Shown in pieces: positions 1-64,000 of a stretch of DNA of 64,000 bases. Positions within the stretch are counted from its first letter, which is position 1; every line of letters begins with the position of its first letter. The position numbers and the translations under genes were made by a program. This DNA is from an uncultured Clostridia bacterium (lineage in GTDB: Bacteria; Bacillota; Clostridia; Oscillospirales; Oscillospiraceae), in contig CAMHMZ010000005.1 of the NCBI GenBank assembly GCA_946186375.1, positions 1 through 64,000 of the forward strand. Reading direction: 5' to 3'. The notes under the pieces were generated by a model. The model saw only the letters and a list, made by a program, of their open reading frames with translations. It was not told the origin of the DNA and ran no database searches.

Positions 1-120
1 ACCATGTCCGCGGGCGGCTGATAGCCGCCCCTACGACATCATTTCGAACTCAGCGCTAAACTCCAATTTATTGCTTTCTGAATACTGAAAACTGACTTCT
101 GAAAACTCTTCTCTCTCCCG
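1..120. repeat. Intergenic repeat island (hairpin plus CTGAAAACT module)
   Basis: The stretch opens with the palindrome GGGCGGCTGATAGCCGCCC followed by CTACG, then an A/T-rich module with several CTGAAAACT units. The same modules recur in the islands near 3.2, 7.3, 24.2, 61.3 and 62.9 kb. No open frame of gene-like quality is present. Confidence 0.7.
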
Positions 121-130
121 TTCGTTTGCG

Positions 131-171
131 CAAAGAAAAAGCTTCGGGACCGGCGTCGGTTCCGAAGCTTT
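131..171 (-). terminator. Intrinsic terminator of the LRR gene
   Basis: On the minus strand a stem AAAGCTTCGG...CCGAAGCTTT with a GC-rich inner part is followed directly by TTTTTCTTTG. It lies about 50 bases past the stop codon of the LRR gene. Confidence 0.75.
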
Positions 172-217
172 GCTCGATATAATTATAATAGTAGCGTCTC
201 GCGCTGAGGCCGCGTCT

Positions 218-2215
218 TCAGGGTTCGAAGACGATCGTGCAGTTCGGCAGAGCCTCGCGCAATTCGGTGATCTCCTCCGGCGGCAGCTCGTTGCCGCTCA
301 GATCCAGCTCCATGAGCCAGGTCATATTCTGCAGAACACGCACCGACTGCAGCTGGTTGTGCGAGAGATCCAGCTTTTCAAGCGCTCTCAGATGGGGCAG
401 CTGGGTCAGATCCGTCAGGTTGTTGAAGGACAGATCCAGCTCGCGCAGCTCGATCAGCGCCTGCAGCCCCTCGAGACTGTTCAGCTCGCAGCCGCGCAGC
501 CGCAGCGTGCGCAGCTGGGTCAGCAGGTTCAGATTGCCGATAATCCCGAGGCTTTGGCCGCTCAGATCAAGCTCGGTCACGTCGCGCCGCACGTGCTCTC
601 GCCCGACGGTGACCGAATAGACGAGCGGCGAGTGCTGGACAAAGCAGGAGGCGAGGGTGTTTTTGAGCAGGTCCACGGCCTCGCCGCTCAATTCGCTGTT
701 GTCCGTGATCTGCAGGACCTTCAGCCCTGTCAGACTGTACAGGCTCTCGAGATCCTCATCGCGCAGGCCGCTGTCCTCCAGGCCGAGGGTCTCCAGCCTG
801 GTCAGCCTCGACAGGCCCGACAGATCCCGCAGCGGATTGCGCGCCAGATGCAGCTCGCGCAGCTCTGTCAGCGCGCCGAGCGGTACGGTGGAGGCGATGT
901 CGTTGTCCTCGGCGCGGATCAGCCGCAGCGCCTTGAGCGACATGAGTGGCCGCAGATCCGTGACAAGATTGCCGCTGAGATCCAGTTCCTCCAGCTTCGG
1001 CAGATCCGTCAGCGCGCTCAGATCGCTGAGCTCGTTATCGGACAGGTTGAGCCGTTTCAGCTCCCGGCAGGCCGAGAGCGCGGAGATATCGCTCAAACCG
1101 CAGCCGGAGAGATCAAGCTCGGTCACATCGGCGGAGAAGCTGCTGCCGCCAAGCGTGATCTCGGGTGCGTTCTCCTCCTCCGCATCCTCGCTGTGGATCG
1201 CGCAGCCGGGCAGCGCCTTCGTCAGTGCCTCGAGCTGGGCCTTCGTGACGGGGATGTCGCGGATGCTCAGCGTCGTCAGCGCGCTCAGTCCGTAGAGCGG
1301 ACTGAAGTCTGTGATGGTGGGATTGCCGTCGAGGTAGAGGCTTCGCAGCTGGCTCAGCGCGGCAAGCGGCTGCAGATCCCGCAGCTCGTTCCGGCTCAGA
1401 TCGAGCGACGTCAGTCCCTCAAGAGAAGACAGCGGCGAAATATCGCGCAATCCCAGCCCGGTGAGCGTAAGGCTCGAGAGGGCATAAAGCTGTGTGACCT
1501 CCTTCAGGAGCTCCGGCCCCGTCTGCTCGTCGCGGATGACGAGCGAGCGCGTGTCCGGCGAATAATCCCGGCCGTTGACCGTGATGAGCTCCGATCGCTG
1601 CGCCAGGGCGCGTGCGGCCTCCAGCGCGGCGATCCGGCGCTGATTGGCCTCGTTGGACAGATCCAGCTTCCGCATCAGCTCGAGCGCGCGCTCGTAGTTG
1701 CCCTGCGCCTCATAGCAGTCGGCCATCAGCCGCAGGCATTCGTCCGTCTCCTTGAGCGCGGCGGCGCGGCGCAGGATGCTCAGCGCGCCGTCGTAGTCGC
1801 CCGCGCGATAGCTCTCCACCGCCTGGGCGTAGGTCTCGTCATAGCGGCGATGATCGGCGGCGGCGCGCATGACGATCGCCGCGGCGACGATCAGCACGAA
1901 GGCCGCCAGCAGTACGCCGAAATAGAGTCTCCGTTTCTTTCTGCGCCGCGCGCGGCGCAGCTCCCGCTCCTCGGCGGTCTCTTCCGGTGCTTCCGCCTCT
2001 TCCGCCGCTTCCGGCACGGCGCTCTGCGCGGCGGTGCGGCGAAGCGCCTCCCGTGCGGCGTCCTGCTCCTGCCGCAGGGCCTCGAGCTCGGAAGTCTGGA
2101 GACGAAGGCGGCGTCCGGTCAGCGAGCTGCCGGGCGGGCCGCTTCTCGGCTTGGGCGGCGCCAGATGGCGCCCCGTGGCCGCCGGCTGTCTGCCGGTCCG
2201 TTCGGTTTCGCTCAT
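218..2215 (-). CDS. Membrane-anchored leucine-rich-repeat protein with TPR-like segment
   Basis: A 665-residue protein. Residues 1-85 are charged and Pro/Ala-rich, a run of Arg/Lys precedes one membrane helix (about 92-115), and a TPR-like stretch follows (about 118-190, with YRAGDYDGAL and YEAQGNYERAL helices). From about 230 to the end there are repeated LRR units of the LTxLxLSxNxLxDLxPL type. The N-terminus is probably cytoplasmic and the repeats extracellular, which suggests protein binding at the cell surface; no catalytic domain is seen. The ATG overlaps the TGA of the upstream membrane protein (ATGA), so the two are translationally coupled. The partner of the LRR domain cannot be told from sequence. 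Confidence 0.85.
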   Translation of the reverse strand: MSETERTGRQPAATGRHLAPPKPRSGPPGSSLTGRRLRLQTSELEALRQEQDAAREALRRTAAQSAVPEAAEEAEAPEETAEERELRRARRRKKRRLYFGVLLAAFVLIVAAAIVMRAAADHRRYDETYAQAVESYRAGDYDGALSILRRAAALKETDECLRLMADCYEAQGNYERALELMRKLDLSNEANQRRIAALEAARALAQRSELITVNGRDYSPDTRSLVIRDEQTGPELLKEVTQLYALSSLTLTGLGLRDISPLSSLEGLTSLDLSRNELRDLQPLAALSQLRSLYLDGNPTITDFSPLYGLSALTTLSIRDIPVTKAQLEALTKALPGCAIHSEDAEEENAPEITLGGSSFSADVTELDLSGCGLSDISALSACRELKRLNLSDNELSDLSALTDLPKLEELDLSGNLVTDLRPLMSLKALRLIRAEDNDIASTVPLGALTELRELHLARNPLRDLSGLSRLTRLETLGLEDSGLRDEDLESLYSLTGLKVLQITDNSELSGEAVDLLKNTLASCFVQHSPLVYSVTVGREHVRRDVTELDLSGQSLGIIGNLNLLTQLRTLRLRGCELNSLEGLQALIELRELDLSFNNLTDLTQLPHLRALEKLDLSHNQLQSVRVLQNMTWLMELDLSGNELPPEEITELREALPNCTIVFEP

Positions 2216-2913
2216 AGAGTCTCTTCCTTCTCCTGCTCCTCTTCGGCGGCCGGGGCGGCCTCCTGCTCCTCAGCGGCGGGCTCCTCCGCCTCCTCCGCGG
2301 CATCGCGGCTCGGCGCGACGACCTTCGGCGCACGCATTTTCGGCAGGTCCATGTCCTCCAGCTGCGGGGTGTTCTTGCGCATGGCGAGACTCAGGAAGAA
2401 GAGCGAGAGCATGATGCAAAGCACGCTCATCTCCTGCATGCCCGCGGCGAAGCTGACGGGGTGGGCCGTGTCGCGCAGCGCGGCCAGGTCCTCCACGAAG
2501 ATATGGTAGAGGAAGGGCAGACCGAAGAGCGGCACCAGCAGCCACTTCGTGCGGATCAGCGCAAAAACGGTGGCGACGTAGAGCACAGCCACCGCGACAT
2601 AGAGCACAATGCACAGCACCGTGTGCAGTACGCTTTCAAAGCCGAGGGACTTGAGGATGAAAAAGACCACGCCCATCAGCACCGGCAGGCTCGTCAGAAA
2701 GAGCGCGCGGCGTCCCAGCAGGGCGACGAAGAGGATCAGCAGCAAGCCAGAGGCGATCGGCAGAAGGATCTGCGTGACGGCGTAGAATTCATCCGTCCAC
2801 AGTCCCCAGCAGCCGATGATCCGAAACACGATAGCCAGGGCCATCAGAATAATGGAGCATTGCGCCCCAAAGCTCTTCGGCTCGACATAAAATTTCAGTT
2901 TTTGTTTTTTCAT
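2212..2913 (-). CDS. Multi-spanning membrane protein of unknown function
   Basis: A 233-residue protein with about six hydrophobic segments (residues ~15-190) and an acidic tail rich in Glu/Ala that ends EEEQEKEETL. I do not recognise the family. The start MKKQKLKFYVEPKSFG was chosen because AGGGGAGGACC lies at the right distance upstream; a longer frame upstream lacks such a site and runs into the promoter area. It overlaps the downstream LRR gene by ATGA, so the two proteins probably act together at the membrane. The acidic cytoplasmic tail and the basic N-terminus of the LRR protein could interact, but that is inference. Confidence 0.75.
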   Translation of the reverse strand: MKKQKLKFYVEPKSFGAQCSIILMALAIVFRIIGCWGLWTDEFYAVTQILLPIASGLLLILFVALLGRRALFLTSLPVLMGVVFFILKSLGFESVLHTVLCIVLYVAVAVLYVATVFALIRTKWLLVPLFGLPFLYHIFVEDLAALRDTAHPVSFAAGMQEMSVLCIMLSLFFLSLAMRKNTPQLEDMDLPKMRAPKVVAPSRDAAEEAEEPAAEEQEAAPAAEEEQEKEETL

Positions 2914-3029
2914 ACGGTCCTCCCCTGCGCCTTCCGGGCGCGGAGCATCTATCTTGTAAAACAACTTGCAGCATTCATAATGAAGTATTATACCATGCCC
3001 GCGTCCCGAGCGCAAGACTCCCGGGCCCC

Positions 3030-3345
3030 GGGGAGAATTCGGAATGATAGTTTTCAGAAGTCAGTTTTCAGTTTTCAGGAGAACGTGTCAAATTCGGAAT
3101 GCGGAGTTCAGAATTCAGAATGAAGGAAACAAAGGATAGAGCGAGAAAATTAACGTCTACGCCGTAGGGGCGGCTATCAGCCGCCCGTCAAACCAGTACC
3201 GTGTCCGCGGGCGGCTGATAGCGACGCGAAGCTAGTCCTTTAGGGCCGCCCCTACGGCATCCTTTCAAACTCAGCGATAAATGTCCGTTTACCGTTCTAA
3301 AAACTAAAAACTTAAAACTAAAAACTGAAAACTCACGCCCCGCGG
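3030..3345. repeat. Intergenic composite repeat island
   Basis: This gene-free stretch holds AATTCGGAATG units, CTGAAAACT units, and a pair of facing palindromes: CGTAGGGGCGGCTATCAGCC near 3165 and its mirror ending GGCCGCCCCTACGG near 3255. The second copy is interrupted by an insertion in the stem (gacgcgaagctagtccttta). No gene is visible. Confidence 0.7.
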
Positions 3346-3430
3346 GCGGGGAAAATGCCCAGATTTGCCGCGTCGCGGGCTCTTTTTCTCTCCGTTTCCG
3401 CCAAAATTTATTCTTTATTACGTTAAATGG

Positions 3431-3459
3431 TTGACATCTGCCCGCCGCGGTGCTAAGCT
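3431..3459 (+). promoter_or_regulatory. Promoter of the lysine-riboswitch/ABC operon
   Basis: TTGACA at 3431-3436, a 17-base spacer and TAAGCT at 3454-3459, preceded by TGC as in an extended -10. Transcription would start just upstream of the riboswitch. Confidence 0.65.
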
Positions 3460-3477
3460 TTGGTCAAAATTGAATCG

Positions 3478-3650
3478 CTTGAGATAGAGGCGCGGTGCTC
3501 ATCAGTACCCTCCGGCAAGGCCAGTCTGCCGTCGGAGAGGAAAGGGATCGCCGCCGAAGCGCCGCAGGGAGAGGCTGCTCCCCCGGTGCTGGGCCGTCGG
3601 AAAAGATCCGCCGGACTGTCACAAAGATTTGTGGAGCGCTATCGAAACCT
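3478..3650 (+). ncRNA. Lysine riboswitch (L box)
   Basis: The stretch carries the signature blocks of the lysine aptamer in order: GATAGAGGCGC at the 5' side, CATCAGTA, GAGAGGAAAGGGATCGCC, GCCGAAGCGCC, and near the 3' end GGACTGTCACAAAG followed by CTATC, which pairs with the 5' GATAG to close P1. It is followed by a perfect terminator hairpin and then a basic-amino-acid type ABC importer. This is the usual arrangement for transcriptional attenuation: lysine bound, terminator formed, transporter off. Identification is from motif memory; a covariance-model search was not possible. Confidence 0.9.
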
Positions 3651-3686
3651 CATCGTTCGGCATACCGTCCGATCATGACGTCTTGG

Positions 3687-3715
3687 GAACCGCTTGACAA
3701 AGCGGTTCTTTTTTT
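3687..3715 (+). terminator. Riboswitch-controlled intrinsic terminator
   Basis: A perfect 9-bp stem GAACCGCTT/AAGCGGTTC with loop GACA is followed by seven T residues. It lies between the lysine aptamer and the transporter start, so it is the likely expression platform. Confidence 0.9.
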
Positions 3716-3763
3716 AATTTTCCCGCCGGTCCGGGGATTGGGGCCGGAGAAAAAGGAGACATC

Positions 3764-4642
3764 ATGAGAAGAACGACTGCGATCCTTCTGGCGCTGGCTC
3801 TTATTCTGGCCCTGAGCGCCTGCGGCGGCGCCCCCGCCGCCGAGACCCCGGCCGAGACCGCCTTCACCGGCGTCGAGGACGGCGTGCTGACCGTCGGCAT
3901 GGAGTGCGCCTACGCGCCCTACAACTGGATGCAGAACGACGACGCCAACGGCGCGGTGCCCATCTCGAACGTCCCAGGCGCCTATGCCAACGGCTATGAC
4001 GTCATGATCGCCCAGGCCATCTGCGAGGCCAACGGCTGGCAGCTCGAGATCGTCTCGAGCGCCTGGGACTCTCTCTGCCCCGCCGTGCAGTCGCGCAGCA
4101 TGGACGCCAACATCGCCGGGCAGTCCATGACCGCCGAGCGCATGGCCGAGGTCGACATGGCCGGCCCCTACTACTACGCCACCATCGTCTGCCTCACCAC
4201 GCGAGACAGCGCCTTCGCCTCCGCCGCATCCATCGCGGAGCTCGCGGGCGGACGCTGCACCTCCCAGTCCGGCACCATCTGGTATGACAGCTGCCTGCCC
4301 CAGATCGAGGGCGCTGAGATCCTGCCCCCCGCCGACACCGCTCCGGCCATGATCATGGCCCTGCAGACCGGTTCCGTCGACTTCGTGTGCACCGATCTGC
4401 CCACCGCCATGGGCGCCGCCGCGCGGGACGAAAACCTCGTCATTCTCGACTTCTCCGGCACCGAGGGCGATTTTCAGTTTTCGAGCGACCAGGAGCGGGC
4501 CGAGAACGTGAACATCGGCATCTCCGTCCTCAAGGGCAACGACACGCTGCGCGAGGCGATCGACGCCGTCCTCTCCACGATGAGCGCGGACGACTTCAAC
4601 GCCCTCATGGACAGAGCCATCGCCATCCAGCCCGAGGTCTGA
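3764..4642 (+). CDS. Amino-acid ABC transporter substrate-binding lipoprotein (probably lysine)
   Basis: A 292-residue periplasmic-binding-protein type 3 family member. The signal peptide ends in a lipobox LSAC with Cys20, so it should be lipid-anchored outside the membrane. Family features include the N-terminal GVLTVGMECAYAPYNW segment and the later GYDVMIAQAICEANGW segment typical of polar-amino-acid binders. AAAAAGGAG lies 7 bases before the ATG. It is the first gene of a three-gene importer placed behind a lysine riboswitch, which makes lysine or a related cationic amino acid the likely ligand. The ligand assignment rests on the riboswitch, not on binding-pocket residues. Confidence 0.88.
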   Translation: MRRTTAILLALALILALSACGGAPAAETPAETAFTGVEDGVLTVGMECAYAPYNWMQNDDANGAVPISNVPGAYANGYDVMIAQAICEANGWQLEIVSSAWDSLCPAVQSRSMDANIAGQSMTAERMAEVDMAGPYYYATIVCLTTRDSAFASAASIAELAGGRCTSQSGTIWYDSCLPQIEGAEILPPADTAPAMIMALQTGSVDFVCTDLPTAMGAAARDENLVILDFSGTEGDFQFSSDQERAENVNIGISVLKGNDTLREAIDAVLSTMSADDFNALMDRAIAIQPEV

Positions 4643-4664
4643 ACGCAAAAAAGGAGGCTTCGGC

Positions 4665-5471
4665 ATGGATAAGCTCCTCAAGCTGGGGCGCGACATGGCC
4701 CAGCTCTGGCGCAGCTATGGCTCATCCTACCTGGGAGGCGTGCGCAACACGCTGCTGCTCGCGCTCGTCGCGACGGCCATCGGCTGCGTGATCGGCCTTC
4801 TCTGCGGCATTCTGCAGACCATCCCCTGCTCGAAGAACGACCGCCCGCTCCGCCGCTTCGGTCTGGGCCTTGTAAGGGCGCTGGTGCGCATCTATGTGGA
4901 GGTCTTTCGCGGCACACCCATGGTGCTGCAGGCGGTGTTCATCTTCTACGGTCTGCCCTATTTCACCGACAACGCCATGCGCTTTCAGAGCGTCTGGGCC
5001 GCCGCCATTCTGATCGTGTCCATCAATACAGGCGCCTATATGGCCGAGTCCGTGCGCGGCGGCATCCTCTCCGTCGACCCCGGGCAGACCGAGGGTGCCA
5101 AGGCCATCGGCATGACCCACGTGCAGACCATGACGAGCGTCATCCTCCCCCAGGCGCTGCGCAACATCATGCCCCAGATCGGCAACAACTTCATCATCAA
5201 CGTCAAGGATACCTCCGTCATGTTCATCATCAGCTTCACGGAATTTTTCGCCTTCCACCGCTACATCACCGGCGTCAACAATCTCTACTTCCCCTCCGCG
5301 GCCATCGAGATGCTCGGCTATCTCTGCATGACGCTGGCCGCCTCCTTCCTGCTGCGCCTTCTCGAGCGGCGGATGGACGGCAGCAGCAGCTATGAGCTCG
5401 TGCAGCAGGACGCTCTGACCATGACCGCGGGCACCTACAGCCTCCCCGGAGGCGCGAGAGGAGGCCGCTGA
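4665..5471 (+). CDS. Amino-acid ABC transporter permease
   Basis: A 268-residue HisM/GlnP-type inner-membrane subunit. Membrane segments lie at about 25-50, 80-105, 110-130, 180-205 and 215-240. The EAA loop that docks to the ATPase is visible as [20 protein letters not shown], and a conserved RGTPMVLQ motif precedes the second helix. The start has AAAGGAGG upstream. It begins 22 bases after the binding protein and ends 2 bases before the ATPase, so the three genes are one transcript. Its C-terminus extends some 35 residues beyond the last helix. Confidence 0.9.
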
Positions 5472-5473
5472 CG

Positions 5474-6217
5474 ATGGAGCAGCTGCTGCTTGAGGTGCGC
5501 TCTCTGCGCAAGTCCTTCGGCTCTCACGAGGTGCTGCGCGGCGTGGATCTCGCGGTGCGCCGAGGCGATGTGACGAGCATTCTCGGCGCCTCCGGCTCCG
5601 GCAAGTCGACGCTGCTGCGCTGCCTGAACCTCCTGGAGACGCCCGACGCGGGCGAGATCCTCTTCCGCGGGGAGAGCATCCTGCGCCCGGGCTTTTCAGC
5701 CCCCGCCTACCGCGCGCGCGTCGGCATGGTGTTTCAGAGCTTCAACCTCTTTGCCAATATGACGGTGCTGGAAAACTGCATCGTCGGGCAGCGCAGGGTA
5801 CTGAGGCGAGGCCGTGAGGAGGCGCAGGAGCGCGCGCTTCTGTATCTGAAGAAGGTCGGCATGGCGGCCTACCGCAACGCCCGGCCGCGCCAGCTCTCCG
5901 GCGGGCAGAAGCAGCGCGTGGCCATCGCCCGCGCCCTGTCCATGGAGCCGGAGCTGCTGCTCTTTGACGAGCCGACCTCCGCGCTCGACCCGGAGATGGT
6001 CGGGGAGGTGCTCGCCGTCATGCGGGAGCTTGCGGAGGAGGGCATGACCATGCTGGTCGTGACCCACGAGATGGCCTTCGCCCGCGAGATCAGCAGCGGC
6101 GTTGTCTTCATGGCCGACGGCGCCGTGTGCGAGACAGGCGCGCCGGAGGAGCTCTTTACCGCGCCGAAGACGGAGGCGGCGCGCGCCTTCCTCGCCCGCT
6201 ATCGCGGCGCTCTGTGA
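5474..6217 (+). CDS. Amino-acid ABC transporter ATP-binding protein
   Basis: A 247-residue ATPase of the GlnQ/HisP type. Walker A is GASGSGKST (about residues 37-45), the Q-loop is VFQSFNLF, the signature is LSGGQKQR, Walker B is LLLFDEP and the switch His is in VVTHEM. It powers import through the permease encoded just upstream. A ribosome site GAGGAGG lies in the end of the permease gene. It has the usual length for the family and no missing motif. As the last gene of the riboswitch operon it should fall with the others when lysine is plentiful. Confidence 0.92.
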
Positions 6218-6285
6218 GCTCGTGCCGTTTGTTAATTATTCTTAACCTTTCCCGCTCCCCTCTTTTCTTTTCGATTTTTGTGCGC

Positions 6286-6291
6286 TATAAT
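6286..6291 (+). promoter_or_regulatory. -10 element of the sortase promoter
   Basis: A perfect TATAAT lies 24 bases before the sortase start. The matching -35 region is only T-rich (TTTTCT), so the promoter may need an activator. Confidence 0.4.
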
Positions 6292-6315
6292 GTGCAGCCA
6301 CAGGGAGGGTTGCAT

Positions 6316-7149
6316 ATGGCAGATCATCACATTCCCCGAAAAAAGAAACAAAAACTCAGCCGCAAAACGCAGCGGATCCTTCTGAGCGTGCTGGTCGGGC
6401 TGCTGCTGGCGGTCTTCCTTTTCAGCGGCTATAAGCTCTACAGCATCGTGCACGAGTACCGCGTCGCCCAGCGCAGCTATTCGGGTCTGCACGACCAGGT
6501 CACCCAGACGCACACTCCCACCGTCAGCTATGCCCCGCAGGAGCCGGGCGCGGAAAAGCCAGCCGAGGAGCCAAGCGATACCTCCCCGCTCCAGGTCGAT
6601 TTTGACGCGCTGCGCGCCGTCAATCCGGATGTGAAGGGCTGGCTCTACAGCGAGGGCACGGTCATCAGCTACCCCGTGCTGCAGTCGCTCGACAACGCCT
6701 ACTATCTGCACCGGCTCTATGACCGCAGCGAGAACCCCAGCGGCTCGCTCTTCATGGATTTCCAGTCCCCCGGCGACTTCTCCGGCCGCATCAGCATCAT
6801 CTATGGTCACCACATGAAAGACGGCTCGATGTTCGCCTCGCTCGTCAAGTACAAGGATCAGCAGTACTATGAGGAGCACCCGGTCATGTACCTCAATACG
6901 CCCACCGGCAATTACCGCGTGGAGGTCTTTTCCGGCTTCATCACCGCCTCCGACTCCACCGTCTATACGAAGAGCTTTGCCAACGACGAGGAGTATCAGA
7001 ACTATCTGATCAAGATGAAGGCCTTTTCCGACTTTGAAAGCGACGTGACGCCGGGCGTCGGCGACCGCGTGCTGGTCCTCTCCACCTGCACCTATGAGTA
7101 TAACGAGGCCCGCTACGTCGTCTTCGGCCGCCTCGTCCCCGCGAAATAA
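6316..7149 (+). CDS. srtB: Class B sortase
   Basis: A 277-residue transpeptidase with a basic N-terminus and one membrane helix (about 22-44), so it is a membrane-tethered extracellular enzyme. Catalytic residues are visible: His in YGHHMKDG (H165/H166), Cys258 in VLSTCTYEY and Arg266 in NEARYVVFGRL. The spacing of Cys to Arg and the YGHHM motif fit class B. The ATG is preceded by AGGGAGG. Class B enzymes in Clostridia attach proteins with (S/P/N)PxTG-like signals to peptidoglycan; the surface protein downstream at 7952 ends in TPATGD and is a candidate substrate. A terminator follows, so it is probably transcribed alone. Confidence 0.9.
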   Translation: MADHHIPRKKKQKLSRKTQRILLSVLVGLLLAVFLFSGYKLYSIVHEYRVAQRSYSGLHDQVTQTHTPTVSYAPQEPGAEKPAEEPSDTSPLQVDFDALRAVNPDVKGWLYSEGTVISYPVLQSLDNAYYLHRLYDRSENPSGSLFMDFQSPGDFSGRISIIYGHHMKDGSMFASLVKYKDQQYYEEHPVMYLNTPTGNYRVEVFSGFITASDSTVYTKSFANDEEYQNYLIKMKAFSDFESDVTPGVGDRVLVLSTCTYEYNEARYVVFGRLVPAK

Positions 7150-7155
7150 GCATCG

Positions 7156-7198
7156 ACCGGCTGTGAAAACTTCGGTTTTCGCAGCCGGTTCTTTTTTT
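7156..7198 (+). terminator. Intrinsic terminator after sortase
   Basis: Stem ACCGGCTGTGAAAAC/GTTTTCGCAGCCGGT (one mismatch) with a TTCG loop, followed by TTCTTTTTTT. Confidence 0.9.
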
Positions 7199-7244
7199 GT
7201 TTTCAGAAAGATAAACGGAAGTTTATCGCTGCGTTTGAAAGGAT

Positions 7245-7660
7245 GCCGTAGGGGCGATTCACGAATCGCCTGCGGACACGGTACAGGCTCGGCGGACGAG
7301 CAATGCTCGTCCCTACGTGGGGCGCAGCCTCTTTTCGTAGGGGCCGGCGCCCTCGACGGCCCGGCAAAAAAAGCCAAAAACATACGGAAATCCCCGGTGA
7401 ATTCGTAGAATAGTACATTTTCGCTTGGGATTTGTTCACGTATTTAGATCGTACCGCGCGGGCCGCCGAGGGCGTCGGCCCCTACGACATGGACGACAAT
7501 TCCCGCGCAAAACCTTCCTTTTCCCATCATTCCGAATTCCGAATTCCGCATTCCGAATTCGCCGCTAAACTCAAATTTGTCGCGCTATCCTAAAAACTAA
7601 AAACTGAAAACTAAAAACTCTTTTCTGAAAACTGAAAACTGACTTCTGAAAACTTGCTCC
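7245..7660. repeat. Intergenic composite repeat island
   Basis: The island contains several different palindromes sharing the head CGTAGGG or its mirror CCCTACG: GGCGATTCACGAATCGCC (7253-7272), GGACGAGCAATGCTCGTCC (7295-7313) and GGCCGCCGAGGGCGTCGGCC near 7470. A degenerate copy of a 42-bp palindrome lies at 7390-7431. AATTCCGAATTCCGCATTCC units (7537-7560) and CTGAAAACT units (7595-7650) follow. I see no gene. Confidence 0.7.
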
Positions 7661-7837
7661 GCCTTCGCCGCTCGCGGCCTTCTTTCTGACGTCCAATTCA
7701 ATTTAAGAATGCTTAAGGTGACTTTTCGGGCAAAGAATAGTATAGTGGGATCAGAAAGAAGAGGCGAAGCTGCGACTACAGTTTGAAAGCTTTTGTTTCT
7801 GTTGTGTAATCTTAAGAAAGCTTTGGCTCCGTCTCTC

Positions 7838-7866
7838 TTGCTTTTTTGGAGAGCAGACGCTATAAT
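7838..7866 (+). promoter_or_regulatory. Promoter of the large surface protein gene
   Basis: TTGCTT at 7838-7843, a 17-base spacer and a perfect TATAAT at 7861-7866, giving a leader of about 80 bases. A second, weaker candidate (GTGACT, 17 bases, TATAGT) lies at 7718-7746. Confidence 0.55.
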
Positions 7867-7951
7867 GGCGCTGCCTAAAGTTACAATGCGGTAAATATTT
7901 GATTACAAGTTTATTTGCCGCGCCGTGCAAACTTTCGTAGAGGTGATTGGT

Positions 7952-10900
7952 ATGAAACGGACAACGAAGACTGTGTTCTGTCTGCTGCTTGCCCTGGTCA
8001 TGGTGCTGCAGATGGGCGTTATGGCGCCCGCCGCACATGCCGACGAGGACAAGCTGCCCGAGGACAGCGTCAACGTCGAGCTGCTCGTCTACGCCAAGGT
8101 GAAGCAAGCCGAGGCGGAGGACGAAAAGCCCGTGCTCGACCCGGAGAACGGCAAGATGATGCCCGTCCCCGAGGAGCTCCTGGCCGAGCAGGACGGCGTT
8201 CTGCTTGCCGCGAGCGACACGCATCTGACGCTGGGCGTCCTGCGCGACGACGGCGGCGACAGCGAAGGCGGCTTCTACGTCCACCCCTTTGAGGGCTATT
8301 ACATCGACGACGTCCTGCTCGCCCCGGCGGACAAGGCCAATGAGGTCCGCAAGGACAAGGAGCACGCCAGTCTGATGGAGAAGGCCGAGGCCGACCCCAA
8401 GAGCGCCGATCTGCACTTCGGTGAAAACGCGCTGGCGGATAAAGAGGTCTACAACGGTCTGAAGGCCGAGAGCTACGCGCTCGTCGTGGTGCTGAAGGCT
8501 CTGCCTGAGGAGGAGACGGAGGCGGATCCGAAAGCCACCTACTCTGACGGCACGAACAGCATCGAGGGCTCTGACAAGATCGCCGAGATCGAAAGTGACC
8601 CCTCCTTCACCGGCTGGCTTCTGACCTATCGCGTCAACGATACCTCCTGTATCGTAAAGAGTTCCGACAAGGTTGAGCCCTATGCCAGATGCAAGCTGGT
8701 CGCACAGGGGCTGGCCAAGAGCGGCGACGAGCCCGCGTCCGAGCCGGATCCTCAGCCCGAGGAGACCGTGGAGCTGCGGGAGGTCAACGAAGTTCCCGCC
8801 AGCTGCACCGAGCCCGGCGTCAAGGCCCATTATGAAGACAACGACGGCAATCTCTTTGCCGACAAAGACGGTCAGAGCCCCGTCAGCGCCGAGGATCTGG
8901 TGATCTCCGCGCTCGGCCACACGCTCGACATGCACGAGGTCAAGGCCGCTACCGAGACCGAGGAAGGCCATGAGGCCTACTGGGAGTGCTCCACCTGCCA
9001 CAAGCTCTTTGCCGACGCCGAGGGCACGCAGGAGATCGATGCGCCGACCGTCATTGAAAGGCTGCAGCCCGCTGTGACCTATGAGGCTGTCTCCGGGACG
9101 CCCGCCACCTGCGACACGCAGGGTTTTGAAGCCTACTGGAAGGGCTCTGACGGCAAGCTCTACGCCGACGCCGAGGGCAAGCAGGAGATCAGCGAGCCTG
9201 TTGCGATCTCCGCGCTCGGCCACACGCTCGTTCATCACGAGGCCACGGCCGCCACAGAGGCCGCAGAAGGCAACACGGAATACTGGGAGTGCTCCGCCTG
9301 CCACAAGCTCTTTGCTGATGCTGAGGGCGCCAAGGAGATCGCTCTCGCCGATACCGTGATCGCGAAGCTTCAGCCTGCCGTGACCTATGAGGCTGTCCCC
9401 GGGACGCCCGCCACCTGCGACACGCAGGGCGTCCAGGACTACTGGAAAGGCTCCGACGGCAAGCTCTACGCCGACGCGCAGGGCAAGCAGGAGATCAGCG
9501 AGCCTGTTGCGATCCCCGCGCTCGGCCACACACTCGACAAGCACGACGCCAAGGCCGCTACCGAGGCCGCGGAAGGCAACATCGAATACTGGGAGTGCTC
9601 CGTCTGCCATAAGCTCTTCGACAAGGCCGAAGGCGGCAAGGAGATCGCTCTCGCCGATACCGTGATCGCGAAGCTCCAGCCGGCGCCCACACCGACCCCG
9701 ACTCCCGCGCCCACGCCGACCCCGACTCCGGCACCCACGCCGACCCCGACTCCCGAACCCACTCCCGAACCCACTCCCGAGCCCACTCCCGAGCCCACTC
9801 CCGAGCCCACTCCCGAACCCACGCCTACCCCGGCTCCCGTCGTTGAGCTGAAGGAGGTCAAGGAGGTCGCCGCGACCTGTGACCAGGACGGCGTCAAAGC
9901 CCACTGGGAGGACGCCGACGGCAACTGCTTTGCCGACGCCGAGGGCAGCAAGAAGCTCAAGGCGAAGGATGTCGTGATCCCCGCGCTGGGTCACAAGCTG
10001 GAGAAGGTCCGTGCCGAGGACGCCAGCTGCAAGGACGAGGGCCACGAGGCCTACTGGAAGTGCTCCGTCTGCGGCAAGCTCTTTGCCGACAAGAAGGGCA
10101 GGCAGGAGATCAGCGAGCCCGTCGCGATCCCCGTCACCGACAAGCACAGCCTGAAAAAGCATGACGCAAAGGCCGCCACAGAGACCGAGGACGGCAACAT
10201 CGAATACTGGGAATGCTCCGTCTGCGGCAAGCTCTTTGCCGACAAGAAGGGCACGAAGGAGATCAAGCTCGCCGACACCGTGATCCGCGCCGCCGGCAGC
10301 AAGACCTATGGGCTGCTGAAGAAGGGCACGATCACCTCCTGGATCAAGGGCAGCGAGGAGAGCGTCACGATCCACATCGACGCGAACCTCTCCACCGACA
10401 CGGTCAGCGCCGTCAAGGTCGACGGCAAGGCCGTGAGCAGCAAGTACTATGAAGTGACCGCGGGCTCCGTGATCGTCACGATCGATCCGGAGTACCTGGA
10501 GACCCTGTCCGCCGACGCCCACAGCATCACAGTGGAATTTGCCAGCGGCAAGACCGCCTCCTCCAATCTCACGATCATCGGCGAGGACGACGAGGGTGTT
10601 ACGGAGCTGACGCTCGACTATGATGAGAAGGGCTTCACCAAGGTCTACGACGGCAAGGACTTCGACCTCAAGGAGCTGACCGAGTCCGTCATCGTGGAGG
10701 ACCTCCCCGCCGGCTATGAGGCCGACGTGCGCATCAGCTACGAGGACGTCAAGCTCGATGGCTTCCACGACGCCGGTACCACCACCGTGAAGATCTCCCT
10801 CAAGTCCGTCAAGGACGACGAGGGCAAGGACGTGACCGACAAATTCAGCTGCGACGATCTCAAGGGCATCAAGCTCATCATCAGCAAGCGCCGCATCGCC

Positions 10901-11380
10901 GTGGAGACCCGCGACGACAGCAAGGTCTACGACGGCAAGGCCTGGACCTACCAGCACATGACCAATCCCCAGCCGATCATGACCTACTCCGACGGCAAGC
11001 TCGAGGACTACAGCCGCGACGGCAAGGAGTACAGCCAGGTCATCAGCCTGACCTACACCAACTCCGGCGTTCCCGTGAACATGGGCACCTATGACAACAC
11101 GGCCAAGCTCATTATCCGCGAGAAGGTGAAGGGCTCGAGCGAATCCGGCACCGAGGTGACCGACAACTACGACATCACCTACAAATTCGGCAAGATCAGC
11201 ATCACCGACGCCGGCGGCAAGGTGCCCCACAGCACCACGCCTGCCACGGGCGATATGAACAACATCTGGATCTGGATCGGCCTCATGGCGGCGGTGGTCA
11301 TCATCGTAGTCGTGATCCTGATCGTGGCGCGCAAGAACGGCAAGGGCGGCAAAGCACCCAGGCACCGCGCCTCCGACTGA
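7952..11380 (+). CDS. Large repeat-rich surface protein with CxxC repeats and sorting-like signal
   Basis: A 1142-residue exported protein. It has a signal peptide (about 1-30), then a region without recognised domain, then about nine repeats of 40-50 residues. Five of these carry a CxxC pair in a YWECSxCxKLFAD core; the others read [12 protein letters not shown] or similar and lack it. A Pro-Thr linker (PTPTPxP/EPTP units) is encoded at 9685-9838. After that come an Ig-like module resembling X2 domains ([18 protein letters not shown]) and two KVYDGK modules like MBG domains. The C-terminus has TPATGD, a hydrophobic helix and ARKNGKGGK, as expected for a cell-wall sorting signal. AGAGGTGA precedes the chosen ATG. 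The sortase gene lies just upstream. The ligand is unknown. Confidence 0.85.
9069..9680 (+). repeat. Tandem 306-bp duplication inside the surface gene
   Basis: Two nearly identical in-frame units of 306 bases begin CCCGCTGTGACCTATGAGGC and GCCTGCCGTGACCTATGAGG. They encode one [12 protein letters not shown] and one YWECSxCHKLF repeat each. The closeness of the copies suggests recent duplication or gene conversion. Confidence 0.75.
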
Positions 11381-11411
11381 TCCCCTGCGGGAAAAGCGCA
11401 GACCCCTCCAT

Positions 11412-11449
11412 AAAAAACAAGGACGGCACAAAGGCCGTCCTTGTTTTTT
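11412..11449 (+). terminator. Terminator after the surface protein
   Basis: AAAAAACAAGGACGG, loop, CCGTCCTTGTTTTTT. The symmetric A and T tracts let it work on both strands. Confidence 0.9.
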
Positions 11450-11463
11450 CTTATCTGCAGAAC

Positions 11464-11499
11464 AAAAAAATCAGCATCCCGAAGGATGCTGATTTTTTT
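11464..11499 (-). terminator. Terminator of rpsU
   Basis: AAAAAAATCAGCATCC, CGAA loop, GGATGCTGATTTTTTT. It ends two bases before the rpsU stop codon region and is also symmetric. Confidence 0.9.
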
Positions 11500-11501
11500 C
11501 A

Positions 11502-11687
11502 TTAATAGTAGCGCTTGTTCTTGTTCTTGCGGGCGGCCTCGGATTTCTTGCGGCGCTTGACGCTGGGGCTCTGGTAGTACTCCTTCTTGCGGAGGTCGGC
11601 CAGAACGCCGGACTTCGCGCAGCTGCGCTTGAATCTCTTCAGAGCGTTGTCCAGAGACTCGTTCTCCTTGACGTAGATTTCAGACAT
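11502..11687 (-). CDS. rpsU: 30S ribosomal protein S21
   Basis: A 61-residue basic protein beginning [19 protein letters not shown] and ending in a Lys/Arg/Asn-rich tail (KNKNKRYY), which is standard for bS21 of Firmicutes. It binds near the anti-Shine-Dalgarno region of the small ribosomal subunit and assists initiation. The start with GGAGGG upstream was preferred to a frame six codons longer. It has its own strong promoter and terminator, so it is probably monocistronic although it follows leuS on the same strand. Confidence 0.97.
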
Positions 11688-11753
11688 GTATTTCCCTCCC
11701 TCCAAATACGCCTATGGCGCTGTAAGGGCCATTGATCGGCTTTGAACAGAGAT

Positions 11754-11782
11754 ATTATAGTGGAAAAACCTTCAAATGTCAA
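11754..11782 (-). promoter_or_regulatory. rpsU promoter
   Basis: On the minus strand TTGACA (11777-11782), a 17-base spacer and TATAAT (11754-11759): consensus in both boxes. It sits directly behind the leuS stop codon. Confidence 0.9.
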
Positions 11783-11785
11783 CCT

Positions 11786-14293
11786 TTACTTTGCCGGTTT
11801 CAGGATAAGATTGACGAGCTTGTTCTTGACGACGATCGTCTTGACAAGCTGCATGCCCTCCATCTGCCGCTGGACCTTCGAGTCTGCGCAGGCGGCGGCG
11901 ACGACCGTCTCCTCGTCGGCGTCGGCGGGGACGCGGATCGTGGAGCGGAGCTTGCCGTTGACCTGAACGGCCATCTCACGCACGGCGTCGACGGTCTTGG
12001 CCTCGTCGTAAGTCGGCCAGCTCATCTGCATGGCCATTTTGCCGTATTTGGCGGCAAAGCCGAGCTGCTCCCACATCTCCTCCGCGATGTGCGGGGCGAA
12101 GGGGCTGAGCAGCAGGACGAGCGGCTCGAGATCGCCGCGGGTGCAGCCGTTGACGTAGAACTCGTTGACCATGGTCATGAGCGCCGCGATGGCGGTGTTC
12201 ATCTTCAGATTTTCGATGTCCTCGCCGACCTTCTTGATGGTCTTGTGGATCGTGGGCTCGTTCTTGGGCGTGACCGCCTCGCTGTCCTGCGCCAGATCCA
12301 TGAGGTTCCAGCAGCGGTCCAGGAAGCGCTTCGAGCCCTTGACGGCCTCGTCCGACCAGGTGGCGGTCTTCTCAAAGTCGCCGATGAACATGATATACAC
12401 GCGCATCGTGTCCGCGCCGTAGCTCTTGATGACGTCGTCGGGGTTGACGACGTTGCCGAGGGACTTGGACATCTTCACCGAGGGACGCGTGGCAAGGCTG
12501 CCGTATTTCTCGATGAGGGCCTTCTTCTCCTCCTCGCTCTCGACGTTGCCGATATAGTACGGGTTGCGGCCGAGGATCATGCCGTGGCTCGTGCGCTTGG
12601 CATAGGGCTCCTTGGTGTGCACGGCGCCGATATCATAGAGGAACTTGTGCCAGAAGCGGCTGTAGAGGAGGTGGAGCGTGGTGTGCTCCATGCCGCCGTT
12701 ATACCAGTCGACGGGGCCCCAGTACTCCTCCGCCTCTTTGGAGACGAATTCCTTGTCGTTGTGCGGGTCCATATAGCGCAGGTAATACCAGCAGGAGCCG
12801 GCCCAGTTGGGCATGGTGTCGGTCTCGCGCTTGGCAGGGCCGCCGCAGCAGGGGCAGGTGGTGTTGACCCAGTCGGTCATCTTGCTCAGCGGGCTCTCGC
12901 CGTCGTCCGTGGGCTCGTAGCTCTCCACGTTCGGCAGCACGAGCGGCAGCTCGCTCTCCGGGATGGGGACCCAGCCGCACTTCTCGCAGTTGACGAGGGG
13001 GATGGGCTCGCCCCAGTAGCGCTGGCGGGTGAAGACCCAGTCGCGCAGCTTGTAGTTGACCTTCTCCTTGCCCCAGCCCTGCTCGACGGCGTAGGCCTTC
13101 ATGGCGGGAATGGCCTCCCTGACAGTCATGCCGTTGAGGAACCCGGAATTGACCATGACGGCGCTGTCGTCCTTGGCGACGAAGGCTTCCTTCGTGATAT
13201 CGCCGCCGGCGACGACCTCGATGATCGGCAGACCGAACTTTGTGGCAAACTCCCAGTCGCGCTGGTCGTGGCCGGGCACGCCCATGACGATGCCGGTGCC
13301 GTAGCCCATGAGGACGTAGTCCGAGACGAACATCGGCACGGTCTTGCCGTTGGCGGGGTTGACGACCTCGATGCCCTTGAGCTGCACGCCGGTCTTGTCC
13401 TTGTTGAGCTCGCCGCGCTCAAAGTCGGACTTGCGGGCGGCGGCCTCGCGGTAGGCGCAGACCTCGTCGCGGTTCTCGATGCGGTCGAGCCACTTGTCGA
13501 GCAGCGGGTGCTCCGGAGAGATGACCACGTAGCTCACGCCGAAGAGCGTGTCGGCGCGGGTGGTGTAGACGGTAATGTCGTCGGGCGTGTTGGTCTTGAA
13601 GGTGACCTCGCAGCCCGTGGAGCGGCCGATCCAGTTTTTCTGCTGCACCTTGACGCGCTCGATGAAGTCCAGATCGTCCAGATCGTCGATGAGGCGGTCG
13701 GCATAGTTCGTGATGCGCAGCATCCACTGGCTCTTCTCCTTGCGGATGACGTCGCTGCCGCAGCGCTCGCACTTGCCCTCCACGACCTCCTCGTTGGCCA
13801 GGCCGCATTTGCAGCTCGTGCACCAGTTGATGGGCATGGTGGTCTTGTACGCGAGGCCCTTCTTGAACATCTGCAGGAAGATCCACTGCGTCCACTTGTA
13901 GTACTTGGGATCGGTCGTGTCGACCACGCGGTCCCAGTCGAAGCCGTAGCCGAGCATCTTGAGCTGGCGGGTGAAGTTGGCGATGTTGTCGCGCGTCACG
14001 ATGGCCGGGTGGATGTGGTTTTTGATGGCGTAGTTTTCCGTCGGCAGGCCGAAGGCGTCAAAGCCGATGGGGAACAGCACGTTGTAGCCTTCCATGCGCT
14101 TTTTGCGCGTGACGATGTCGATGGCCGTGAAGGGGCGGGGGTGACCCACGTGCAGCCCGGCCGCGCTGGGGTACGGAAACTCGATCAGCCCGTAAAATTT
14201 CGGCTTGTCGCTGCCGGTGACGGCGGCGTAGGGCTTGACCTCTTCCCACTTGTCCTGCCATTTCTTCTCAATGGCAGCAAAATCATATTTCAT
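11786..14293 (-). CDS. leuS: Leucyl-tRNA synthetase
   Basis: An 835-residue class I synthetase that charges tRNA-Leu with leucine. The HIGH-type motif is HVGHP (about residue 48), the KMSKS motif is VKMSKSLG (about residue 605), and a four-Cys zinc knuckle (CTSCKCG...CERCG) lies near 160-180. The editing domain sits between them ([17 protein letters not shown]). A second CxxC pair (CEKCGW, CPCCGG) lies near 430-480. The length is close to the usual 800-880. It follows rsfS by 54 bases with a short GC hairpin in the gap. I see no T-box leader, so it is probably expressed with the upstream housekeeping operon. Confidence 0.97.
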
Positions 14294-14347
14294 AGCAATG
14301 CATCCCTTTCTGAAAAGTGTGTCCGTCTGCCCCGGTAGTCCGGGGCG

Positions 14348-14698
14348 TCAAAGGGATGAGAGGGGGACCTCCTCCGAATCGCTCCACAGACGCTCGAGGT
14401 TATAGAACTTGCGCGCCTCGTCGGTGAACACGTGCACGATCACGCTGCCGAAGTCCATCAGCACCCAGATATCCGAGCGCAGGCCCTCGCGGCGGATCGG
14501 CGGCTCTCCGGCCTCGGACAGCTGCTTGTCCACCTCGTCCACGAGCGCCTTGATGTGTGTGGAGGAGGTGCCGTTGCAGATGACGAAATAGTCCGCCAGC
14601 ACGGTCTGCTCCTCGGTTTTCAGGACCTTGACGTCCTTGGCCTTCTTCTCCTCCAGCGCCTTGGCGGCGATAGAGGCGATCTCTTTCGGACTCAACAT
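14348..14698 (-). CDS. rsfS: Ribosomal silencing factor RsfS
   Basis: A 116-residue Iojap-family protein. Family marks are KTEEQTVLADYFVICNGTSSTH near 25-48 and WVLMDFGSVIVHVFTDEARKFY near 78-100. It binds uL14 on the 50S subunit and blocks subunit joining in slow growth. It lies 12 bases after the nadD-yqeK fusion, an arrangement conserved in Firmicutes. Length and start are normal. Confidence 0.95.
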   Translation of the reverse strand: MLSPKEIASIAAKALEEKKAKDVKVLKTEEQTVLADYFVICNGTSSTHIKALVDEVDKQLSEAGEPPIRREGLRSDIWVLMDFGSVIVHVFTDEARKFYNLERLWSDSEEVPLSSL

Positions 14699-14710
14699 AG
14701 TTTGCCCCTC

Positions 14711-15889
14711 CTATTGCTTGGATCTCTGTTCATACCAGGCGGCGGATTCCACCGTGGCCGGGCAGGGCTCCTGCCCCCTCTTCCGGATCAGCTCCAGCGT
14801 GCGCTGCATCGTCAGCAGCACCGCCTTGTCCAGATCCTCCTCGGCCGCCGCGCGCAGCTCCTCCACGGACGGATAGTCCCGCGTGGGCTCGATGGCGTCG
14901 GCCAGATATACGATCTTTTCCAGCGGCGTCATATCCGGCCGGCCCGTCGTGTGCCAGCGGATCGCGCCGTATACCGCGTCGTTGACGCCGAACAGCTCCC
15001 GCGCCGCGGCCGCGCCTGTCATGGCGTGGAGCACGGCGGGAAAGCGAAATTCCGCATGATGTTCGATAATAGCATATTTTTTGCACAGTTTCAACTGTTC
15101 TTCGGTGGAAAGACGCTTGGTGATATCGTGCAAAATCGCCGCCTCCGCGGCCAGCTCTGCGTCCTCGCCGCAGCGATTGGCCAGGCGCACGGCCTCGGCC
15201 TCGCAGCCGGCCACATGCGCGATGCGGCCCTCCTTGAGATAGCGCTCATACACGCGCTCCCGCAGCCAGTTCAGATCCGGCTGCGCGCCGTACCAGCGGC
15301 GGCGGATGATCTCCGCGTACACCCGCTCGTCCAGCATCTCCGCTCCGAGGCGGCGCGGCAGCCGCGCGCGGATCTCGCGGGAGCTGACTTCGGTCGGCTC
15401 GAAGGGCAGCAGACGGATGCGCGCCCCGTACTGCCGCTGCAGCCGGGCGGCGAGCTCCCGCAGCTCCTCCCCCTCCCGCTCCTGCGCGGGACGCGGGAAG
15501 ACGGCCAGCTCGCACGTTTCCAGCAGATAACGGAAGCGGTACCAGCTTTCAAAGCACCGCAGCATGTCCTCGCCCAGGATCAGGGTGAGCTCTGCGTCCG
15601 GGTTTTCCGCCAGCAGCTCCTTCACCGTGTCGGCAGTGTAGCTCTTGCCCTCCCGCCGGATCTCCAGCTCCGATACCTCGGCGCCGGGGACCTCGGCGAA
15701 GGCCAGGCGGCAGAGTTCGAGGCGCTCTTCCGGCGTGGGGCTGTCCGCGGCCGGCTCCTTGTGCGGGGCCTGCCCGTCCGGCATGATGAGGAGCCGATCC
15801 GGCTCCAAAAGCTGCACGGCCATCTCGGCCGCCTCGATATGCCCGCGGTGCGGCGGGTCGAAGCTGCCGCCGTAGAGAGCGATCCTCAT
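14711..15889 (-). CDS. nadD-yqeK: Fused nicotinate-nucleotide adenylyltransferase / YqeK-type HD hydrolase
   Basis: A 392-residue protein joining two enzymes usually made separately. Residues 1-200 are NadD, which makes nicotinate adenine dinucleotide from NaMN and ATP; the nucleotide motif GGSFDPPHRGH is at 8-18. From about 205 the chain is a YqeK HD phosphohydrolase, a family shown to split Ap4A symmetrically: HVAGCEAEAVRLA supplies the first His, ILHDITK the HD pair, and WHTTGRPDMTPLEKIVYLAD the later metal ligands. No stop or frameshift lies between them. The start overlaps the yhbY stop (ATGA). Both halves keep their key residues, so both are probably active. Confidence 0.93.
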   Translation of the reverse strand: MRIALYGGSFDPPHRGHIEAAEMAVQLLEPDRLLIMPDGQAPHKEPAADSPTPEERLELCRLAFAEVPGAEVSELEIRREGKSYTADTVKELLAENPDAELTLILGEDMLRCFESWYRFRYLLETCELAVFPRPAQEREGEELRELAARLQRQYGARIRLLPFEPTEVSSREIRARLPRRLGAEMLDERVYAEIIRRRWYGAQPDLNWLRERVYERYLKEGRIAHVAGCEAEAVRLANRCGEDAELAAEAAILHDITKRLSTEEQLKLCKKYAIIEHHAEFRFPAVLHAMTGAAAARELFGVNDAVYGAIRWHTTGRPDMTPLEKIVYLADAIEPTRDYPSVEELRAAAEEDLDKAVLLTMQRTLELIRKRGQEPCPATVESAAWYEQRSKQ

Positions 15890-16197
15890 GCCTTCTTCTT
15901 GTCCTTTACCAGAGTGATTTTCGGCTCTTTCTCGTTCCTTTTATACAGGACGAACTTGGTCCCGATCACCTGCACGCTCTCCGCGCCCGTCGCCTCGGCC
16001 AGCGCGTCGCAGGCCTCGCGCGCGCTGAGCAGGGAGTTTTCCAGCACCTTGCCCTTGATGAGCTCGCGCGCCCTGAGCGCGGCGCTGACGGAGGCGATCA
16101 CGCTGTCGGTGACGCCGCCCTTGCCGACCTGCACGATGGTATCCTCGCCGGCCGCGATCGCGCGCAGCTGCGCGCGCTGTTTGCTTGTCAATGCCAT
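15886..16197 (-). CDS. yhbY: YhbY-family RNA-binding protein (CRM domain)
   Basis: A 103-residue protein of the CRM fold linked to ribosome assembly. It starts MALTSKQRAQLRAIA and carries the conserved QVGKGGVT segment near 24 and a variant of the GTKFVLYK strand near 83. The tail is Lys-rich. It sits 10 bases after ftsY and overlaps nadD by ATGA, as part of the conserved block of ribosome and NAD genes. Length is normal. Confidence 0.93.
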   Translation of the reverse strand: MALTSKQRAQLRAIAAGEDTIVQVGKGGVTDSVIASVSAALRARELIKGKVLENSLLSAREACDALAEATGAESVQVIGTKFVLYKRNEKEPKITLVKDKKKA

Positions 16198-16207
16198 ATC
16201 TCTCTCC

Positions 16208-17116
16208 TTATTTGAACAGGGCGGTGACGAAATCCTCGGCCGAGAAGGGGATCAGATCGTCCATCCCCTCGCCGACGCCCACGTATTTGACCGGCAGCTG
16301 CAGCTCCTCGGCGATCGCGAAGACGATGCCGCCCTTGGCCGTGCCGTCGAGCTTGGTGAGGACGATGCCGGTCAGCCCCGCCGTCTCCAGAAACTGCTTG
16401 GCCTGCAGCAGGCCGTTCTGCCCGGTGGTGGCGTCGAGGACCATGAGCGTCTCCACGTCCGCCTCCGGCAGCTCCCGGTCGATGATGCGGCGGATCTTCG
16501 CCAGCTCGTTCATGAGGTTCTGCTTGTTGTGCAGCCGCCCGGCCGTGTCGATGATGACGACGTCGCTGCCGCGGGCTTTGGCCGCGCAGATGCCGTCATA
16601 GACGACGGCGGCGGGGTCGCTGCCCTCCTCGTGGCGCACGAGCTCCGCTCCGGAGCGCTCCGCCCAGATGCCCAGCTGCTCGGCCGCGGCGGCGCGGAAG
16701 GTGTCGCCCGCGCAGAGGAGCACCTTCTTGCCCTCCTCGGTCTTGAGCCGGTGGGCGAGCTTGCCGATCGTGGTGGTCTTGCCCACGCCGTTGACGCCGA
16801 CCATCAGGATGACGGAGGGCTTTGTCCTGAGCTTGAGCGCGGTCTCCCCCACATTGAGCTGCTTGCTCAGAAGCTCGATCAGACCGGCGCGCGCCTCGTC
16901 GCCGTAGCGGAAGCGGCGCTCCCAGGTGAGCTTGCGCATGCCCTTGATGACCTTCTCGGCCACCGGCACACCGACGTCGGAGAGCACCAGCAGCTCCTCC
17001 AGATCGTCGTAAAACTGTTCGCTGTCCGGCGCGTAGTCCTGGAACAGCTCCTCCAGATCCTGCAGATTGCGGCGCGTCCTCACGAGGCCGCCGAACATTT
17101 TTTCAAAAAAGCCCAT
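16208..17116 (-). CDS. ftsY: Signal recognition particle receptor FtsY
   Basis: A 302-residue GTPase that docks SRP-ribosome complexes to the membrane. The GTP motifs are GVNGVGKTTT (G1), DTAGR (G3), TKLDG (G4) and the family motif GVGEGMDDLIPF near the end. The acidic A-domain found in E. coli is absent, as is common in Firmicutes. I chose the ATG giving MGFFEKMFGG, with GAGGAG 11 bases upstream; a GTG four codons earlier overlaps the smc stop codon (GTGA) and is also possible. The gene is translationally linked to smc. Confidence 0.96.
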   Translation of the reverse strand: MGFFEKMFGGLVRTRRNLQDLEELFQDYAPDSEQFYDDLEELLVLSDVGVPVAEKVIKGMRKLTWERRFRYGDEARAGLIELLSKQLNVGETALKLRTKPSVILMVGVNGVGKTTTIGKLAHRLKTEEGKKVLLCAGDTFRAAAAEQLGIWAERSGAELVRHEEGSDPAAVVYDGICAAKARGSDVVIIDTAGRLHNKQNLMNELAKIRRIIDRELPEADVETLMVLDATTGQNGLLQAKQFLETAGLTGIVLTKLDGTAKGGIVFAIAEELQLPVKYVGVGEGMDDLIPFSAEDFVTALFK

Positions 17117-17124
17117 GCTTTTGT

Positions 17125-20100
17125 TCACTCCTCAATGGTTTTCTGCGCGCTCTCGAGATCGAGCTCGATGACGCTCGACACGCCCTTTTCCTGCATGGTC
17201 ACGCCGTAGAGAAGATCGGCCTCCTCCATGGTGCCGCGGCGGTGCGTGATGACCAGAAACTGTGTCTTATCCGCCATGCGCCGCATATAGGAGGCGAAGC
17301 GGCTGACGTTCGCCTCGTCCAGCGCGGCCTCGATCTCGTCCATGACACAGAAGGGCGTGGGACGCACCTTCAAGATCGCAAAGTAGAGGGCGATGGCCAC
17401 AAAGGCCATCTCGCCGCCGGACAGCAGGCTGATCGTCGAGAGCGCCTTGCCGGGCGGCTGCACCTTGATTTCTATGCCGCACTCGAGCACGTTCTCCTCG
17501 TCCTCGAGCTGCAGGGCGGCCTTGCCGCCGCCGAAGAGCTCCAGGAAGGTCTGGCGGAAGCTCTCGTCGATGGCCTTGAACTGCGTGAGAAAGACGTCCT
17601 TCATTTCGCTCGTCAGATCGCGGATGATGGCCAGCAGCTCGTTTTTGGCCTTGGTGACGTCGTCCCGCTGGCCGGTGAGGAATTCGTAGCGGGTGCTTAC
17701 GCGCTCATATTCCTCGATGGCGCCGAGGTTCGGCGTGCCAAGGGCGGAGATGCTGCGGCGCAGCTCACCGAGCTCCTTGTTGGCGCGCGAAAGGCTCGGC
17801 ACCGGCTGGCGCAGGGCGTTTGCCGCGCTGTGGCTGAGCTCGTAGTTTTCCCAGAGCTTGTCGAGGATCTGCTTTTCCTCCATGTCGGCCGCGAGCTTCT
17901 TCTGCTCGATGCGCGCGGCGCTGCGCTCGAGCTCGATGATGCGGGCGTTGCGCTGCTGCGTCTCCTTTTCGGCGCGGGTGCGCTTGCCCTCGAGCTCCAG
18001 CTTGTCGCGGCTGATGGCGGCGATCTCGCCCCTCACGCTCTCGGCCTTCTTCCGAAGCTCCGCGAGCTCTTCGGTCTTCTTTTCCAGCTCCTGCCGCAGC
18101 TGTGCGAGGCGCTCCTCCGCGCGCTCGAGCACACGGCGGCGGGTCTCGCTGTCGCCGGAGAGGCTCTCCAGCAGGGCGCTGAGCTGACTGACGGCGCTCT
18201 CGGTGGCGCGCTGCTCGGCCTCGCGCGAGGAGCGCTCGCTCAGGAGGACCGACTGATCCTCCAGCGCCATCTCCAGCTGGTAGCGCAGCGCGGAGACCTG
18301 CGAGCGGGCGCGCTCGAGCTCGTCGCGGGCGTTCTTCTCCGCCTCCGCGAGCTTGACGCGCTGCTTTTTGAGCTTCTCCAGCTCGTTGGCGCGGGAGAGG
18401 ATGCCGGTGCCCTTGGCGGCGCTGCCGCCCGTCATGGAGCCGCCGGCGTTGATGAGCTGACCGTCAAGCGTGACGATGCGCAGGCGGTTCCCGCTCGCGC
18501 GGGACATGCGGATCGCGTCGCTCAAACTCTCGGCCACGACCGTGCGGCCCAGCAGATTTTCGATGATGTTTTGATATTTCTTGTCATAGCGCACCAGGTC
18601 GCTCGCCACGCCCACAAAGCCGGGGTCGTTGACCGGCGCGTCCTTGATGACGCTGCCGCGGATCGTATCGAGCGGCAGGAAGGTCGCGCGGCCGGCGTCC
18701 TCGCGCTTGAGTAGCTCGATCGCTGCGCGGCCGTCGTTCTGCGTGTCGAGGACGATGTGCTGCCCGGAGGGGCCGAGCGCTGTCTCGATGGCGAGGGTGA
18801 CCTCGTCGTCGGCGCGCAGCAGCTCGGACACCGGGCCGTGTACGCCGCGCAGAACACCGCGCTGGAAGCTGCGCATGACGGTCTTGACAGCGCGGGAATA
18901 GCCCTCGTAATCCTTTTCCATCTCGCTTAAAAGCTGGATGCGCGCGTCCATGCTGCGCCCGTCGACGGCGAGCTTCGTGGCCTTCTCCTCGGTCTGCCGC
19001 AGCAGCTCCTCACGGTTCTTCTGCTTGAGGCGGCAGCCCTCGAGCACGTTCTCGTTGGCCTTGAGCTTTTCGGCTGTCTCTTTGAGCGCGTCGCTGAGTT
19101 CTCTGAGGCGCGCGCGGCTCTCGTCGATGCGGCTCTGCACCTCGGCCGCGCGGCTCTCGCGCTCGGCGGCGTCCTGCTCCATGCGGCGCAGATCCGCCTC
19201 CCCGCTCTCAACGTTGGCGCGCAGCACGGCGGCGGCGGAGTCGCAGGCCGCGGCCTCGGCCTCGGCGGCCGACAGGCGGTCGCGCGCCCGCTCGGTCTCC
19301 TCGTCCTTGCGGTGCATGCGCTCGGTGATGCTGCCCGTGGAGGCGTAGAGGGCCTCCAGCTCGGCCTTGGCGCTGTCGAGCTCGTCCCGGACCTGCTGCG
19401 CCTCCTGCGTGACGGCCTCGGTCTGTACATGGAGCTTGTCGAGAGTCTCCATCCAGACGGAGATCTCCTTGACGCGCAGCTCGTCGCGCAGCACGAGATA
19501 GCGTTTAGCCGTCTCGGCCTGGCTTTTCAGCGGGCCGACCTGCAGCTCGAGCTCTTCGATCTTGTCGTTGACGCGCAGAAGGTTCTCCTCGGTCTTCTCG
19601 AGCTTGCGCTCGGCCTCCTCCTTGCGATAGCGGTAGCGGGAGATGCCCGCCGCCTCCTCGAAGACCTCGCGCCGATCGGTGCTCTTGTTCGAGACGATCT
19701 CCGCGATGCGGCCCTGGCCGATGATCGAATAGCCGTCGCGGCCGAGGCCGGTGTCCATCAGAAGGCTGTGGAGGTCCTTGAGGCGCACGGCTTCGCGGTT
19801 GATATAGTATTCGCTCTCGCCGCTGCGGTAATAGCGGCGGGTCAGCATGATCTCGCTGCTGTCGGAGTCGAAGATGCGCCCGGAGTTATCCAGGATGAGG
19901 GAGACCTGCGCGTAGCCGAGCTTGCCGCGCTTCTCCGTGCCGCCGAAGATGACGTCCTCCATCTTGCTGCCGCGCAGCGCGCGGCTGCGCTGCTCGCCCA
20001 TGACCCAGAGGATCGCGTCGGAAATGTTCGACTTGCCGGAGCCGTTCGGCCCGACGATCGCCGTGATATCTTTTTCAAAGGTGAGACGGGTCTTGTCCGG

Positions 20101-20142
20101 GAAGGATTTAAATCCCTGGATCTCAAGCGCTTTGAGGTACAT
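17125..20142 (-). CDS. smc: Chromosome partition protein SMC with short coiled-coil arms
   Basis: A 1005-residue SMC ATPase that forms the condensin ring with ScpA/ScpB. The N-head carries Walker A GPNGSGKSN (32-40). The hinge runs about 415-580 (VHGPVSELL...GGSMTGG). The C-head has the signature LLSGGEM and Walker B FCVMDEIEAALDEANV. Bacterial SMCs are usually about 1180 residues. Both arms look about 80-90 residues shorter than in B. subtilis, by similar amounts on each side, so the antiparallel coils could still pair. The signature has Met where Arg, Gln or Lys is usual. The reading frame is intact. It is the first gene of the run down to leuS. Confidence 0.95.
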   Translation of the reverse strand: MYLKALEIQGFKSFPDKTRLTFEKDITAIVGPNGSGKSNISDAILWVMGEQRSRALRGSKMEDVIFGGTEKRGKLGYAQVSLILDNSGRIFDSDSSEIMLTRRYYRSGESEYYINREAVRLKDLHSLLMDTGLGRDGYSIIGQGRIAEIVSNKSTDRREVFEEAAGISRYRYRKEEAERKLEKTEENLLRVNDKIEELELQVGPLKSQAETAKRYLVLRDELRVKEISVWMETLDKLHVQTEAVTQEAQQVRDELDSAKAELEALYASTGSITERMHRKDEETERARDRLSAAEAEAAACDSAAAVLRANVESGEADLRRMEQDAAERESRAAEVQSRIDESRARLRELSDALKETAEKLKANENVLEGCRLKQKNREELLRQTEEKATKLAVDGRSMDARIQLLSEMEKDYEGYSRAVKTVMRSFQRGVLRGVHGPVSELLRADDEVTLAIETALGPSGQHIVLDTQNDGRAAIELLKREDAGRATFLPLDTIRGSVIKDAPVNDPGFVGVASDLVRYDKKYQNIIENLLGRTVVAESLSDAIRMSRASGNRLRIVTLDGQLINAGGSMTGGSAAKGTGILSRANELEKLKKQRVKLAEAEKNARDELERARSQVSALRYQLEMALEDQSVLLSERSSREAEQRATESAVSQLSALLESLSGDSETRRRVLERAEERLAQLRQELEKKTEELAELRKKAESVRGEIAAISRDKLELEGKRTRAEKETQQRNARIIELERSAARIEQKKLAADMEEKQILDKLWENYELSHSAANALRQPVPSLSRANKELGELRRSISALGTPNLGAIEEYERVSTRYEFLTGQRDDVTKAKNELLAIIRDLTSEMKDVFLTQFKAIDESFRQTFLELFGGGKAALQLEDEENVLECGIEIKVQPPGKALSTISLLSGGEMAFVAIALYFAILKVRPTPFCVMDEIEAALDEANVSRFASYMRRMADKTQFLVITHRRGTMEEADLLYGVTMQEKGVSSVIELDLESAQKTIEE

Positions 20143-20233
20143 GCGTTCCGGTTTCTCCTTGTCGCAGTCTGGCCGGCACGCCGTACGGGAGCTCTCCCCC
20201 GTGCGCTTCCGGCCGTAAAAGTCCTATTTGTTG

Positions 20234-20262
20234 ATATTATCATACAGCCCGCGATATTTCAA
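20234..20262 (-). promoter_or_regulatory. smc operon promoter
   Basis: On the minus strand TTGAAA (20257-20262), a 17-base spacer and TAATAT (20234-20239), about 90 bases before the smc start. Confidence 0.6.
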
Positions 20263-20306
20263 GGTTTCCTCACGCTTTTTTGCCCCTCGGCCGCGGAAAG
20301 TGCCTC

Positions 20307-20335
20307 TTGCCTGTCCGGGGAGGTTGTGGTATCAT
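20307..20335 (+). promoter_or_regulatory. Promoter of the small membrane protein
   Basis: TTGCCT (20307-20312), a 17-base spacer and TATCAT (20330-20335), with the start codon 34 bases downstream. Confidence 0.6.
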
Positions 20336-20368
20336 GAGAGCAGATCAAAACTGAAGGAGATGCAGCGA

Positions 20369-20980
20369 ATGAAAGCATGGAAGATCGCCGTGCCCTTGTC
20401 CCTGGCCGCCGTCGGCGGCATCGTGGGCATCGTGCTGATGAAGAAAAAGAGCGCCAAACCCGCCGCCGAAAAGTCCGCCGCGAAGCCCGGCAAGCCCAAC
20501 GACGCGAAGAAGGCCCCCGCCAACGAGAAAACCGGCAGCTACAGCTTTATCTCCGGCTTCCAGGACGCCGCCACCGTGGAGGCCACGCTCCGCTACGACG
20601 CCGAGCGCTTCCGCTTCGACGTGGTGGAGGAGGGCTTCCTCTCCTACTCCAGTGACTCGCACGTTGCGCTCGTGGAGGGCGAGGATTTCAGTCTGCAGCT
20701 GGAATACGGTGCCTATTATTCGGGCGAGGACTTTGACGGGCACATCAAGGCCCTGCGCGAAAAGCACGCCGACATCGTCCCCGCCGTCTACGGCGAGAAC
20801 AAGGGCTGCCGCTACTATGAGGGCGACAACGTCTGCTTTGTCTTCCCGGTCGATGCGCACAGCTATCTGCTCGTCACGGGCGTGAAGGCCAAGGGCAACG
20901 ACGACGAGCTCTCTGCCCTGCCCGAATACGAGGACATGAAGGATCTGCTCGGCAGCCTGCGCTTCGAGCGCGTCGGGTAA
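20369..20980 (+). CDS. Single-pass membrane-anchored protein of unknown function
   Basis: A 203-residue protein: one N-terminal helix (about 5-25, followed by MKKKSAKP), an Ala/Lys/Pro-rich linker to about 55, and a compact acidic domain from about 60 to the end. The domain is probably extracellular. I recognise no family. GAAGGAG lies 9 bases before the chosen ATG (MKAWKIAVPL); an ATG three codons earlier is too close to it. It is transcribed alone, opposite to smc, and followed by a terminator. Confidence 0.75.
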   Translation: MKAWKIAVPLSLAAVGGIVGIVLMKKKSAKPAAEKSAAKPGKPNDAKKAPANEKTGSYSFISGFQDAATVEATLRYDAERFRFDVVEEGFLSYSSDSHVALVEGEDFSLQLEYGAYYSGEDFDGHIKALREKHADIVPAVYGENKGCRYYEGDNVCFVFPVDAHSYLLVTGVKAKGNDDELSALPEYEDMKDLLGSLRFERVG

Positions 20981-20998
20981 CAGAAAAGCGCAAAAACG

Positions 20999-21032
20999 AG
21001 GCCCCGGTGCTTGACCGGGGCCTCGTTTTGTC
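20999..21032 (+). terminator. Intrinsic terminator
   Basis: GAGGCCCCGGT, loop, ACCGGGGCCTC, then GTTTTGT. It ends the transcript of the gene at 20369. Confidence 0.85.
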
Positions 21033-21046
21033 TGAAAGGGAGACGC

Positions 21047-21103
21047 TTATTTTGCCCAGCCGAGGGTGGCGCGGACAGCCTGGTGCCAGCCGGCCAGCTC
21101 CCT
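21047..21103 (-). pseudogene. Remnant of a gene 3' end, resembling the glycerol kinase C-terminus
   Basis: Read on the minus strand, about 18 codons encode ELAGWHQAVRATLGWAK followed by TAA. This resembles the C-terminus of glycerol kinase (AGWKKAVKRAMAW in E. coli). The frame is cut at 21103, where an inverted-repeat element begins; no other part of the gene is present. The match is short and read by eye. Confidence 0.45.
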
Positions 21104-21280
21104 GGGACAGGGTGGGACAGGGGACGGTTCTGGGACAGGGGACGGTTCTGTGTCCCACCGTGTTTCTGACAAACTATTGGTTTTTATTCTATAGCCGGTT
21201 TACTGCTTTGTCAAGAAAACGCGGGTAGGATAGCGGGACAGGGAACCGTCCCCTGTCCCAGGGAACCGTCCCCTGTCCCA
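21103..21280. repeat. GGGACAGGGGACGG inverted-repeat element (REP/MITE-like)
   Basis: The left arm has two tandem TGGGACAGGGGACGGTTC units; the right arm has two tandem GGGAACCGTCCCCTGTCCCA units in opposite orientation. About 75 bases of A/T-richer sequence lie between. A decayed relative with only the left arm and similar inner sequence lies at 62662-62750. No transposase is nearby. Such units resemble repeats mobilised in trans by REP-type transposases, but that is inference. Confidence 0.75.
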
Positions 21281-21308
21281 CTGCCAACTGTTTTCTCCTT
21301 GTTTTTGC

Positions 21309-22583
21309 TCAGTCCTTCTTTTCCTCCGGCGCGGGACCGGTCTTCACCGGGGCGCGCGTGATAGGGTCGATATGGTCAAGATCGCGGTAGTCCTCCACCT
21401 CGCTGGGCAGATCGCTGCGCTGGAGCTTTTTGACGATGAGCTTGTTGACGAGCGTATAGATCACAACAAACACCGGCACGCCCAGCAGCATCCCCCAGAA
21501 GCCGAAGAGGCCCGCGCCGAGGATGATGGAGAACATGATCCAGAAGCCGTTGACGCCCGTAGTGTTGCCGAGGATCTTCGGCCCGATGATGTTGCCGTCG
21601 ACCTGCTGCAGCACGATGATGAAGATGACGAAAATAAGGCACTTGAGGGGATTGACCATCAGAATGATGATGGCGCTCGGCACCGCGCCGATCAGCGGCC
21701 CGAAGAAGGGGATGACGTTCGTCACACCCACGATGACGCTCACCAGCAGCGCATAGGGCATATCGATGATGGCGCAGACGATGTAGCAGATGAGCCCGAC
21801 GATCGCCGAGTCGAGGAGCTTGCCGGTGATGAAGCCCATGAAGGTGCGGTCGGTGAAGGCGACGCCCTCGCGCACCTTCTCCGCGGCCTCCACCGTGAAG
21901 ATGCTGTACAGAAGGCGCTTGGAGGCGGCCTTGAAGTTTTCGATGTTGCCGAGGATGTAGGCTGAGACGATGATGCCGATGATGAGGTTATACAGCCCTC
22001 TCAGCACATACACCACGCCCGAGGTGAGGTTCGTGACGAAGCTGCCCAGGCCCGGCAGGACAGAAGTCTGCAGCCAGTCGAGCAGACGCTGGTTGGCGTT
22101 GCCCATGACCTCGGTGACATACTGCTCGATCTCCGGGAAGTTCTCCAGCAGCCGCTCGGCCCAGGCGGTGAGGTTGGCCATATAGGTCTGACTGTTGTCG
22201 ACGATCATGGCGATGCTGCGATAGAGCTGAGGCAGGATGAGATACACCAAGGCTGTCAGGATCGCCAGGAAGATGAGGATGGAGACGAAGACCGACATGC
22301 TGCGCCCAAAGCGCCTGCCGCTGCTGCGGCGGCGGCGGAAGAGCCGCGCCCCGAGCGGATTGAACCAGCTTCTCTCCATCGTGCGCATCATCGGCGCGAG
22401 AAGATAGCTGATCGCGAGGCCCCACACAAAGGGGCTGAGGATGCTCACGAGACGTCCGATCAGCTTGCCGATGCTCGGCAGCTTGTCAAGCACCGTATAA
22501 AACAGGATGGAGGCGGCGATCACGCAGAACGCCGTGATGCCCCAGTAGAGATATTTCTTGTCCCAGCGGAAGACTCTTCTCAT
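21309..22583 (-). CDS. AI-2E family permease
   Basis: A 424-residue membrane protein. It has paired N-terminal helices (about 14-65), helices near 95-120, a long extracytoplasmic region (about 125-200), and then the family core: GIIVSAYILGNIENFK, helices around 255-300, and NVIPFFGPLIGAVPSAI followed by the GPKILGNTTGVNGFWIMFSIILG region. The family was named for quorum-signal export but includes cation/proton antiporters, so the substrate is open. The cytoplasmic tail is polar and ends PEEKKD. It stands alone, divergent from the carboxypeptidase gene. Confidence 0.88.
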   Translation of the reverse strand: MRRVFRWDKKYLYWGITAFCVIAASILFYTVLDKLPSIGKLIGRLVSILSPFVWGLAISYLLAPMMRTMERSWFNPLGARLFRRRRSSGRRFGRSMSVFVSILIFLAILTALVYLILPQLYRSIAMIVDNSQTYMANLTAWAERLLENFPEIEQYVTEVMGNANQRLLDWLQTSVLPGLGSFVTNLTSGVVYVLRGLYNLIIGIIVSAYILGNIENFKAASKRLLYSIFTVEAAEKVREGVAFTDRTFMGFITGKLLDSAIVGLICYIVCAIIDMPYALLVSVIVGVTNVIPFFGPLIGAVPSAIIILMVNPLKCLIFVIFIIVLQQVDGNIIGPKILGNTTGVNGFWIMFSIILGAGLFGFWGMLLGVPVFVVIYTLVNKLIVKKLQRSDLPSEVEDYRDLDHIDPITRAPVKTGPAPEEKKD

Positions 22584-22907
22584 GCTCCGCCCCTCCCCTT
22601 TCCGGCTTGGATCGTTACTTTATCATATTTTACTATCGGCGGGCGCGTCAGTCAACACGAAAATAAAAAGCTTTACAAAGCGGTAACATGGTTATGTAAA
22701 CCTAAATCGCCTTTCCTATTCATTCCAGGCTGTGGAAAACTCTGTGGAAAGTGTTAAAAACTCTTGATATTTCGCAATGCACTCTGCATACCGGGCGATG
22801 AATATCCATCGAAAACGGTCGAAATATGCATAATCCGGGCAACCGGGTCATAGCTGAGGCGCCTTTGCGCATAGGGATAGAGCGGAAAACAAGGGAGGCG
22901 ATGATCG

Positions 22908-24074
22908 ATGAAGCTTGTGCGTTTTCTGTCGCTGCTGCTCTGCTGCTCTCTGCTGCGTCCGGCGGCCCTGTCGTCCGAGCGGGTGCCGACGGCCGCGTTC
23001 GGCGGAGGAGAGGCGCTGACCGTCAGCGCGCCCTCGGCCGTGCTGATGGAAAAGAGCACGGGGACGGTGCTGTATGAAAAAAACGCGCACGAGCGCCGTG
23101 CGCCCGCGAGCGTGACCAAGGTGATGACGCTGCTCCTGATCGCTGAGGACATCGAGAGCGGCAGGATCGCGCTCGACGACACCGTGACGGCCAGCGCGCG
23201 GGCCGCCTCCTTCGGCGGCAGCTGCGTGTATCTGGAGGAGGGCGAGCAGATGAGCGTGAGCGATATGCTCAAGTGCATCGCCGTCGTCTCGGCCAACGAC
23301 TGCGCCGTGGCCATGGCCGAGCATCTGAGCGGCACGGAGGAGGTCTTCGTCGAGCGGATGAACCGGCGCGCGGAGGAGCTGGGCTTGCAGGACACGCATT
23401 TTACCAACTGCACGGGGCTTTTCGACGACGAGGAGCACTATACGAGCGCCTGGGACATTGCGGTCATGTCGCGTGAGCTCATCAGTCACGAGTTCATCAA
23501 GGATTACACGACGATCTGGATGGACAGCATCCGCGGCGGCGAATTCGAGCTTTCGAACACCAACAAGCTTGTCTACTGGTATCCCGGCTGCACGGGGCTC
23601 AAGACCGGGTTTACCAACCGCGCCATGTACTGTCTCTCCGCGACGGCCGAGCGCGAGGGTGTGGAGTATATCGCGGTCATCCTGCACGGTGAGAGCATCG
23701 AGAGCCGCAACGCTGACGCACGGGCGCTGCTCAACTATGCCTTTGCCAATTACCGGCTCTGTTCCCTGCGCCCCGCGGAGGCGCTGCCGGAGCTGCCGGT
23801 GGAGCTCGGGAAGGCTGAGCGGGTGAAGCTCCGCGTGGAGGGAGACGAGGCCGCGCTTGTGCCGCAGGGCGGCGGTGAACCGGCCTTTCAGCTCTCGCTG
23901 CCTGAAAAGGTCACAGCGCCGGTGCGAGCGGGCGACGAAGTGGGGACGCTGACCGTCACGCTTGAGGGCGAGACGCTTGCGCAGCTGCCCGTCGCCGCGG
24001 CGGAGGACGTGGCGCGCATCGGCTTCGGCGGCGTCCTGCTGCGCCTGGCAAGAGCCCTCGTCGGCCTGGGCTGA
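22908..24074 (+). CDS. D-alanyl-D-alanine carboxypeptidase (DacF-like, peptidase S11)
   Basis: A 388-residue penicillin-binding protein that trims the terminal D-Ala of peptidoglycan stem peptides. A signal peptide covers about 1-23. Catalytic motifs are SVTK (Ser68), SAND (Ser128) and KTG (Lys232), in normal order. Residues from about 290 form the S11 C-terminal beta domain, and the end is weakly hydrophobic (LLRLARALVGLG), which suits a membrane-binding helix. GGGAGGCG lies before the ATG. In spore-formers DacF acts in the forespore, but I could not find a convincing sporulation promoter, so a vegetative role is equally possible. Confidence 0.92.
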   Translation: MKLVRFLSLLLCCSLLRPAALSSERVPTAAFGGGEALTVSAPSAVLMEKSTGTVLYEKNAHERRAPASVTKVMTLLLIAEDIESGRIALDDTVTASARAASFGGSCVYLEEGEQMSVSDMLKCIAVVSANDCAVAMAEHLSGTEEVFVERMNRRAEELGLQDTHFTNCTGLFDDEEHYTSAWDIAVMSRELISHEFIKDYTTIWMDSIRGGEFELSNTNKLVYWYPGCTGLKTGFTNRAMYCLSATAEREGVEYIAVILHGESIESRNADARALLNYAFANYRLCSLRPAEALPELPVELGKAERVKLRVEGDEAALVPQGGGEPAFQLSLPEKVTAPVRAGDEVGTLTVTLEGETLAQLPVAAAEDVARIGFGGVLLRLARALVGLG

Positions 24075-24084
24075 AAAAACGAGA

Positions 24085-24475
24085 ATTCGGAATGCGGAAT
24101 GCGGAGTTCGGAACGAAGGAAAACGAAGGCTTAGCGCGGAAATGGACGTCTATGTCGTAGGGGCCCGGCCATGGGCTCCCCGGCGGCCCGCGCAGTACAA
24201 GCGAAAAAACGCGAACAAATCCACGGCGAAAACGTACCATTCTGCGAATTCGCCGTGGATTATCATTTTTTTAATTGCTTCTGCCGGGCTGCCGAGGAGC
24301 CCATGGCCGAGCCCCTACGAAAAGAGGCCACGTTCCTCGTAGGGGCGGCTATCAGCCGCCCGCAGACACGGTACAGGCTCGGCGGACGAGCAATGCTCGT
24401 CCCTACGGCGCGTTTTCAAACTCCTCGATAAATCCCCGTTTCTCTCTGAAAACTGAATTCTGAAAACTGAAAACT
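24085..24475. repeat. Intergenic composite repeat island
   Basis: From left to right: AATTCGGAATGCGG units; a CGTAGGGG-headed imperfect palindrome (24158-24195); a 42-bp palindrome (24216-24257); facing GGGCTGCCGAGGAGCCC and CGTAGGGGCGGCTATCAGCC modules; GGACGAGCAATGCTCGTCC (24384-24402); and CTGAAAACT units. No gene is visible. Confidence 0.7.
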
Positions 24476-24506
24476 AAAAACTCCCCCGGTCTTTCGACCG
24501 GGGGAG
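24476..24506 (-). terminator. Terminator of the structured RNA
   Basis: Minus-strand stem CTCCCCCGGTC, loop GAAA, GACCGGGGGAG, followed by TTTTTAG. Confidence 0.9.
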
Positions 24507-24698
24507 TCTCCCGCTTGTGCCGTGTTGGCCCAGAGATAACCTGCACGTAAAGGCAGGTGGGTCGCCTAAGCTCTGTTTCAGTGCTTCCAACGTCCGGCCG
24601 AAGCCGGGAGGCCTGCGATCCGCAGAGTCAAATCGGCATCCCTTATGAGAGATGTGGGTTTCATGGGCCATGATGTCCAGACGGACGGACACGCACAC
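24507..24698 (-). ncRNA. ssrS: Structured small RNA, probably 6S RNA
   Basis: No reading frame fits, but the minus strand folds into one long hairpin. A closing stem UGGCCCA/UGGGCCA is extended by GUGCGUGU/ACACGGCAC; a large bubble has a small stem-loop on each side (CAUCUCU/AGGGAUG and ACCUGC/GCAGGU); and a terminal stem CUCUG/CAGAG leads to CCGGCUUCGGCCGG. The 3' bubble strand has AGGCGACCCACCU, which I associate with 6S RNA. Size (about 190), the elongated shape with central bubble, and an adjacent terminator all fit 6S, which binds RNA polymerase in stationary phase. This is not proven; a covariance search would settle it. Confidence 0.6.
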
Positions 24699-24755
24699 AG
24701 CAGGACGATATTCTTTTTTACTGCCGCACCCTATTCTATGCGCGGCGCGCCGGGA

Positions 24756-25046
24756 TCATTCCCCGCCGTCCTCCTCATCGTCGAACAGCAGCACCATGAA
24801 CTTCTCGTACACGTCCTGCAGCTGCTCCTCGTCGTCGATGGACTCGAAGATCTCATCCCCGTTCTCGTCCGTGATGACACGCAGGATGATAAAGCCGTAA
24901 TCCGGGTCGTTCTCGTCCATATCGGCGGGCAGGAAGGCCATATAGCTTTCCCCGTTATAGTCCATGCGGTCGATCACCTCGAGCTCGGACTCCTGTCCGT
25001 CCTCGTCGATGATGGTGATGAAATCGCTGCCGTAATCTTCGCTCAT
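24756..25046 (-). CDS. DUF1292 family protein
   Basis: A 96-residue, strongly acidic protein. The core GSDFITIIDEDGQESELEVID and the later YGFIILRVITDENGDEIFESI are typical of the YrzB/DUF1292 family of Firmicutes, whose function is unknown. The tail ends in DDEEDGGE. RBS and ATG are ordinary. It lies alone between the structured RNA and the BofC-like gene, all on the minus strand. Confidence 0.9.
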   Translation of the reverse strand: MSEDYGSDFITIIDEDGQESELEVIDRMDYNGESYMAFLPADMDENDPDYGFIILRVITDENGDEIFESIDDEEQLQDVYEKFMVLLFDDEEDGGE

Positions 25047-25142
25047 GTCAGGTCACCTCTCTTTGTGTTCCTGCCCTCATTGTACCCTATGCCGCCGGAT
25101 AAATCAACTGTTTTTCCCTCTCTTTGAAAGAAAGATGCGCTC

Positions 25143-25481
25143 CTATGAGCCGAGATCCTCCAGGAGCTTCAGCATGGCCTCGCGGTCGGGCGCGGGGATG
25201 CCCTTTTCCAGCATGGCCTGGTCGGCCCGGCGCAAAAGCGGCGTCTCGATCTGCGTGACGAGGGCGGGCGTACGCGTGTTCTCCCCCTCGTAGACCGCCA
25301 CGAGGCCGCTGCGCGTACGCAGCGTAAAAGGCGCCGTTCCCTCCAGGGCATAGCCGCTGTAGACCTCCCTCGGCAGTGCGGCGGCCCAGGGCGAGCGCAC
25401 GCTCGTCAGCGCCGAGGCCGCACTGTGCGCCGCCAGGGCCAGCAGCCCCAGCAGCAGCGCCGCCCTCACTCTTGTTCTCAT
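25143..25481 (-). CDS. Small exported protein resembling the BofC C-terminal domain
   Basis: A 112-residue protein with a signal peptide or anchor (about 5-25) and a small beta domain: PFTLRTRSGLVAVYEG, then TPALVTQIETPLLRRADQ and DREAMLKLLEDLGS. The pattern of a strand reading GLVAVYE followed by the closing LLEDLGS matches BofC-like domains of clostridial spore-formers, where BofC tunes sigma-K processing. The match is by pattern only. I chose the ATG giving MRTRVRAALLLG because the longer frame runs into a CTGAAAACT repeat, which is not coding. Confidence 0.6.
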   Translation of the reverse strand: MRTRVRAALLLGLLALAAHSAASALTSVRSPWAAALPREVYSGYALEGTAPFTLRTRSGLVAVYEGENTRTPALVTQIETPLLRRADQAMLEKGIPAPDREAMLKLLEDLGS

Positions 25482-25491
25482 GCCCGTCCCC

Positions 25492-25530
25492 CTTCTGAAA
25501 ACTGAAAGCTGAATTCTGAAAACTGAACCA
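25492..25530. repeat. CTGAAAACT repeat units
   Basis: Three units of the CTGAAAACTGA type lie directly upstream of the BofC-like gene, the same module as in the large islands. Confidence 0.6.
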
Positions 25531-25631
25531 AAGGGTATTATTCCTCCCCGGACGGGAAATAGTCTTAACATCTTAATTTTTCCATATCGGGCGAAAAATT
25601 CACAATTTAGCTACCGCCGATTGACAGGCTG

Positions 25632-25640
25632 TGGTATAAT
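25632..25640 (+). promoter_or_regulatory. Extended -10 promoter of the class A PBP gene
   Basis: TGGTATAAT is a perfect extended -10; no good -35 lies at the right distance. A second TATAAT at 25653-25658 could serve instead. Confidence 0.5.
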
Positions 25641-25700
25641 GCCATCATTGATTATAATGAGATGGACTATCTCTTCTGATACAGCCCAAGGAGGTTCTCC

Positions 25701-27878
25701 ATGAACGAACCCAAAAAGAAGAAAAAAGGCTTGCCGAAGGTGCTGCGCGCGGCCGGGACGGCCGTGAGCTTCACCGTCGATACCGCGACCGGCGCCGTCT
25801 CCACCGTGCTTAAGCTGATCGGCTCGATCATCCTGGCGCTGCTGCTGGCGGGGCTTTTGTTCGCGTGCATCTTCGCCTATTACGTCAAGACGAGCCTCAC
25901 CCCGAACGTCTCCCTCTCGCTCGAGGATTACCAGCTGGCCGAGTCCGGCACCATCTACTATCAGGACGCCGCCGGCGTCTGGCGCGAGCTCGTGACGCTG
26001 CAGGCCGACGAGGACCGCGTCTGGGTCGACTATGACAAGTTCCCCTGGTACGTGGAGAAGGCCGTCGTCGCCATCGAGGACAAGCGCTTTTACGAGCATA
26101 AGGGCGTCGACTGGTACCGCACCTCGGGCGCCTTCGTCAAGATGTTCGCCAAGATGGAGACGCAGTTCGGCGGCTCCACCATCACCCAGCAGCTCATCAA
26201 GAACCTCACCGGCAACGACGAGGTGACCGTGCAGCGCAAGCTCAGCGAGATCTTCAGTGCGCTGGAGCTGGAGAAAAAATACGACAAGCAGGAGATCATG
26301 CTCTGGTACCTCAACGCCGTCTATTTCGGTGAGGGCTGCTGGGGCATGCAGACCGCGGCGCAAACCTACTTCGGCAAGGACGTACAGGATCTGACGCTGG
26401 CCGAGGCCGCCGCGATCGTGGGCATCACCAACATGCCCACAAAGTACGACCCCTTCTACGACGAGCAGGCCAACAAAAACCGCCAGGAAACCATCCTGCG
26501 CGAGATGTACGACCAGGGCTACATCGATTACGACATGTATATCGACGCTGTCAACGAGGACATCTCCAGCGCCTTCGTCCGCAGCCCCGGCGAGGAATAC
26601 TCGCAGGAGATCTACACCTATTATGAAGAGATCGTGATCAACGACGTCATCAACGATCTCATGCTCTCCAAGAACATCAGCCGCGAGGCCGCGCGCCGCC
26701 TGCTCTACAACGGCGGCTACCAGGTCTACTGCTGCCTCGACCCGAGCATCCAGGCCGTGGTCGACTCGGTGTACCAGGATCCCTCGCAGATCCCCCGCAC
26801 CTCGCGCTCCAACCAGCAGCTGCAGAGCTCCATCGTCATCATGGAGCCCTACACCGGCAAGATCCTCGCGCTCAGCGGCGGCGTGGGCGAGAAGAACGCC
26901 AACTTCCTGCTCAACCGCGTGCGCACGCTGCGCCCCGCCGGCTCCTCCATCAAGCCCATCGCCTCCTACGGTCCGGCCACGGAGCTCGGCTATATCACGC
27001 CCAACACCCTCGTCAACGACGCGGCGGGCATCCGCCTCAACGGTACGAGCTGGTACCCCGAAAACGACGGCGGCGGCCACTTCGGCGTCGTGGACATCCG
27101 CACGGCGCTGCAGTATTCGCTCAACACCGTCGCCGCGCAGATTGTCGACAAGCTCACCCCGGAGGTCTGCTACAACTTCCTGCAGACGCGCCTGGGCGTG
27201 ACGAGTCTCGTGCCCGACGACGCCTCCTATGCGCCGATGGCCCTCGGTCAGCTCACCAACGGCATCACCGTGCGCGAGATGGCGCAGGCCTATTGCGCCT
27301 TCGTCAACGACGGCCTCTTCACCTATTCGCGCAGCTACACCCTCGTCACCGACAGCGCAGGCAACATCGTGCTGGACAATCAGCCGCGCGTCATCGCGGC
27401 CTTCTCCGCCAACACGGCCCACGTCATGACCTATATGCTGCAGAACGCCTGTCACTACGGCACCGGCACCGAGGCCTGGATCGGCAACATGCCGGTCGCG
27501 GGCAAGACCGGCACGACCACCGACTATAAGGACCGGTGGTTCGTCGGCTGCACGCCCTACTATGTGGCCGCCGTCTGGACCGGCTACGACACGCCCGAGC
27601 GCATCTACGTCAGCGGCAACCCCGCCGCGCAAATCTTCCGCAAGGTCATGCGTCCCATCCACGAGGGTCTGGCCTGGCGCGACTTCCCCTGGCCCTATAT
27701 CGGCGCCGACACCGGCATCTTCGGTGACCTGAGCGAAGAAGAGGAAGAGGAAGAGATGACCGTCGATCCCGGCGAGGAGGGCGGCTCCGGCGACGAAGGC
27801 GGCAGCGGCGGCTCCGGCGGCTCCGGCGGCGACGACGGCGGCAGCGGCTCCAGCGGCGGTGAGATCGTCATCGGATGA
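25701..27878 (+). CDS. Class A penicillin-binding protein (PBP1A family)
   Basis: A 725-residue bifunctional peptidoglycan synthase. A basic N-terminus leads to one membrane helix (about 38-64). The GT51 transglycosylase domain (about 110-300) has catalytic Glu126 in AIEDKRFYEHKGVD and the GGSTITQQLIKN motif. The transpeptidase domain (about 370-660) has Ser415 in SSIK, the YSLN motif and Lys602 in KTGTT. A linker rich in Glu, Gly and Ser closes the chain (from about 675). The start follows CAAGGAGG. It polymerises and cross-links glycan strands outside the membrane. Nothing essential is missing. Confidence 0.95.
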   Translation: MNEPKKKKKGLPKVLRAAGTAVSFTVDTATGAVSTVLKLIGSIILALLLAGLLFACIFAYYVKTSLTPNVSLSLEDYQLAESGTIYYQDAAGVWRELVTLQADEDRVWVDYDKFPWYVEKAVVAIEDKRFYEHKGVDWYRTSGAFVKMFAKMETQFGGSTITQQLIKNLTGNDEVTVQRKLSEIFSALELEKKYDKQEIMLWYLNAVYFGEGCWGMQTAAQTYFGKDVQDLTLAEAAAIVGITNMPTKYDPFYDEQANKNRQETILREMYDQGYIDYDMYIDAVNEDISSAFVRSPGEEYSQEIYTYYEEIVINDVINDLMLSKNISREAARRLLYNGGYQVYCCLDPSIQAVVDSVYQDPSQIPRTSRSNQQLQSSIVIMEPYTGKILALSGGVGEKNANFLLNRVRTLRPAGSSIKPIASYGPATELGYITPNTLVNDAAGIRLNGTSWYPENDGGGHFGVVDIRTALQYSLNTVAAQIVDKLTPEVCYNFLQTRLGVTSLVPDDASYAPMALGQLTNGITVREMAQAYCAFVNDGLFTYSRSYTLVTDSAGNIVLDNQPRVIAAFSANTAHVMTYMLQNACHYGTGTEAWIGNMPVAGKTGTTTDYKDRWFVGCTPYYVAAVWTGYDTPERIYVSGNPAAQIFRKVMRPIHEGLAWRDFPWPYIGADTGIFGDLSEEEEEEEMTVDPGEEGGSGDEGGSGGSGGSGGDDGGSGSSGGEIVIG

Positions 27879-27948
27879 ACCGGGTGGGGAAAGGCCCCCG
27901 CTTTTCCCCCACGCTTTTGCCAATTTGTGGTGGTAGCCGCCCGTAATC

Positions 27949-27977
27949 TTGACAAGCGGCTTCAAATATGTTACATT
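27949..27977 (+). promoter_or_regulatory. Promoter of the conserved small protein gene
   Basis: Consensus TTGACA (27949-27954), a 17-base spacer and TACATT (27972-27977). Confidence 0.7.
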
Positions 27978-28004
27978 TCGGTTGCAATCATGGAGGTGTT
28001 TTCA

Positions 28005-28286
28005 TTGGCAAAGACTTTGGAGTATAAGGGACACCCGCTCCAGCGCAAGGACAACATCATTTATTATGGGAGCTTTGCGGACAAGTACATCATCATGCTT
28101 CAGATCCTCGAGACGAAGAAGGTCAAGGATCTGGACGTGGCCTCGAAGGTCTCGGTGCAGCTGCAGCTGACCGACCCTGACATCCGCTCCCGCGACAGGA
28201 TCGTAAAGAAGAGTGAGAAGGACAGCCTGTACGCCGCGATCGACGTGGCGGCCGTCTGGCTCGAGAGAGCGCTGTCCAGCCGCTGA
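28005..28286 (+). CDS. Conserved small protein of unknown function (TTG start)
   Basis: A 93-residue protein, if translation starts at TTG: GGAGGTG lies 7 bases upstream, whereas the in-frame ATG five codons earlier overlaps that site. The mature sequence would begin (M)AKTLEYKGHPLQRKDN. It contains NIIYYGSFADKYIIMLQIL near 17-35 and is soluble, with mixed charge and no membrane helix. I recall similar short proteins in Oscillospiraceae but know of no function. It has its own promoter and lies 52 bases before the NlpC gene, possibly in one transcript. Confidence 0.75.
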   Translation: MAKTLEYKGHPLQRKDNIIYYGSFADKYIIMLQILETKKVKDLDVASKVSVQLQLTDPDIRSRDRIVKKSEKDSLYAAIDVAAVWLERALSSR

Positions 28287-28338
28287 GACGCGGCCGGGCG
28301 CAGCGCCCACCGAAAAAAGAGAAAAGGATCGACCTATC

Positions 28339-29976
28339 ATGCGAAAGTTTCTGTTACGGACGCTGATGTTGACGCTGCTTCTCGTTTCCCTCTTCACGGC
28401 GACGGCCTATGCCGAGGACGCCGTGATCACCGGCAGCGACGTCAACCTCCGCTCCGGACCGGGCACCAGCTATGAAGTGCTCGACTGCCTGCCCAAGGGC
28501 GCGACGGTGACGATCATCGACCGCTCCAACGCCCAGTGGTACAGCGTAAGCTACAACGGACGCACGGGCTTTGTCGCCTCGGCCTATCTCCGCATCACAG
28601 AGGGCGGCGGCGGTTACGATGAAGCCGGCGAGATCCTCATTGAGGATGAGCCGACCGTCATCGTGACGCCCGAACCCCCCGCAGAGCCCGAACCCACGCC
28701 GAGCCCCGAACCCACGCAGGAGCCCGAGCCCGAGCCCACCGAGACCCCCGAACCCACTCCGGAGCCCGAACCCACGCAGACCCCCGAGCCCACCGAGGCG
28801 CCGAAGCAGGAGAGCGGCTTTATCAACGCCATGTATGTCCGCTTCCGCAGCGCCCCCTCCGCGGACGCCACGATCATCGCCACCTATAACAAGGGCACGA
28901 AGCTGACGATCACCGGCGCCAGCGGCGACTGGACCGCCGTCATCATCAACGGCGAGAGCGGCTACGTGTTCAGCCAGTATGTCACCCGCGGCGAGACAGT
29001 CGAAGAGACCCCCGCCCCCGAGGAGACCGCGCAGCCCGAGGAGACGGCGGAGCCTACGCCCGAGCCGACTCCGGAGCCTACGCCCGAACCCACGCCGGAA
29101 CCGACCCCCGAGCCGACGCCTGTCAGCGGCACGACCGCCTGGATCTGCGCCGATTACGTGCGCTTCCGCAGCGGCCCCTCGACGAGCGACCGCATCCTCG
29201 GCACCTATGACCACGGCAAGCAGATCACCGTGACCGGCGCCCAGGGCGACTGGACCGCCGCCGTCATCGACGGCATGAGCGGCTACGTCTTCTCTCAGTA
29301 TGTGAGCGAAACGGATCCGGCCGAGCAGCCGGAGGAGCCCGAGCAGACCGAGGAGACGCCGCAGACCGAGTCTGAGCCCGGCTACATCAACGGCAACAAC
29401 GTGCGCCTGCGCGCCACGCCCTCCACAACGGGCAGGGTGCTCGGCGAATACAACAGCGGCACCCCCGTCACCATCACCGGCACCCAGGGCGACTGGACCG
29501 CCGTGACGATCCAGGACAAGAACGGCTACGTCTTTTCCCAGTACATCTCCCGCGGCAGCCTCGATCTTCCGACCGAGCCCGGCGACGATCCGGAGCCCAC
29601 GGGCTCCGCGACCGGCAGGCAGATCGCGGACTACGCGCTGCGCTTCGTCGGCTACAACTACGTCTGGGGCGGCACGAGCCCCGACGTCGGCTTTGACTGC
29701 TCGGGCCTCGTCTACTACGTGTACCAGCAGTTCGGCTACACGCTGCCCCGTGTGGCCAACGACCAGGCCTCCTTCGGCACGGCCGTCTCCTATGACGAGC
29801 TGCAGCCGGGCGACATCCTCTGCTTCTACTCCGGCAGCAGCTACGTCGGACACGTGGGCATCTATCTGGGCAACGACAAGTTTGTCCACGCCTCCACCTA
29901 CACCACCGGCGTCATCATCTCCGAGCTCAACGGCTACTACCAGTCCCGCGGCTTCATCGCCCGCCGCGTGATCTGA
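28339..29976 (+). CDS. Secreted SH3b / NlpC-P60 cell-wall hydrolase
   Basis: A 545-residue secreted endopeptidase. The signal peptide ends near AYA (about 26). Four bacterial SH3 modules follow, at about 30-85, 155-215, 265-325 and 345-405, each with a (V/Y)RFRSGPS-like start and a GYVFSQY-like end. They are separated by EPTP-type linkers. The C-terminal NlpC/P60 domain (about 435-545) has Cys454 in FDCSGL, His505 in GHVGIYLG and His517 in FVHAST. Such enzymes cut the D-Glu to diamino-acid bond in stem peptides; the SH3 modules bind the wall. The stop codon touches a palindromic MITE-like element. Confidence 0.93.
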   Translation: MRKFLLRTLMLTLLLVSLFTATAYAEDAVITGSDVNLRSGPGTSYEVLDCLPKGATVTIIDRSNAQWYSVSYNGRTGFVASAYLRITEGGGGYDEAGEILIEDEPTVIVTPEPPAEPEPTPSPEPTQEPEPEPTETPEPTPEPEPTQTPEPTEAPKQESGFINAMYVRFRSAPSADATIIATYNKGTKLTITGASGDWTAVIINGESGYVFSQYVTRGETVEETPAPEETAQPEETAEPTPEPTPEPTPEPTPEPTPEPTPVSGTTAWICADYVRFRSGPSTSDRILGTYDHGKQITVTGAQGDWTAAVIDGMSGYVFSQYVSETDPAEQPEEPEQTEETPQTESEPGYINGNNVRLRATPSTTGRVLGEYNSGTPVTITGTQGDWTAVTIQDKNGYVFSQYISRGSLDLPTEPGDDPEPTGSATGRQIADYALRFVGYNYVWGGTSPDVGFDCSGLVYYVYQQFGYTLPRVANDQASFGTAVSYDELQPGDILCFYSGSSYVGHVGIYLGNDKFVHASTYTTGVIISELNGYYQSRGFIARRVI

Positions 29977-30138
29977 TACTAATACCTAATAAAAACAAGA
30001 CAATCTTTGCGGCCAGAATTGTGCCATACTGCGTTGGGCTCCTTGACCATATATCTCCATTATGCTCTTCGGAGCCCGCCTTGTCTGGCGCAATTCTGTC
30101 TCGCAAATCTTTGTCTACTTTCTATCAGGTATTAGTAT
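29976..30138. repeat. 163-bp palindromic MITE-like element
   Basis: The ends are perfect inverted repeats ATACTAATACCT and AGGTATTAGTAT, and the two halves pair imperfectly over most of their length, e.g. CAGAATTGTGCCA against TGGCGCAATTCTG and GGGCTCC against GGAGCCC. It starts at the last base of the NlpC stop codon. No open frame is inside, and no second copy is in the window. Confidence 0.8.
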
Positions 30139-30160
30139 GAGCTCCTTCACAACAACAGCA

Positions 30161-30190
30161 GCGCCCCCTCCGTCCGGAGGGGGCGCTTGT
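30161..30190. terminator. Terminator between convergent genes
   Basis: GCGCCCCCTCC, loop, GGAGGGGGCGC, then TTGTTTATGTTT on the plus strand. It lies between the converging NlpC and flavodoxin genes and probably serves the plus strand best. Confidence 0.7.
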
Positions 30191-30210
30191 TTATGTTTCG
30201 GGTCTCTTTT

Positions 30211-30867
30211 TCAGCCCAGGCTGTCGATCCAGGTCTGCAGCTCCTCGTCGGAGATGCGCAGGCTCAGCCGCGTGGCGGAGAGGAAGGTCCCCGTTCCGGC
30301 CTGCCCGGCGAGGGTCTCGCCGGTGGTCCCGGCGCCGCTGCTGCCGGAGGTGCAGAAGGGGATCACGGTCTTGCCGGTGAAGTCGTGGCTCTCCACGAAG
30401 CTGCTCAGGATGCGCGGGGCCTGCCCCCACCAGATGGGGTAGCCGAGATACACGGTGGTATAGCCGTCCAGAGAGATTTCATCGGCGATCTCCGGACGGG
30501 CGTCGGGCGTGTTCTGCTCGACGGTGGCGCGCGTGTCGCTGTCGCCGTAGTCCAGATCCTCCGCCGTGTAGGGCTGGGCCGGGACGATCTCGGCCAGGTC
30601 CGCCCCGGTGAGCGCCGCGATGCGCTCGGCCACGATACGCGTGTTGCCGGTGGCGGAGAAATAGACGACCAGGACACCGCTCCCCGCGGTCTCTTCCGGA
30701 TTGGTCTCCGGATCCTGCGCGGCCGCCGGTTCCGGGGCCGTCGTCTCCTCGGCGGGCGTAGGTTCAGCGGCCGGAGCGGGCTGGGCCGCCGTCTCGGCCG
30801 GGGCGCCGCAGCCGGTGCAGAGGAGCGCTGCCAGCAGCAGCGCTGCGATCCAGGCGTTCTTTTTCAT
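30211..30867 (-). CDS. Flavodoxin-domain lipoprotein
   Basis: A 218-residue protein with a lipobox (LLCTGC, Cys20), a Pro/Ala/Glu-rich linker (about 22-62) and a flavodoxin domain. The FMN phosphate loop is FSATGNTR (about 70-77), and YPIWWGQAPR, a mark of the flavodoxin_4 type, is near 148. It should sit on the outer face of the membrane, unusual for a flavodoxin but recurrent in gut Clostridia. AAGGGGAG precedes the ATG. It is the last gene of the TetR operon (15 bases after the cupin gene), which suggests a role in electron transfer to quinone-like or aromatic compounds. Confidence 0.88.
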   Translation of the reverse strand: MKKNAWIAALLLAALLCTGCGAPAETAAQPAPAAEPTPAEETTAPEPAAAQDPETNPEETAGSGVLVVYFSATGNTRIVAERIAALTGADLAEIVPAQPYTAEDLDYGDSDTRATVEQNTPDARPEIADEISLDGYTTVYLGYPIWWGQAPRILSSFVESHDFTGKTVIPFCTSGSSGAGTTGETLAGQAGTGTFLSATRLSLRISDEELQTWIDSLG

Positions 30868-30881
30868 GCGCTCCCCTTCTC

Positions 30882-31634
30882 TCACAGGGCCGCGTAGTCG
30901 GCGTCGGAGACCGGCTCGAGCCACTCGTTGGAGGCGTCCTCTCCGGCGACCTCGATCGCCAGGTGCGAAAACCAGCTGTCGCTTGCCGCGCCGTGCCAGT
31001 GCTTGACATTGGCCGGGATGTTGACCACGGTGCCCGGCGTCATCTCCACGGGCGCCTTGCCCCACTCCTGATACCAGCCGCGGCCGCCTACGCAGATCAG
31101 CATCTGTCCGCCGCCCTGCGAGGCGTGGTGGACGTGCCAGTTGTTGCGGCAGCCCGGCTCAAAGGTCACGTTGAAGACGGGCACCTGCTGTGTCGAAAGT
31201 GGTGCGAGATAGCTCTGCCCCACGAAGAACTGCCCGTAGGGGTTTGCCTCCCCGATGGGGAAGAAGATCGTGTTCTGATAGGCGTCCTTCTCCGTCTGTG
31301 CGCTCTCCTCCCCGCACCAGATCTCTTTGGCCTGGCGGAACACCGCCCAGCCCTTGGGCCAGCCGACGTACATCGTGGCGTGGGTGATGACGGCGGCGAT
31401 CTCCGCCTTTGTGACGCCGTGGTTTTTCGCGTTCTGCAGGTGATAGCCGAGGGAGGAGTCGGTAATGCCGGAGGCCATCAGCGACACGACGGTGATGAGG
31501 CACTTCGTTTTGACGTCGATGGCGTCCTCGTTCCAGACCTCGCCGAACAGCACGTCGTCGTTGAGGTGAGCGAACATCGGCGCGAAGTCCCCGAGCTGGG
31601 CGCGCCCCGCGGTCTGTGTGATCTTTTCTTTCAT
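30882..31634 (-). CDS. Carboxymuconolactone-decarboxylase-like / cupin fusion
   Basis: A 250-residue cytoplasmic protein. The first half (about 10-110) is an AhpD/CMD-like helical domain (CLITVVSLMASG...LGYHLQNAKNHGVTKAEIAAVITHATMY read in pieces). It lacks a CxxC pair, so no AhpD-type peroxidase activity is expected. The second half (about 135-235) is a cupin with metal ligands in NNWHVHHASQGGGQ and a later VKHWHG. This fusion recurs in anaerobe redox operons. It follows the ABM-like gene by 16 bases and precedes the flavodoxin. The substrate is unknown. Confidence 0.87.
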   Translation of the reverse strand: MKEKITQTAGRAQLGDFAPMFAHLNDDVLFGEVWNEDAIDVKTKCLITVVSLMASGITDSSLGYHLQNAKNHGVTKAEIAAVITHATMYVGWPKGWAVFRQAKEIWCGEESAQTEKDAYQNTIFFPIGEANPYGQFFVGQSYLAPLSTQQVPVFNVTFEPGCRNNWHVHHASQGGGQMLICVGGRGWYQEWGKAPVEMTPGTVVNIPANVKHWHGAASDSWFSHLAIEVAGEDASNEWLEPVSDADYAAL

Positions 31635-31650
31635 GCTGCTTCTCCTATCC

Positions 31651-31980
31651 TTATTTTTTGATAAATCTCAGATCCTTCTCCGGCAGGCCCGCGTCGTCGG
31701 AGAGAAAGCGCTCGGCGCGCATGTGCAGGTCGTATTTTTCCCGCAGCGCCGCGAGCTGCGCCATCATGGGCGAGGCGTGGTGCGCGTCGATGGCCGCCTG
31801 GTCGCGCCACTGGTCGATGAGCAATACGGTCTCGGCGTCGTCCATCGGGAAAAAGTATTCATAGCGGAGATTGCCGTCCTCGGCGCGGATCGCGTCCGCG
31901 AGGCCCGTGCGCGTCATTTCCTCGGCGAAGGCGCGGGCCGCGCCGCCGACGCCGGTGTAATAGAGGTTTACGGTGATCAT
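31651..31980 (-). CDS. ABM-domain (antibiotic biosynthesis monooxygenase-like) protein
   Basis: A 109-residue ferredoxin-fold protein. It starts MITVNLYYTGVGGAARAF and has the family segment ETVLLIDQWRDQAAIDAHHAS near 50-70. ABM-domain proteins include YgiN-type quinol oxidases and small monooxygenases that need no cofactor. The ATG overlaps the TetR stop codon, so the regulator and this enzyme are co-translated. With the cupin and flavodoxin it suggests detoxification of quinones or similar electrophiles, as inference from context. Confidence 0.85.
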   Translation of the reverse strand: MITVNLYYTGVGGAARAFAEEMTRTGLADAIRAEDGNLRYEYFFPMDDAETVLLIDQWRDQAAIDAHHASPMMAQLAALREKYDLHMRAERFLSDDAGLPEKDLRFIKK

Positions 31981-32606
31981 GTCAGTCCTCCCAGCAGGGT
32001 CTTGATAAAGCGAAAGGCCATTTCATAAGTGCTCATGTAGACATAGGAGATCCCGGCCTCCTCCATGGCCTGCCGCTGCCGATCGGTCACGACGGTGTAG
32101 GGGTAGAGGCCGTAGATGAAGGGCAGCAGCGCGTACAGGAAGGTCTGCCGCTCCTCCTCCCCCAGCGTGGGGACGAAGGTCTGCAGGCAGCGCTCGATCG
32201 CCCGGCTCGACGCGCCGTAGGCGACTTTGAACTCCACAAGGCGCTCCGGTCGGGAGTTTGCCTCCATGTCGTAGAGGTTCATGCTGAGGAGCTTGAGCAT
32301 CAACGGCCGCCGCTCCAGCGCGTGCGCCAGCATCGAGGCCAGCTCCCCGGTCGTAAGGGTCTCCCCGCTCTCGCAGAGGGCGTTGAGATCGGCGGCGAAG
32401 AGCTCGTACTCCCGCTGGAAGAGCGCGAGGAAGATCTCCTCCTTGGTCTCGAAATAGTTATAGATCGAGGTGCGGGTGAAGGAGGTCTGCTGGCCGATCT
32501 CCTTGAGGGTGATGTCCTTGAAGCTCCCGGTCTCGTAAAGCTTGCGGCAGGCGGCGAGGATCTCCTCGCGCCGGGCGTTGGTGAGTTCTTCCGAGCCTTT
32601 CGGCAT
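31977..32606 (-). CDS. TetR-family repressor
   Basis: A 209-residue regulator. The N-terminal helix-turn-helix (about 12-58) contains FKDITLKEIGQQTSFTRTSIYNYFETKEEIF, here spanning the recognition helix and the conserved YNYF. The ligand domain follows and ends in a hydrophobic dimer helix. It is the first gene of a four-gene operon and lies just downstream of two palindromes that flank and overlap the promoter, so it very likely represses itself and the redox genes until an inducer binds. The inducer cannot be read from sequence. Confidence 0.93.
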   Translation of the reverse strand: MPKGSEELTNARREEILAACRKLYETGSFKDITLKEIGQQTSFTRTSIYNYFETKEEIFLALFQREYELFAADLNALCESGETLTTGELASMLAHALERRPLMLKLLSMNLYDMEANSRPERLVEFKVAYGASSRAIERCLQTFVPTLGEEERQTFLYALLPFIYGLYPYTVVTDRQRQAMEEAGISYVYMSTYEMAFRFIKTLLGGLT

Positions 32607-32631
32607 GGTGCTCCCCTCCTCCGAAAAATAA

Positions 32632-32679
32632 TGACACGATGTCAGAAGCTATGATACCAGCATTCTGACACCGTGTCAA
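32632..32679 (-). promoter_or_regulatory. TetR operon promoter with two operator palindromes
   Basis: On the minus strand TTGACA (32674-32679), a 17-base spacer and TATCAT (32651-32656). Operator-like palindromes TGACACCGTGTCA (32666-32678, over the -35) and TGACACGATGTCA (32632-32644, just downstream of the -10) share the half-site TGACA. Centre-to-centre distance is 34 bases, near three helical turns. Confidence 0.85.
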
Positions 32680-32706
32680 CTCTTTTTCTGCTTTTCCTTC
32701 GCTGCG

Positions 32707-33027
32707 TTATTTGAGCTTGTAGTGGTCCTCGTTGATCTCCCAGCCGCGGTCGAGCAGCCAGTAGGAGGCCTGCTCCTCCTCGGGCTCGTCCTCGCCGATG
32801 GGCACGTCGGGCTTGGCGTTTTTGAGCTTCTTTTTGAGCTCATACCCGCGCAGGTCCTTCACCGTGAAGGGAAGGCCCAGCTCCTCGGCGATCGGCAGCA
32901 GCACGGCCTCCACCAGAGACTCTCTTATTTCAAGGCTGCCGGGATAGGCGGCCTCGGCCTCGGCCACGCGCCGGCGCAGCGCTTCGTCCGCGTCATAGCG
33001 CTCGAAAAAAGCTTCCACGTTCGTCAT
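32707..33027 (-). CDS. Small protein resembling the Nif11-like domain
   Basis: A 106-residue acidic protein. The first 30 residues (MTNVEAFFERYDADEALRRR) and the later LGLPFTVKDLRGYE resemble Nif11-type domains, which begin with an FFxxxxxDExLR helix and end near a FT..DL segment. Nif11 domains occur as leaders of ribosomal peptides and as free proteins. No glycine-cysteine core and no modification enzyme is present, so a peptide precursor is unlikely. The C-terminus ends YWLLDRGWEINEDHYKLK. It overlaps the end of the S9 peptidase gene (ATGA). Function unknown. Confidence 0.6.
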   Translation of the reverse strand: MTNVEAFFERYDADEALRRRVAEAEAAYPGSLEIRESLVEAVLLPIAEELGLPFTVKDLRGYELKKKLKNAKPDVPIGEDEPEEEQASYWLLDRGWEINEDHYKLK

Positions 33028-35024
33028 GCCTGCTTCTCCTTTGCGTATTTTTCAAACCAGTCGGTGATCTCCTTCAGGCGGCGCAGCCGGTGCTTGGGCT
33101 TGCCGGAGCGCGAGAGCTCGTGGTTCTCCCCGTGGAAGAGGCACAGCCGAGCCGGCACGCCTTTTTGCAAAAGCGCCGTGAGCATCTGCAGACCCTGGTC
33201 GAGCGGGCAGCGGTAATCCTCGTCCGAGTGGATGAAGAGCGTGGGCGTGACGGCCCTGTCCGCGTATTTGAGCGGCGAGCGCTCCCAGAGCTTTTCGGGG
33301 CTGGCCCAGAGGTCGGCGGCGTTCTGGTCGGCGGCAAATTCGTGCCCGATGTCAGACACGCCCCAGAAGCTCAGCCAGTTGGAGATGGAGCGCTGCGAGG
33401 CCGCGCAGCAGAAGCGGTCGGTGTGGCCGATGATCCAGTTGATCATGAAGCCGCCGTAGCTGCCGCCCGTCTCGCACACGCGTTTGGGGTCGATCTGCGG
33501 ATAGGCCGCCAGCACCGCATCGGTAAAGTCCATGAGGTTCTGATAATCCGTGCAGCCGTAGGCGCCGCGGATGTCCGCGAAGTCGTTGTCGCGCCCGTCG
33601 CTGCCCTTGGGGTTGCAGAAGAAGACAAAGTAGCCCATCGAGGCCCAGAGCTGCATCTCATGATAGAAGACCGGGCCGTAGACCGTCTTCGGGCCGCCGT
33701 GCACGTCCAGCACGGCCGGATAGCGCTTATTGGGGTCATAGTCTTTCGGCTCGAGCACCCAGCCCTCGATGCTGAGGCCCGCGCTCTCGACCTGCAGGGG
33801 CTTCGGCTCGGCCACGTACACGTCGCGCAGCAGCTCCTCGTTGAAGCGGCTCAGCTGCGTCAGCTCCCCGCTCGTAAGATCATAGCGGTAGAGCTCCTGC
33901 GGCTTCATGTCATAAAGCGCGATAAGCAGCGCCTCGTCCCCGCAGGCGTCGAAGCAGTCGATGCTGCCGGGCTTTTCGATCACGGGCGTATCCGAGCCGT
34001 CGGGATCCAGCCGGTACAGGAGGCAATTGCCCTCGCGCGTCGCGAGGTGGTAGAGGCTCTCCCCCACCGCCGCCGCGCTGCGCCCATCGCCGAGACGGCA
34101 GTCGGAGCCGACGCTGTTGTAGAGACTGCCTTCCTCCTGCCGCAGCAGGCGCAGCGCGCCGCTGGCGGGGTCGAGCTCATAGATCCAGGCGTTTTCATTG
34201 AGGCCGAAGCGCGCACCCTCGGTCGCGAAGACCAGCAGCCGCTCCCCCACGGCCTCGAGATGCTCGAGCATAAGGCTGTCGCTTTGGCAGACCGAGCGCT
34301 TCTCGCCCGTCTTCCAGTTCACGGCGCGCAGTTCGAAGCCGCGCAGGGGCGAGACCGTTTCCCAGGAGGTGAGCGCGTAGAAGAGCTCGTCCCCCAATAC
34401 AGTGAGGCTCCCCAGATCCTCGGGCGGAGCCGTGAGCGCGGTGAACTTTTTCGTCTCGGTGTTGACGATGAAGAGGGCGCTGCGCTCGCCGTTGCGCACG
34501 CCGGCGCCGTTGAACCAGAAGGGCAGCTCGTCGAAGACCTCGTAATCTTTGTCCTCCTCACGCTGCTTTTTCACCTTCTCGCGCTCTTCCTTCTCCGCCG
34601 CGTACAGGGCCGGGTGGCGCTTGTCTATGGTCGCTGTCACGGCCAGATGCTCTTTGTCCAGCACGCGCATGGAGCCCACGGCAAAGGGCAGCTCCAGCCA
34701 GGGCAGGGCCTCGCCGCCGCGCAGATCGAGCACATAAAGCGAGGTAAAGTCCTCCTTCGCCTCCCGGCGCTTCTTTTCCTTCGCCGTGCGTACGGCGGGA
34801 AAGACTAGGCGCTCCTCATCGAGCCAGACGAAGCTGCGCTCCTCCCCGAGATCGGTCAGCTGCCGCAGCGCGCCGTCCTCATAGAGCCAGAGGCGTGACT
34901 CGTAGCTGTTGTTCTCCTCGTCGGCCGTGGCGACGGCAAAGGCCGCGCGCCTGCCGCCGGGCGCATAGCGCACGCCGGAGAGAAAGCGGCAGCGCAGGAT
35001 ATCGTTCATTTCCACAGGTTTCAT
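33024..35024 (-). CDS. Prolyl-oligopeptidase-family (S9) serine peptidase
   Basis: A 666-residue cytoplasmic peptidase or acylaminoacyl-peptidase. Residues 1-400 form a beta-propeller-like region rich in short strands. The alpha/beta-hydrolase domain follows with Ser522 in GGSYGGF, Asp near 601 in HSDEDYRCP and His635 in HGENHEL. The oxyanion region is LDVHGGPKTVYG. I chose the ATG giving MKPVEMNDILR, with GGGAGG upstream; the longer frame overlaps the preceding gene. It is the middle gene of three and probably trims short peptides. No signal peptide is seen. Confidence 0.92.
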   Translation of the reverse strand: MKPVEMNDILRCRFLSGVRYAPGGRRAAFAVATADEENNSYESRLWLYEDGALRQLTDLGEERSFVWLDEERLVFPAVRTAKEKKRREAKEDFTSLYVLDLRGGEALPWLELPFAVGSMRVLDKEHLAVTATIDKRHPALYAAEKEEREKVKKQREEDKDYEVFDELPFWFNGAGVRNGERSALFIVNTETKKFTALTAPPEDLGSLTVLGDELFYALTSWETVSPLRGFELRAVNWKTGEKRSVCQSDSLMLEHLEAVGERLLVFATEGARFGLNENAWIYELDPASGALRLLRQEEGSLYNSVGSDCRLGDGRSAAAVGESLYHLATREGNCLLYRLDPDGSDTPVIEKPGSIDCFDACGDEALLIALYDMKPQELYRYDLTSGELTQLSRFNEELLRDVYVAEPKPLQVESAGLSIEGWVLEPKDYDPNKRYPAVLDVHGGPKTVYGPVFYHEMQLWASMGYFVFFCNPKGSDGRDNDFADIRGAYGCTDYQNLMDFTDAVLAAYPQIDPKRVCETGGSYGGFMINWIIGHTDRFCCAASQRSISNWLSFWGVSDIGHEFAADQNAADLWASPEKLWERSPLKYADRAVTPTLFIHSDEDYRCPLDQGLQMLTALLQKGVPARLCLFHGENHELSRSGKPKHRLRRLKEITDWFEKYAKEKQA

Positions 35025-35052
35025 ATGTCTGGCCTCCCGGTCATTTTTTCTT

Positions 35053-35619
35053 TCAGCCCTGACTTTCCGCAAGGGGATAGCCCAGGGCCGCCGCTTCCTC
35101 ATAGCTGAGCGCATAGCGGCTGCTTTGATCCCGCTTTTCCATCAGCGGGTCATAGAGATGCGGCGTGCCGTCAAGGACGATCTCCGTCCAGGCATGCTCC
35201 TCCTCCATGCCCTCGAGCGTGCCGATGACACCGCGCGCCTCAAAGCCCAGCGAGCGGGCGAGCAGCGTGAAGAGCGCGGCATAGTCATAGCAGTCGCCGC
35301 GCCCGGTCTCGAGCATGCTTTTGCCGTCGCGCTCCTCCCAGCCCTCGCCGTCGGTGTGGCCGCCGCGGCCGAGATAGCGATAGTCCTTCATGACATGCTC
35401 GTAGGCGCGCCGCAGCAGCGCTTCCCGGTCGCCCGCCTCCGCGGGATCCTCCTCGCAGAGCCGCCGCAGCTCCTCTTCGAGATACGCGTCGAGCTCCGCG
35501 TCCCCCGTGAGGCAGGCCGTCGGCGTCGGCGTTTCCGGCTGCCGAACGCCGCAGGCGGAGAGCAGGAGCAGACACAGCAGGAGGAGAAGGGCTGCGCTTT
35601 TTTGAAAAACGCGGTTCAT
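35053..35619 (-). CDS. Lipoprotein with transglutaminase-like domain
   Basis: A 188-residue exported protein with lipobox LLSAC (Cys23). The second half is a transglutaminase-like fold: Cys in GRGDCYDYAALFTLLAR, His in EHAWTEIVL and Asp in HLYDPLM, the usual catalytic triad order. Such domains act as peptidases or cross-linking enzymes, or as inert binders. The gene starts the operon that continues with the S9 peptidase 28 bases downstream, so surface peptide processing linked to cytoplasmic peptide breakdown is plausible but unproven. Confidence 0.85.
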   Translation of the reverse strand: MNRVFQKSAALLLLLCLLLLSACGVRQPETPTPTACLTGDAELDAYLEEELRRLCEEDPAEAGDREALLRRAYEHVMKDYRYLGRGGHTDGEGWEERDGKSMLETGRGDCYDYAALFTLLARSLGFEARGVIGTLEGMEEEHAWTEIVLDGTPHLYDPLMEKRDQSSRYALSYEEAAALGYPLAESQG

Positions 35620-35660
35620 CCATTTTTCTCCTTTTGAGCGCCCGGCGGCGTCAAACCTGG

Positions 35661-35697
35661 TTGACTTGACCCGGCGCGGATACTATAATGATATAAT
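35661..35697 (+). promoter_or_regulatory. Promoter of the lipoprotein-dlt operon
   Basis: TTGACT (35661-35666), 17 bases, TATAAT (35684-35689). A second TATAAT follows at 35692-35697. The leader to the first start codon is about 85 bases and contains the imperfect stem GAGCCCTCCC/GGGAAGGGC. Confidence 0.75.
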
Positions 35698-35778
35698 AAA
35701 CTGTCATAAATAGTCTGTCAAGGTCGAGCCCTCCCGGGAAGGGCGTGACCGAAGCTGCTGTCACGGAGGTAAACCACC

Positions 35779-36291
35779 ATGAAACGAGTCTCGGCTCTGC
35801 TGCTCACTCTGCTTTTGCTGCTCTGCTGCGTCGGCTGCGGCGCGCAGAGCTCCGCTGTCTTCGGTGAAAAGGACATCAGCCTCACCGTCGGCGGCCGGAC
35901 GGTCACGCCGGACAAGGCCCCGGAGGAGATCCTGGCCGTGCTGGGAGAAGACTTTGAATACGCAGAGGCCGTTTCCTGTGTGTACGAGGGTCTGGACAAG
36001 ACCTATTCCTATGCCGACGCCGTGCTGTACACCTGGCCCGACGGAGATACCGACCGGCTGATGGAGCTCTCTTGCAGCGGCGGCGACGTGAAGACCTCCC
36101 GCGGCATCGGCCTCGGCGCGAGCCGGGACGACGTGATCGCCGCCTACGGCGAGCCGACGAGCGAGCTCGGCCTCACACTGAGCTATGAGCTTCCCGCCTC
36201 GGGCGAGATGGAGCCCGCCTCTCTTTATTTTCTGATCCGCGACGGGCGGGTGGAGGCCATCGGCATCACCGCCGAGCATCGCGCGGAATGA
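35779..36291 (+). CDS. Small lipoprotein preceding the dlt genes
   Basis: A 170-residue protein with a signal peptide and lipobox (CCVGC, Cys21). The mature part is acidic and has a repeat-like GIGLGASRDDVIAAYGEPT segment near 115-133, a motif seen in several clostridial lipoproteins where a short SmpA/OmlA-like helix-hairpin ends in YG(E/K)P. No enzyme motif is seen. Its stop codon lies 23 bases before the dltA start, so it should be co-transcribed with the D-alanylation genes. Whether it takes part in that pathway is unknown. Confidence 0.75.
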   Translation: MKRVSALLLTLLLLLCCVGCGAQSSAVFGEKDISLTVGGRTVTPDKAPEEILAVLGEDFEYAEAVSCVYEGLDKTYSYADAVLYTWPDGDTDRLMELSCSGGDVKTSRGIGLGASRDDVIAAYGEPTSELGLTLSYELPASGEMEPASLYFLIRDGRVEAIGITAEHRAE

Positions 36292-36314
36292 GCGCGGGAG
36301 GCAGGGAAAGCATC

Positions 36315-37817
36315 ATGCAGTTTTTGGAAAAGCTGGCCGCCTGGGCGCAGACCGACCGGACGGCCATCGTCTACGGAGAAGAGCGCCTGCGCTACGCCGA
36401 GCTGGAAGCGCGCTCGAACGCCTTCGCGCATTGGCTGCTGCGCACGCTGGGGGACGACCGGAGCCCCGTGCTCCTCTATGGGCACAAGGAGCTCGCTCTG
36501 CCCGCGTGCATGTTCGGCGCGCTGAAGGCCGGGCGCGGCTATGTGCCGGTCGACACCAGCTTCCCGCCTGAGCGCGTGCGGCAGATCGTCGAGGAGCTGC
36601 GCCCCGCGCTGATCGTCGACCTCTGCGGCCTGGGGCTTGAGGACGGGCGCGTGCTGAGCGCCGGGGAGCTTGAGGAGATCCTCCATGCCGACAGCGAGCC
36701 CGTGCCGCCCTCCTTCTGGATCCGGCCGGAGCAGGCGGCCTATATTCTCTTCACCTCAGGCTCCACCGGCCGGGCGAAGGGCGTGCAGGTCAGCGCCGGC
36801 AACATCGCCGCCTTTCTGGAGGGGGTCGCCCCCTGGTTTGACAGTGAAACGGAAAACGGCGTCATCCTCAACGAGATCTCCTATTCTTTTGATGTTTCCG
36901 TCTGTGCGCTCTACTACGGTCTCGGGCACGGCATGCTGCTGTACACGCTCGACAGGCAGACGCTCAGCGATCCGAAGCGCCTGTTCGAGGCGCTGGCGGC
37001 CTCGGGCGTGACGCTCTGGGTATCGACGCCCTCGCTTGCGGAGCTGTGCGTACCGTCCGAGCGTTTCTCCCGCGCGCTGCTGCCGCGCGTCGAGCGCTTT
37101 GTCTTCTGCGGCGAGGTGCTGACGGAAAAGCTCTCGCGCCAGATGCTCGAGCGCTTTCCGGACGTACAGCTCATCAACGCCTACGGCCCGACGGAGGCGA
37201 CCGTGCTGGTCACCGCCGCGCGCGTCACGGAGGAGCTTCTGGCAGAGGGCCCCTCGGTCCCCATCGGCGCCCCCTTCTCTCCCGTGCGGGCCTGGATCGC
37301 CGGCCCGGAGGGCGAGGAGCTGCCCGAGGGCGAGGAGGGCGAGCTCCTGCTTGCGGGAGACTGCGTCAGCCCCGGCTATCTTTTTCGCCCCGAGCTCAAC
37401 GCGCGCGCCTTCTTCACCGATCCCGTCAGCGGCAAGCGCGGCTACCGGACGGGCGACCTCTGCTTTATAAAAAACGGCCTCGTGTACTACTGCGGGCGGC
37501 TCGACGGGCAGGTGAAGCTCAACGGCTTTCGCGTGGAGCTGGAGGACGTGGAGAATAACCTCGTCAAGCTCCCCAACATCGCGCGCGCCGCGGTGCTGCC
37601 CGTGCTCACCGACGGCAAGCCCAGCTCTCTCACCGCCTTTGTCCTGCTCGAAGCGCCCGACGGACTGAGCTCCCTCAAGCGTACGCAGCGCCTGCGCGCC
37701 GCGCTCGGCGAGCTTGTGCCCTCCTACATGATCCCGCGGCGCATCGTCGCCGTGGACGCCTTCCCGCTCAACACAAACGGCAAGATCGACAAAAAGGCGC
37801 TTGCCGCGCTGCTGTAA
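36315..37817 (+). CDS. dltA: D-alanine--D-alanyl carrier protein ligase DltA
   Basis: A 500-residue adenylating enzyme that activates D-Ala and loads it onto DltC. Core motifs are FTSGSTGRAKG (A3), NAYGPTEATV (A5), GYRTGDL (A7) and the C-terminal NGKIDKKAL, where Lys completes the active site. The ATG at 36315 was preferred because GGGAGGCAGGG lies before it; an ATG nine codons earlier overlaps the previous stop (ATGA) but has no visible ribosome site. It is the first of four dlt genes in canonical order. Confidence 0.95.
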   Translation: MQFLEKLAAWAQTDRTAIVYGEERLRYAELEARSNAFAHWLLRTLGDDRSPVLLYGHKELALPACMFGALKAGRGYVPVDTSFPPERVRQIVEELRPALIVDLCGLGLEDGRVLSAGELEEILHADSEPVPPSFWIRPEQAAYILFTSGSTGRAKGVQVSAGNIAAFLEGVAPWFDSETENGVILNEISYSFDVSVCALYYGLGHGMLLYTLDRQTLSDPKRLFEALAASGVTLWVSTPSLAELCVPSERFSRALLPRVERFVFCGEVLTEKLSRQMLERFPDVQLINAYGPTEATVLVTAARVTEELLAEGPSVPIGAPFSPVRAWIAGPEGEELPEGEEGELLLAGDCVSPGYLFRPELNARAFFTDPVSGKRGYRTGDLCFIKNGLVYYCGRLDGQVKLNGFRVELEDVENNLVKLPNIARAAVLPVLTDGKPSSLTAFVLLEAPDGLSSLKRTQRLRAALGELVPSYMIPRRIVAVDAFPLNTNGKIDKKALAALL

Positions 37818-37828
37818 AGGGGGCGGGC

Positions 37829-38968
37829 ATGAGTCCTTATCAGAGTCTTCTCTTTTTCGCGCTGCTCGCGCTCGTGCTGCTCCCCGCCGCCGTGCTGGGG
37901 CTGCGCGGCCGCTCGCTGCGCGTGTATGGCTTTGCCGCGACCCTTGTGATGCTGCTGCTCTTCTTTGACTCCTGGCGCGCAAGGCTCCTGCTGGCGTTCT
38001 TCTATCTTCTGCAGGTCTCTCTCTGCTTCGGCTATCTCGCGCTGCGCCGAAAAAGCGGCCGGCGGCCTCTTCTCTGGCTTGCGCTGCTGCTGTCGCTGAC
38101 GCCGCTGCTGCTGTGCAAGCTGGGCGGGCTCCTCCCCGCGCTGCGGCCGCTGAGCTTTCTGGGCGTGAGCTATATGAGCTTTCGCGCCGCGCAGGTGCTC
38201 ATCGAGATCTACGACGGCCATATCCGGGAGCTGTCGCTGCTGGATCTGAGCTATTTCCTGCTCTTCTTTCCCTCCGTGGCCTCCGGCCCTATTGACCGGT
38301 ACCGCCGCTTTTCAGCCGATCTGCACCAGGAGCGCAGCGGCGAGGAGTACGGGGAGCTTCTGCGCCAGGGCGTCTGGAAGCTCATGACCGGCGCCTTCTA
38401 TCACTTCGCGCTCGGCGAGCTCATCTGGCAATTCTGGCTTGCGCGGCTGCCGGAGCACGGCTTTCTCGCGACCTGGAGCTATCTTTACGGTTACACCTTC
38501 TACATGTTCTTCAACTTCGCCGGCTACAGCCGCATGGCCGTCGGCACAGCGGTTCTCCTTGGCGTTCAGATGCCCGACAACTTCAACCGCCCCTTCCTGA
38601 GCGTCGACATGAAGGACTTCTGGGCGCGCTGGCACATCTCCCTGTCCACCTGGCTGCGCGACTACGTCTATAATCGCTTTGCACTGGCCTCGCTGCGAGG
38701 CAAGTGGTTCAAAAATCCGCGCGTCGGCTCCTGCCTGGGCTATTTTATCACGATGACCCTGATGGGTCTCTGGCACGGTCTGACCCCGGGCTATCTGGTG
38801 TACGGCCTGTATCACGGCGCGCTGATGGCGCTCAACGAAGTGCTCGACACGCGCTGGAAGAAATTCAAAAAGCTCAAAAAGCAGCCCGCCGCCCGGACCG
38901 TGATGGCGCTCATCACCTTCCATCTCTTCGGCTTCGGTCTGCTCCTCTTCTCCGGAAGAATTCTTTAA
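37829..38968 (+). CDS. dltB: D-alanyl transfer protein DltB (MBOAT)
   Basis: A 379-residue membrane O-acyltransferase with about ten hydrophobic segments. The invariant His is His316 in GLWHGLTP, and the conserved RWHISLSTWLRDYVYNRF loop lies before it. DltB passes D-Ala from DltC across the membrane toward teichoic acid. It begins 11 bases after dltA with AAAGGGGG upstream. The length is slightly under that of well-known DltBs (about 400), with a short C-terminus. Confidence 0.95.
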   Translation: MSPYQSLLFFALLALVLLPAAVLGLRGRSLRVYGFAATLVMLLLFFDSWRARLLLAFFYLLQVSLCFGYLALRRKSGRRPLLWLALLLSLTPLLLCKLGGLLPALRPLSFLGVSYMSFRAAQVLIEIYDGHIRELSLLDLSYFLLFFPSVASGPIDRYRRFSADLHQERSGEEYGELLRQGVWKLMTGAFYHFALGELIWQFWLARLPEHGFLATWSYLYGYTFYMFFNFAGYSRMAVGTAVLLGVQMPDNFNRPFLSVDMKDFWARWHISLSTWLRDYVYNRFALASLRGKWFKNPRVGSCLGYFITMTLMGLWHGLTPGYLVYGLYHGALMALNEVLDTRWKKFKKLKKQPAARTVMALITFHLFGFGLLLFSGRIL

Positions 38969-38986
38969 GATGGGAGAACCCTTATC

Positions 38987-39205
38987 ATGACAGACAAGAT
39001 CATCGACATTCTCACCGACATCAGCGGCGCCGACGAGGGCGAGATCCTCGCCGACACGGAGCTCTTCGAGGAGGGCGTGCTCGACTCCTTCGGACTCGTG
39101 CAGCTGGTCGTGGCACTCGAGGGCGAGGGCTATAAGCTCGACCTGGCGGAGCTCGACCGCAGCCAGGTCTCCACGCCCGCAAAGATCGCACAGCTGCTCC
39201 AATGA
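38987..39205 (+). CDS. dltC: D-alanyl carrier protein DltC
   Basis: A 72-residue acyl-carrier protein. Ser34 in VLDSFGLV is the phosphopantetheine site. It carries D-Ala as a thioester from DltA to DltB. The protein is acidic with four predicted helices. The stop codon overlaps the dltD start (ATGA). The length is normal for the family (about 78). Confidence 0.95.
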   Translation: MTDKIIDILTDISGADEGEILADTELFEEGVLDSFGLVQLVVALEGEGYKLDLAELDRSQVSTPAKIAQLLQ

Positions 39206-40395
39206 AGCGGACGCTGCTGACGGCTCTGTGCTGCCTGCTCGCCGTGTCCCTCGCGCTCGCGGGGACGGCGGCGCTCGTGCGCGGCACGATGCCGGACTAT
39301 CCGGACGCGATCGGGCTCGACCCCAACGTGACCGAGAAGATCACGGGCGAAGTTCTCGTCAGAAGCGCGGCTGAGGAAGGAGACCTCCTGATCTTCGGCT
39401 CAAGCGAGCTGAAGACGACCGACGTCTGCACCCACCCGGCCAACTTCTTTGCCGACCGGCGCTGCGGCTTTCAGATCTCGCTCGTCGGGCGCGGCTCCTG
39501 CCAGTCGCTCGTGCACGCGCTGTGCATCGCCTCCTCGGGCGAAGCGCTGGAGGGGAAGCGCATCGTGCTCATCACCTCCCCCCAGTCCTATGTGCCCGGC
39601 GGCATCGCCCCGGATCTCTTCCTGGCCAATTTCTCCGAGCTGCAGGCGCTCACGATGCTCTCGGACGAGTCGATCCCCTTCGAGCTGCGCCAGTATATGA
39701 GCCGGCGCATCCAGGCGCTCCTTGCGCAGTATCGGGAGGAGACCGGCGTCTCGCTGCAGAAGTATACCGCCGCGGGCCTTCTCACAGCCGCCGTGGCGGA
39801 GGACCGGCCCGTCGCCGCGGCGCTTCTGCGGCCCTATGCGGCACTCTCGCGCTTCCTGCTTTCGACGCGGGACCTTGTCGAGGCGCGGCGCGTCATGGCG
39901 CGCTATAGCGACAGCGCCGATGAGCCGCGGCCCATCGACTGGCAGGCCGAGGAGGCGCGGGCGCTCGAGGAGGCGCGGGCCATGACCGACAACAACGACT
40001 TCGGCATGCTGAGCGCCTACTACACGACCTATATCGGCCGCAAGCTGGAGCAGCAGGCGGGCAGGGACGCGGCGCTGAGCTACGACGAGTCCCCCGAGTA
40101 TGACGATCTGCGCTGCCTGCTGAGCCTGTGCCGCGCGAAAAACATCGAGGCGCTGCTGGTGCACGTGCCGATGCACGGTGCCTGGAGCGACTACACCGGC
40201 TTTGACAAAGCGCGCCGCGCCTCTTACTACGAGAAGGTGCGCGCGATCGCGGATGACTATGACAATGTCACGCTGCTGGATCTGACGGGCGGGGAATACG
40301 AGCCTTATACTCTCTGTGACGTGATGCATCTCGGATGGAAGGGGTGGCTGGAAGTTGATCGGGCCCTTGTGGACTTCTATGGAGCGGCTGCTTGA
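39202..40395 (+). CDS. dltD: D-alanylation protein DltD
   Basis: A 397-residue single-pass membrane protein with an SGNH-like extracellular domain. The N-terminal helix covers about 5-28. The nucleophile is in LIFGSSELKT (about 56-65) and the catalytic Asp-His pair in CDVMHLGWKGW (about 373-383). DltD completes transfer of D-Ala to lipoteichoic acid outside the cell. The start overlaps dltC. Its last 17 bases overlap a small ORF that looks like dltX. Confidence 0.94.
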   Translation: MKRTLLTALCCLLAVSLALAGTAALVRGTMPDYPDAIGLDPNVTEKITGEVLVRSAAEEGDLLIFGSSELKTTDVCTHPANFFADRRCGFQISLVGRGSCQSLVHALCIASSGEALEGKRIVLITSPQSYVPGGIAPDLFLANFSELQALTMLSDESIPFELRQYMSRRIQALLAQYREETGVSLQKYTAAGLLTAAVAEDRPVAAALLRPYAALSRFLLSTRDLVEARRVMARYSDSADEPRPIDWQAEEARALEEARAMTDNNDFGMLSAYYTTYIGRKLEQQAGRDAALSYDESPEYDDLRCLLSLCRAKNIEALLVHVPMHGAWSDYTGFDKARRASYYEKVRAIADDYDNVTLLDLTGGEYEPYTLCDVMHLGWKGWLEVDRALVDFYGAAA

Positions 40396-40516
40396 CGCTC
40401 TGAAAGCGCACGCGGCCTTTCGCGTGCTGTGCTACGCGCTGATCGCCGCTGCGATCTTCGGCGTGTGGCTTCTGTCCGACGGCGAGAGCGTCGCCTTTGT
40501 ATACAGTGAATTCTGA
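40379..40516 (+). CDS. dltX: DltX-like microprotein in 3' position
   Basis: A 45-residue ORF starting inside the end of dltD in another frame. It has an N-terminal amphipathic part (MERLLDALKAHAAFRVLC), one membrane helix (YALIAAAIFGVWLL) and the C-terminus VAFVYSEF. Known DltX proteins are about 50 residues with one helix and end in a FIYNEF-type motif that is essential for D-alanylation. The terminal match, size, topology and operon context agree. In most Firmicutes dltX lies before dltA; here it is last. No strong ribosome site is seen, consistent with coupling to dltD. Family calling is by eye from a very short protein. Confidence 0.8.
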   Translation: MERLLDALKAHAAFRVLCYALIAAAIFGVWLLSDGESVAFVYSEF

Positions 40517-40549
40517 CGGACTCCTGCCCGTCCTTCGGAGGTAGATCGT

Positions 40550-41461
40550 ATGAAAAAACTGCTGCCTGTTCTGCTTCTCCCCGCCGGGGCCGCCGCGGCC
40601 TTCGTTGCGGAGACCTATCGCTATGTCTGTATCCGCGGCGGCTCGAAGCTCCTCAACCCCCTGCTCGACAAGAAGACGCACGACGAGGGCTACTACGCCC
40701 ACCGCGACGGCGAGGCCGCGCGGCTGCGTACGCTCCCGCAGAAGCGCTATGTGATCCGCTCTTCGCGCGGCGAACGCCTCGTCGGCCACTACATCCCCGG
40801 CGGCGGCAAGGGCAAGCGCATCGCCTTTCTGGTGCACGGCTACCACTCCGAATACGCCGACACCGCGGGCATGTACTATGACTACTACGCCTCGCGCGGC
40901 TTCGACCTCTTCGCCTGCGACCACACCGCCCACGGCGAGAGCGAGGGCAAGGCCATCGGCTTCGGCGTCTTCGAGAGCGAGGATTGCCTGCTCTGGCTGG
41001 ATTTCCTGCGCCATAAATACGGCGAGGACATCCAGATCCTGCTGCACGGCTTTTCGATGGGCGCGCAGACGGTGCTGCTGATGAGCGACCGCTGCCCGGA
41101 CAACGTCCGCCTCATCGTGGAGGACAGCGGTTACCGCGACGCGCCGACCCAGCTCAAAAAGCAGCTCGGAGCGCTGTACGCGCCGGTCGCCGCGCTGCAC
41201 CGGCGGCTCGCGCACTGCGACGTGCGTCTGGCAGACGCGCGCCCGGCGCTCGCGAAGGCGCGGCAGCCCATCCTCTTCGTCCACGGCCAGAACGACCCGA
41301 CCGTCCCCTCCTCGAACGGCCCGGCTCTCTTTGCGCTCTACCGGGGCGAAAAGGACTGCCTCTTCCCGGAGAAGGCCCGGCATGTGGAGAGCTTCCACGT
41401 CGAGCCCGAAGCCTATCAGCGCAAGCTCGACCGCATGATCGCCCGGACCTTCCGGCCCTGA
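40550..41461 (+). CDS. Membrane-anchored alpha/beta hydrolase
   Basis: A 303-residue hydrolase with an N-terminal hydrophobic segment (about 3-20). The fold is marked by FLVHGYHSEY (oxyanion), Ser169 in HGFSMGAQ, Asp in HGQNDPTVP and His in ARHVESFH. The family (CocE/BAAT-like or Frsa-like) acts on esters or peptides; the substrate is unknown. GGAGGT lies before the ATG. It begins 33 bases after the dltX-like ORF on the same strand, so it may be part of the dlt transcript, possibly as an envelope esterase. Confidence 0.88.
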   Translation: MKKLLPVLLLPAGAAAAFVAETYRYVCIRGGSKLLNPLLDKKTHDEGYYAHRDGEAARLRTLPQKRYVIRSSRGERLVGHYIPGGGKGKRIAFLVHGYHSEYADTAGMYYDYYASRGFDLFACDHTAHGESEGKAIGFGVFESEDCLLWLDFLRHKYGEDIQILLHGFSMGAQTVLLMSDRCPDNVRLIVEDSGYRDAPTQLKKQLGALYAPVAALHRRLAHCDVRLADARPALAKARQPILFVHGQNDPTVPSSNGPALFALYRGEKDCLFPEKARHVESFHVEPEAYQRKLDRMIARTFRP

Positions 41462-41465
41462 AAAC

Positions 41466-41520
41466 GTCTCGCGGCGGGGTTTCCCCCGCCGCGAGCTGCG
41501 CATTTCCCGGGAAATGTGCC
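41466..41520. other. Two adjacent GC-rich hairpins after the hydrolase
   Basis: CTCGCGGCGGGG/CCCCGCCGCGAG, then the palindrome GCGCATTTCCCGGGAAATGTGC. No T tract follows, so termination is uncertain; the second palindrome ends at the -35 of the Rrf2 gene and could be an operator. Confidence 0.55.
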
Positions 41521-41521
41521 C

Positions 41522-41550
41522 TTGAAAACCTACCATTCCCGCGGTATAAT
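41522..41550 (+). promoter_or_regulatory. Promoter of the Rrf2 regulator gene
   Basis: TTGAAA (41522-41527), 17 bases, perfect TATAAT (41545-41550). Confidence 0.8.
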
Positions 41551-41571
41551 GGGGAAAAGGAGGCGGGCTTT

Positions 41572-42003
41572 ATGATGATATCCACCCGCGGGCGCTATGC
41601 GCTGCGTATCCTGGTAGACCTTGCGGAAAACCAGGGTGAGCGCTATGTGACACTGCGCGAGCTGGCCGAGCGGCAGGAGATCTCGGAGAAATATCTGGAG
41701 AACATCGTAAAGGATCTGGTCCGCGCCGGGATCCTGGAGGGCCTGCGCGGCAAGGGCGGCGGCTACCGGCTCGGCCGCGCGGCGGAGCGCATCAGCGTGC
41801 TGGAGGTGCTGCGCGTCATGGAGGGCACGCTTGCCCCGGTCTCCTGTCTGTCCGCGGGCTGCGCCCCCTGTCCCCGTGCATCGCGCTGCCGCACACTCCC
41901 CCTGTGGGAGGGGCTCGACCAGGTCGTGACGTCCTATCTGGCGGGCTTTACGCTGCAGGATCTGACTCGCCGCGACGACGACGGCTTTGACTATGTGATA
42001 TGA
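41572..42003 (+). CDS. Rrf2-family transcriptional regulator
   Basis: A 143-residue regulator. The winged helix begins STRGRYALRILVDLA and includes RELAERQEISEKYLENI (recognition helix). Four Cys lie at about 92-107 in a CLSAGCAPCPRASRC pattern, so an Fe-S cluster like those in IscR or CymR relatives is possible. No isc or suf gene is next to it, and it is followed by a terminator, so its targets lie elsewhere. Two Met codons in a row give two possible starts three bases apart. Confidence 0.9.
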   Translation: MMISTRGRYALRILVDLAENQGERYVTLRELAERQEISEKYLENIVKDLVRAGILEGLRGKGGGYRLGRAAERISVLEVLRVMEGTLAPVSCLSAGCAPCPRASRCRTLPLWEGLDQVVTSYLAGFTLQDLTRRDDDGFDYVI

Positions 42004-42042
42004 AAAAACGGAGAATTCTTACGAATTCTCCGTTTTTTGTTG
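42003..42042. terminator. Bidirectional terminator
   Basis: AAAAAACGGAGAATTC, TTAC loop, GAATTCTCCGTTTTTT. It separates the converging Rrf2 gene and glycoside operon. Confidence 0.92.
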
Positions 42043-42051
42043 TCTGATGCG

Positions 42052-44358
42052 TCAGCTGACCGTGATCTCCGCCGTGCCCGTCAGGCGGCCGTCGGTGGCA
42101 GTCACCTTGACTTTTCCCGCCGCGCCGGCGCGGACGATGGCCAGCGCGCGGCCGTAATAGGTCGTGAAGCTGCCCGTATGGTACTGCTCCTCGGTGCAGG
42201 GGTTGGCAGAGCCGAAGGCCAGAAGCTCTCCGCCCTCGACCGTGACCTTGAGCTTCCGGTCGGCATTGGACTCCACCACGCCGTTGGCGCCCTCGATATT
42301 CACCGGGACATACACGATCTCGCCGGGCCTTGCTTCCGTCTTCTCCGGGCGGACGGTGACGCCGAAGGGGCCGGTGGCGGAGATGAGCTCGCTTCTGCCG
42401 GTTTCGCGGCCGGAGGCGTCATAGGCCACCGCCGTCAGCGTGCCGGGCTCGTACTTGACCTTGAAGAGTGCCTTGCACTCCTTCACTTTCTTTTTGCCGA
42501 CAGATTTTCCGTTGAGCAGCAGCTCGACCTGGGCCTTGTCGGAGTAGATCTCCACCTCGGCCCTGTTGCCCGTGCAGCTGCTCCAGGCCCAGGAGAGGAT
42601 TGCGTTCGTGCCGCGCCAGACGGACTTCGACACGCGCACGCCGGGGTGGTTCACCGGGCGCACGGCGATGACGGGATTCTGTTCCAGGCCCCAGACCGTG
42701 GAAGTATACTTGCAGCTGCCGTCGGGGTTGCCAAGGATGTCGATGACGCCCGCGCCCGCGAGCAGCCAGGGATAGGGGCGGTTGAAAGGCATGCCGCCGG
42801 TGTAGCTCCACGCGCCGATGCCCGCCTCGCCGAGGTAATCCCAGCTCGTCCACATGAAGTCGCCCACCAGATAGGGGTACTTCTTCACCATCTGCCAGTT
42901 CTTCCAGATGTCCTGCGGGAAGGTCTCCGAGCCGAACAGCACGCGGTCCGGGTGCGCCTTTGCCTCCAGCGGATAGCGCCCGGAGGCGTAGTTGTAGCCC
43001 GCGATGTCCAGCGCGTCGAGGAAGGGCGTGGTGACTGCGTCGATCTTCTTGGAGTTGGCGGACTTGTTCATGCCGGAGCCCATGAAGGCGGCGACCATAT
43101 TGAACATCAGACTGGCGTTCTGGCCGTCCTTCTCCTTCTTCGGTTTGCCGCCGCTTGCGCCGCCGGGCTGCTCGCCGTCCTTGTAGAGAGCGTTGCCCTT
43201 GGCGGTGCGGCCCATGATCATAAGGTTTGCGCCGCAGGTCACGGGACGGGAGGGATCGAGCCTGTGGCAGAGCTCGATCATCTTTTTACCGTAGTCGAGG
43301 CCCTTGGGCTCGGCGGGCTCGCCCACCTCGTTGCCAATGGAGTAGAGAATGACGGAGGGATGGTTGAAGTCGCGCTCGACCATGCTCGTCACGTCGGCTT
43401 CCCAGCACTTCTCAAAGTCTTTTCCGTAGTCGTGCGGGTTCTTGCGGTTGTACCACATGTCGAAGGTCTCGTCCATGACGTAGAGGCCGAGCCTGTCGCA
43501 GGCGTCCAGCATGGCCCTGGAGGCCGGGTTGTGAGCAGAGCGGATGGCGTTGAAGCCGTTTTCCTTCAGGATGCGCACCCGGCGCTCCTCGCTCTCGGCA
43601 TAGGTGGCCGCGCCCAGGATGCCGCTGTCGTGGTGCACGCAGCCGCCGCGCAGCAGGGTCTCCTTGCCGTTGATGAAGAGGCCTCTGTTCGACCAGCGGA
43701 TCTCGCGGATGCCGAAGGGGATCTCGAGCGTGTCGCCCTCGCCCGCCGTGATCCTGGCGGTGTAGAGATAAGGCGTCTCGTCGCTCCAGAGCCTCGCGTT
43801 GGGAATGGTCAGCTCAAAGGAAGTGCCCTTGCCGCTGACGCCCTCGACCTCGGCCTTGACCGAGACGGGGCTTTCGACCCGGATGACCGCCGGGGCGATC
43901 GAGACGGTGCTGATCTTCACGCTCTCCGGGCGCAGGCCGCCCTTCTCGCAGACGTGCAGCCACACGGGGCGGTAGATGCCCGCGCCGGAATACCAGCGGG
44001 AGTTGGGGAGCTTCGAGTTATCCGCGACGACGGTCAGGGTGTTCTCCGCGCCGTAGACGAGGCCCTCGAGCTCCGCGAAGAAGCCGGTGTAGCCATAGGC
44101 GTGGAAGCAGAGCTCTTTCCCGTTGAGGCTGACAGTCGCGTTTTTATACACGCCCTCGAATTCAACGAGGATATCCTTGCCTTCCCAGTCCGCAGGAGCT
44201 GTGAAGGTCTTCTCATAGGTGTATACGCCGCCGGGGAAATAGCCGTGGCCGCCGTTGGAGACGTCCGCGCCCCGCTTTTCCGTGATCTGTGCGTCGTGGG
44301 GGAGCGTGACGGCCGTGCCGTTGCAGGTCCAGTTTTCGTTGAAGCTGAGCTTGATCAT
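42052..44358 (-). CDS. Glycoside hydrolase family 2 enzyme (beta-galactosidase-like)
   Basis: A 768-residue enzyme. It has an N-terminal sugar-binding domain (about 1-150, NSRWYSGAGIYRPVWL), an Ig-like domain, then the TIM barrel from about 240. The acid/base Glu is in YSIGNEVGEP and the nucleophile Glu in LFGSETFPQD. C-terminal Ig-like domains (about 570-768) end TAEITVS. There is no signal peptide, so it acts on imported sugars. It is the last gene of a four-gene operon. Beta-galactosidase, glucuronidase and mannosidase activities occur in this family; I cannot choose among them. Confidence 0.9.
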   Translation of the reverse strand: MIKLSFNENWTCNGTAVTLPHDAQITEKRGADVSNGGHGYFPGGVYTYEKTFTAPADWEGKDILVEFEGVYKNATVSLNGKELCFHAYGYTGFFAELEGLVYGAENTLTVVADNSKLPNSRWYSGAGIYRPVWLHVCEKGGLRPESVKISTVSIAPAVIRVESPVSVKAEVEGVSGKGTSFELTIPNARLWSDETPYLYTARITAGEGDTLEIPFGIREIRWSNRGLFINGKETLLRGGCVHHDSGILGAATYAESEERRVRILKENGFNAIRSAHNPASRAMLDACDRLGLYVMDETFDMWYNRKNPHDYGKDFEKCWEADVTSMVERDFNHPSVILYSIGNEVGEPAEPKGLDYGKKMIELCHRLDPSRPVTCGANLMIMGRTAKGNALYKDGEQPGGASGGKPKKEKDGQNASLMFNMVAAFMGSGMNKSANSKKIDAVTTPFLDALDIAGYNYASGRYPLEAKAHPDRVLFGSETFPQDIWKNWQMVKKYPYLVGDFMWTSWDYLGEAGIGAWSYTGGMPFNRPYPWLLAGAGVIDILGNPDGSCKYTSTVWGLEQNPVIAVRPVNHPGVRVSKSVWRGTNAILSWAWSSCTGNRAEVEIYSDKAQVELLLNGKSVGKKKVKECKALFKVKYEPGTLTAVAYDASGRETGRSELISATGPFGVTVRPEKTEARPGEIVYVPVNIEGANGVVESNADRKLKVTVEGGELLAFGSANPCTEEQYHTGSFTTYYGRALAIVRAGAAGKVKVTATDGRLTGTAEITVS

Positions 44359-45153
44359 TTATCCATTCTCCTTTTCTTTGTTCTTCATCCAAAAACCCAC
44401 GGCCTCGTCGATCCAGCCCGCGGCGACGGTGCCGGTCGCGGGTCCCGCGCCGTGCGGTACGCCGTGATAGATCCGGCTCTGAGCCGGGACGCCCGCGCTC
44501 TCAAGCGCGGCGATCATGCGGCGGGAATTTTCCGCGTTTACCGTCGCGTCGTCGTCGCTGCACCAGAGGAAGGTCGGCGGATAGCTGTCGTCGACATGCT
44601 CCTCCACACTGGCAAAGGCCTCCTGTGCGGCGGTCGCGTGCCGGCCGAGGAAGAGCTCACGGGACTGTGCGTGCGAAAGGCCCTCCTTCATGGAGATGAC
44701 CGGATACGCGAGCACCAGCGCGCCGGGCCGTGGCAGGCCGTATTGAGGATAGCCCATGTTCTGCGTCCCGAAGGCGGCGGTGAGATGCCCGCCGGCAGAG
44801 GCGCCCCAGACGGAGTAACCCGCCGGATCGATCCCAAGTTCGTCCGCGCGGTCCAGAACCTCCCGGATCGCCCGGGCCAGATCCTCCAGCGGCGCGGGGT
44901 ATTTTGCCTTCTTCTTCACACGGTAGTACACGATAACGGCGGAAACGCCCTTCTCGTTGAGCTTTCTCGCGATCGGCACGCCCTCGATGAAGCTGCAGAC
45001 CATATAGTATCCGCCCCCGGGCACCAGAAAGGCCACCGGGTGCTTTTTCCCGTCCCGGATCACATAATCGTCCACGATCCGGTATTCGTTCCGGGCGAGA
45101 AACATGTCCCGGATCGACTGTTTCACGTCTACATCAGCAGGTCTCTGCGGCAT
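44359..45153 (-). CDS. Carbohydrate-esterase-like alpha/beta hydrolase
   Basis: A 264-residue cytoplasmic hydrolase of the BD-FAE/acetyl-esterase type. The oxyanion segment is FLVPGGGYYMV, the nucleophile is in WGASAGGHL, and the Asp and His lie in LWCSDDDATV and YHGVPHGAG. It probably removes acyl groups from sugars taken up by the operon. It directly abuts the GH2 gene and lies 16 bases after the GH1 gene. AAGGAGGC precedes the ATG. Confidence 0.87.
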   Translation of the reverse strand: MPQRPADVDVKQSIRDMFLARNEYRIVDDYVIRDGKKHPVAFLVPGGGYYMVCSFIEGVPIARKLNEKGVSAVIVYYRVKKKAKYPAPLEDLARAIREVLDRADELGIDPAGYSVWGASAGGHLTAAFGTQNMGYPQYGLPRPGALVLAYPVISMKEGLSHAQSRELFLGRHATAAQEAFASVEEHVDDSYPPTFLWCSDDDATVNAENSRRMIAALESAGVPAQSRIYHGVPHGAGPATGTVAAGWIDEAVGFWMKNKEKENG

Positions 45154-45169
45154 CGTTCGTTTGCCTCCT

Positions 45170-46423
45170 TCAAATCGTCAGGCTGCCCAGCGCCTTCAAA
45201 CTGTCTTTAGGATACCGTTTTTGCGTGCTTCTGTCAACGGCGATGAGCCCGAAGGTCTTGCTGAAGCCGACCTGCCACTCGAAGTTGTCCAGCAGGCTCC
45301 AGTAGAGATAGGCCCTGACCGGCACGCCCGCTTCCTTCGCGGCCAGAACGCCCGAGACCGCCTCCCGGATGAAGGCGCAGCGGCGCGCATCATCGTCGGT
45401 GGCCAGGCCGTTTTCCGTGACGAGCAGTTCGCCCTTGAACTCCTTCGCGACCTTCGTGAGCACGTGGCCGATGCCCTGCGGATAGTCCTCATAACCCATC
45501 TGGGTCAAGGGCGCGCCCTTCGCCGGTTCCCGCACGCCGTCGGTGTCCACGAGCTTGCGGGAGTAGTTCTGCACGCCGAGGAAATCGTCATTCTGAATGT
45601 AGGACAGATACTGTCCGAAATCCTCCTGCCAGAGCTGCGCGGCGACTGCTTCGCCGCCGTCTGCCGGCTGATAATCAAAGAGCGACAGCGTCAGTCCCAC
45701 CTTGACCTGCGGCGCGGCAGACTTGAGCGCCCGCTTTGCCGCCTGGTGGGCGCGCATGACGATCTTCTCCTGCTCGGCAGAGCGCGGGCGGAGGAAGGCG
45801 CCGAGCTTCAGAGGATTGCAGCGGAACGCAAGGCCCTGCTCGAGCATGCTCAGCAGGATCTTCTTCATGTCCAGCTGCACGCCGACCTGTACATCTCCCT
45901 CGCGCTGGGAGGCTTTTCTCATATCCTCCATGACCTTATGGAGCTGAAAGCCCATGTTGGCCTCGTTGATGGTGCAGACATAACCGAGCCGATCCCCGAG
46001 TCCCCGCGCGACATAGCGGGCGTATCGGGCAAAGGAGCTTACCGTGCGCTCATCGGTCCAGCCGCCGTTGCGGATGAGCCAGGCGGGACTGGAGAAATGG
46101 TGCAGCGTCACGATGGGCGTCACGCCGTGTGCCCGGCAGCAATCGAGCACCGCGCGATAATGCGCGAGCTCCTTTTCGTCGAAGCGTCCTTCCTCCGGCT
46201 CGATGCGCGCCCATTCGATGGAAAAGCGATAGGCGCTGCAGCCCGCATCAGCGAGAAGCTTGATATCTTCCTCATAGCGGTTATAATGATCCACCGCCAT
46301 CCCCGAGGGTTCGGCAAAATCCGAATGCTTCAGATTTTCCATGACCCAGAAATCGCTGTGGATGTTGTTGCCCTCCACCTGGTGCGCGGCCGTAGCTGCG
46401 CCGATCAGAAAGTCTTTGCTCAT
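45170..46423 (-). CDS. Glycoside hydrolase family 1 beta-glucosidase
   Basis: A 417-residue TIM-barrel enzyme. The N-terminal FLIGAATAAHQVEGN is diagnostic. The acid/base Glu is in CTINEANMG (NEA instead of the usual NEP), and the nucleophile is in LLVTENGLA. YLYWSLLDNFEW near the end is the usual aglycone-side motif. The enzyme splits beta-glucosides or related disaccharides inside the cell. I chose the ATG giving MSKDFLIGAA, with AAAGGAAA upstream. Phospho-glucosidase markers are not clear, and the transporter is an MFS permease, so unphosphorylated sugars are likely. Confidence 0.92.
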   Translation of the reverse strand: MSKDFLIGAATAAHQVEGNNIHSDFWVMENLKHSDFAEPSGMAVDHYNRYEEDIKLLADAGCSAYRFSIEWARIEPEEGRFDEKELAHYRAVLDCCRAHGVTPIVTLHHFSSPAWLIRNGGWTDERTVSSFARYARYVARGLGDRLGYVCTINEANMGFQLHKVMEDMRKASQREGDVQVGVQLDMKKILLSMLEQGLAFRCNPLKLGAFLRPRSAEQEKIVMRAHQAAKRALKSAAPQVKVGLTLSLFDYQPADGGEAVAAQLWQEDFGQYLSYIQNDDFLGVQNYSRKLVDTDGVREPAKGAPLTQMGYEDYPQGIGHVLTKVAKEFKGELLVTENGLATDDDARRCAFIREAVSGVLAAKEAGVPVRAYLYWSLLDNFEWQVGFSKTFGLIAVDRSTQKRYPKDSLKALGSLTI

Positions 46424-46448
46424 GATTTTTTTCCTTTCGATGAAAAGC

Positions 46449-46480
46449 ATCTGGAGGCGGCGGCTCGGCCGCCGCCTCCG
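46449..46480 (-). other. GC hairpin between transporter and GH1 genes
   Basis: GGAGGCGGCGG, CCGAG loop, CCGCCGCCTCC on the minus strand, with no T tract. It may protect or pause the upstream mRNA and so set the ratio of transporter to enzymes. Confidence 0.5.
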
Positions 46481-46502
46481 CGGTGATATTTTCTGTTGTG
46501 GG

Positions 46503-47903
46503 TTATTCAGCCTTGGCTTCGCCGTGCTTCGCGGCCAGATCCGCATTCATCTGCGGACGGATGCTGTCGACCTTGTACATGAGGCTCAGCACGAGCATGA
46601 CGACGAAGAGGATCAGGGGCAGGATGTTATACAGGAACACGATGGCGCCATTGGCGGCGGCCGTCTGCGTGGCGGCCAGTCCGTCATAACCGGCCAGACC
46701 CATGACAAGGCCCACGAGACCGACGGCGATGCCCTGGCCGACCTTGGAGGCGAAGTTGGCGATGGAGGCGACGAGGCCCTCGATGCGCACGCCGGTCTTC
46801 CATTCACCGTAGTCCATGCAGTCGATGAGATAGGTGTTGATCATGAGTGAGATGGGCAGGGTGCCGATGCCGAAGAGGAGGCCGCCGATGATGATGGTGG
46901 TCATGTTGGGGCCGCCGATGGTACGGATCAGCATACCGACGATGCCGACGCCGCAGCAGACCTGCAGGAGCTTTGTCGTGCCGAATTTCTTGGAGAGCAC
47001 GGGGAAGAAGATCAGCGCCGGAACGACGACCATGCTGGTGATGGCGGCGGTGCCCTGCGCGGCCAGATCGCCGTAAATGTACTTGAAGTAATACGTGGTG
47101 GCCGTCTGCATGTTGTTGACGACAAAGGTGAGGAGCATGAGGCCGACGACGATGAAGAGATACTTGTTCTTGCCGATCAGGCCCAGGGACTCCTTCATGG
47201 TCAGATCGTTGGTGGCCGCCTTGCCGTCGGCCTTGGGTTCATCCACCACGATCTCCTTGCAGAAGACGAAGCGAAGGATGCCGATCACGGACATCACAAC
47301 GCCGAGAGAGATGACGAGCTTCGTCCAGCCCGCCTGCGTAGTGCCGCTCGTGGCCAGCCAGCTCGGGAAGACGATGTTGAATACGATGGAGCAGAACATG
47401 ACGATAAAGCCGTTGATGGAGATGGCCTTGATCTGATTTTGCTCGGTAGTGAAGGCGCGAGCCATGTAAACCGAGTCGATGCCGCCGAGCGCGGTGGCGC
47501 AGACAGCGTTGACCATGGTGTACATGATGAACAGCCAGATGTACTGCACGAGCTGGCTTGCGTTGGGGATCATGAACATCAGCGCGGCAAACAGCCACTC
47601 GAAAATGATGAACACCTCATAGGGGCGGGCCTTGCCCCATTTGGTGTGCGTCTTGTCCAGGATAAAGCCGAAGCCGAGGTCGGTAAAGGCGTCGATGATC
47701 TTGGACACGAGGAACAGCGTGCCGACGACTGTGGCGTTGAGGCCGACGATGTCCGTGCAGTAGAAGGCGATGTTCATGCAGAGCACCACGTTGATCGCAG
47801 CAGAGATGCCGCGCGTGGACCACACGCCGCCGTACCACAGAGGCATGCGCTCTCTGGCGCCGTAGGGGATGTTTTTCTCGTTGAGTTTTTCTCGCTTTGC
47901 CAT
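46503..47903 (-). CDS. MFS sugar:cation symporter (GPH/MelB type)
   Basis: A 466-residue permease with about twelve helices. Family marks are the N-terminal YGGVWSTRGIS segment, DIVGLNATVVGTLFLVSKIIDAFTD read in pieces, and FILDKTHTKWGKARPYEVF, the loop typical of glycoside-pentoside-hexuronide symporters. The middle loop is Lys/Asp-rich. It is the first gene of the glycoside operon, opposite the AraC regulator, with GAGAGGAG before the ATG. It should import the glycoside that GH1, the esterase and GH2 then process. Confidence 0.92.
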   Translation of the reverse strand: MAKREKLNEKNIPYGARERMPLWYGGVWSTRGISAAINVVLCMNIAFYCTDIVGLNATVVGTLFLVSKIIDAFTDLGFGFILDKTHTKWGKARPYEVFIIFEWLFAALMFMIPNASQLVQYIWLFIMYTMVNAVCATALGGIDSVYMARAFTTEQNQIKAISINGFIVMFCSIVFNIVFPSWLATSGTTQAGWTKLVISLGVVMSVIGILRFVFCKEIVVDEPKADGKAATNDLTMKESLGLIGKNKYLFIVVGLMLLTFVVNNMQTATTYYFKYIYGDLAAQGTAAITSMVVVPALIFFPVLSKKFGTTKLLQVCCGVGIVGMLIRTIGGPNMTTIIIGGLLFGIGTLPISLMINTYLIDCMDYGEWKTGVRIEGLVASIANFASKVGQGIAVGLVGLVMGLAGYDGLAATQTAAANGAIVFLYNILPLILFVVMLVLSLMYKVDSIRPQMNADLAAKHGEAKAE

Positions 47904-47975
47904 ACAATAGCTCCTCTCTGTATTTCTCGAATGGGTTTCTCTGATCGTACTATAGCAAAAGTGAGGAAATAGTGT

Positions 47976-47981
47976 TATAAT
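47976..47981 (+). promoter_or_regulatory. -10 element in the divergent AraC/glycoside promoter region
   Basis: TATAAT on the plus strand toward the AraC gene; facing it, TATAGT on the minus strand at 47949-47954 toward the transporter gene. Neither has a clear -35, as expected for activator-dependent promoters. Confidence 0.45.
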
Positions 47982-48057
47982 TTATCTGCTCTTTTTATTG
48001 CTTATCTGCACTGTTTTTCATCTTTTCCATTCTGTACAAAAAGGGAGTCTGAAAATT

Positions 48058-49260
48058 ATGGACTTTGACCAGAAGCTCGCCTTTTTCCGGGAGCTGATCT
48101 GCTGCGGACATGAGCTGTACCTCAGCGTTTTTGACCCGGCGCTGCGTGTCGTCAGCAGCAACTGTCCCTTCGCCGATCATATCCCGGCGCTGCTTTCCCT
48201 TGCAGGGGACGCGGATCGCTTCGACTTCCTGTCCGGTTTCACATCTCCGGCCATGCTCAGCGGGAAGGCCGAGCTCCTCTGGATCCTGGATCGCGGCATA
48301 GACGGCGAGGAGCCCCGGTGCTTCTATCTGCTCGGTCCGGTCTTTATCGAGGATGTGGCTGCCCAACGTCTGGAAACTGCTGTCACGGCGCTCGGGATCA
48401 CAGGCGGTGAAAAGCGGGAGCTGGTCCAGCAGCTCGCCGCTGCGCCCATGCTGCCGATCAATCATTTTCTGGACTACGGGCTGATGCTGCATTACAGCCT
48501 GACAGGCGAACACCTGGACGCGGGCACTTTCCGCTTTGTCGACCGGGAAGAGGCCGCTTCCCCGCCGCAGGAGGCAGACCGGCAGCGTTCCTCTCACGGC
48601 ACCTGGGCCATGGAGCAGGAGCTGCTGCGCCTGATCGAGGAGGGCAATCCGGACTACCGAAAGCGCGCCGCCAGGCTCGTAGGCCGCGGGAAGATGATGC
48701 CCCTCGGCGGCGGAAGCACTTTGCGGCACATCAAGAATTCGGTCATCATTTTCACGGCGCTCTGCACGCGATCGGCGATCCGCGGCGGGATGTCACCGGA
48801 GGCCGCCTATACGCTCAGCGACCGGTATATCAACCGCGTAGAGAGCGCCGGCAGCTTTGAAGAGGTCGCCAATCTCAACCGCCTCATGCAGGACGACTTC
48901 GTGCAGCGCGTCCGCGACAGCCGCGTCTCCGGCGACTCCCCGATGATCCAGCGGCTTCGCCAGTATCTGGACACCCATCCGGAGCAGACGCCGGTCGTAC
49001 CGGAGCTTGCCGCCGAGCTGGGCTACTCCCCCTCCCATCTCGCGCGGGAATTCAAGAAGCAGACCGGGCAGACCATCCAGCAGTATCTCCGCTCCCGACG
49101 CATCGAGCTTGCCCGGCTCGCCCTGCGCAGCAGCGGGGAGTCGGTGCAGAGCATCTGCCACCGACTCGGCTTCAGCTCCCAGAGCTATTTTGCGGCCGAG
49201 TTTCGAAAAGCTGTCGGCCTGACGCCCACCGCGTATCGACAGAGGAACGGCCTTGTCTGA
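48058..49260 (+). CDS. AraC-family transcriptional regulator
   Basis: A 400-residue regulator. The C-terminal 100 residues hold two helix-turn-helix motifs: VPELAAELGYSPSHLAREFKK and VQSICHRLGFSSQSYFAAEFRK (each read in part). The N-terminal 270 residues are an uncharacterised sensor domain starting MDFDQKLAFFRELIC. AAAGGGAG lies 8 bases before the chosen ATG; a longer frame upstream contains the promoter. It faces away from the MFS-GH1-esterase-GH2 operon and is probably its sugar-responsive activator. Confidence 0.9.
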   Translation: MDFDQKLAFFRELICCGHELYLSVFDPALRVVSSNCPFADHIPALLSLAGDADRFDFLSGFTSPAMLSGKAELLWILDRGIDGEEPRCFYLLGPVFIEDVAAQRLETAVTALGITGGEKRELVQQLAAAPMLPINHFLDYGLMLHYSLTGEHLDAGTFRFVDREEAASPPQEADRQRSSHGTWAMEQELLRLIEEGNPDYRKRAARLVGRGKMMPLGGGSTLRHIKNSVIIFTALCTRSAIRGGMSPEAAYTLSDRYINRVESAGSFEEVANLNRLMQDDFVQRVRDSRVSGDSPMIQRLRQYLDTHPEQTPVVPELAAELGYSPSHLAREFKKQTGQTIQQYLRSRRIELARLALRSSGESVQSICHRLGFSSQSYFAAEFRKAVGLTPTAYRQRNGLV

Positions 49261-49352
49261 ACCCGGCCGCGCATATCTCTCCCTCTGCCGCTCATATAGA
49301 TGGAGCGAGAGAGACGCGGCGGAGCTGCCCTTCCCGGGAGGCGCCGCGCGGT

Positions 49353-49622
49353 ATGGGAGTGGTGTGTGTGCGTACCAACATCGAAGAGCGTGCCAGGGAC
49401 CTGGCCGTCTACATTCTGGAGAACCGGGCCACCGTCCGCGCGGCCGCGGCGAAGTTCGGCGTCAGCAAGAGCACCGTACACAAGGATCTCACCGAGCGTC
49501 TGCCGGGACTCGACCGGGCGCTCTACCGGCAGGTGCGGATGCTGCTGGATCTGAACAAGGCCGAGCGGCACATCCGCGGCGGTCTCGCCACCCGGCGCAA
49601 ATATCGCGGCGCGCTCCCCTGA
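49353..49622 (+). CDS. spoIIID: Sporulation regulator SpoIIID
   Basis: An 89-residue DNA-binding protein that acts in the mother cell with sigma-E. The conserved part runs NIEERARDLAVYILEN (helix 1), then AAAKFGVSKSTVHKDLTERL (helix-turn-helix) and a basic tail ending RRKYRGALP. The ATG at 49353 is 13 bases from GGGAGG; a GTG at 49368, giving MRTNIEERA, is closer to the usual SpoIIID start and is equally possible. It has its own terminator. Its presence implies a spore-forming lineage. Confidence 0.92.
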   Translation: MGVVCVRTNIEERARDLAVYILENRATVRAAAAKFGVSKSTVHKDLTERLPGLDRALYRQVRMLLDLNKAERHIRGGLATRRKYRGALP

Positions 49623-49672
49623 AAAAAAGCAGTTGAAAAAACGGAGTTTTTTTCAACTGCTTTTTTAGTTTT
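49622..49672 (+). terminator. Terminator after spoIIID
   Basis: AAAAAGCAGTTGAAAAAA, CGGA loop, TTTTTTTCAACTGCTTTTTT. Confidence 0.92.
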
Positions 49673-49681
49673 AAGTTTTTA

Positions 49682-49842
49682 GGGTAACGATGATGAAATC
49701 GGCAAGAGCGGATCCAGAGAAAATTTGTGTTCTGATGATGGCACTTTTTTGCAGGAATACTTTGTGTATTTCAAGAAAAAGTGACGAAATCAGGGCGCAA
49801 ATTTTCCGGGAGGCGCCGCAGGCGATTTGATCAGCGTTACCT
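49682..49842. mobile_element. 161-bp palindromic MITE, copy 1
   Basis: Ends are inverted repeats: GGTAACGATGATGAAATC on the left and the complement GGTAACGCTGATCAAATC on the right (16 of 18). The inner arms also pair (GAAAATTTG with CAAATTTTC; CACTTTTT with AAAAAGTG), so the whole unit is one palindrome. It is nearly identical to the copy at 60948-61109. It codes for nothing and lies between terminator and glycosyltransferase end. Confidence 0.85.
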
Positions 49843-49887
49843 TAGTTTGTAGTTTTTAGAGAAATTCCTGGTTTGAAAAGTGCGGCA

Positions 49888-51345
49888 TCAGAGGAAGCGG
49901 TCGTAGTAGTCCTCGAGCGTATCGAGCACGCGGCGGCTGTTTTCCAGCAGCTCGTCACGGCTGTCCTTGAGGCTGCTCAGAAGCTCCTCCCGACCGTCCT
50001 TCAAGCCGCGCAGCAGCTCGTTCCGGCCGCTCTGCAGGCCTTCGCGCACCCGGCGCCGCTCGGCCTCCAGCTCGCGCCGGACGGCCTGCTGCCGCTCATG
50101 GGCGCGGTTATAGCTGTCCATGGCCTGGGCCGTAGCGCGGAGCATGTCGTCCGAGAAGCGGTCGTGCTCGGGATAGCCGCCGCTGCGGTAGCGCTCGAGC
50201 ACGCGCCCATAGCCCTCGCAGGCGTTTGCCACGGCCTCCTCCCAGGAGATATAGAGCTCACGCTGCGCGTGCTCCCCCACATTGCGCATGGTCTGCCTCT
50301 GCCCGCAGAGCTCCCGCAGCATGGCCGCCATCGACGCGGCGTTCTCCTCGATCAAAAAGCCGTTGACGCCGTCGGTGACGTCCTCGGCCGCACAGCTGCC
50401 GCGCACCAGGACGCTTGGAAGTGCGCAGGCGGCCGCCTCGCGCACGACGAGGCCGTTGGTGTCGAAGGTGGAGGGGAAGAGGAAGAGATCGGCCCGGCAG
50501 TACCAGGCGCGGATGAGCTCGCGGTCATGGATGGGCGGGACGAAAAAGACGCGGTCGGAAAGGCCGAGCTTTTCGCTCGTTTCAACGATCTCGTCCCTGT
50601 CTCCGCCGCCGCCGACGAAAACCATGCGGAAGTCCTGTCCGCCCTCACGCAGGGCCTTGAGCGCATCGAGGATGATCCGGATGCCCTTGTACCACATCAT
50701 GCGCCCGACAAAGAGGAACACCGGCACGTCCGCGGGCAGGTCATAGCCTCCGGTCGTCTGCCCGACGAGCGCCTCGTCCACGCGGCCGCGTGGAAAGTCC
50801 ACGCCGTTGGGCATGACGGACCAGTCCCCCCGATAGCCGAGCTTTTCGAGGTTCTCCCCTGCCCCGCGGCTCACGGTCCACACCTCGTCGCAGGCGGCGA
50901 TGTTCGCCACCAGCAGCCGCGCGGCCTCCTCCTGCAGGAGTTTGCTCCGCACGACGTTGGCGATATCGATGTCGAACTTCGTGTGATAGGTGAACACGAG
51001 CGGCACGCGGATCTGCTCGCGCAGCGCGCGGGAGAGCAGCGTGGAGGTGATGGGGCAGTGGCTGTGGATGAGGTCGAAGTCCTGCTCCTTGAGCTTTTGC
51101 ATGAGCTCCGGAGAGAAGGGCATGCCCGCCCGGTAGCCGACGAGCTTCGTCATATCGAGGCTCGGATAGCGGTAGACCGGGAAAGCGTAGACGCTGTCGT
51201 CGGCCTCCGGGTAGTAGGGCGTGACGACGGCGGCCCGGCCGTGCTCGCGCGTGATGATCTGCGCGTAATTCGTGACGGCGTTGGCCACGCCGTCGATAGC
51301 AGGCGGGAAGGAATCGTTGATGAGACAGACGTTCAGCTTGTCCAT
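49888..51345 (-). CDS. Family 4 glycosyltransferase with C-terminal coiled coil
   Basis: A 485-residue cytoplasmic glycosyltransferase similar to diacylglycerol glucosyltransferases. N-domain: NDSFPPAIDGVANAV (acceptor-side loop) and HSHCPITSTLL. C-domain: VFLFVGRMMWYKG and FPSTFDTNGLVVREAAACALP, where the Glu-rich EX7E motif is replaced by the variant DTNGLVVREA. From about 395 to the end the chain is a charged coiled coil with repeated RDELLxx-type units. GAGGTG precedes the ATG. The product may be a glycolipid or teichoic-acid anchor. Confidence 0.88.
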   Translation of the reverse strand: MDKLNVCLINDSFPPAIDGVANAVTNYAQIITREHGRAAVVTPYYPEADDSVYAFPVYRYPSLDMTKLVGYRAGMPFSPELMQKLKEQDFDLIHSHCPITSTLLSRALREQIRVPLVFTYHTKFDIDIANVVRSKLLQEEAARLLVANIAACDEVWTVSRGAGENLEKLGYRGDWSVMPNGVDFPRGRVDEALVGQTTGGYDLPADVPVFLFVGRMMWYKGIRIILDALKALREGGQDFRMVFVGGGGDRDEIVETSEKLGLSDRVFFVPPIHDRELIRAWYCRADLFLFPSTFDTNGLVVREAAACALPSVLVRGSCAAEDVTDGVNGFLIEENAASMAAMLRELCGQRQTMRNVGEHAQRELYISWEEAVANACEGYGRVLERYRSGGYPEHDRFSDDMLRATAQAMDSYNRAHERQQAVRRELEAERRRVREGLQSGRNELLRGLKDGREELLSSLKDSRDELLENSRRVLDTLEDYYDRFL

Positions 51346-51394
51346 GGAACACCTCGTGCTTTTCATTAAACAAAGAATTTACTATGCAGTAGTC

Positions 51395-51423
51395 ATTATA
51401 CCAAGCCCGCGGAAAAAAGCAAG
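51395..51423 (-). promoter_or_regulatory. Glycosyltransferase promoter
   Basis: On the minus strand TTGCTT, a 16-base spacer and TGGTATAAT (TATAAT at 51395-51400), an extended -10. Confidence 0.6.
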
Positions 51424-51487
51424 GGAAAGCGGCGCAGCGAGAGTGCACAGCGAGAGCGCCCCGGGTAATTTTCTCCATGGTCGGGCG

Positions 51488-51515
51488 TTGACACTTCGCC
51501 GCGGCGTGCTATAAT
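51488..51515 (+). promoter_or_regulatory. Aquaporin promoter
   Basis: TTGACA (51488-51493), 16 bases, TATAAT (51510-51515). Confidence 0.8.
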
Positions 51516-51605
51516 AGAGCCGCCCGGCAGAGCGCGGTCATCGTGCGGCGCCGGGAGGGAGAAATGTTTCCGCAGAGGAAGCAAAGGATCGAAAGGAGTA
51601 TCCAA

Positions 51606-52292
51606 ATGAAAAAGTACTTTTCCGAGCTGATCGGCACCTGCGTGCTGGTCTTTATGGGCTGCGGCACGGCCATGCTGGTCGGCTGCGACGCCGTCTCCGG
51701 CGGCGGCTACATCCTCACGGCGCTGGCCTTCGGCCTGTCCGTGGTCGCCATGGCCTACTGTGTGGGCAACATCTCCGGCGGTCACTTCAATGCGGCTGTC
51801 ACCCTCGCCATGCTGATGCGCAAGAAGATCTCCGGCAAGGACGCCGTGATGTACTGGATCTTCCAGATCATCGGCGCCTTCATCGCCTCGGGTCTGCTGG
51901 CCTTCATCTTCAAGGCCGGACAGGTCACCGACATGACCGGCGGCTTCGGCAGCAACGGTCTGGGCGGCGTCAACGGCAGCGCCGCGGCCGGTCTCGTCGT
52001 TGAGATCGTGCTGACCTTCATCTTCCTCATGACCATCCAGGGCGTCACCTCCGAGCAGTTCAAGCACGGCTCCTTCGGCGGCCTCATCATCGGCCTGACG
52101 CTGACCTTCGTGCACATCCTCGGCATCGGCCTGACCGGCACGAGCGTCAACCCCAGCCGCTCCATCGCCCCCGCCGTCGTGGCCGCCATCGCCGGCAACG
52201 GTGCACCGCTCGGCTCCCTGTGGGTCTTCATCGTCGGCCCGCTGGTGGGCGCGGCCCTCGCAGCCCTCGTCTACCCCGCCCTCGAAAAGTGA
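51606..52292 (+). CDS. MIP-family aquaporin
   Basis: A 228-residue channel protein with six helices and two half-helices. The two NPA boxes are altered: GGHFNAAVTL in the first and SVNPSRSIAPA in the second. Length and overall pattern match AqpZ-type water channels rather than longer glycerol facilitators. GAAAGGAG precedes the ATG. It is monocistronic, divergent from the glycosyltransferase, and followed by repeats. Confidence 0.92.
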   Translation: MKKYFSELIGTCVLVFMGCGTAMLVGCDAVSGGGYILTALAFGLSVVAMAYCVGNISGGHFNAAVTLAMLMRKKISGKDAVMYWIFQIIGAFIASGLLAFIFKAGQVTDMTGGFGSNGLGGVNGSAAAGLVVEIVLTFIFLMTIQGVTSEQFKHGSFGGLIIGLTLTFVHILGIGLTGTSVNPSRSIAPAVVAAIAGNGAPLGSLWVFIVGPLVGAALAALVYPALEK

Positions 52293-52295
52293 GTT

Positions 52296-52553
52296 TTTAG
52301 TTTTTAGTGTTTAGTTTTTAGAAGAGAAACGGAAAACCGGCGCGCTGCCGGAAAGCCTGCCGCAGGGGCCGGCGTGCCCGGTGACAAGAAACTGAGATCA
52401 TGCAGAAATCCCCGGCGAACACGTGCAATGATGTGTGTTCGCCGGGGATATTTATTCTCTTTCGTCCACGCCGCGCAGCTGTCGGGGCGCCAGCCCCTAT
52501 GAGCGAAACGTCGGTCTTCCTGCATTCCGAATTCCGAACTCCGAATTCCGCAT
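52296..52553. repeat. Intergenic composite repeat island
   Basis: A GTTTTTAG-rich start, a GC palindrome, the 42-bp palindrome (52408-52449), a GGGGCGCCAGCCCCTA module and AATTCCGAATTCCGCATTC units ending three bases before the next stop codon region. Confidence 0.7.
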
Positions 52554-54146
52554 TCAAGTAAAGTCGTCCAGGATGCCGCGCAGGCCCTCGCGCTCATAGA
52601 CGCCTCGGTACCAGGCCAGCTCCTCGGCGATGAGTCTGTCGATCACGCGCATGCCCAGCACCTCCACGGGCGCTTTGTCGTCCGTGAGGATCCTCCCGCC
52701 GCCGCTGTAGGGCTCAAGGCCCCCCGCCACGCGGACGGCCAGCGCGTCAAGCTCCGGATCCTCCAGACGCGCTCTCCCCTCCTCCAGCAGCTCCGTGACG
52801 TCCCGCTCGGCCGAGGCGAAGAGCTCGCGGTTCGTGCTGCCGGGCACGTCCACCGTCGCCACCCAGGGGAAAACGGAGGCGATCGTGTCGCAGAGATATT
52901 CGTTGATGCTGCCCTCGCCGTCGGAGTGCATGTTCATGTTCACGACCATCACGCCGCCCTCGGAGAGGTGCTCGCGCGCCATGGTGAAAAACTCCACAGA
53001 GCTCATCTGAAAGGGGATCGTAATGTCCTGATAGGCGTCGACCAGGATGACGTCGTACTTCGTATCGACCGCCTGCAGAAAGGCCCGGCCGTCATACTCC
53101 GTGACCTTCACGGCCTCGGGCATGTCGAAATACTCCCAGGCCAGGTCCGTGATCCTGCCGTCGATCTCCACGCCCTCGGCGCTGCTGCCCGGGAAATACC
53201 GCAGACACTGCCGCGCGTAGGTGCCGGTGCCGTTGCCGAGCACGAGAACGGAGGGAGCCTCCTTCCCGGCCATGACGGGCGCGGCGAGCGCGTAGTCGTA
53301 ATAGAGCCCCGTAAGGCCCTCGTCCTTCATTTTTACCGACTGCACGCCGAAGAGGACGTTCGTGGACAAAATGACCTTGCGCTCATCCTCCTTGACCTGC
53401 AGATAGTTGTACACCGACTCTCCCTCGTAGCTGAGGTCCTCCTCCCAGAAGGCGAAGGCCGTGCTGCGTCCGAAGACGAGGCAGAGGATAAAGAGGAGCA
53501 GACACACGATCACGGTGCGCAGTCCCTTTTTCGCGCTGAGGAAGAAAGCAAGGCCGATGAGCAGCAGGATGCCGGAAAAGATGAGGAAGGTCACCGCCGT
53601 GCCCACCGCCGGGATCGTGACGAAGGTCGGCAGGAAGGTGCCGAGGATGCTGCCCACGGTGTTGCAGGCGCCGAGGCGTCCCACCGTGCGCCCGCTGTCG
53701 TCCAGACTGTCGACGGCAGCCTTCACGAGCGAAGGCGTCACCGTGCCCAGCAGGAAGAGCGGGAAGACAAAGATCAGCATGCAGGAGGCGAAGGCCGCGA
53801 TCACGAGGAAATTGGTGCTGACCGAGAAGATCAGCAGCCCCGTGATGCCGAGGATGATGTATTTTCCCAGCACGGGGATCGCGGCGATCCAGACCGCCGC
53901 GATCAGGATCCGGCGGTAGAGCCGCGCGGGATCCGGGTTCTTGTCCGCGGCGCGCCCGCCGTAGAGGTTGCCGAGCGCCATGGCGATCATGATCGTGCCG
54001 ATAATGATCGTCCAGACGATCTGGGAGGAGCTGAAATACGGGGCCAGCAGGCGGCTGGCGCCGAGCTCCACCGCCATGACGGAGACGCCCGCAAAAAACT
54101 CGGTCACATAGAGGAAGAACTTGCTTTTGAGGATCTTGTATTCCAT
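52554..54146 (-). CDS. Membrane protein with spermidine-synthase-like domain
   Basis: A 530-residue protein. The first 215 residues form six or seven helices of MFS-like type (FFAGVSVMAVELGASRLLAP). The second half is a spermidine-synthase-like Rossmann domain: VLVLGNGTGTYARQ (nucleotide loop), AEGVEIDGRITDLA, and YDVILVDAYQD. Fused proteins of this layout are widespread but their product is uncertain; true polyamine synthesis is not implied. It begins 4 bases after the AtpI-like gene and is the last gene of the rlmB operon. Confidence 0.88.
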   Translation of the reverse strand: MEYKILKSKFFLYVTEFFAGVSVMAVELGASRLLAPYFSSSQIVWTIIIGTIMIAMALGNLYGGRAADKNPDPARLYRRILIAAVWIAAIPVLGKYIILGITGLLIFSVSTNFLVIAAFASCMLIFVFPLFLLGTVTPSLVKAAVDSLDDSGRTVGRLGACNTVGSILGTFLPTFVTIPAVGTAVTFLIFSGILLLIGLAFFLSAKKGLRTVIVCLLLFILCLVFGRSTAFAFWEEDLSYEGESVYNYLQVKEDERKVILSTNVLFGVQSVKMKDEGLTGLYYDYALAAPVMAGKEAPSVLVLGNGTGTYARQCLRYFPGSSAEGVEIDGRITDLAWEYFDMPEAVKVTEYDGRAFLQAVDTKYDVILVDAYQDITIPFQMSSVEFFTMAREHLSEGGVMVVNMNMHSDGEGSINEYLCDTIASVFPWVATVDVPGSTNRELFASAERDVTELLEEGRARLEDPELDALAVRVAGGLEPYSGGGRILTDDKAPVEVLGMRVIDRLIAEELAWYRGVYEREGLRGILDDFT

Positions 54147-54150
54147 CGGC

Positions 54151-54429
54151 TCATTTCCCTCCGGCCAGCCGAAAGCTGTAGACGATGGTGGTCATCGAAA
54201 GGCCCAGCGCCGTCCCGACAAGCACGAAGGTATAGGGCAGGGGCAGCAGCTCGCGCAGCAGGAACACGGCCGCGAAGGCGGCCAGATCCAGCGCCGTGCG
54301 CAGGACGTTGGCGCCCAGGAGGGCTTTGTCCTTCTGCTTTTTGAGCGCCCGGCGCATGATGAGCATATTCACAAGCCCCACCGCGGCGCCCCACACGGCG
54401 CCTGCGAGCACGGCAAGCACATAAGACAT
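54151..54429 (-). CDS. AtpI-like small membrane protein
   Basis: A 92-residue protein with three helices. A GAAVGLVNMLIMRRALKK segment near 14-31 and a final TFVLVGTALGLSMTTIV helix resemble ATP synthase subunit I proteins, but there is no ATP synthase gene here. AAAAAGGAG lies before the ATG. It sits between the P-type-ATPase-like protein and the spermidine-synthase-like protein, 15 and 4 bases away, so the three are one transcript. Confidence 0.6.
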   Translation of the reverse strand: MSYVLAVLAGAVWGAAVGLVNMLIMRRALKKQKDKALLGANVLRTALDLAAFAAVFLLRELLPLPYTFVLVGTALGLSMTTIVYSFRLAGGK

Positions 54430-54444
54430 GGTAATTACTCCTTT

Positions 54445-57411
54445 TTATCGCTCGAGCCGCAGGATCCGGCCCACCAGCGCCACCGGCACCGCCCACATCA
54501 GCATGAAGAAGAACAGGAAGGGCACGCCCACGCCGCCGACGCGCAGCAGCTGCACGAAGGCGGTGAGGATCCCGGCGATCATGCCGAGCACGGTGATGAT
54601 GAGGTTGGCGCGCGTGGCGACGTAGACGCTGCGCCCGATATCCGCCGTGTCGCTGAGCGGGCCGAGCCCGTCGCGGCAGACGACAGCCGCCACCTTGCTG
54701 TCCGGCCCCGGTGTGCCCTCGCTCATGGCGAAGCGCTCCACATAGGGCGGGAAGTCGTAGCCGTCGGTGGCGATGTCGAAGCTCTCGTGCAGCATGCTGG
54801 GCGTAATGTTGAAGTCGCGGATGGCGAACACCGGGTGCCGCCCGCTGCGCATGAGGCCGATCAGCGCGCGGCGCACCGCGGGCTGCGGATCGTACTTCAT
54901 ATTGAAGATGCCGTACAGCAGCCCGTCCACCGCCAGCAGAACGCTCGTACGGTTGACCAGACGGTAGGGGATGCGCACGTTCATCAGCTGCATCAGATCG
55001 GTGCTGCCGCAGAGGACAACGCGCGAGTCGATCACGCCGCGCATGCCGCCGCCGGGCAGATACTCGAAGTTTTCAATGCGGCGCATTTGGCCGCCGTTTT
55101 TCTCCATAAGCTGGCCAAAGCAGCTCGACACGCTGCTGCCGCAGGCCGTCAGCATGCTGCCGGCATAGGAGATGATGTCCACGGGATCGGCGTCGGCGAA
55201 AATACGGATCGTGTCGATCTCGACGCTGCCGTCCGGGAAGAGATCGCGGTCGGTGATGATGAGGTTTTTGCTCAGGCCGATGTCGCTGACGCCGGACCAG
55301 CCGGCCACCGCCGCGCCGCTCGGGAAGAGGCGCATGGAGCCCGTAAAGAAGGGCAGGGCAAAGCTCAGCAGCCCCGCGAAGGGCACCGCCGGGCACAGGA
55401 GCACCGACAGGATATAGAAGAAATCATGCACGTTGCGCTTGACCGCCGCCGTCACGAGCGCAAGCAGCAGCACCAGGGCCAGCACCGGCAGGCAGAGCTT
55501 GCGGAACATGGTCTCGTCGGGCGCGGCCTCCTCCGTGCGGCGCACGAAGCCCTTGAGAGGACGCACCGACTTGAGGAGCGTCACCTCGCCGTTTTTGACG
55601 TTGGTCTCGCCGGTCACGGTGTAGCTGCGGCGGGCAATGGCGGGCACACGCAGGCTCTTGCGCAGTCCGCGGCAGCTGAAGAGGCTCGCCGCGAGCACAC
55701 CTGCCAGGGAGAGTGAGGACAGCAGGCACAGCGGCATATGCGTGGCCGAAAAGCCGTCGACGCCGGAGAAGATCGCGTCCACCGAGGTCACGAAGCAGGC
55801 GAGCACCGCCATGGTGTCAAGGCCGGGCTTCCCCCGCACGCCGTTCAGAACGCCGCCGGTGAACACATCCAGGCACAGGAGCGTCACGCCCAGCTGCAGC
55901 GCCAGGCACATGAAGCTCGCCACCGCCGTGTCGTTGAGCCGCCCGGTCACGGGCAGGCCCAGGCTGATCCAGCCCATGACCGCCAGCAGCGCCAGCGAGA
56001 TGCGCAGGCGCAGGCGCATGGAGCGGATATGGCTGCCATAATAGCGGCTGGCAAAGGAGGGCGCGACCTCGTCGCCGAGATCTTCCTCCTCGTCGTCCAT
56101 GGTCAGCGTGCCGCGCACGCCGCCCCGCAGACGGTATAAAAAGCTTGTTAGGATCGAAAAGATATATTCCTTGAAGCTGGAGGGGAAGAAATCCTGGTCC
56201 CGCAGCGCGGCGCCCTCGTTTTCCTCCTCGCTCGCGGCGTCCTCCTCGTCCTCCGGCGTGTCCTCCGCATAGATGGCGGGGCTGGCGCTGGTGTCAGGGA
56301 AGACGACGGCGTATTCGCGCCGGGCGGCCGCCGTGCGGCTCCAGGCGGGCTTGAGATCGTCGTCCTCGTCAGAGACTTCCGCGGCGGGCTTTTTATCTTC
56401 CTCCGCGCTCGCCTTCCCCCCGCTGCGGCGCTCACTGCGCGCCGGGATCGGGCGCACCTTTTCCCGCCGCTCGCGCCTTGTCCGGTACTCGGGCTCGGGC
56501 GTCGGTTCCTCCGGGGCGGAAGCGGACGTCTGTTCCGTCGCTTCCTCCGGGGCGGGCTCCGCCGCGCTCTTGTTTTCCTCCGGCGGCGTCACGGGCGCGC
56601 CGGTGTACCAGTGCGTTTTCGCTTCGCGCAGGATCTCGTCCACGTCGTGCGCCGGCTCCTGCGTCGGCTCCTCCGGGGCGCTCGGCGCCTCCGGCTCTTC
56701 TTCGCCGGGCAGGACCAGCTCCTGCGTCTTGGGAAAGCTGATCTTGCGCGCGGCCTCCCGGCGAGCCAGCTCCTTGTCCTTCTCGGTCTGCCGCTCTCTG
56801 ATGAGCGTCTGGCGTATGCGGGCAAAGAAGCCGGGCTTCTCCTCCGCTTTCGGCTCGGTCTCGTCTTCTGCGTCCGACGCCTCCTCCGGCGTATAGCTCG
56901 ACACATATTCGCTCGGCGCATGCGGGGTGTATTTCTCGTCGGCGCTCTGGTCGATATGCTTTCCCGCATAGCTGACTCCGCTCCGGCGGGGGCGGCGATC
57001 GACATGAAAGCGGCTGTCGAAGCTCGGCTCACCCGGATACCGCGGCGCCTCCTCCGGCTCGGTCTCGACCTCGGTCTCGCCATAGTCGGCCATGAAGGCG
57101 CGGATCTCCTCCTCGCTCGGCAGCGAGGAGCGCCTGCGCTCGCTGAAAGACCAGCTGCTCTGTGTCTCTTTCTTTTCTTTGCGGGACTCCGGCTCCGTTT
57201 TTTTCTCCGGCTCCGGCTGCTTCTCCGGCGCGGGCTCGATCTTCGGCGCCGCCTGGAATATACGGGTCTCGTCCGGGCCCGGCTGTCTGTCTATGGCGGG
57301 CGCAGCTGCCCCGCTGTCAGAGTGAAACTCTGCCAGAATATCCTCCACGCTGTATCCCTCTCCGCTTACTTGATCCAGATCCAATTCGAGATCCATCCCG
57401 TTAAGATCCAT
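54445..57411 (-). CDS. Degenerate P-type-ATPase-like membrane protein with long acidic N-terminus
   Basis: A 988-residue protein. About 460 N-terminal residues are low-complexity, rich in Glu, Pro, Ala and Arg. Then the order of a P1B-type ATPase follows: helices including KPGLDTMAVLACFVTSVDAIF (like MDxLVALG...), a short loop with TGETNVKNG, two helices with a CPA box (Cys673), a cytoplasmic P/N region, and final helices. Every catalytic motif is changed: DKTGT reads TDRDLFPDG (Asp721), TGD reads AIRDFN (Asp866) and GDGxND reads CRDGLGP (Asp914). Most of the A-domain is missing. ATP-driven transport is therefore unlikely. The ATG at 57411 has AAAAGGG 9 bases upstream; a TTG three codons earlier is less likely. 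Confidence 0.8.
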   Translation of the reverse strand: MDLNGMDLELDLDQVSGEGYSVEDILAEFHSDSGAAAPAIDRQPGPDETRIFQAAPKIEPAPEKQPEPEKKTEPESRKEKKETQSSWSFSERRRSSLPSEEEIRAFMADYGETEVETEPEEAPRYPGEPSFDSRFHVDRRPRRSGVSYAGKHIDQSADEKYTPHAPSEYVSSYTPEEASDAEDETEPKAEEKPGFFARIRQTLIRERQTEKDKELARREAARKISFPKTQELVLPGEEEPEAPSAPEEPTQEPAHDVDEILREAKTHWYTGAPVTPPEENKSAAEPAPEEATEQTSASAPEEPTPEPEYRTRRERREKVRPIPARSERRSGGKASAEEDKKPAAEVSDEDDDLKPAWSRTAAARREYAVVFPDTSASPAIYAEDTPEDEEDAASEEENEGAALRDQDFFPSSFKEYIFSILTSFLYRLRGGVRGTLTMDDEEEDLGDEVAPSFASRYYGSHIRSMRLRLRISLALLAVMGWISLGLPVTGRLNDTAVASFMCLALQLGVTLLCLDVFTGGVLNGVRGKPGLDTMAVLACFVTSVDAIFSGVDGFSATHMPLCLLSSLSLAGVLAASLFSCRGLRKSLRVPAIARRSYTVTGETNVKNGEVTLLKSVRPLKGFVRRTEEAAPDETMFRKLCLPVLALVLLLALVTAAVKRNVHDFFYILSVLLCPAVPFAGLLSFALPFFTGSMRLFPSGAAVAGWSGVSDIGLSKNLIITDRDLFPDGSVEIDTIRIFADADPVDIISYAGSMLTACGSSVSSCFGQLMEKNGGQMRRIENFEYLPGGGMRGVIDSRVVLCGSTDLMQLMNVRIPYRLVNRTSVLLAVDGLLYGIFNMKYDPQPAVRRALIGLMRSGRHPVFAIRDFNITPSMLHESFDIATDGYDFPPYVERFAMSEGTPGPDSKVAAVVCRDGLGPLSDTADIGRSVYVATRANLIITVLGMIAGILTAFVQLLRVGGVGVPFLFFFMLMWAVPVALVGRILRLER

Positions 57412-57450
57412 TTCAACCAACCCTTTTGGCCGTCTGATTCGGCCTGACTG

Positions 57451-58209
57451 TCAGCTTCTCTGTCTCATGACCTCATAGAGCACGATGCCGGCCGCCACCG
57501 AGGCGTTCAGGGAGCTCACGCGCCCCTTCATCGGCAGGCTCACGATATGGTCGCAGCTCTCGCGCACGAGGCGGCCCATCCCGTCTCCCTCCGAGCCGAT
57601 CACGATCGCGACCGCGCCGGAAAAATCGGTGTGCCACAGCTCGCTCGTCCCGTCGGCGGCGGTACCGAAGACCCAGAGGCCGCGCTCCTTGAGCTCCTTG
57701 ATCGCCGCGGGCAGGTTCGGCACCCGCGCCACGGCCATATGCTCGGCCGCGCCCGCGCTGGCCTTGTCCACGACGGCCGTCAGCCCCGCGCTGCGGCGCT
57801 TGGGGATGATGACGCCGTGTGCGCCCGCACACTCCGCCGAGCGGATGATGGCGCCGAGATTGTGCCCGTCGCTGATTTCGTCGCAGACGACGACAAAGGG
57901 CTCCTCTCCGCGCTCGGCCGCGACGGCGAGGATATCGTCGATGCTCACGGTCTCCTTCACGGCGGCCAGCGCGATCACGCCCTGATGGGCGTGCGTGCGG
58001 CTCATGGCATCGAGCTTGCGCCGGTCGCACTCAACGACGACGAGGCCCAGCTCCCGCGCGCGAGAGGCGATATGCCCCAGCGTCCGGTCCACCTCGCCGC
58101 GCGCGAGATAGATCTTGTCGATCGCACGCCCGGCGCGCAGCGCCTCGATGACGGCGTTGCGGCCCTCGATCAGCTCGTTTTCAAGCCCAAAGCTCTTTTC
58201 TTCGACCAT
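57451..58209 (-). CDS. rlmB: TrmH-family 23S rRNA 2'-O-methyltransferase RlmB
   Basis: A 252-residue SPOUT methyltransferase. The N-terminal substrate domain begins ENELIEGRNAVIEALRAG. The three motifs are present: NLGAIIRSAECAG, IVIGSEGDGM and VSLPMKGRVSSLNASVAAGI (the last forms the SAM knot). RlmB-type enzymes methylate a ribose in 23S rRNA. AAGGAG lies 6 bases before the ATG. It is the first gene of an operon that continues 39 bases on with the P-type-ATPase-like gene. Confidence 0.93.
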   Translation of the reverse strand: MVEEKSFGLENELIEGRNAVIEALRAGRAIDKIYLARGEVDRTLGHIASRARELGLVVVECDRRKLDAMSRTHAHQGVIALAAVKETVSIDDILAVAAERGEEPFVVVCDEISDGHNLGAIIRSAECAGAHGVIIPKRRSAGLTAVVDKASAGAAEHMAVARVPNLPAAIKELKERGLWVFGTAADGTSELWHTDFSGAVAIVIGSEGDGMGRLVRESCDHIVSLPMKGRVSSLNASVAAGIVLYEVMRQRS

Positions 58210-58364
58210 CCCTGTCTCCTTAATGAAACAATAATTCAAAATATAGTGTAACACAGCTTTTACAAAACGGAAAGAACAAATTTCGTTTTTTACAGTTTTT
58301 TTATAGACTTCGCGCCCGGAAACGGGTATAGTATGGATGATAATACATTGGAGGAAACTGTTCC

Positions 58365-59195
58365 ATGAAGGATCCCATGAGAGCCATCGAGCGCTTTTGC
58401 TACAAGCATCCCCGCTTTGGCATCCCCAATCTGATGCTCTACGTCACCGGCGGCAACGTCCTGATGTGGCTGATCGGGATGGTCAATCCCGTGCTGATGA
58501 GCTACCTGTACTTCTCCCCCTCCGCCATCCTGCAGGGGCAGGTCTGGCGTCTGCTGACCTTCCTGCTCATCCCGCCGAGCGGCGGCATCCTCGCGCTCAT
58601 CGCCTTTTATTTCTATTACTGGATCGGCAGTACCCTGGAGCGGCAGTGGGGCGAGGGGCCCTTCACGATCTATTTCTTCTCCGGCTCTCTTCTGAGTGTG
58701 ATCTACGCCTTCGCGGTCTATTTCATTTCGGGGATCGACCTGGCGATCACGGGCACCTATATTTATCTGGCCATGTTCTTCGCCTTTGCCGTGCTCTACC
58801 CGAACATGCAGGTGCTGCTGTTCTTCCTCATCCCGGTCAAGATCAAGTATCTCGCCTGGCTGGACGCGGCGCTTTTTGTCGTGGAGGTTTTGCGCATGCC
58901 CTTCCCGATGAACCTGCTGCCCGTCGTCGCCATGCTCAACTTTCTCATCTACTGCGGGGGCGAGCTCTTCCGGCTCCTGCCGCGCAAGCCTGACAGGACC
59001 ACCCTCAACTTCCGGCGCGAGAGCCGACGCATCCGCCGCGAGCAGGCCGAGGCGCTCTATCATCACAAGTGCGCGGTCTGCGGCCGCACGGATACGGAGT
59101 ACCCGGAGCTGGAATTCCGCTACTGCTCGCGCTGCCAGGGCTATCACTGCTTCTGCCAGGATCACATCAACAATCACATCCACTTCACCGAGTGA
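58365..59195 (+). CDS. Rhomboid-like membrane protein without catalytic residues, with C-terminal zinc ribbon
   Basis: A 276-residue protein with six helices in rhomboid arrangement, including GQVWRLLTFLLIPPSGG and the WIGSTLERQWG motif of the L1 loop. The serine site GxSG is replaced by AITGTYIYL, and the helix-6 His is absent (VVAMLNFLIYCGGEL). It is thus a pseudo-protease. From about 232 comes a zinc-binding tail, CAVCGRTDTEY then YCSRCQGYHCFCQDH, with six Cys and several His. ATTGGAGG precedes the ATG. It may bind membrane proteins, as iRhoms and derlins do, but that is inference. Confidence 0.85.
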   Translation: MKDPMRAIERFCYKHPRFGIPNLMLYVTGGNVLMWLIGMVNPVLMSYLYFSPSAILQGQVWRLLTFLLIPPSGGILALIAFYFYYWIGSTLERQWGEGPFTIYFFSGSLLSVIYAFAVYFISGIDLAITGTYIYLAMFFAFAVLYPNMQVLLFFLIPVKIKYLAWLDAALFVVEVLRMPFPMNLLPVVAMLNFLIYCGGELFRLLPRKPDRTTLNFRRESRRIRREQAEALYHHKCAVCGRTDTEYPELEFRYCSRCQGYHCFCQDHINNHIHFTE

Positions 59196-59211
59196 AGCAG
59201 CTGGCCGTTCA

Positions 59212-59242
59212 GGGCCCCGGGGCTTTCCCCCGGGGCCTTTTT
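59212..59242 (+). terminator. Terminator after the rhomboid-like gene
   Basis: GGGCCCCGGGG, loop, CCCCGGGGCC, TTTTT. Confidence 0.9.
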
Positions 59243-59340
59243 CCCGCCTAAAGAACCCGAAAAGCGGCGCATCCAGAGGCTTTCTTAAGAAAAAACAAGA
59301 ATTGAAACGGCTTTTAGGGGTGGTAAATCCTTTCAAAAGC

Positions 59341-59349
59341 TGATATAGT
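59341..59349 (+). promoter_or_regulatory. Extended -10 promoter of the Ig-like surface protein
   Basis: TGATATAGT, an extended -10 with one mismatch, lies 37 bases before the start codon. No -35 is obvious. Confidence 0.45.
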
Positions 59350-59385
59350 ACAGTACGAACTTCCCGAAAGTGAGGAATCAAAATC

Positions 59386-60909
59386 ATGAGATCAAATAAA
59401 CTGCAGTCTTTGCTTTCCCTGCTTCTGGTCGTGCTGCTGCTGGGCTCGCTGTCCGGCGCGGCCTTTGCCGACCAGGACTATGACCTGAGCGTCGACGAGC
59501 GCGTGGACGAATGCCTCGCGGACGCGGAGGACGGAGAAGTCTCCGCCGTCGCGATCACCGGCGGCTCCTGCCCCGGCCTCGGCCTGTATATGAAAGACGG
59601 CTCGGCCTACATCGGCGGCACGCCCTCCGAGGCGGGCGACTTCACAATGACGGTGCGCATCAGCTATGCCGACGGCACCGAGGAGACCATGACGCTCAAC
59701 TTCACCGTGGAAGGTGAGGAGGAGCCTGAGGAGACTGAAGAGCCCGAGGAGACCGAGGAGCCCGAGGAGACCCCCGAACCGACCGAGACTCCGAAGCCGA
59801 CCGAGACCCCCGCGCCGACCGAGACCGACGTCCCCATCGCCGAGACCGAGACGCCTCAGCCGAAAACACTCAAGATCACCAAGGATCCTACCGGCGAGAC
59901 TGTGATCGAGGGCGGCTCCGCGATGTTCATCGCGCGTGCCGACAACGCCACCGACATCACCTGGCGCCTCGTCAGCCCCGACGGCAACACCTTCTACCGC
60001 TGCGCGGACGCGCCCAGCTACTTCAGCGGTCTGCAGGTCTCCGGTCTCGGCACCGAGACGCTTGTGCTCAGCAACATCCCTCTGACGCTCAACGGCTGGA
60101 AGGCCGACGCCGTCTTTAACGGCGAGGGCGGCCCTCTGACCACGAAGGGCGCTCTGATCACCGTCAACAAGTCCCAGCTCACCATGCCCAGCATCAGCCT
60201 GCAGCCGCAGGACGCCACGGGCACCGTCGGCAGCCCCGTCACCCTGCGCGTGGCCGCCAGCACCAATGAGGGCGTGCTCCATTACCAGTGGTACCGCTCC
60301 GACTCGAATCGCAACAGCGGCGGACAGGCGATCGTCGGCGCCACCGGCGACAGCTTCACGCCGCCCGAAACCGAGGGCACCGTTTACTACTACGCGGTCA
60401 TCTGGGCCGTGAGCGGCGAGCGCAGCAGCACCGCTATCAGCTCCGCTGCCGCTGCCGTGACCTACGCCGCGGCCGCCCCGACCCCGACGCCCGAGCCCAC
60501 ACCGACGCCCGAGCCCACACCGACGCCCGCGCCGACCCAGACGCCTGCGCCGACCCAGACGCCCGATGAGACCGAAACGCCCGTCGAAACCCCGGCGGAG
60601 ACCCCCGCCGCTTCCCGTGACGACGGCTCCGGCTCCCGCCGCCGCAGCAGCGCCGCGCTGACCGCCGCCGCCATCATCCTGCTGCTCGGCGCGCTGGCCT
60701 CCGTGATCGTCTATATCATCCTGCGCCGCCGCGATCAGGCCGCGGAGGAGGAATACGACGAGGATCTCGACGACGATCTCGACGATGACCTTGACGGCGA
60801 CCTTGACGAGAGTCCCGACGACGATCTCGACGAAAAGTTCGATCTGGATCTCGGCATCGGCCGTGACAAGGATATCGACCGGCAAGACCGGAACCGCTTC
60901 AAGAAATAA
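59386..60909 (+). CDS. Surface protein with Ig-like domains, one membrane helix and acidic tail
   Basis: A 507-residue protein: signal peptide (about 1-28), a domain to about 110 ending TLNFTVEG, a Glu/Pro/Thr linker, and Ig-like domains to about 365 (ITKDPTGETVIEGG, then LQPQDATGTVGSPVTL and HYQWYRSD, typical of Ig-like folds). A PTP linker leads to a helix near 423-443 and a 60-residue cytoplasmic tail of (D/E)DLDDDLDxDL repeats. There is no LPxTG-like signal, so it is anchored by its helix. The tail could bind cations or basic proteins. Ligand unknown. Confidence 0.82.
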   Translation: MRSNKLQSLLSLLLVVLLLGSLSGAAFADQDYDLSVDERVDECLADAEDGEVSAVAITGGSCPGLGLYMKDGSAYIGGTPSEAGDFTMTVRISYADGTEETMTLNFTVEGEEEPEETEEPEETEEPEETPEPTETPKPTETPAPTETDVPIAETETPQPKTLKITKDPTGETVIEGGSAMFIARADNATDITWRLVSPDGNTFYRCADAPSYFSGLQVSGLGTETLVLSNIPLTLNGWKADAVFNGEGGPLTTKGALITVNKSQLTMPSISLQPQDATGTVGSPVTLRVAASTNEGVLHYQWYRSDSNRNSGGQAIVGATGDSFTPPETEGTVYYYAVIWAVSGERSSTAISSAAAAVTYAAAAPTPTPEPTPTPEPTPTPAPTQTPAPTQTPDETETPVETPAETPAASRDDGSGSRRRSSAALTAAAIILLLGALASVIVYIILRRRDQAAEEEYDEDLDDDLDDDLDGDLDESPDDDLDEKFDLDLGIGRDKDIDRQDRNRFKK

Positions 60910-60914
60910 GCACT

Positions 60915-60942
60915 GAGCCCCCGGGGTTTCCGGGGGCTTTTG
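60915..60942 (+). terminator. Terminator after the Ig-like surface gene
   Basis: AGCCCCCGG, GGTTT loop, CCGGGGGCT, TTTG. Confidence 0.85.
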
Positions 60943-60947
60943 TTATT

Positions 60948-61109
60948 AGGGTAACGATGATGAAATCGGCAAGAGCGGATCCCGAGAAAATTTGTGTTCT
61001 GATGATGGCACTTTTTTGCAGGAATACTTTGTGTATTTCAAGAAAAAGTGACGAAATCAGGACGCATATTTTCCGGGAGGCGCCGCAGGCGATTTGATCG
61101 GCGTTTACT
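60948..61109. mobile_element. 161-bp palindromic MITE, copy 2
   Basis: It differs from the copy at 49682 at only a few positions, mainly near the right end, where GTTACC has become GTTTACTTGG. The left end GGGTAACGATGATGAAATC is unchanged. It begins just after a terminator, as copy 1 does. Confidence 0.85.
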
Positions 61110-61119
61110 TGGTTTTCAG

Positions 61120-61470
61120 TTTTCAGTTTTTAGAGGAGCGACGAATTCGGAATGCGGAGTTCGGAATTCGGAATGAAGATAAATGAAGGTTTTGCGCGGA
61201 AAATGACGTTGCCATTGTAGGGGGCGATGCCCTCATCGCCCCGCGCGGGACGATCTGAAAACACGAACAAATCCCCGGCGAAAACGTACTGATTTACGAA
61301 TTCGCCGGGGATAATACGCTACATTTTCAGGCTTTTCCTGCCGGGCTGCCGAGGGCGGCAGCCCCTACAAATGAGCGCTACGCCCCGCAGGGACGAGCAC
61401 CGCTCGTCCGCCGAGCCTATCCCGTGTCCGCGGACGCTTCGTGAAACGCCCCTACGAGGGGAACCGACGT
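61120..61470. repeat. Intergenic composite repeat island
   Basis: AATTCGGAATGCGGAGTTCG units (61143-61175), a GTAGGGGGCGATGCCCTCATCG palindrome near 61218, here trimmed in reading, the 42-bp palindrome (61271-61312), GGGACGAGCACCGCTCGTCC (61391-61410) and a decayed mirror ending CCCCTACGAGG. No gene is visible. Confidence 0.7.
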
Positions 61471-61499
61471 TTTCGCGGCGCACGGGCGCGGAGGGAAAC

Positions 61500-61541
61500 A
61501 GAAAACGCCCCTTCTTTCCCGAGAGAGGAAAGAAGGGGCGC
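61500..61541 (-). terminator. Terminator of the paralogous membrane gene pair
   Basis: Minus strand: CGCCCCTTCTTTCC, loop TCTCTCG, GGAAAGAAGGGGCG, TTTTCTGTTT. Confidence 0.85.
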
Positions 61542-61577
61542 GCTTGCTTTGTGAGGGATGCTTTTGCCGGGTGACGG

Positions 61578-62087
61578 TCAAGGAGAAGAGTGGGGCAAGG
61601 GGACATCCTCTTGTCTCGCACAGACGCAAGAGAGAATACACCGACTCTTAGGCAAAACGGTGAAAACGACTTCATCTCCCGGGCAGAATCCCGTTGAGTC
61701 CATCATTGTATACCAGGTATTATCGATTCGGATCCTTGCAGGTTTTATCCCCTTGCCTGCCTTCATGGAAATCAACATCCGGCGCTTGATCTTGCAGATC
61801 TCGCCTTTTCGGGATATGCCGTCTATCTCCATTTCACTGCGCAGGAAAAAACCTCTGCACACAACGAAATGATAGACGCATCGTCCAAACAGATGCGCCG
61901 ATACTACGACAGTAAAGATAAGCGATTTCAGGAAAGGCACATAATTCGTTTCGCCCCGGATCGCACTCTGCAGCTTTTCATAAAGATACGGGCAGTCCCC
62001 CACAAACAAGGCAACGCCGAAGAACAGCATACCAAGGAATGGGAAGAAGAACAAAGCATAATAATATTCGTAGTAATCATATTTCAT
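61578..62087 (-). CDS. Small membrane protein, paralogue 1
   Basis: A 169-residue protein with two helices (about 10-32 and 52-75) and a C-terminal beta domain. It ends GDEVVFTVLPKSRCILSC followed by a short tail, closely like GDRVKITYLPESKCILSC in the neighbour at 62091, so the two arose by duplication. The fold of the C-terminal domain resembles OB-like barrels (GICxIKRR...), but I recognise no family. Its GC content is lower than that of its surroundings and repeats flank the pair. Confidence 0.75.
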   Translation of the reverse strand: MKYDYYEYYYALFFFPFLGMLFFGVALFVGDCPYLYEKLQSAIRGETNYVPFLKSLIFTVVVSAHLFGRCVYHFVVCRGFFLRSEMEIDGISRKGEICKIKRRMLISMKAGKGIKPARIRIDNTWYTMMDSTGFCPGDEVVFTVLPKSRCILSCVCARQEDVPLPHSSP

Positions 62088-62090
62088 GTT

Positions 62091-62615
62091 TTAGTCGCTT
62101 CCTTGAGCTGGCTCCAATTCATCAACCTGCTGAGCAAAACAGCTGAGGATACATTTGCTCTCAGGCAAATACGTAATTTTCACTCGATCGCCAACCGAAA
62201 ACGGGCGGGCATCTGCAATCAAATAAGTGTCCTTCCCCACGTGTATTTCAGACCCGAAGGTGGTCACGCCGTTGATTTGGTATTTTTGACCCGAAAGCGC
62301 GCTATAGTTATTTATGTGTGTTATGGTTCCTTCTGCTGATATTACATAATCTGATCTGTCTTTCATAAGTCTTGTACCCCAACGCAAAAAAGGAGTAAAG
62401 CCAATATAAAGAATAAACAGACATATTGCAAGGCCGAGAAGGTGACTTTTTATTCTTTCAATCAGCACAGGAAAGGAAAAGACATTGTTGCTGTTTTTCC
62501 AGTGTAAAATCTCTCTTAGAATGATTACAACCAACACGCTTCCCGAAACTGCCATGATTAATAGAGGGGTGGTAATCAGCGCTCTGTAATAATCATGAAA
62601 TGTGTATTGCTCCAT
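62091..62615 (-). CDS. Small membrane protein, paralogue 2
   Basis: A 174-residue protein with helices at about 14-34 and 55-75 and the same C-terminal beta domain as its neighbour (GTITHINNYSALSGQKYQING, cut here). It ends YLPESKCILSCFAQQ plus a polar tail. It lies 3 bases upstream of paralogue 1, so both are translated from one mRNA. A/T-rich codons contrast with the rest of the window. Function unknown. Confidence 0.75.
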   Translation of the reverse strand: MEQYTFHDYYRALITTPLLIMAVSGSVLVVIILREILHWKNSNNVFSFPVLIERIKSHLLGLAICLFILYIGFTPFLRWGTRLMKDRSDYVISAEGTITHINNYSALSGQKYQINGVTTFGSEIHVGKDTYLIADARPFSVGDRVKITYLPESKCILSCFAQQVDELEPAQGSD

Positions 62616-62661
62616 CTTGTGCCTCTCATTAAAAAGCGTGGATCAGTATAGATATCAATAA

Positions 62662-63030
62662 TGGGGCAGGGGACGGCCCTGTGTCCCACCGTATTTCTGT
62701 AGACCTATCGGTTTTTTATATTGCAAGTTCGTCGCGTTTTCAAGGAAACACGGACGGGCACGGATACTGCCGCTCGCTTCCTCATGCGCAGCGGGTCGGC
62801 CCCCCTATCGGCGCTGCGCGCCACTTCCCCCGGAGGAGGAAGCAAGGGTGGGCTGTCGAGGACGCCAGTCCCTACAAAAGGCGGTCATGTCCCTCGTAGG
62901 GACGAGCATTGCTCGTCCGCCGAGCCTATCCCGTGTCCGCGGACGAGCGATGCTCGTCCCTACGGGCGTTTTCGAGGAAAACGCTGAACTTTTGCTCTAT
63001 TTTTCCTGAAAACTGAAAACTGACTTCTGA
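62662..63030. repeat. Intergenic composite repeat island with half REP-like element
   Basis: 62662-62750 is a left half of the GGGGCAGGGGACGG element with decayed inner sequence. Then come several CGTAGGG-headed modules, among them GGGACGAGCATTGCTCGTCC (62900-62919) and GGACGAGCGATGCTCGTCCC (62941-62960), and finally CTGAAAACT units (63007-63035) next to the stop codon of the last gene. No gene is visible. Confidence 0.7.
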
Positions 63031-63034
63031 AAAC

Positions 63035-64000
63035 TCAAACGCGGTATTTCTGCTCGTACTCCTTGTAATATTCGTCGAAGTGGTGGGCGCGCAGCTCGCG
63101 CAGGCGGATGACGTATTCGTGCGCGTCGTAGACGTCGGAATTGAGCTCGATGACCGCGATGGCGAGGTTCGAGCAGTGGTCGGCCACGCGCTCGAGGTTG
63201 GAGAGCAGATCCTGGAACACAAAGCCCTGCTCGAGCGTGCACTCGCCCCGCTGCAGCCTGTCGACGTGGTTGAGCTTCATCTCGTCGCAGAGCGTGTCGA
63301 TCCGCTCCTCGAGAGGCTCGACGTAATAGGCCAGCTCTGTGTCCTCGGAGGCGTAGGCGGAAAAAGCCTTGTCGACGATCTCGCGCACGGCGCCGGTGAG
63401 CACCTGCATCTCCCGCAGCGCGGCGCCGGAGAAATTGATCTTCTTTTCGCGCATCTCGCGCGCCGTCTCGGCCAGGTTCATGGCGTGGTCGCTGATACGC
63501 TCGAAGTCCGTGAGCGTGTGCAGGATGCGCGAGACGGTCTCGTTCTGGCGCTTTTCCAGCTCGTGGGCGTTGACGCGGACGAGATAGCTGCCGATCTTGT
63601 CCTCGTATTCGTCGACGCGATCCTCATTGGTCTCAACGGCGGCGTAGCCCTCGGGACTGTAGGAGTTAAAGAGGGCGAGGGCGTCGAGGAGGTTTTTCTG
63701 CGAGAGCTTTGCCATGTCGGCGGTGGTCAGACGGCTCTGCTCCACGGCCAGCGGCGGGTGCGCCAGAAAGCGCTCGTCCAGCCGGTCGAGAGAGGCGCTG
63801 GAGGCCTTTTCCGCCTCGCTCGGCTTGACGAGGGCCGAGAGCAGGCGGATGATGAGCCCGTTGCAGGGCAGCAGCAGGCCCTTGCTCAGGATGCGGAAGG
63901 CGGAGTTTGCCAGCGCGATATTCAAGGGATCCATCACAAGCTCGTTGAGGCTGAGCGGGACGAAGACGCCGACGCCGTAGTACACAAGCGCGAAGACGAG
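63035..64000 (-). CDS. Na/Pi cotransporter family protein with PhoU domain (5' part outside the window)
   Basis: The C-terminal 322 residues of a larger protein; the frame runs open through the right edge. The part seen begins in the last membrane segments (LVFALVYYGVGVFVPLSL) and a helix ending NSAFRILSKGLLLPCN, as in NptA-type sodium-phosphate cotransporters. From about 130 residues in comes a PhoU helical bundle with TDFERISDHAMNLAE and the second copy SNLERVADHCSNLA; the ExxDH pattern binds metal in PhoU proteins. The domain probably regulates the transporter from the cytoplasm. Confidence 0.9.
   Translation of the reverse strand, partial: LVFALVYYGVGVFVPLSLNELVMDPLNIALANSAFRILSKGLLLPCNGLIIRLLSALVKPSEAEKASSASLDRLDERFLAHPPLAVEQSRLTTADMAKLSQKNLLDALALFNSYSPEGYAAVETNEDRVDEYEDKIGSYLVRVNAHELEKRQNETVSRILHTLTDFERISDHAMNLAETAREMREKKINFSGAALREMQVLTGAVREIVDKAFSAYASEDTELAYYVEPLEERIDTLCDEMKLNHVDRLQRGECTLEQGFVFQDLLSNLERVADHCSNLAIAVIELNSDVYDAHEYVIRLRELRAHHFDEYYKEYEQKYRV

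Follow-up and report, generated by a model that had tools for sequence, protein, structure and literature searches.

P-type pumps, among them the P1B heavy-metal ATPases CopA and ZntA, need the DKTGT, TGD and GDGxND motifs for their phosphorylation cycle, and in their P domain the DKTGT and TGD loops face each other. GpsB–PBP and the FtsZ tail peptide are bacterial peptide-docking systems that gather envelope proteins. Both kinds of system bear on a gene in the 64,000-nucleotide stretch of DNA analysed here (the window), which a preliminary description had taken for a P1B pump with all catalytic motifs replaced. This gene (54445..57411, minus strand) encodes 988 residues in a frame that is intact over all 988 codons, as had been claimed, with a possible upstream TTG start at 57420. 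Residues 1–448 (56068..57411, minus strand) form the N-terminal region, for which the earlier account proposed a long acidic disordered segment; its acidity and length stand (about 450 residues, 25% Asp plus Glu), while disorder is probable, as judged by composition. Residues 449–988 (54448..56067, minus strand) form a membrane and P/N-domain body in which simple hydropathy predicts eight membrane segments between residues 471 and 979. The same method gives six to nine segments per row in 34 family rows and six to eight in genuine pumps.

The window protein alone gives a weak NCBIfam match to the heavy-metal P-type ATPase model TIGR01525 (E = 5e-5, 22.3 bits), short of the curated cut-off of 346 bits, and Pfam returns no match for it or for any of the 34 family members. 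We aligned the C-terminal bodies of these 34 members, drawn from 45 orthologues of which ten close copies and one split gene were omitted, to give alignment A1. Compared with the PDB, the A1 profile matched the copper pump 3rfu at 3.4e-31 as well as other P1B pumps, and in hhalign six genuine P1B pumps from the lineage aligned to the family at 99.5% over 500 columns. Taken singly, 27 of the 34 members match CopA and 26 match TIGR01525 at 0.01. The protein is a homologue of P1B-type ATPases, with its membrane, P and N regions matched by profile, and the claim of a P1B architecture is borne out by the hydropathy-predicted segments and this homology. The glycine segment of the N domain, GGGMRGVIDSRVVLCGSTDLM (54991..55053, minus strand), retains G789 in 33 and G802 in all 34 rows.

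Loss of the catalytic motifs extends through the family. The window protein reads TDRDLFP where DKTGT is expected, as reported earlier, and DKTGT is found in none of the 34 aligned rows; an orthologue with the intact motif, which would have pointed to decay, was looked for and is likewise absent from all 34. GDGxND is missing from every row. Replacement of TGD by IRDFN holds for the motif as such, as no row has Gly at its glycine column, but the Asp of TGD survives in 33 of 34. The HP histidine of the N domain is found in 0 of 34 rows, with the register taken from the profile alignment. In the same alignment the actuator region is mostly deletion, in agreement with the claim that most of this domain is gone, and the TGES motif is absent with it. 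A TGE triplet (residues 600–602) lies in the shortened actuator loop of eight of the 34 rows, all of the genus and including the window protein; the profile alignment does not put it on TGES, and it could be either a chance occurrence or what is left of the actuator motif. Survival of the motif III lysine was ruled out, since that region falls in the deletion.

Other parts of the preliminary description had to be revised. The sequence CRDGLGP (54658..54678, minus strand), previously read as a substitute for GDGxND, is paired by the profile alignment with the segment VLMDDDPLKI just before M5, while the GDGxND stretch itself is a deletion. The distance from the Asp of TGD to the start of M5 is 68–74 residues in all 34 rows, compared with 103–108, counted from the T of TGD, in five genuine pumps measured of six, and the pre-M5 region of the family is some 30–35 residues short. 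With this distance shortened and the GDGxND segment deleted, the motif spacing that appeared to be kept is partly coincidence. The CPA box (Cys673; 55387..55395, minus strand) is present in the window protein but is not a family feature: CP occupies this M4 CPx site in four of 34 rows, which rules out Cys673 as a conserved metal site, and a proline lies three residues further on in 30. Having lost the phosphorylation loop, the GDGxND segment, the HP histidine and the bulk of the actuator region, the pseudo-pump is, judging from the established mechanism of P-type pumps, unable to run the phosphorylation cycle.

A different conserved signature occupies the old active site in the 34-row alignment, namely Dx[DE], a hydrophobic residue and [FY]P, plus DxN. 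In the window protein these correspond to TDRDLFP at the former DKTGT site (D721, D723, F725 and P726; 55234..55254, minus strand), with D in 31, D/E in 32, F/Y in 33 and P in 30 rows, and to DFN at the former TGD site (D866 and N868; 54808..54816, minus strand), with D in 33 and N in 30. The conservation of the TDRD positions across orthologues, which the preliminary description had put forward as a check, is found at D721 and at D/E723. In P-type pumps these loops lie opposite one another within the P domain, so D721, D/E723, D866 and N868 probably form one pocket.

We searched 393 genomes of the class with the family profile and scored the three best candidates per genome. Of the 22 genomes from the order, including that of the window, 21 gave near full-length matches (241–736 bits), the miss being G344. 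Outside the order, none of the matches listed is near full-length; they cover the P/N region only, at no more than 133 bits, and we take them for genuine pumps. In a tree with long branches and a midpoint root only, a branch supported at 100/100 sets the pseudo-pump family apart. Long open frames persist across the order at about 20% identity. The dN/dS ratio is 0.137 between the window gene and its nearest relative (G004) and 0.164 between G019 and G023, with higher values of 0.37–0.48 relative to three more distant genus members. The pseudo-pump is a conserved family, known to date from a single bacterial order. The earlier proposal of a recruited P1B-type ATPase fares well as regards a non-catalytic role, which is well supported by altered sites conserved across the order, a single clade and the lack of DKTGT in all 34 rows; the sensor, scaffold and assembly-factor functions that it named are candidate roles.

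One conserved neighbour was found. The 23S rRNA 2'-O-methyltransferase gene rlmB (57451..58254, minus strand) lies directly upstream of the pseudo-pump, in the same orientation, in 19 of 20 order-level loci, while other neighbours vary; it is also upstream in 33 of 34 further loci, which include the same or very close genomes and of which the exception begins at a contig edge. In the set L265–L284 it precedes the pseudo-pump in all 20 loci. In L039 an Obg GTPase gene takes the place of rlmB. An EF-G-like gene lies directly downstream in four of the 20 order-level loci (L041, L042, L045 and L057; identified by Pfam in L041 only). The preliminary description had also placed two downstream genes in the same operon, a small membrane protein of 92 residues that it labelled AtpI-like (54151..54429, minus strand) and a fused MFS/spermidine-synthase-like membrane protein (52554..54146, minus strand). 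These are found in one of 28 genus loci with a downstream flank of at most 1.5 kb, less in some, where they lie beside the copy of the nearest relative, and in none of the 20 order-level loci; 20 further loci in this search held almost no downstream sequence. The operon claim is therefore retained for rlmB, which adjoins the gene and is conserved, but ruled out beyond it. Elsewhere in the window, an open frame at 59386–60909 (plus strand) encodes 507 residues; inspected by eye, the protein begins with a signal-like sequence, has a hydrophobic segment close to its C-terminus and carries a repetitive tail rich in Asp.

The acidic N-terminus of the window protein carries a putative docking motif, YSVEDILAEF, at residues 20–29 (57325..57354, minus strand). 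We defined the tail motif as [FY]S[VLI][DE]DILxE[FY] and used a looser definition to count it in the last 560 residues before the body. Thirty-eight copies were found in 31 of 58 N-termini, compared with a mean of 0.011 and a maximum of 1 in 1000 shuffles, a contrast that is overstated because the motif definition was drawn from the counted sequences. Seven of the 31 motif-bearing pseudo-pumps have two copies in one N-terminus. By eye, the N-terminus of L123/L271 (G015) contains several imperfect copies (YSVDEILNEF, YSLRNILKDY, FSFRDILEEY, FAFHDILDEF and FRDILREF). The motif shows features typical of a self-capping helix, namely a Ser/Thr cap followed by acidic residues, and hydrophobic residues both ahead of the cap and farther down the sequence. 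The suggestion that the N-terminus may serve as an interaction platform gains support from this conserved short motif. The motif as defined is absent from 27 of the 58 N-termini, and in the L048 pseudo-pump only 19 residues precede the body, which implies a role for the body that does not depend on the motif.

The same motif occurs on the cytoplasmic tails of other, unrelated envelope proteins. A DNA-pattern scan of 81 genomes of the genus gave 63 matches in 53 genomes, and the reversed pattern gave none. Thirty of these matches were made into loci: 20 are signal peptidase II (LspA) by BLAST, three are contig-cut C-terminal tails like those of LspA, four are pseudo-pumps (three by BLAST, one by place), and the others are one glycosidase, one O-antigen-ligase-like protein that matches internally and one unreadable locus. 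In all 19 genus LspA tails measured the motif is at the extreme C-terminus with only one residue, K or R, beyond it, and the tail before it has a median length of 217 residues and is rich in Ala, Glu and Pro. The peptide FSLDDILAEFK is one such LspA tail carrying the motif, and the LspA of the window's own genome (L164) has a long acidic tail, of a kind common in the genus, that ends in FDLEDILNEFK. The motif is also found near the N-terminus of three other kinds of protein, all identified by Pfam: a sortase, the permease of an ABC-2 transporter and a phosphodiester glycosidase for which a membrane anchor is predicted. All 12 phosphodiester-glycosidase places in the window's genome lack it. 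The O-antigen-ligase-like match (L112 from G003; Pfam on L112 only) has an internal FTIDEIMAEY, with like matches in G016, G029, G523 and G550, which may be chance or a motif variant. Matches of the form TVEDILEEL, which we take to be CorC-like, were set aside from the motif carriers.

Across the order, a motif scan of 98 genomes gave 38 matches in 31 genomes, with six for the reversed control. Nineteen of the 38 were assigned to pseudo-pump N-termini (on the basis of BLAST, of place or, for G463 and G451, of likeness to G039), one is LspA and one is ABC-2-exporter-like (L200, by likeness to L158); the remaining 17, not identified singly, were taken for background. None of 23 readable order-wide LspA proteins ends in the motif (30 loci out of 45 matches in 44 genomes), and the LspA tails seen to end in the motif all come from the genus or from a few relatives. 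A genome-contig scan yielded 22 loci, with 12 pseudo-pumps (nine by BLAST; three contig-cut, recognized by rlmB directly upstream and a similar N-terminus), three LspA or LspA-like tails, one glycosidase, one exporter and one sortase; two more lie in unrelated phyla (Alkalinema and Myxococcota), and two, one of them from Cloacimonadota, are without the motif in protein form. A near full-length pseudo-pump was present in each of the six genomes checked that have a non-pump motif carrier (279–740 bits), and in neither of the two unrelated-phylum genomes matched by the motif pattern. By a looser pattern, three of these six co-occurring pseudo-pumps have a motif-like stretch, and one other is cut by a contig end. 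The presence of the motif on unrelated envelope enzymes suggests that the dead pump may now act as an anchor or sensor.

Several other explanations were weighed. The missing catalytic motifs, together with broken frames (a stop or a split) in three orthologues, G016 (L029), G057 (L045) and G047 (L055), which may be assembly error or local decay, could indicate a decaying pseudogene. We regard this as exceedingly improbable and ruled out by the long frames kept across the order, the dN/dS of 0.14 to the nearest relative, the conserved new signature and the single clade. Residual chemistry at the old site, with the Asp pair acting as the DxD of a HAD phosphatase or accepting phosphate from a small donor, would fit the conservation of D721, D/E723 and D866 and the TGE triplet of the eight rows, but appears quite improbable. 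The DxD/E of HAD phosphatases is conserved and their motif IV region deleted, and the register at motif I is uncertain by one residue, such that D721 falls either on the phosphorylated Asp, if a one-residue gap is allowed as in the MAFFT alignment, or on the next residue, the Lys of DKTGT, as in the gapless profile alignments. The lack of GDGxND in all 34 rows, each short in this region, also argues against catalysis.

It is improbable, too, that the link to rlmB reflects a membrane-based function in translation or in the assembly of ribosomes. The order of rlmB and pseudo-pump is kept while other neighbours change, and the EF-G-like and Obg genes beside some copies would fit such a role; however, the other motif carriers are envelope proteins, and the adjacency may be co-regulation only. 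For the tail motif itself, a degradation tag or a self-pairing helix, in place of a docking site for a shared receptor, seems rather unlikely. The genus LspA presents the motif at the very C-terminus with a single K or R after it, as in many degradation tags, and two copies are possible in one tail. Against a tag, the motif lies near the N-terminus in the pseudo-pump, glycosidase, exporter and sortase, which implies no dependence on a free C-terminus.

Our tentative preference, held with slightly less than even confidence, is for an ATP-independent membrane scaffold or sensor whose tail motif docks on a common cytoplasmic receptor and whose remodelled pocket binds a ligand. The pseudo-pump would be embedded in the membrane without ATP turnover. 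The motif, with its Ser/Thr helix cap, an acidic residue two or three positions on and a hydrophobic staple, would form a short helix, and this helix would dock on the receptor. The receptor would then bring LspA together with the pseudo-pump, joined in some lineages by the sortase, ABC-2 exporter or phosphodiester glycosidase. Binding of a ligand or divalent ion by the P-domain pocket (D721, D/E723, D866 and N868) could provide the sensing or assembly signal. The pseudo-pump would be either the hub or the most constant client of the motif receptor. A stronger version, in which the pseudo-pump itself is the hub and its retired nucleotide pocket is the receptor for the DILxE helix, of its own tail in cis and of the LspA, sortase and exporter tails in trans, is very doubtful; if true, a dead ion pump would organise envelope maturation across a whole bacterial order.

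A literature search found no description of a pseudo-enzyme form of P-type ATPases, with a broader query only partly surveyed, and none of a tail motif grouping envelope enzymes in gut bacteria, searched by motif letters with a superficial wider query. An order-wide pseudo-enzyme family would widen the known roles of the P-type ATPase superfamily, and the motif that the tails have in common suggests how gut bacteria may group their envelope enzymes, through a putative receptor that could be sought with two short peptides.

The pseudo-pump shares with the P1B heavy-metal ATPases (CopA/ZntA; TIGR01525, PRK10671; PDB 3rfu) its membrane topology, P/N-domain profile homology and N-domain glycines. 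It differs from them in lacking DKTGT, TGD (apart from its Asp), GDGxND, the HP histidine and a conserved CPx, in its shortened A and P domains, and in having a long acidic N-terminus instead of their metal-binding domains. The genus has a second degenerate P1B pump (G000:C12:27858-29960; L033/L245), likewise a P1B homologue with catalytic residues lost, in the same genomes. Unlike the pseudo-pump clade, this family has a separate origin within P1B in the tree and retains KTGT and TGD, and the A domain in the window's copy; the phosphorylated Asp is S, E or G in the copies read (SKTGT, EKTGT and GKTGT), while two relatives still have DKTGT. Similar to the GpsB–PBP and FtsZ tail peptide systems, in which short motifs on disordered cytoplasmic tails gather envelope proteins, the pseudo-pump family would use a short tail motif, although the motif itself differs from theirs.
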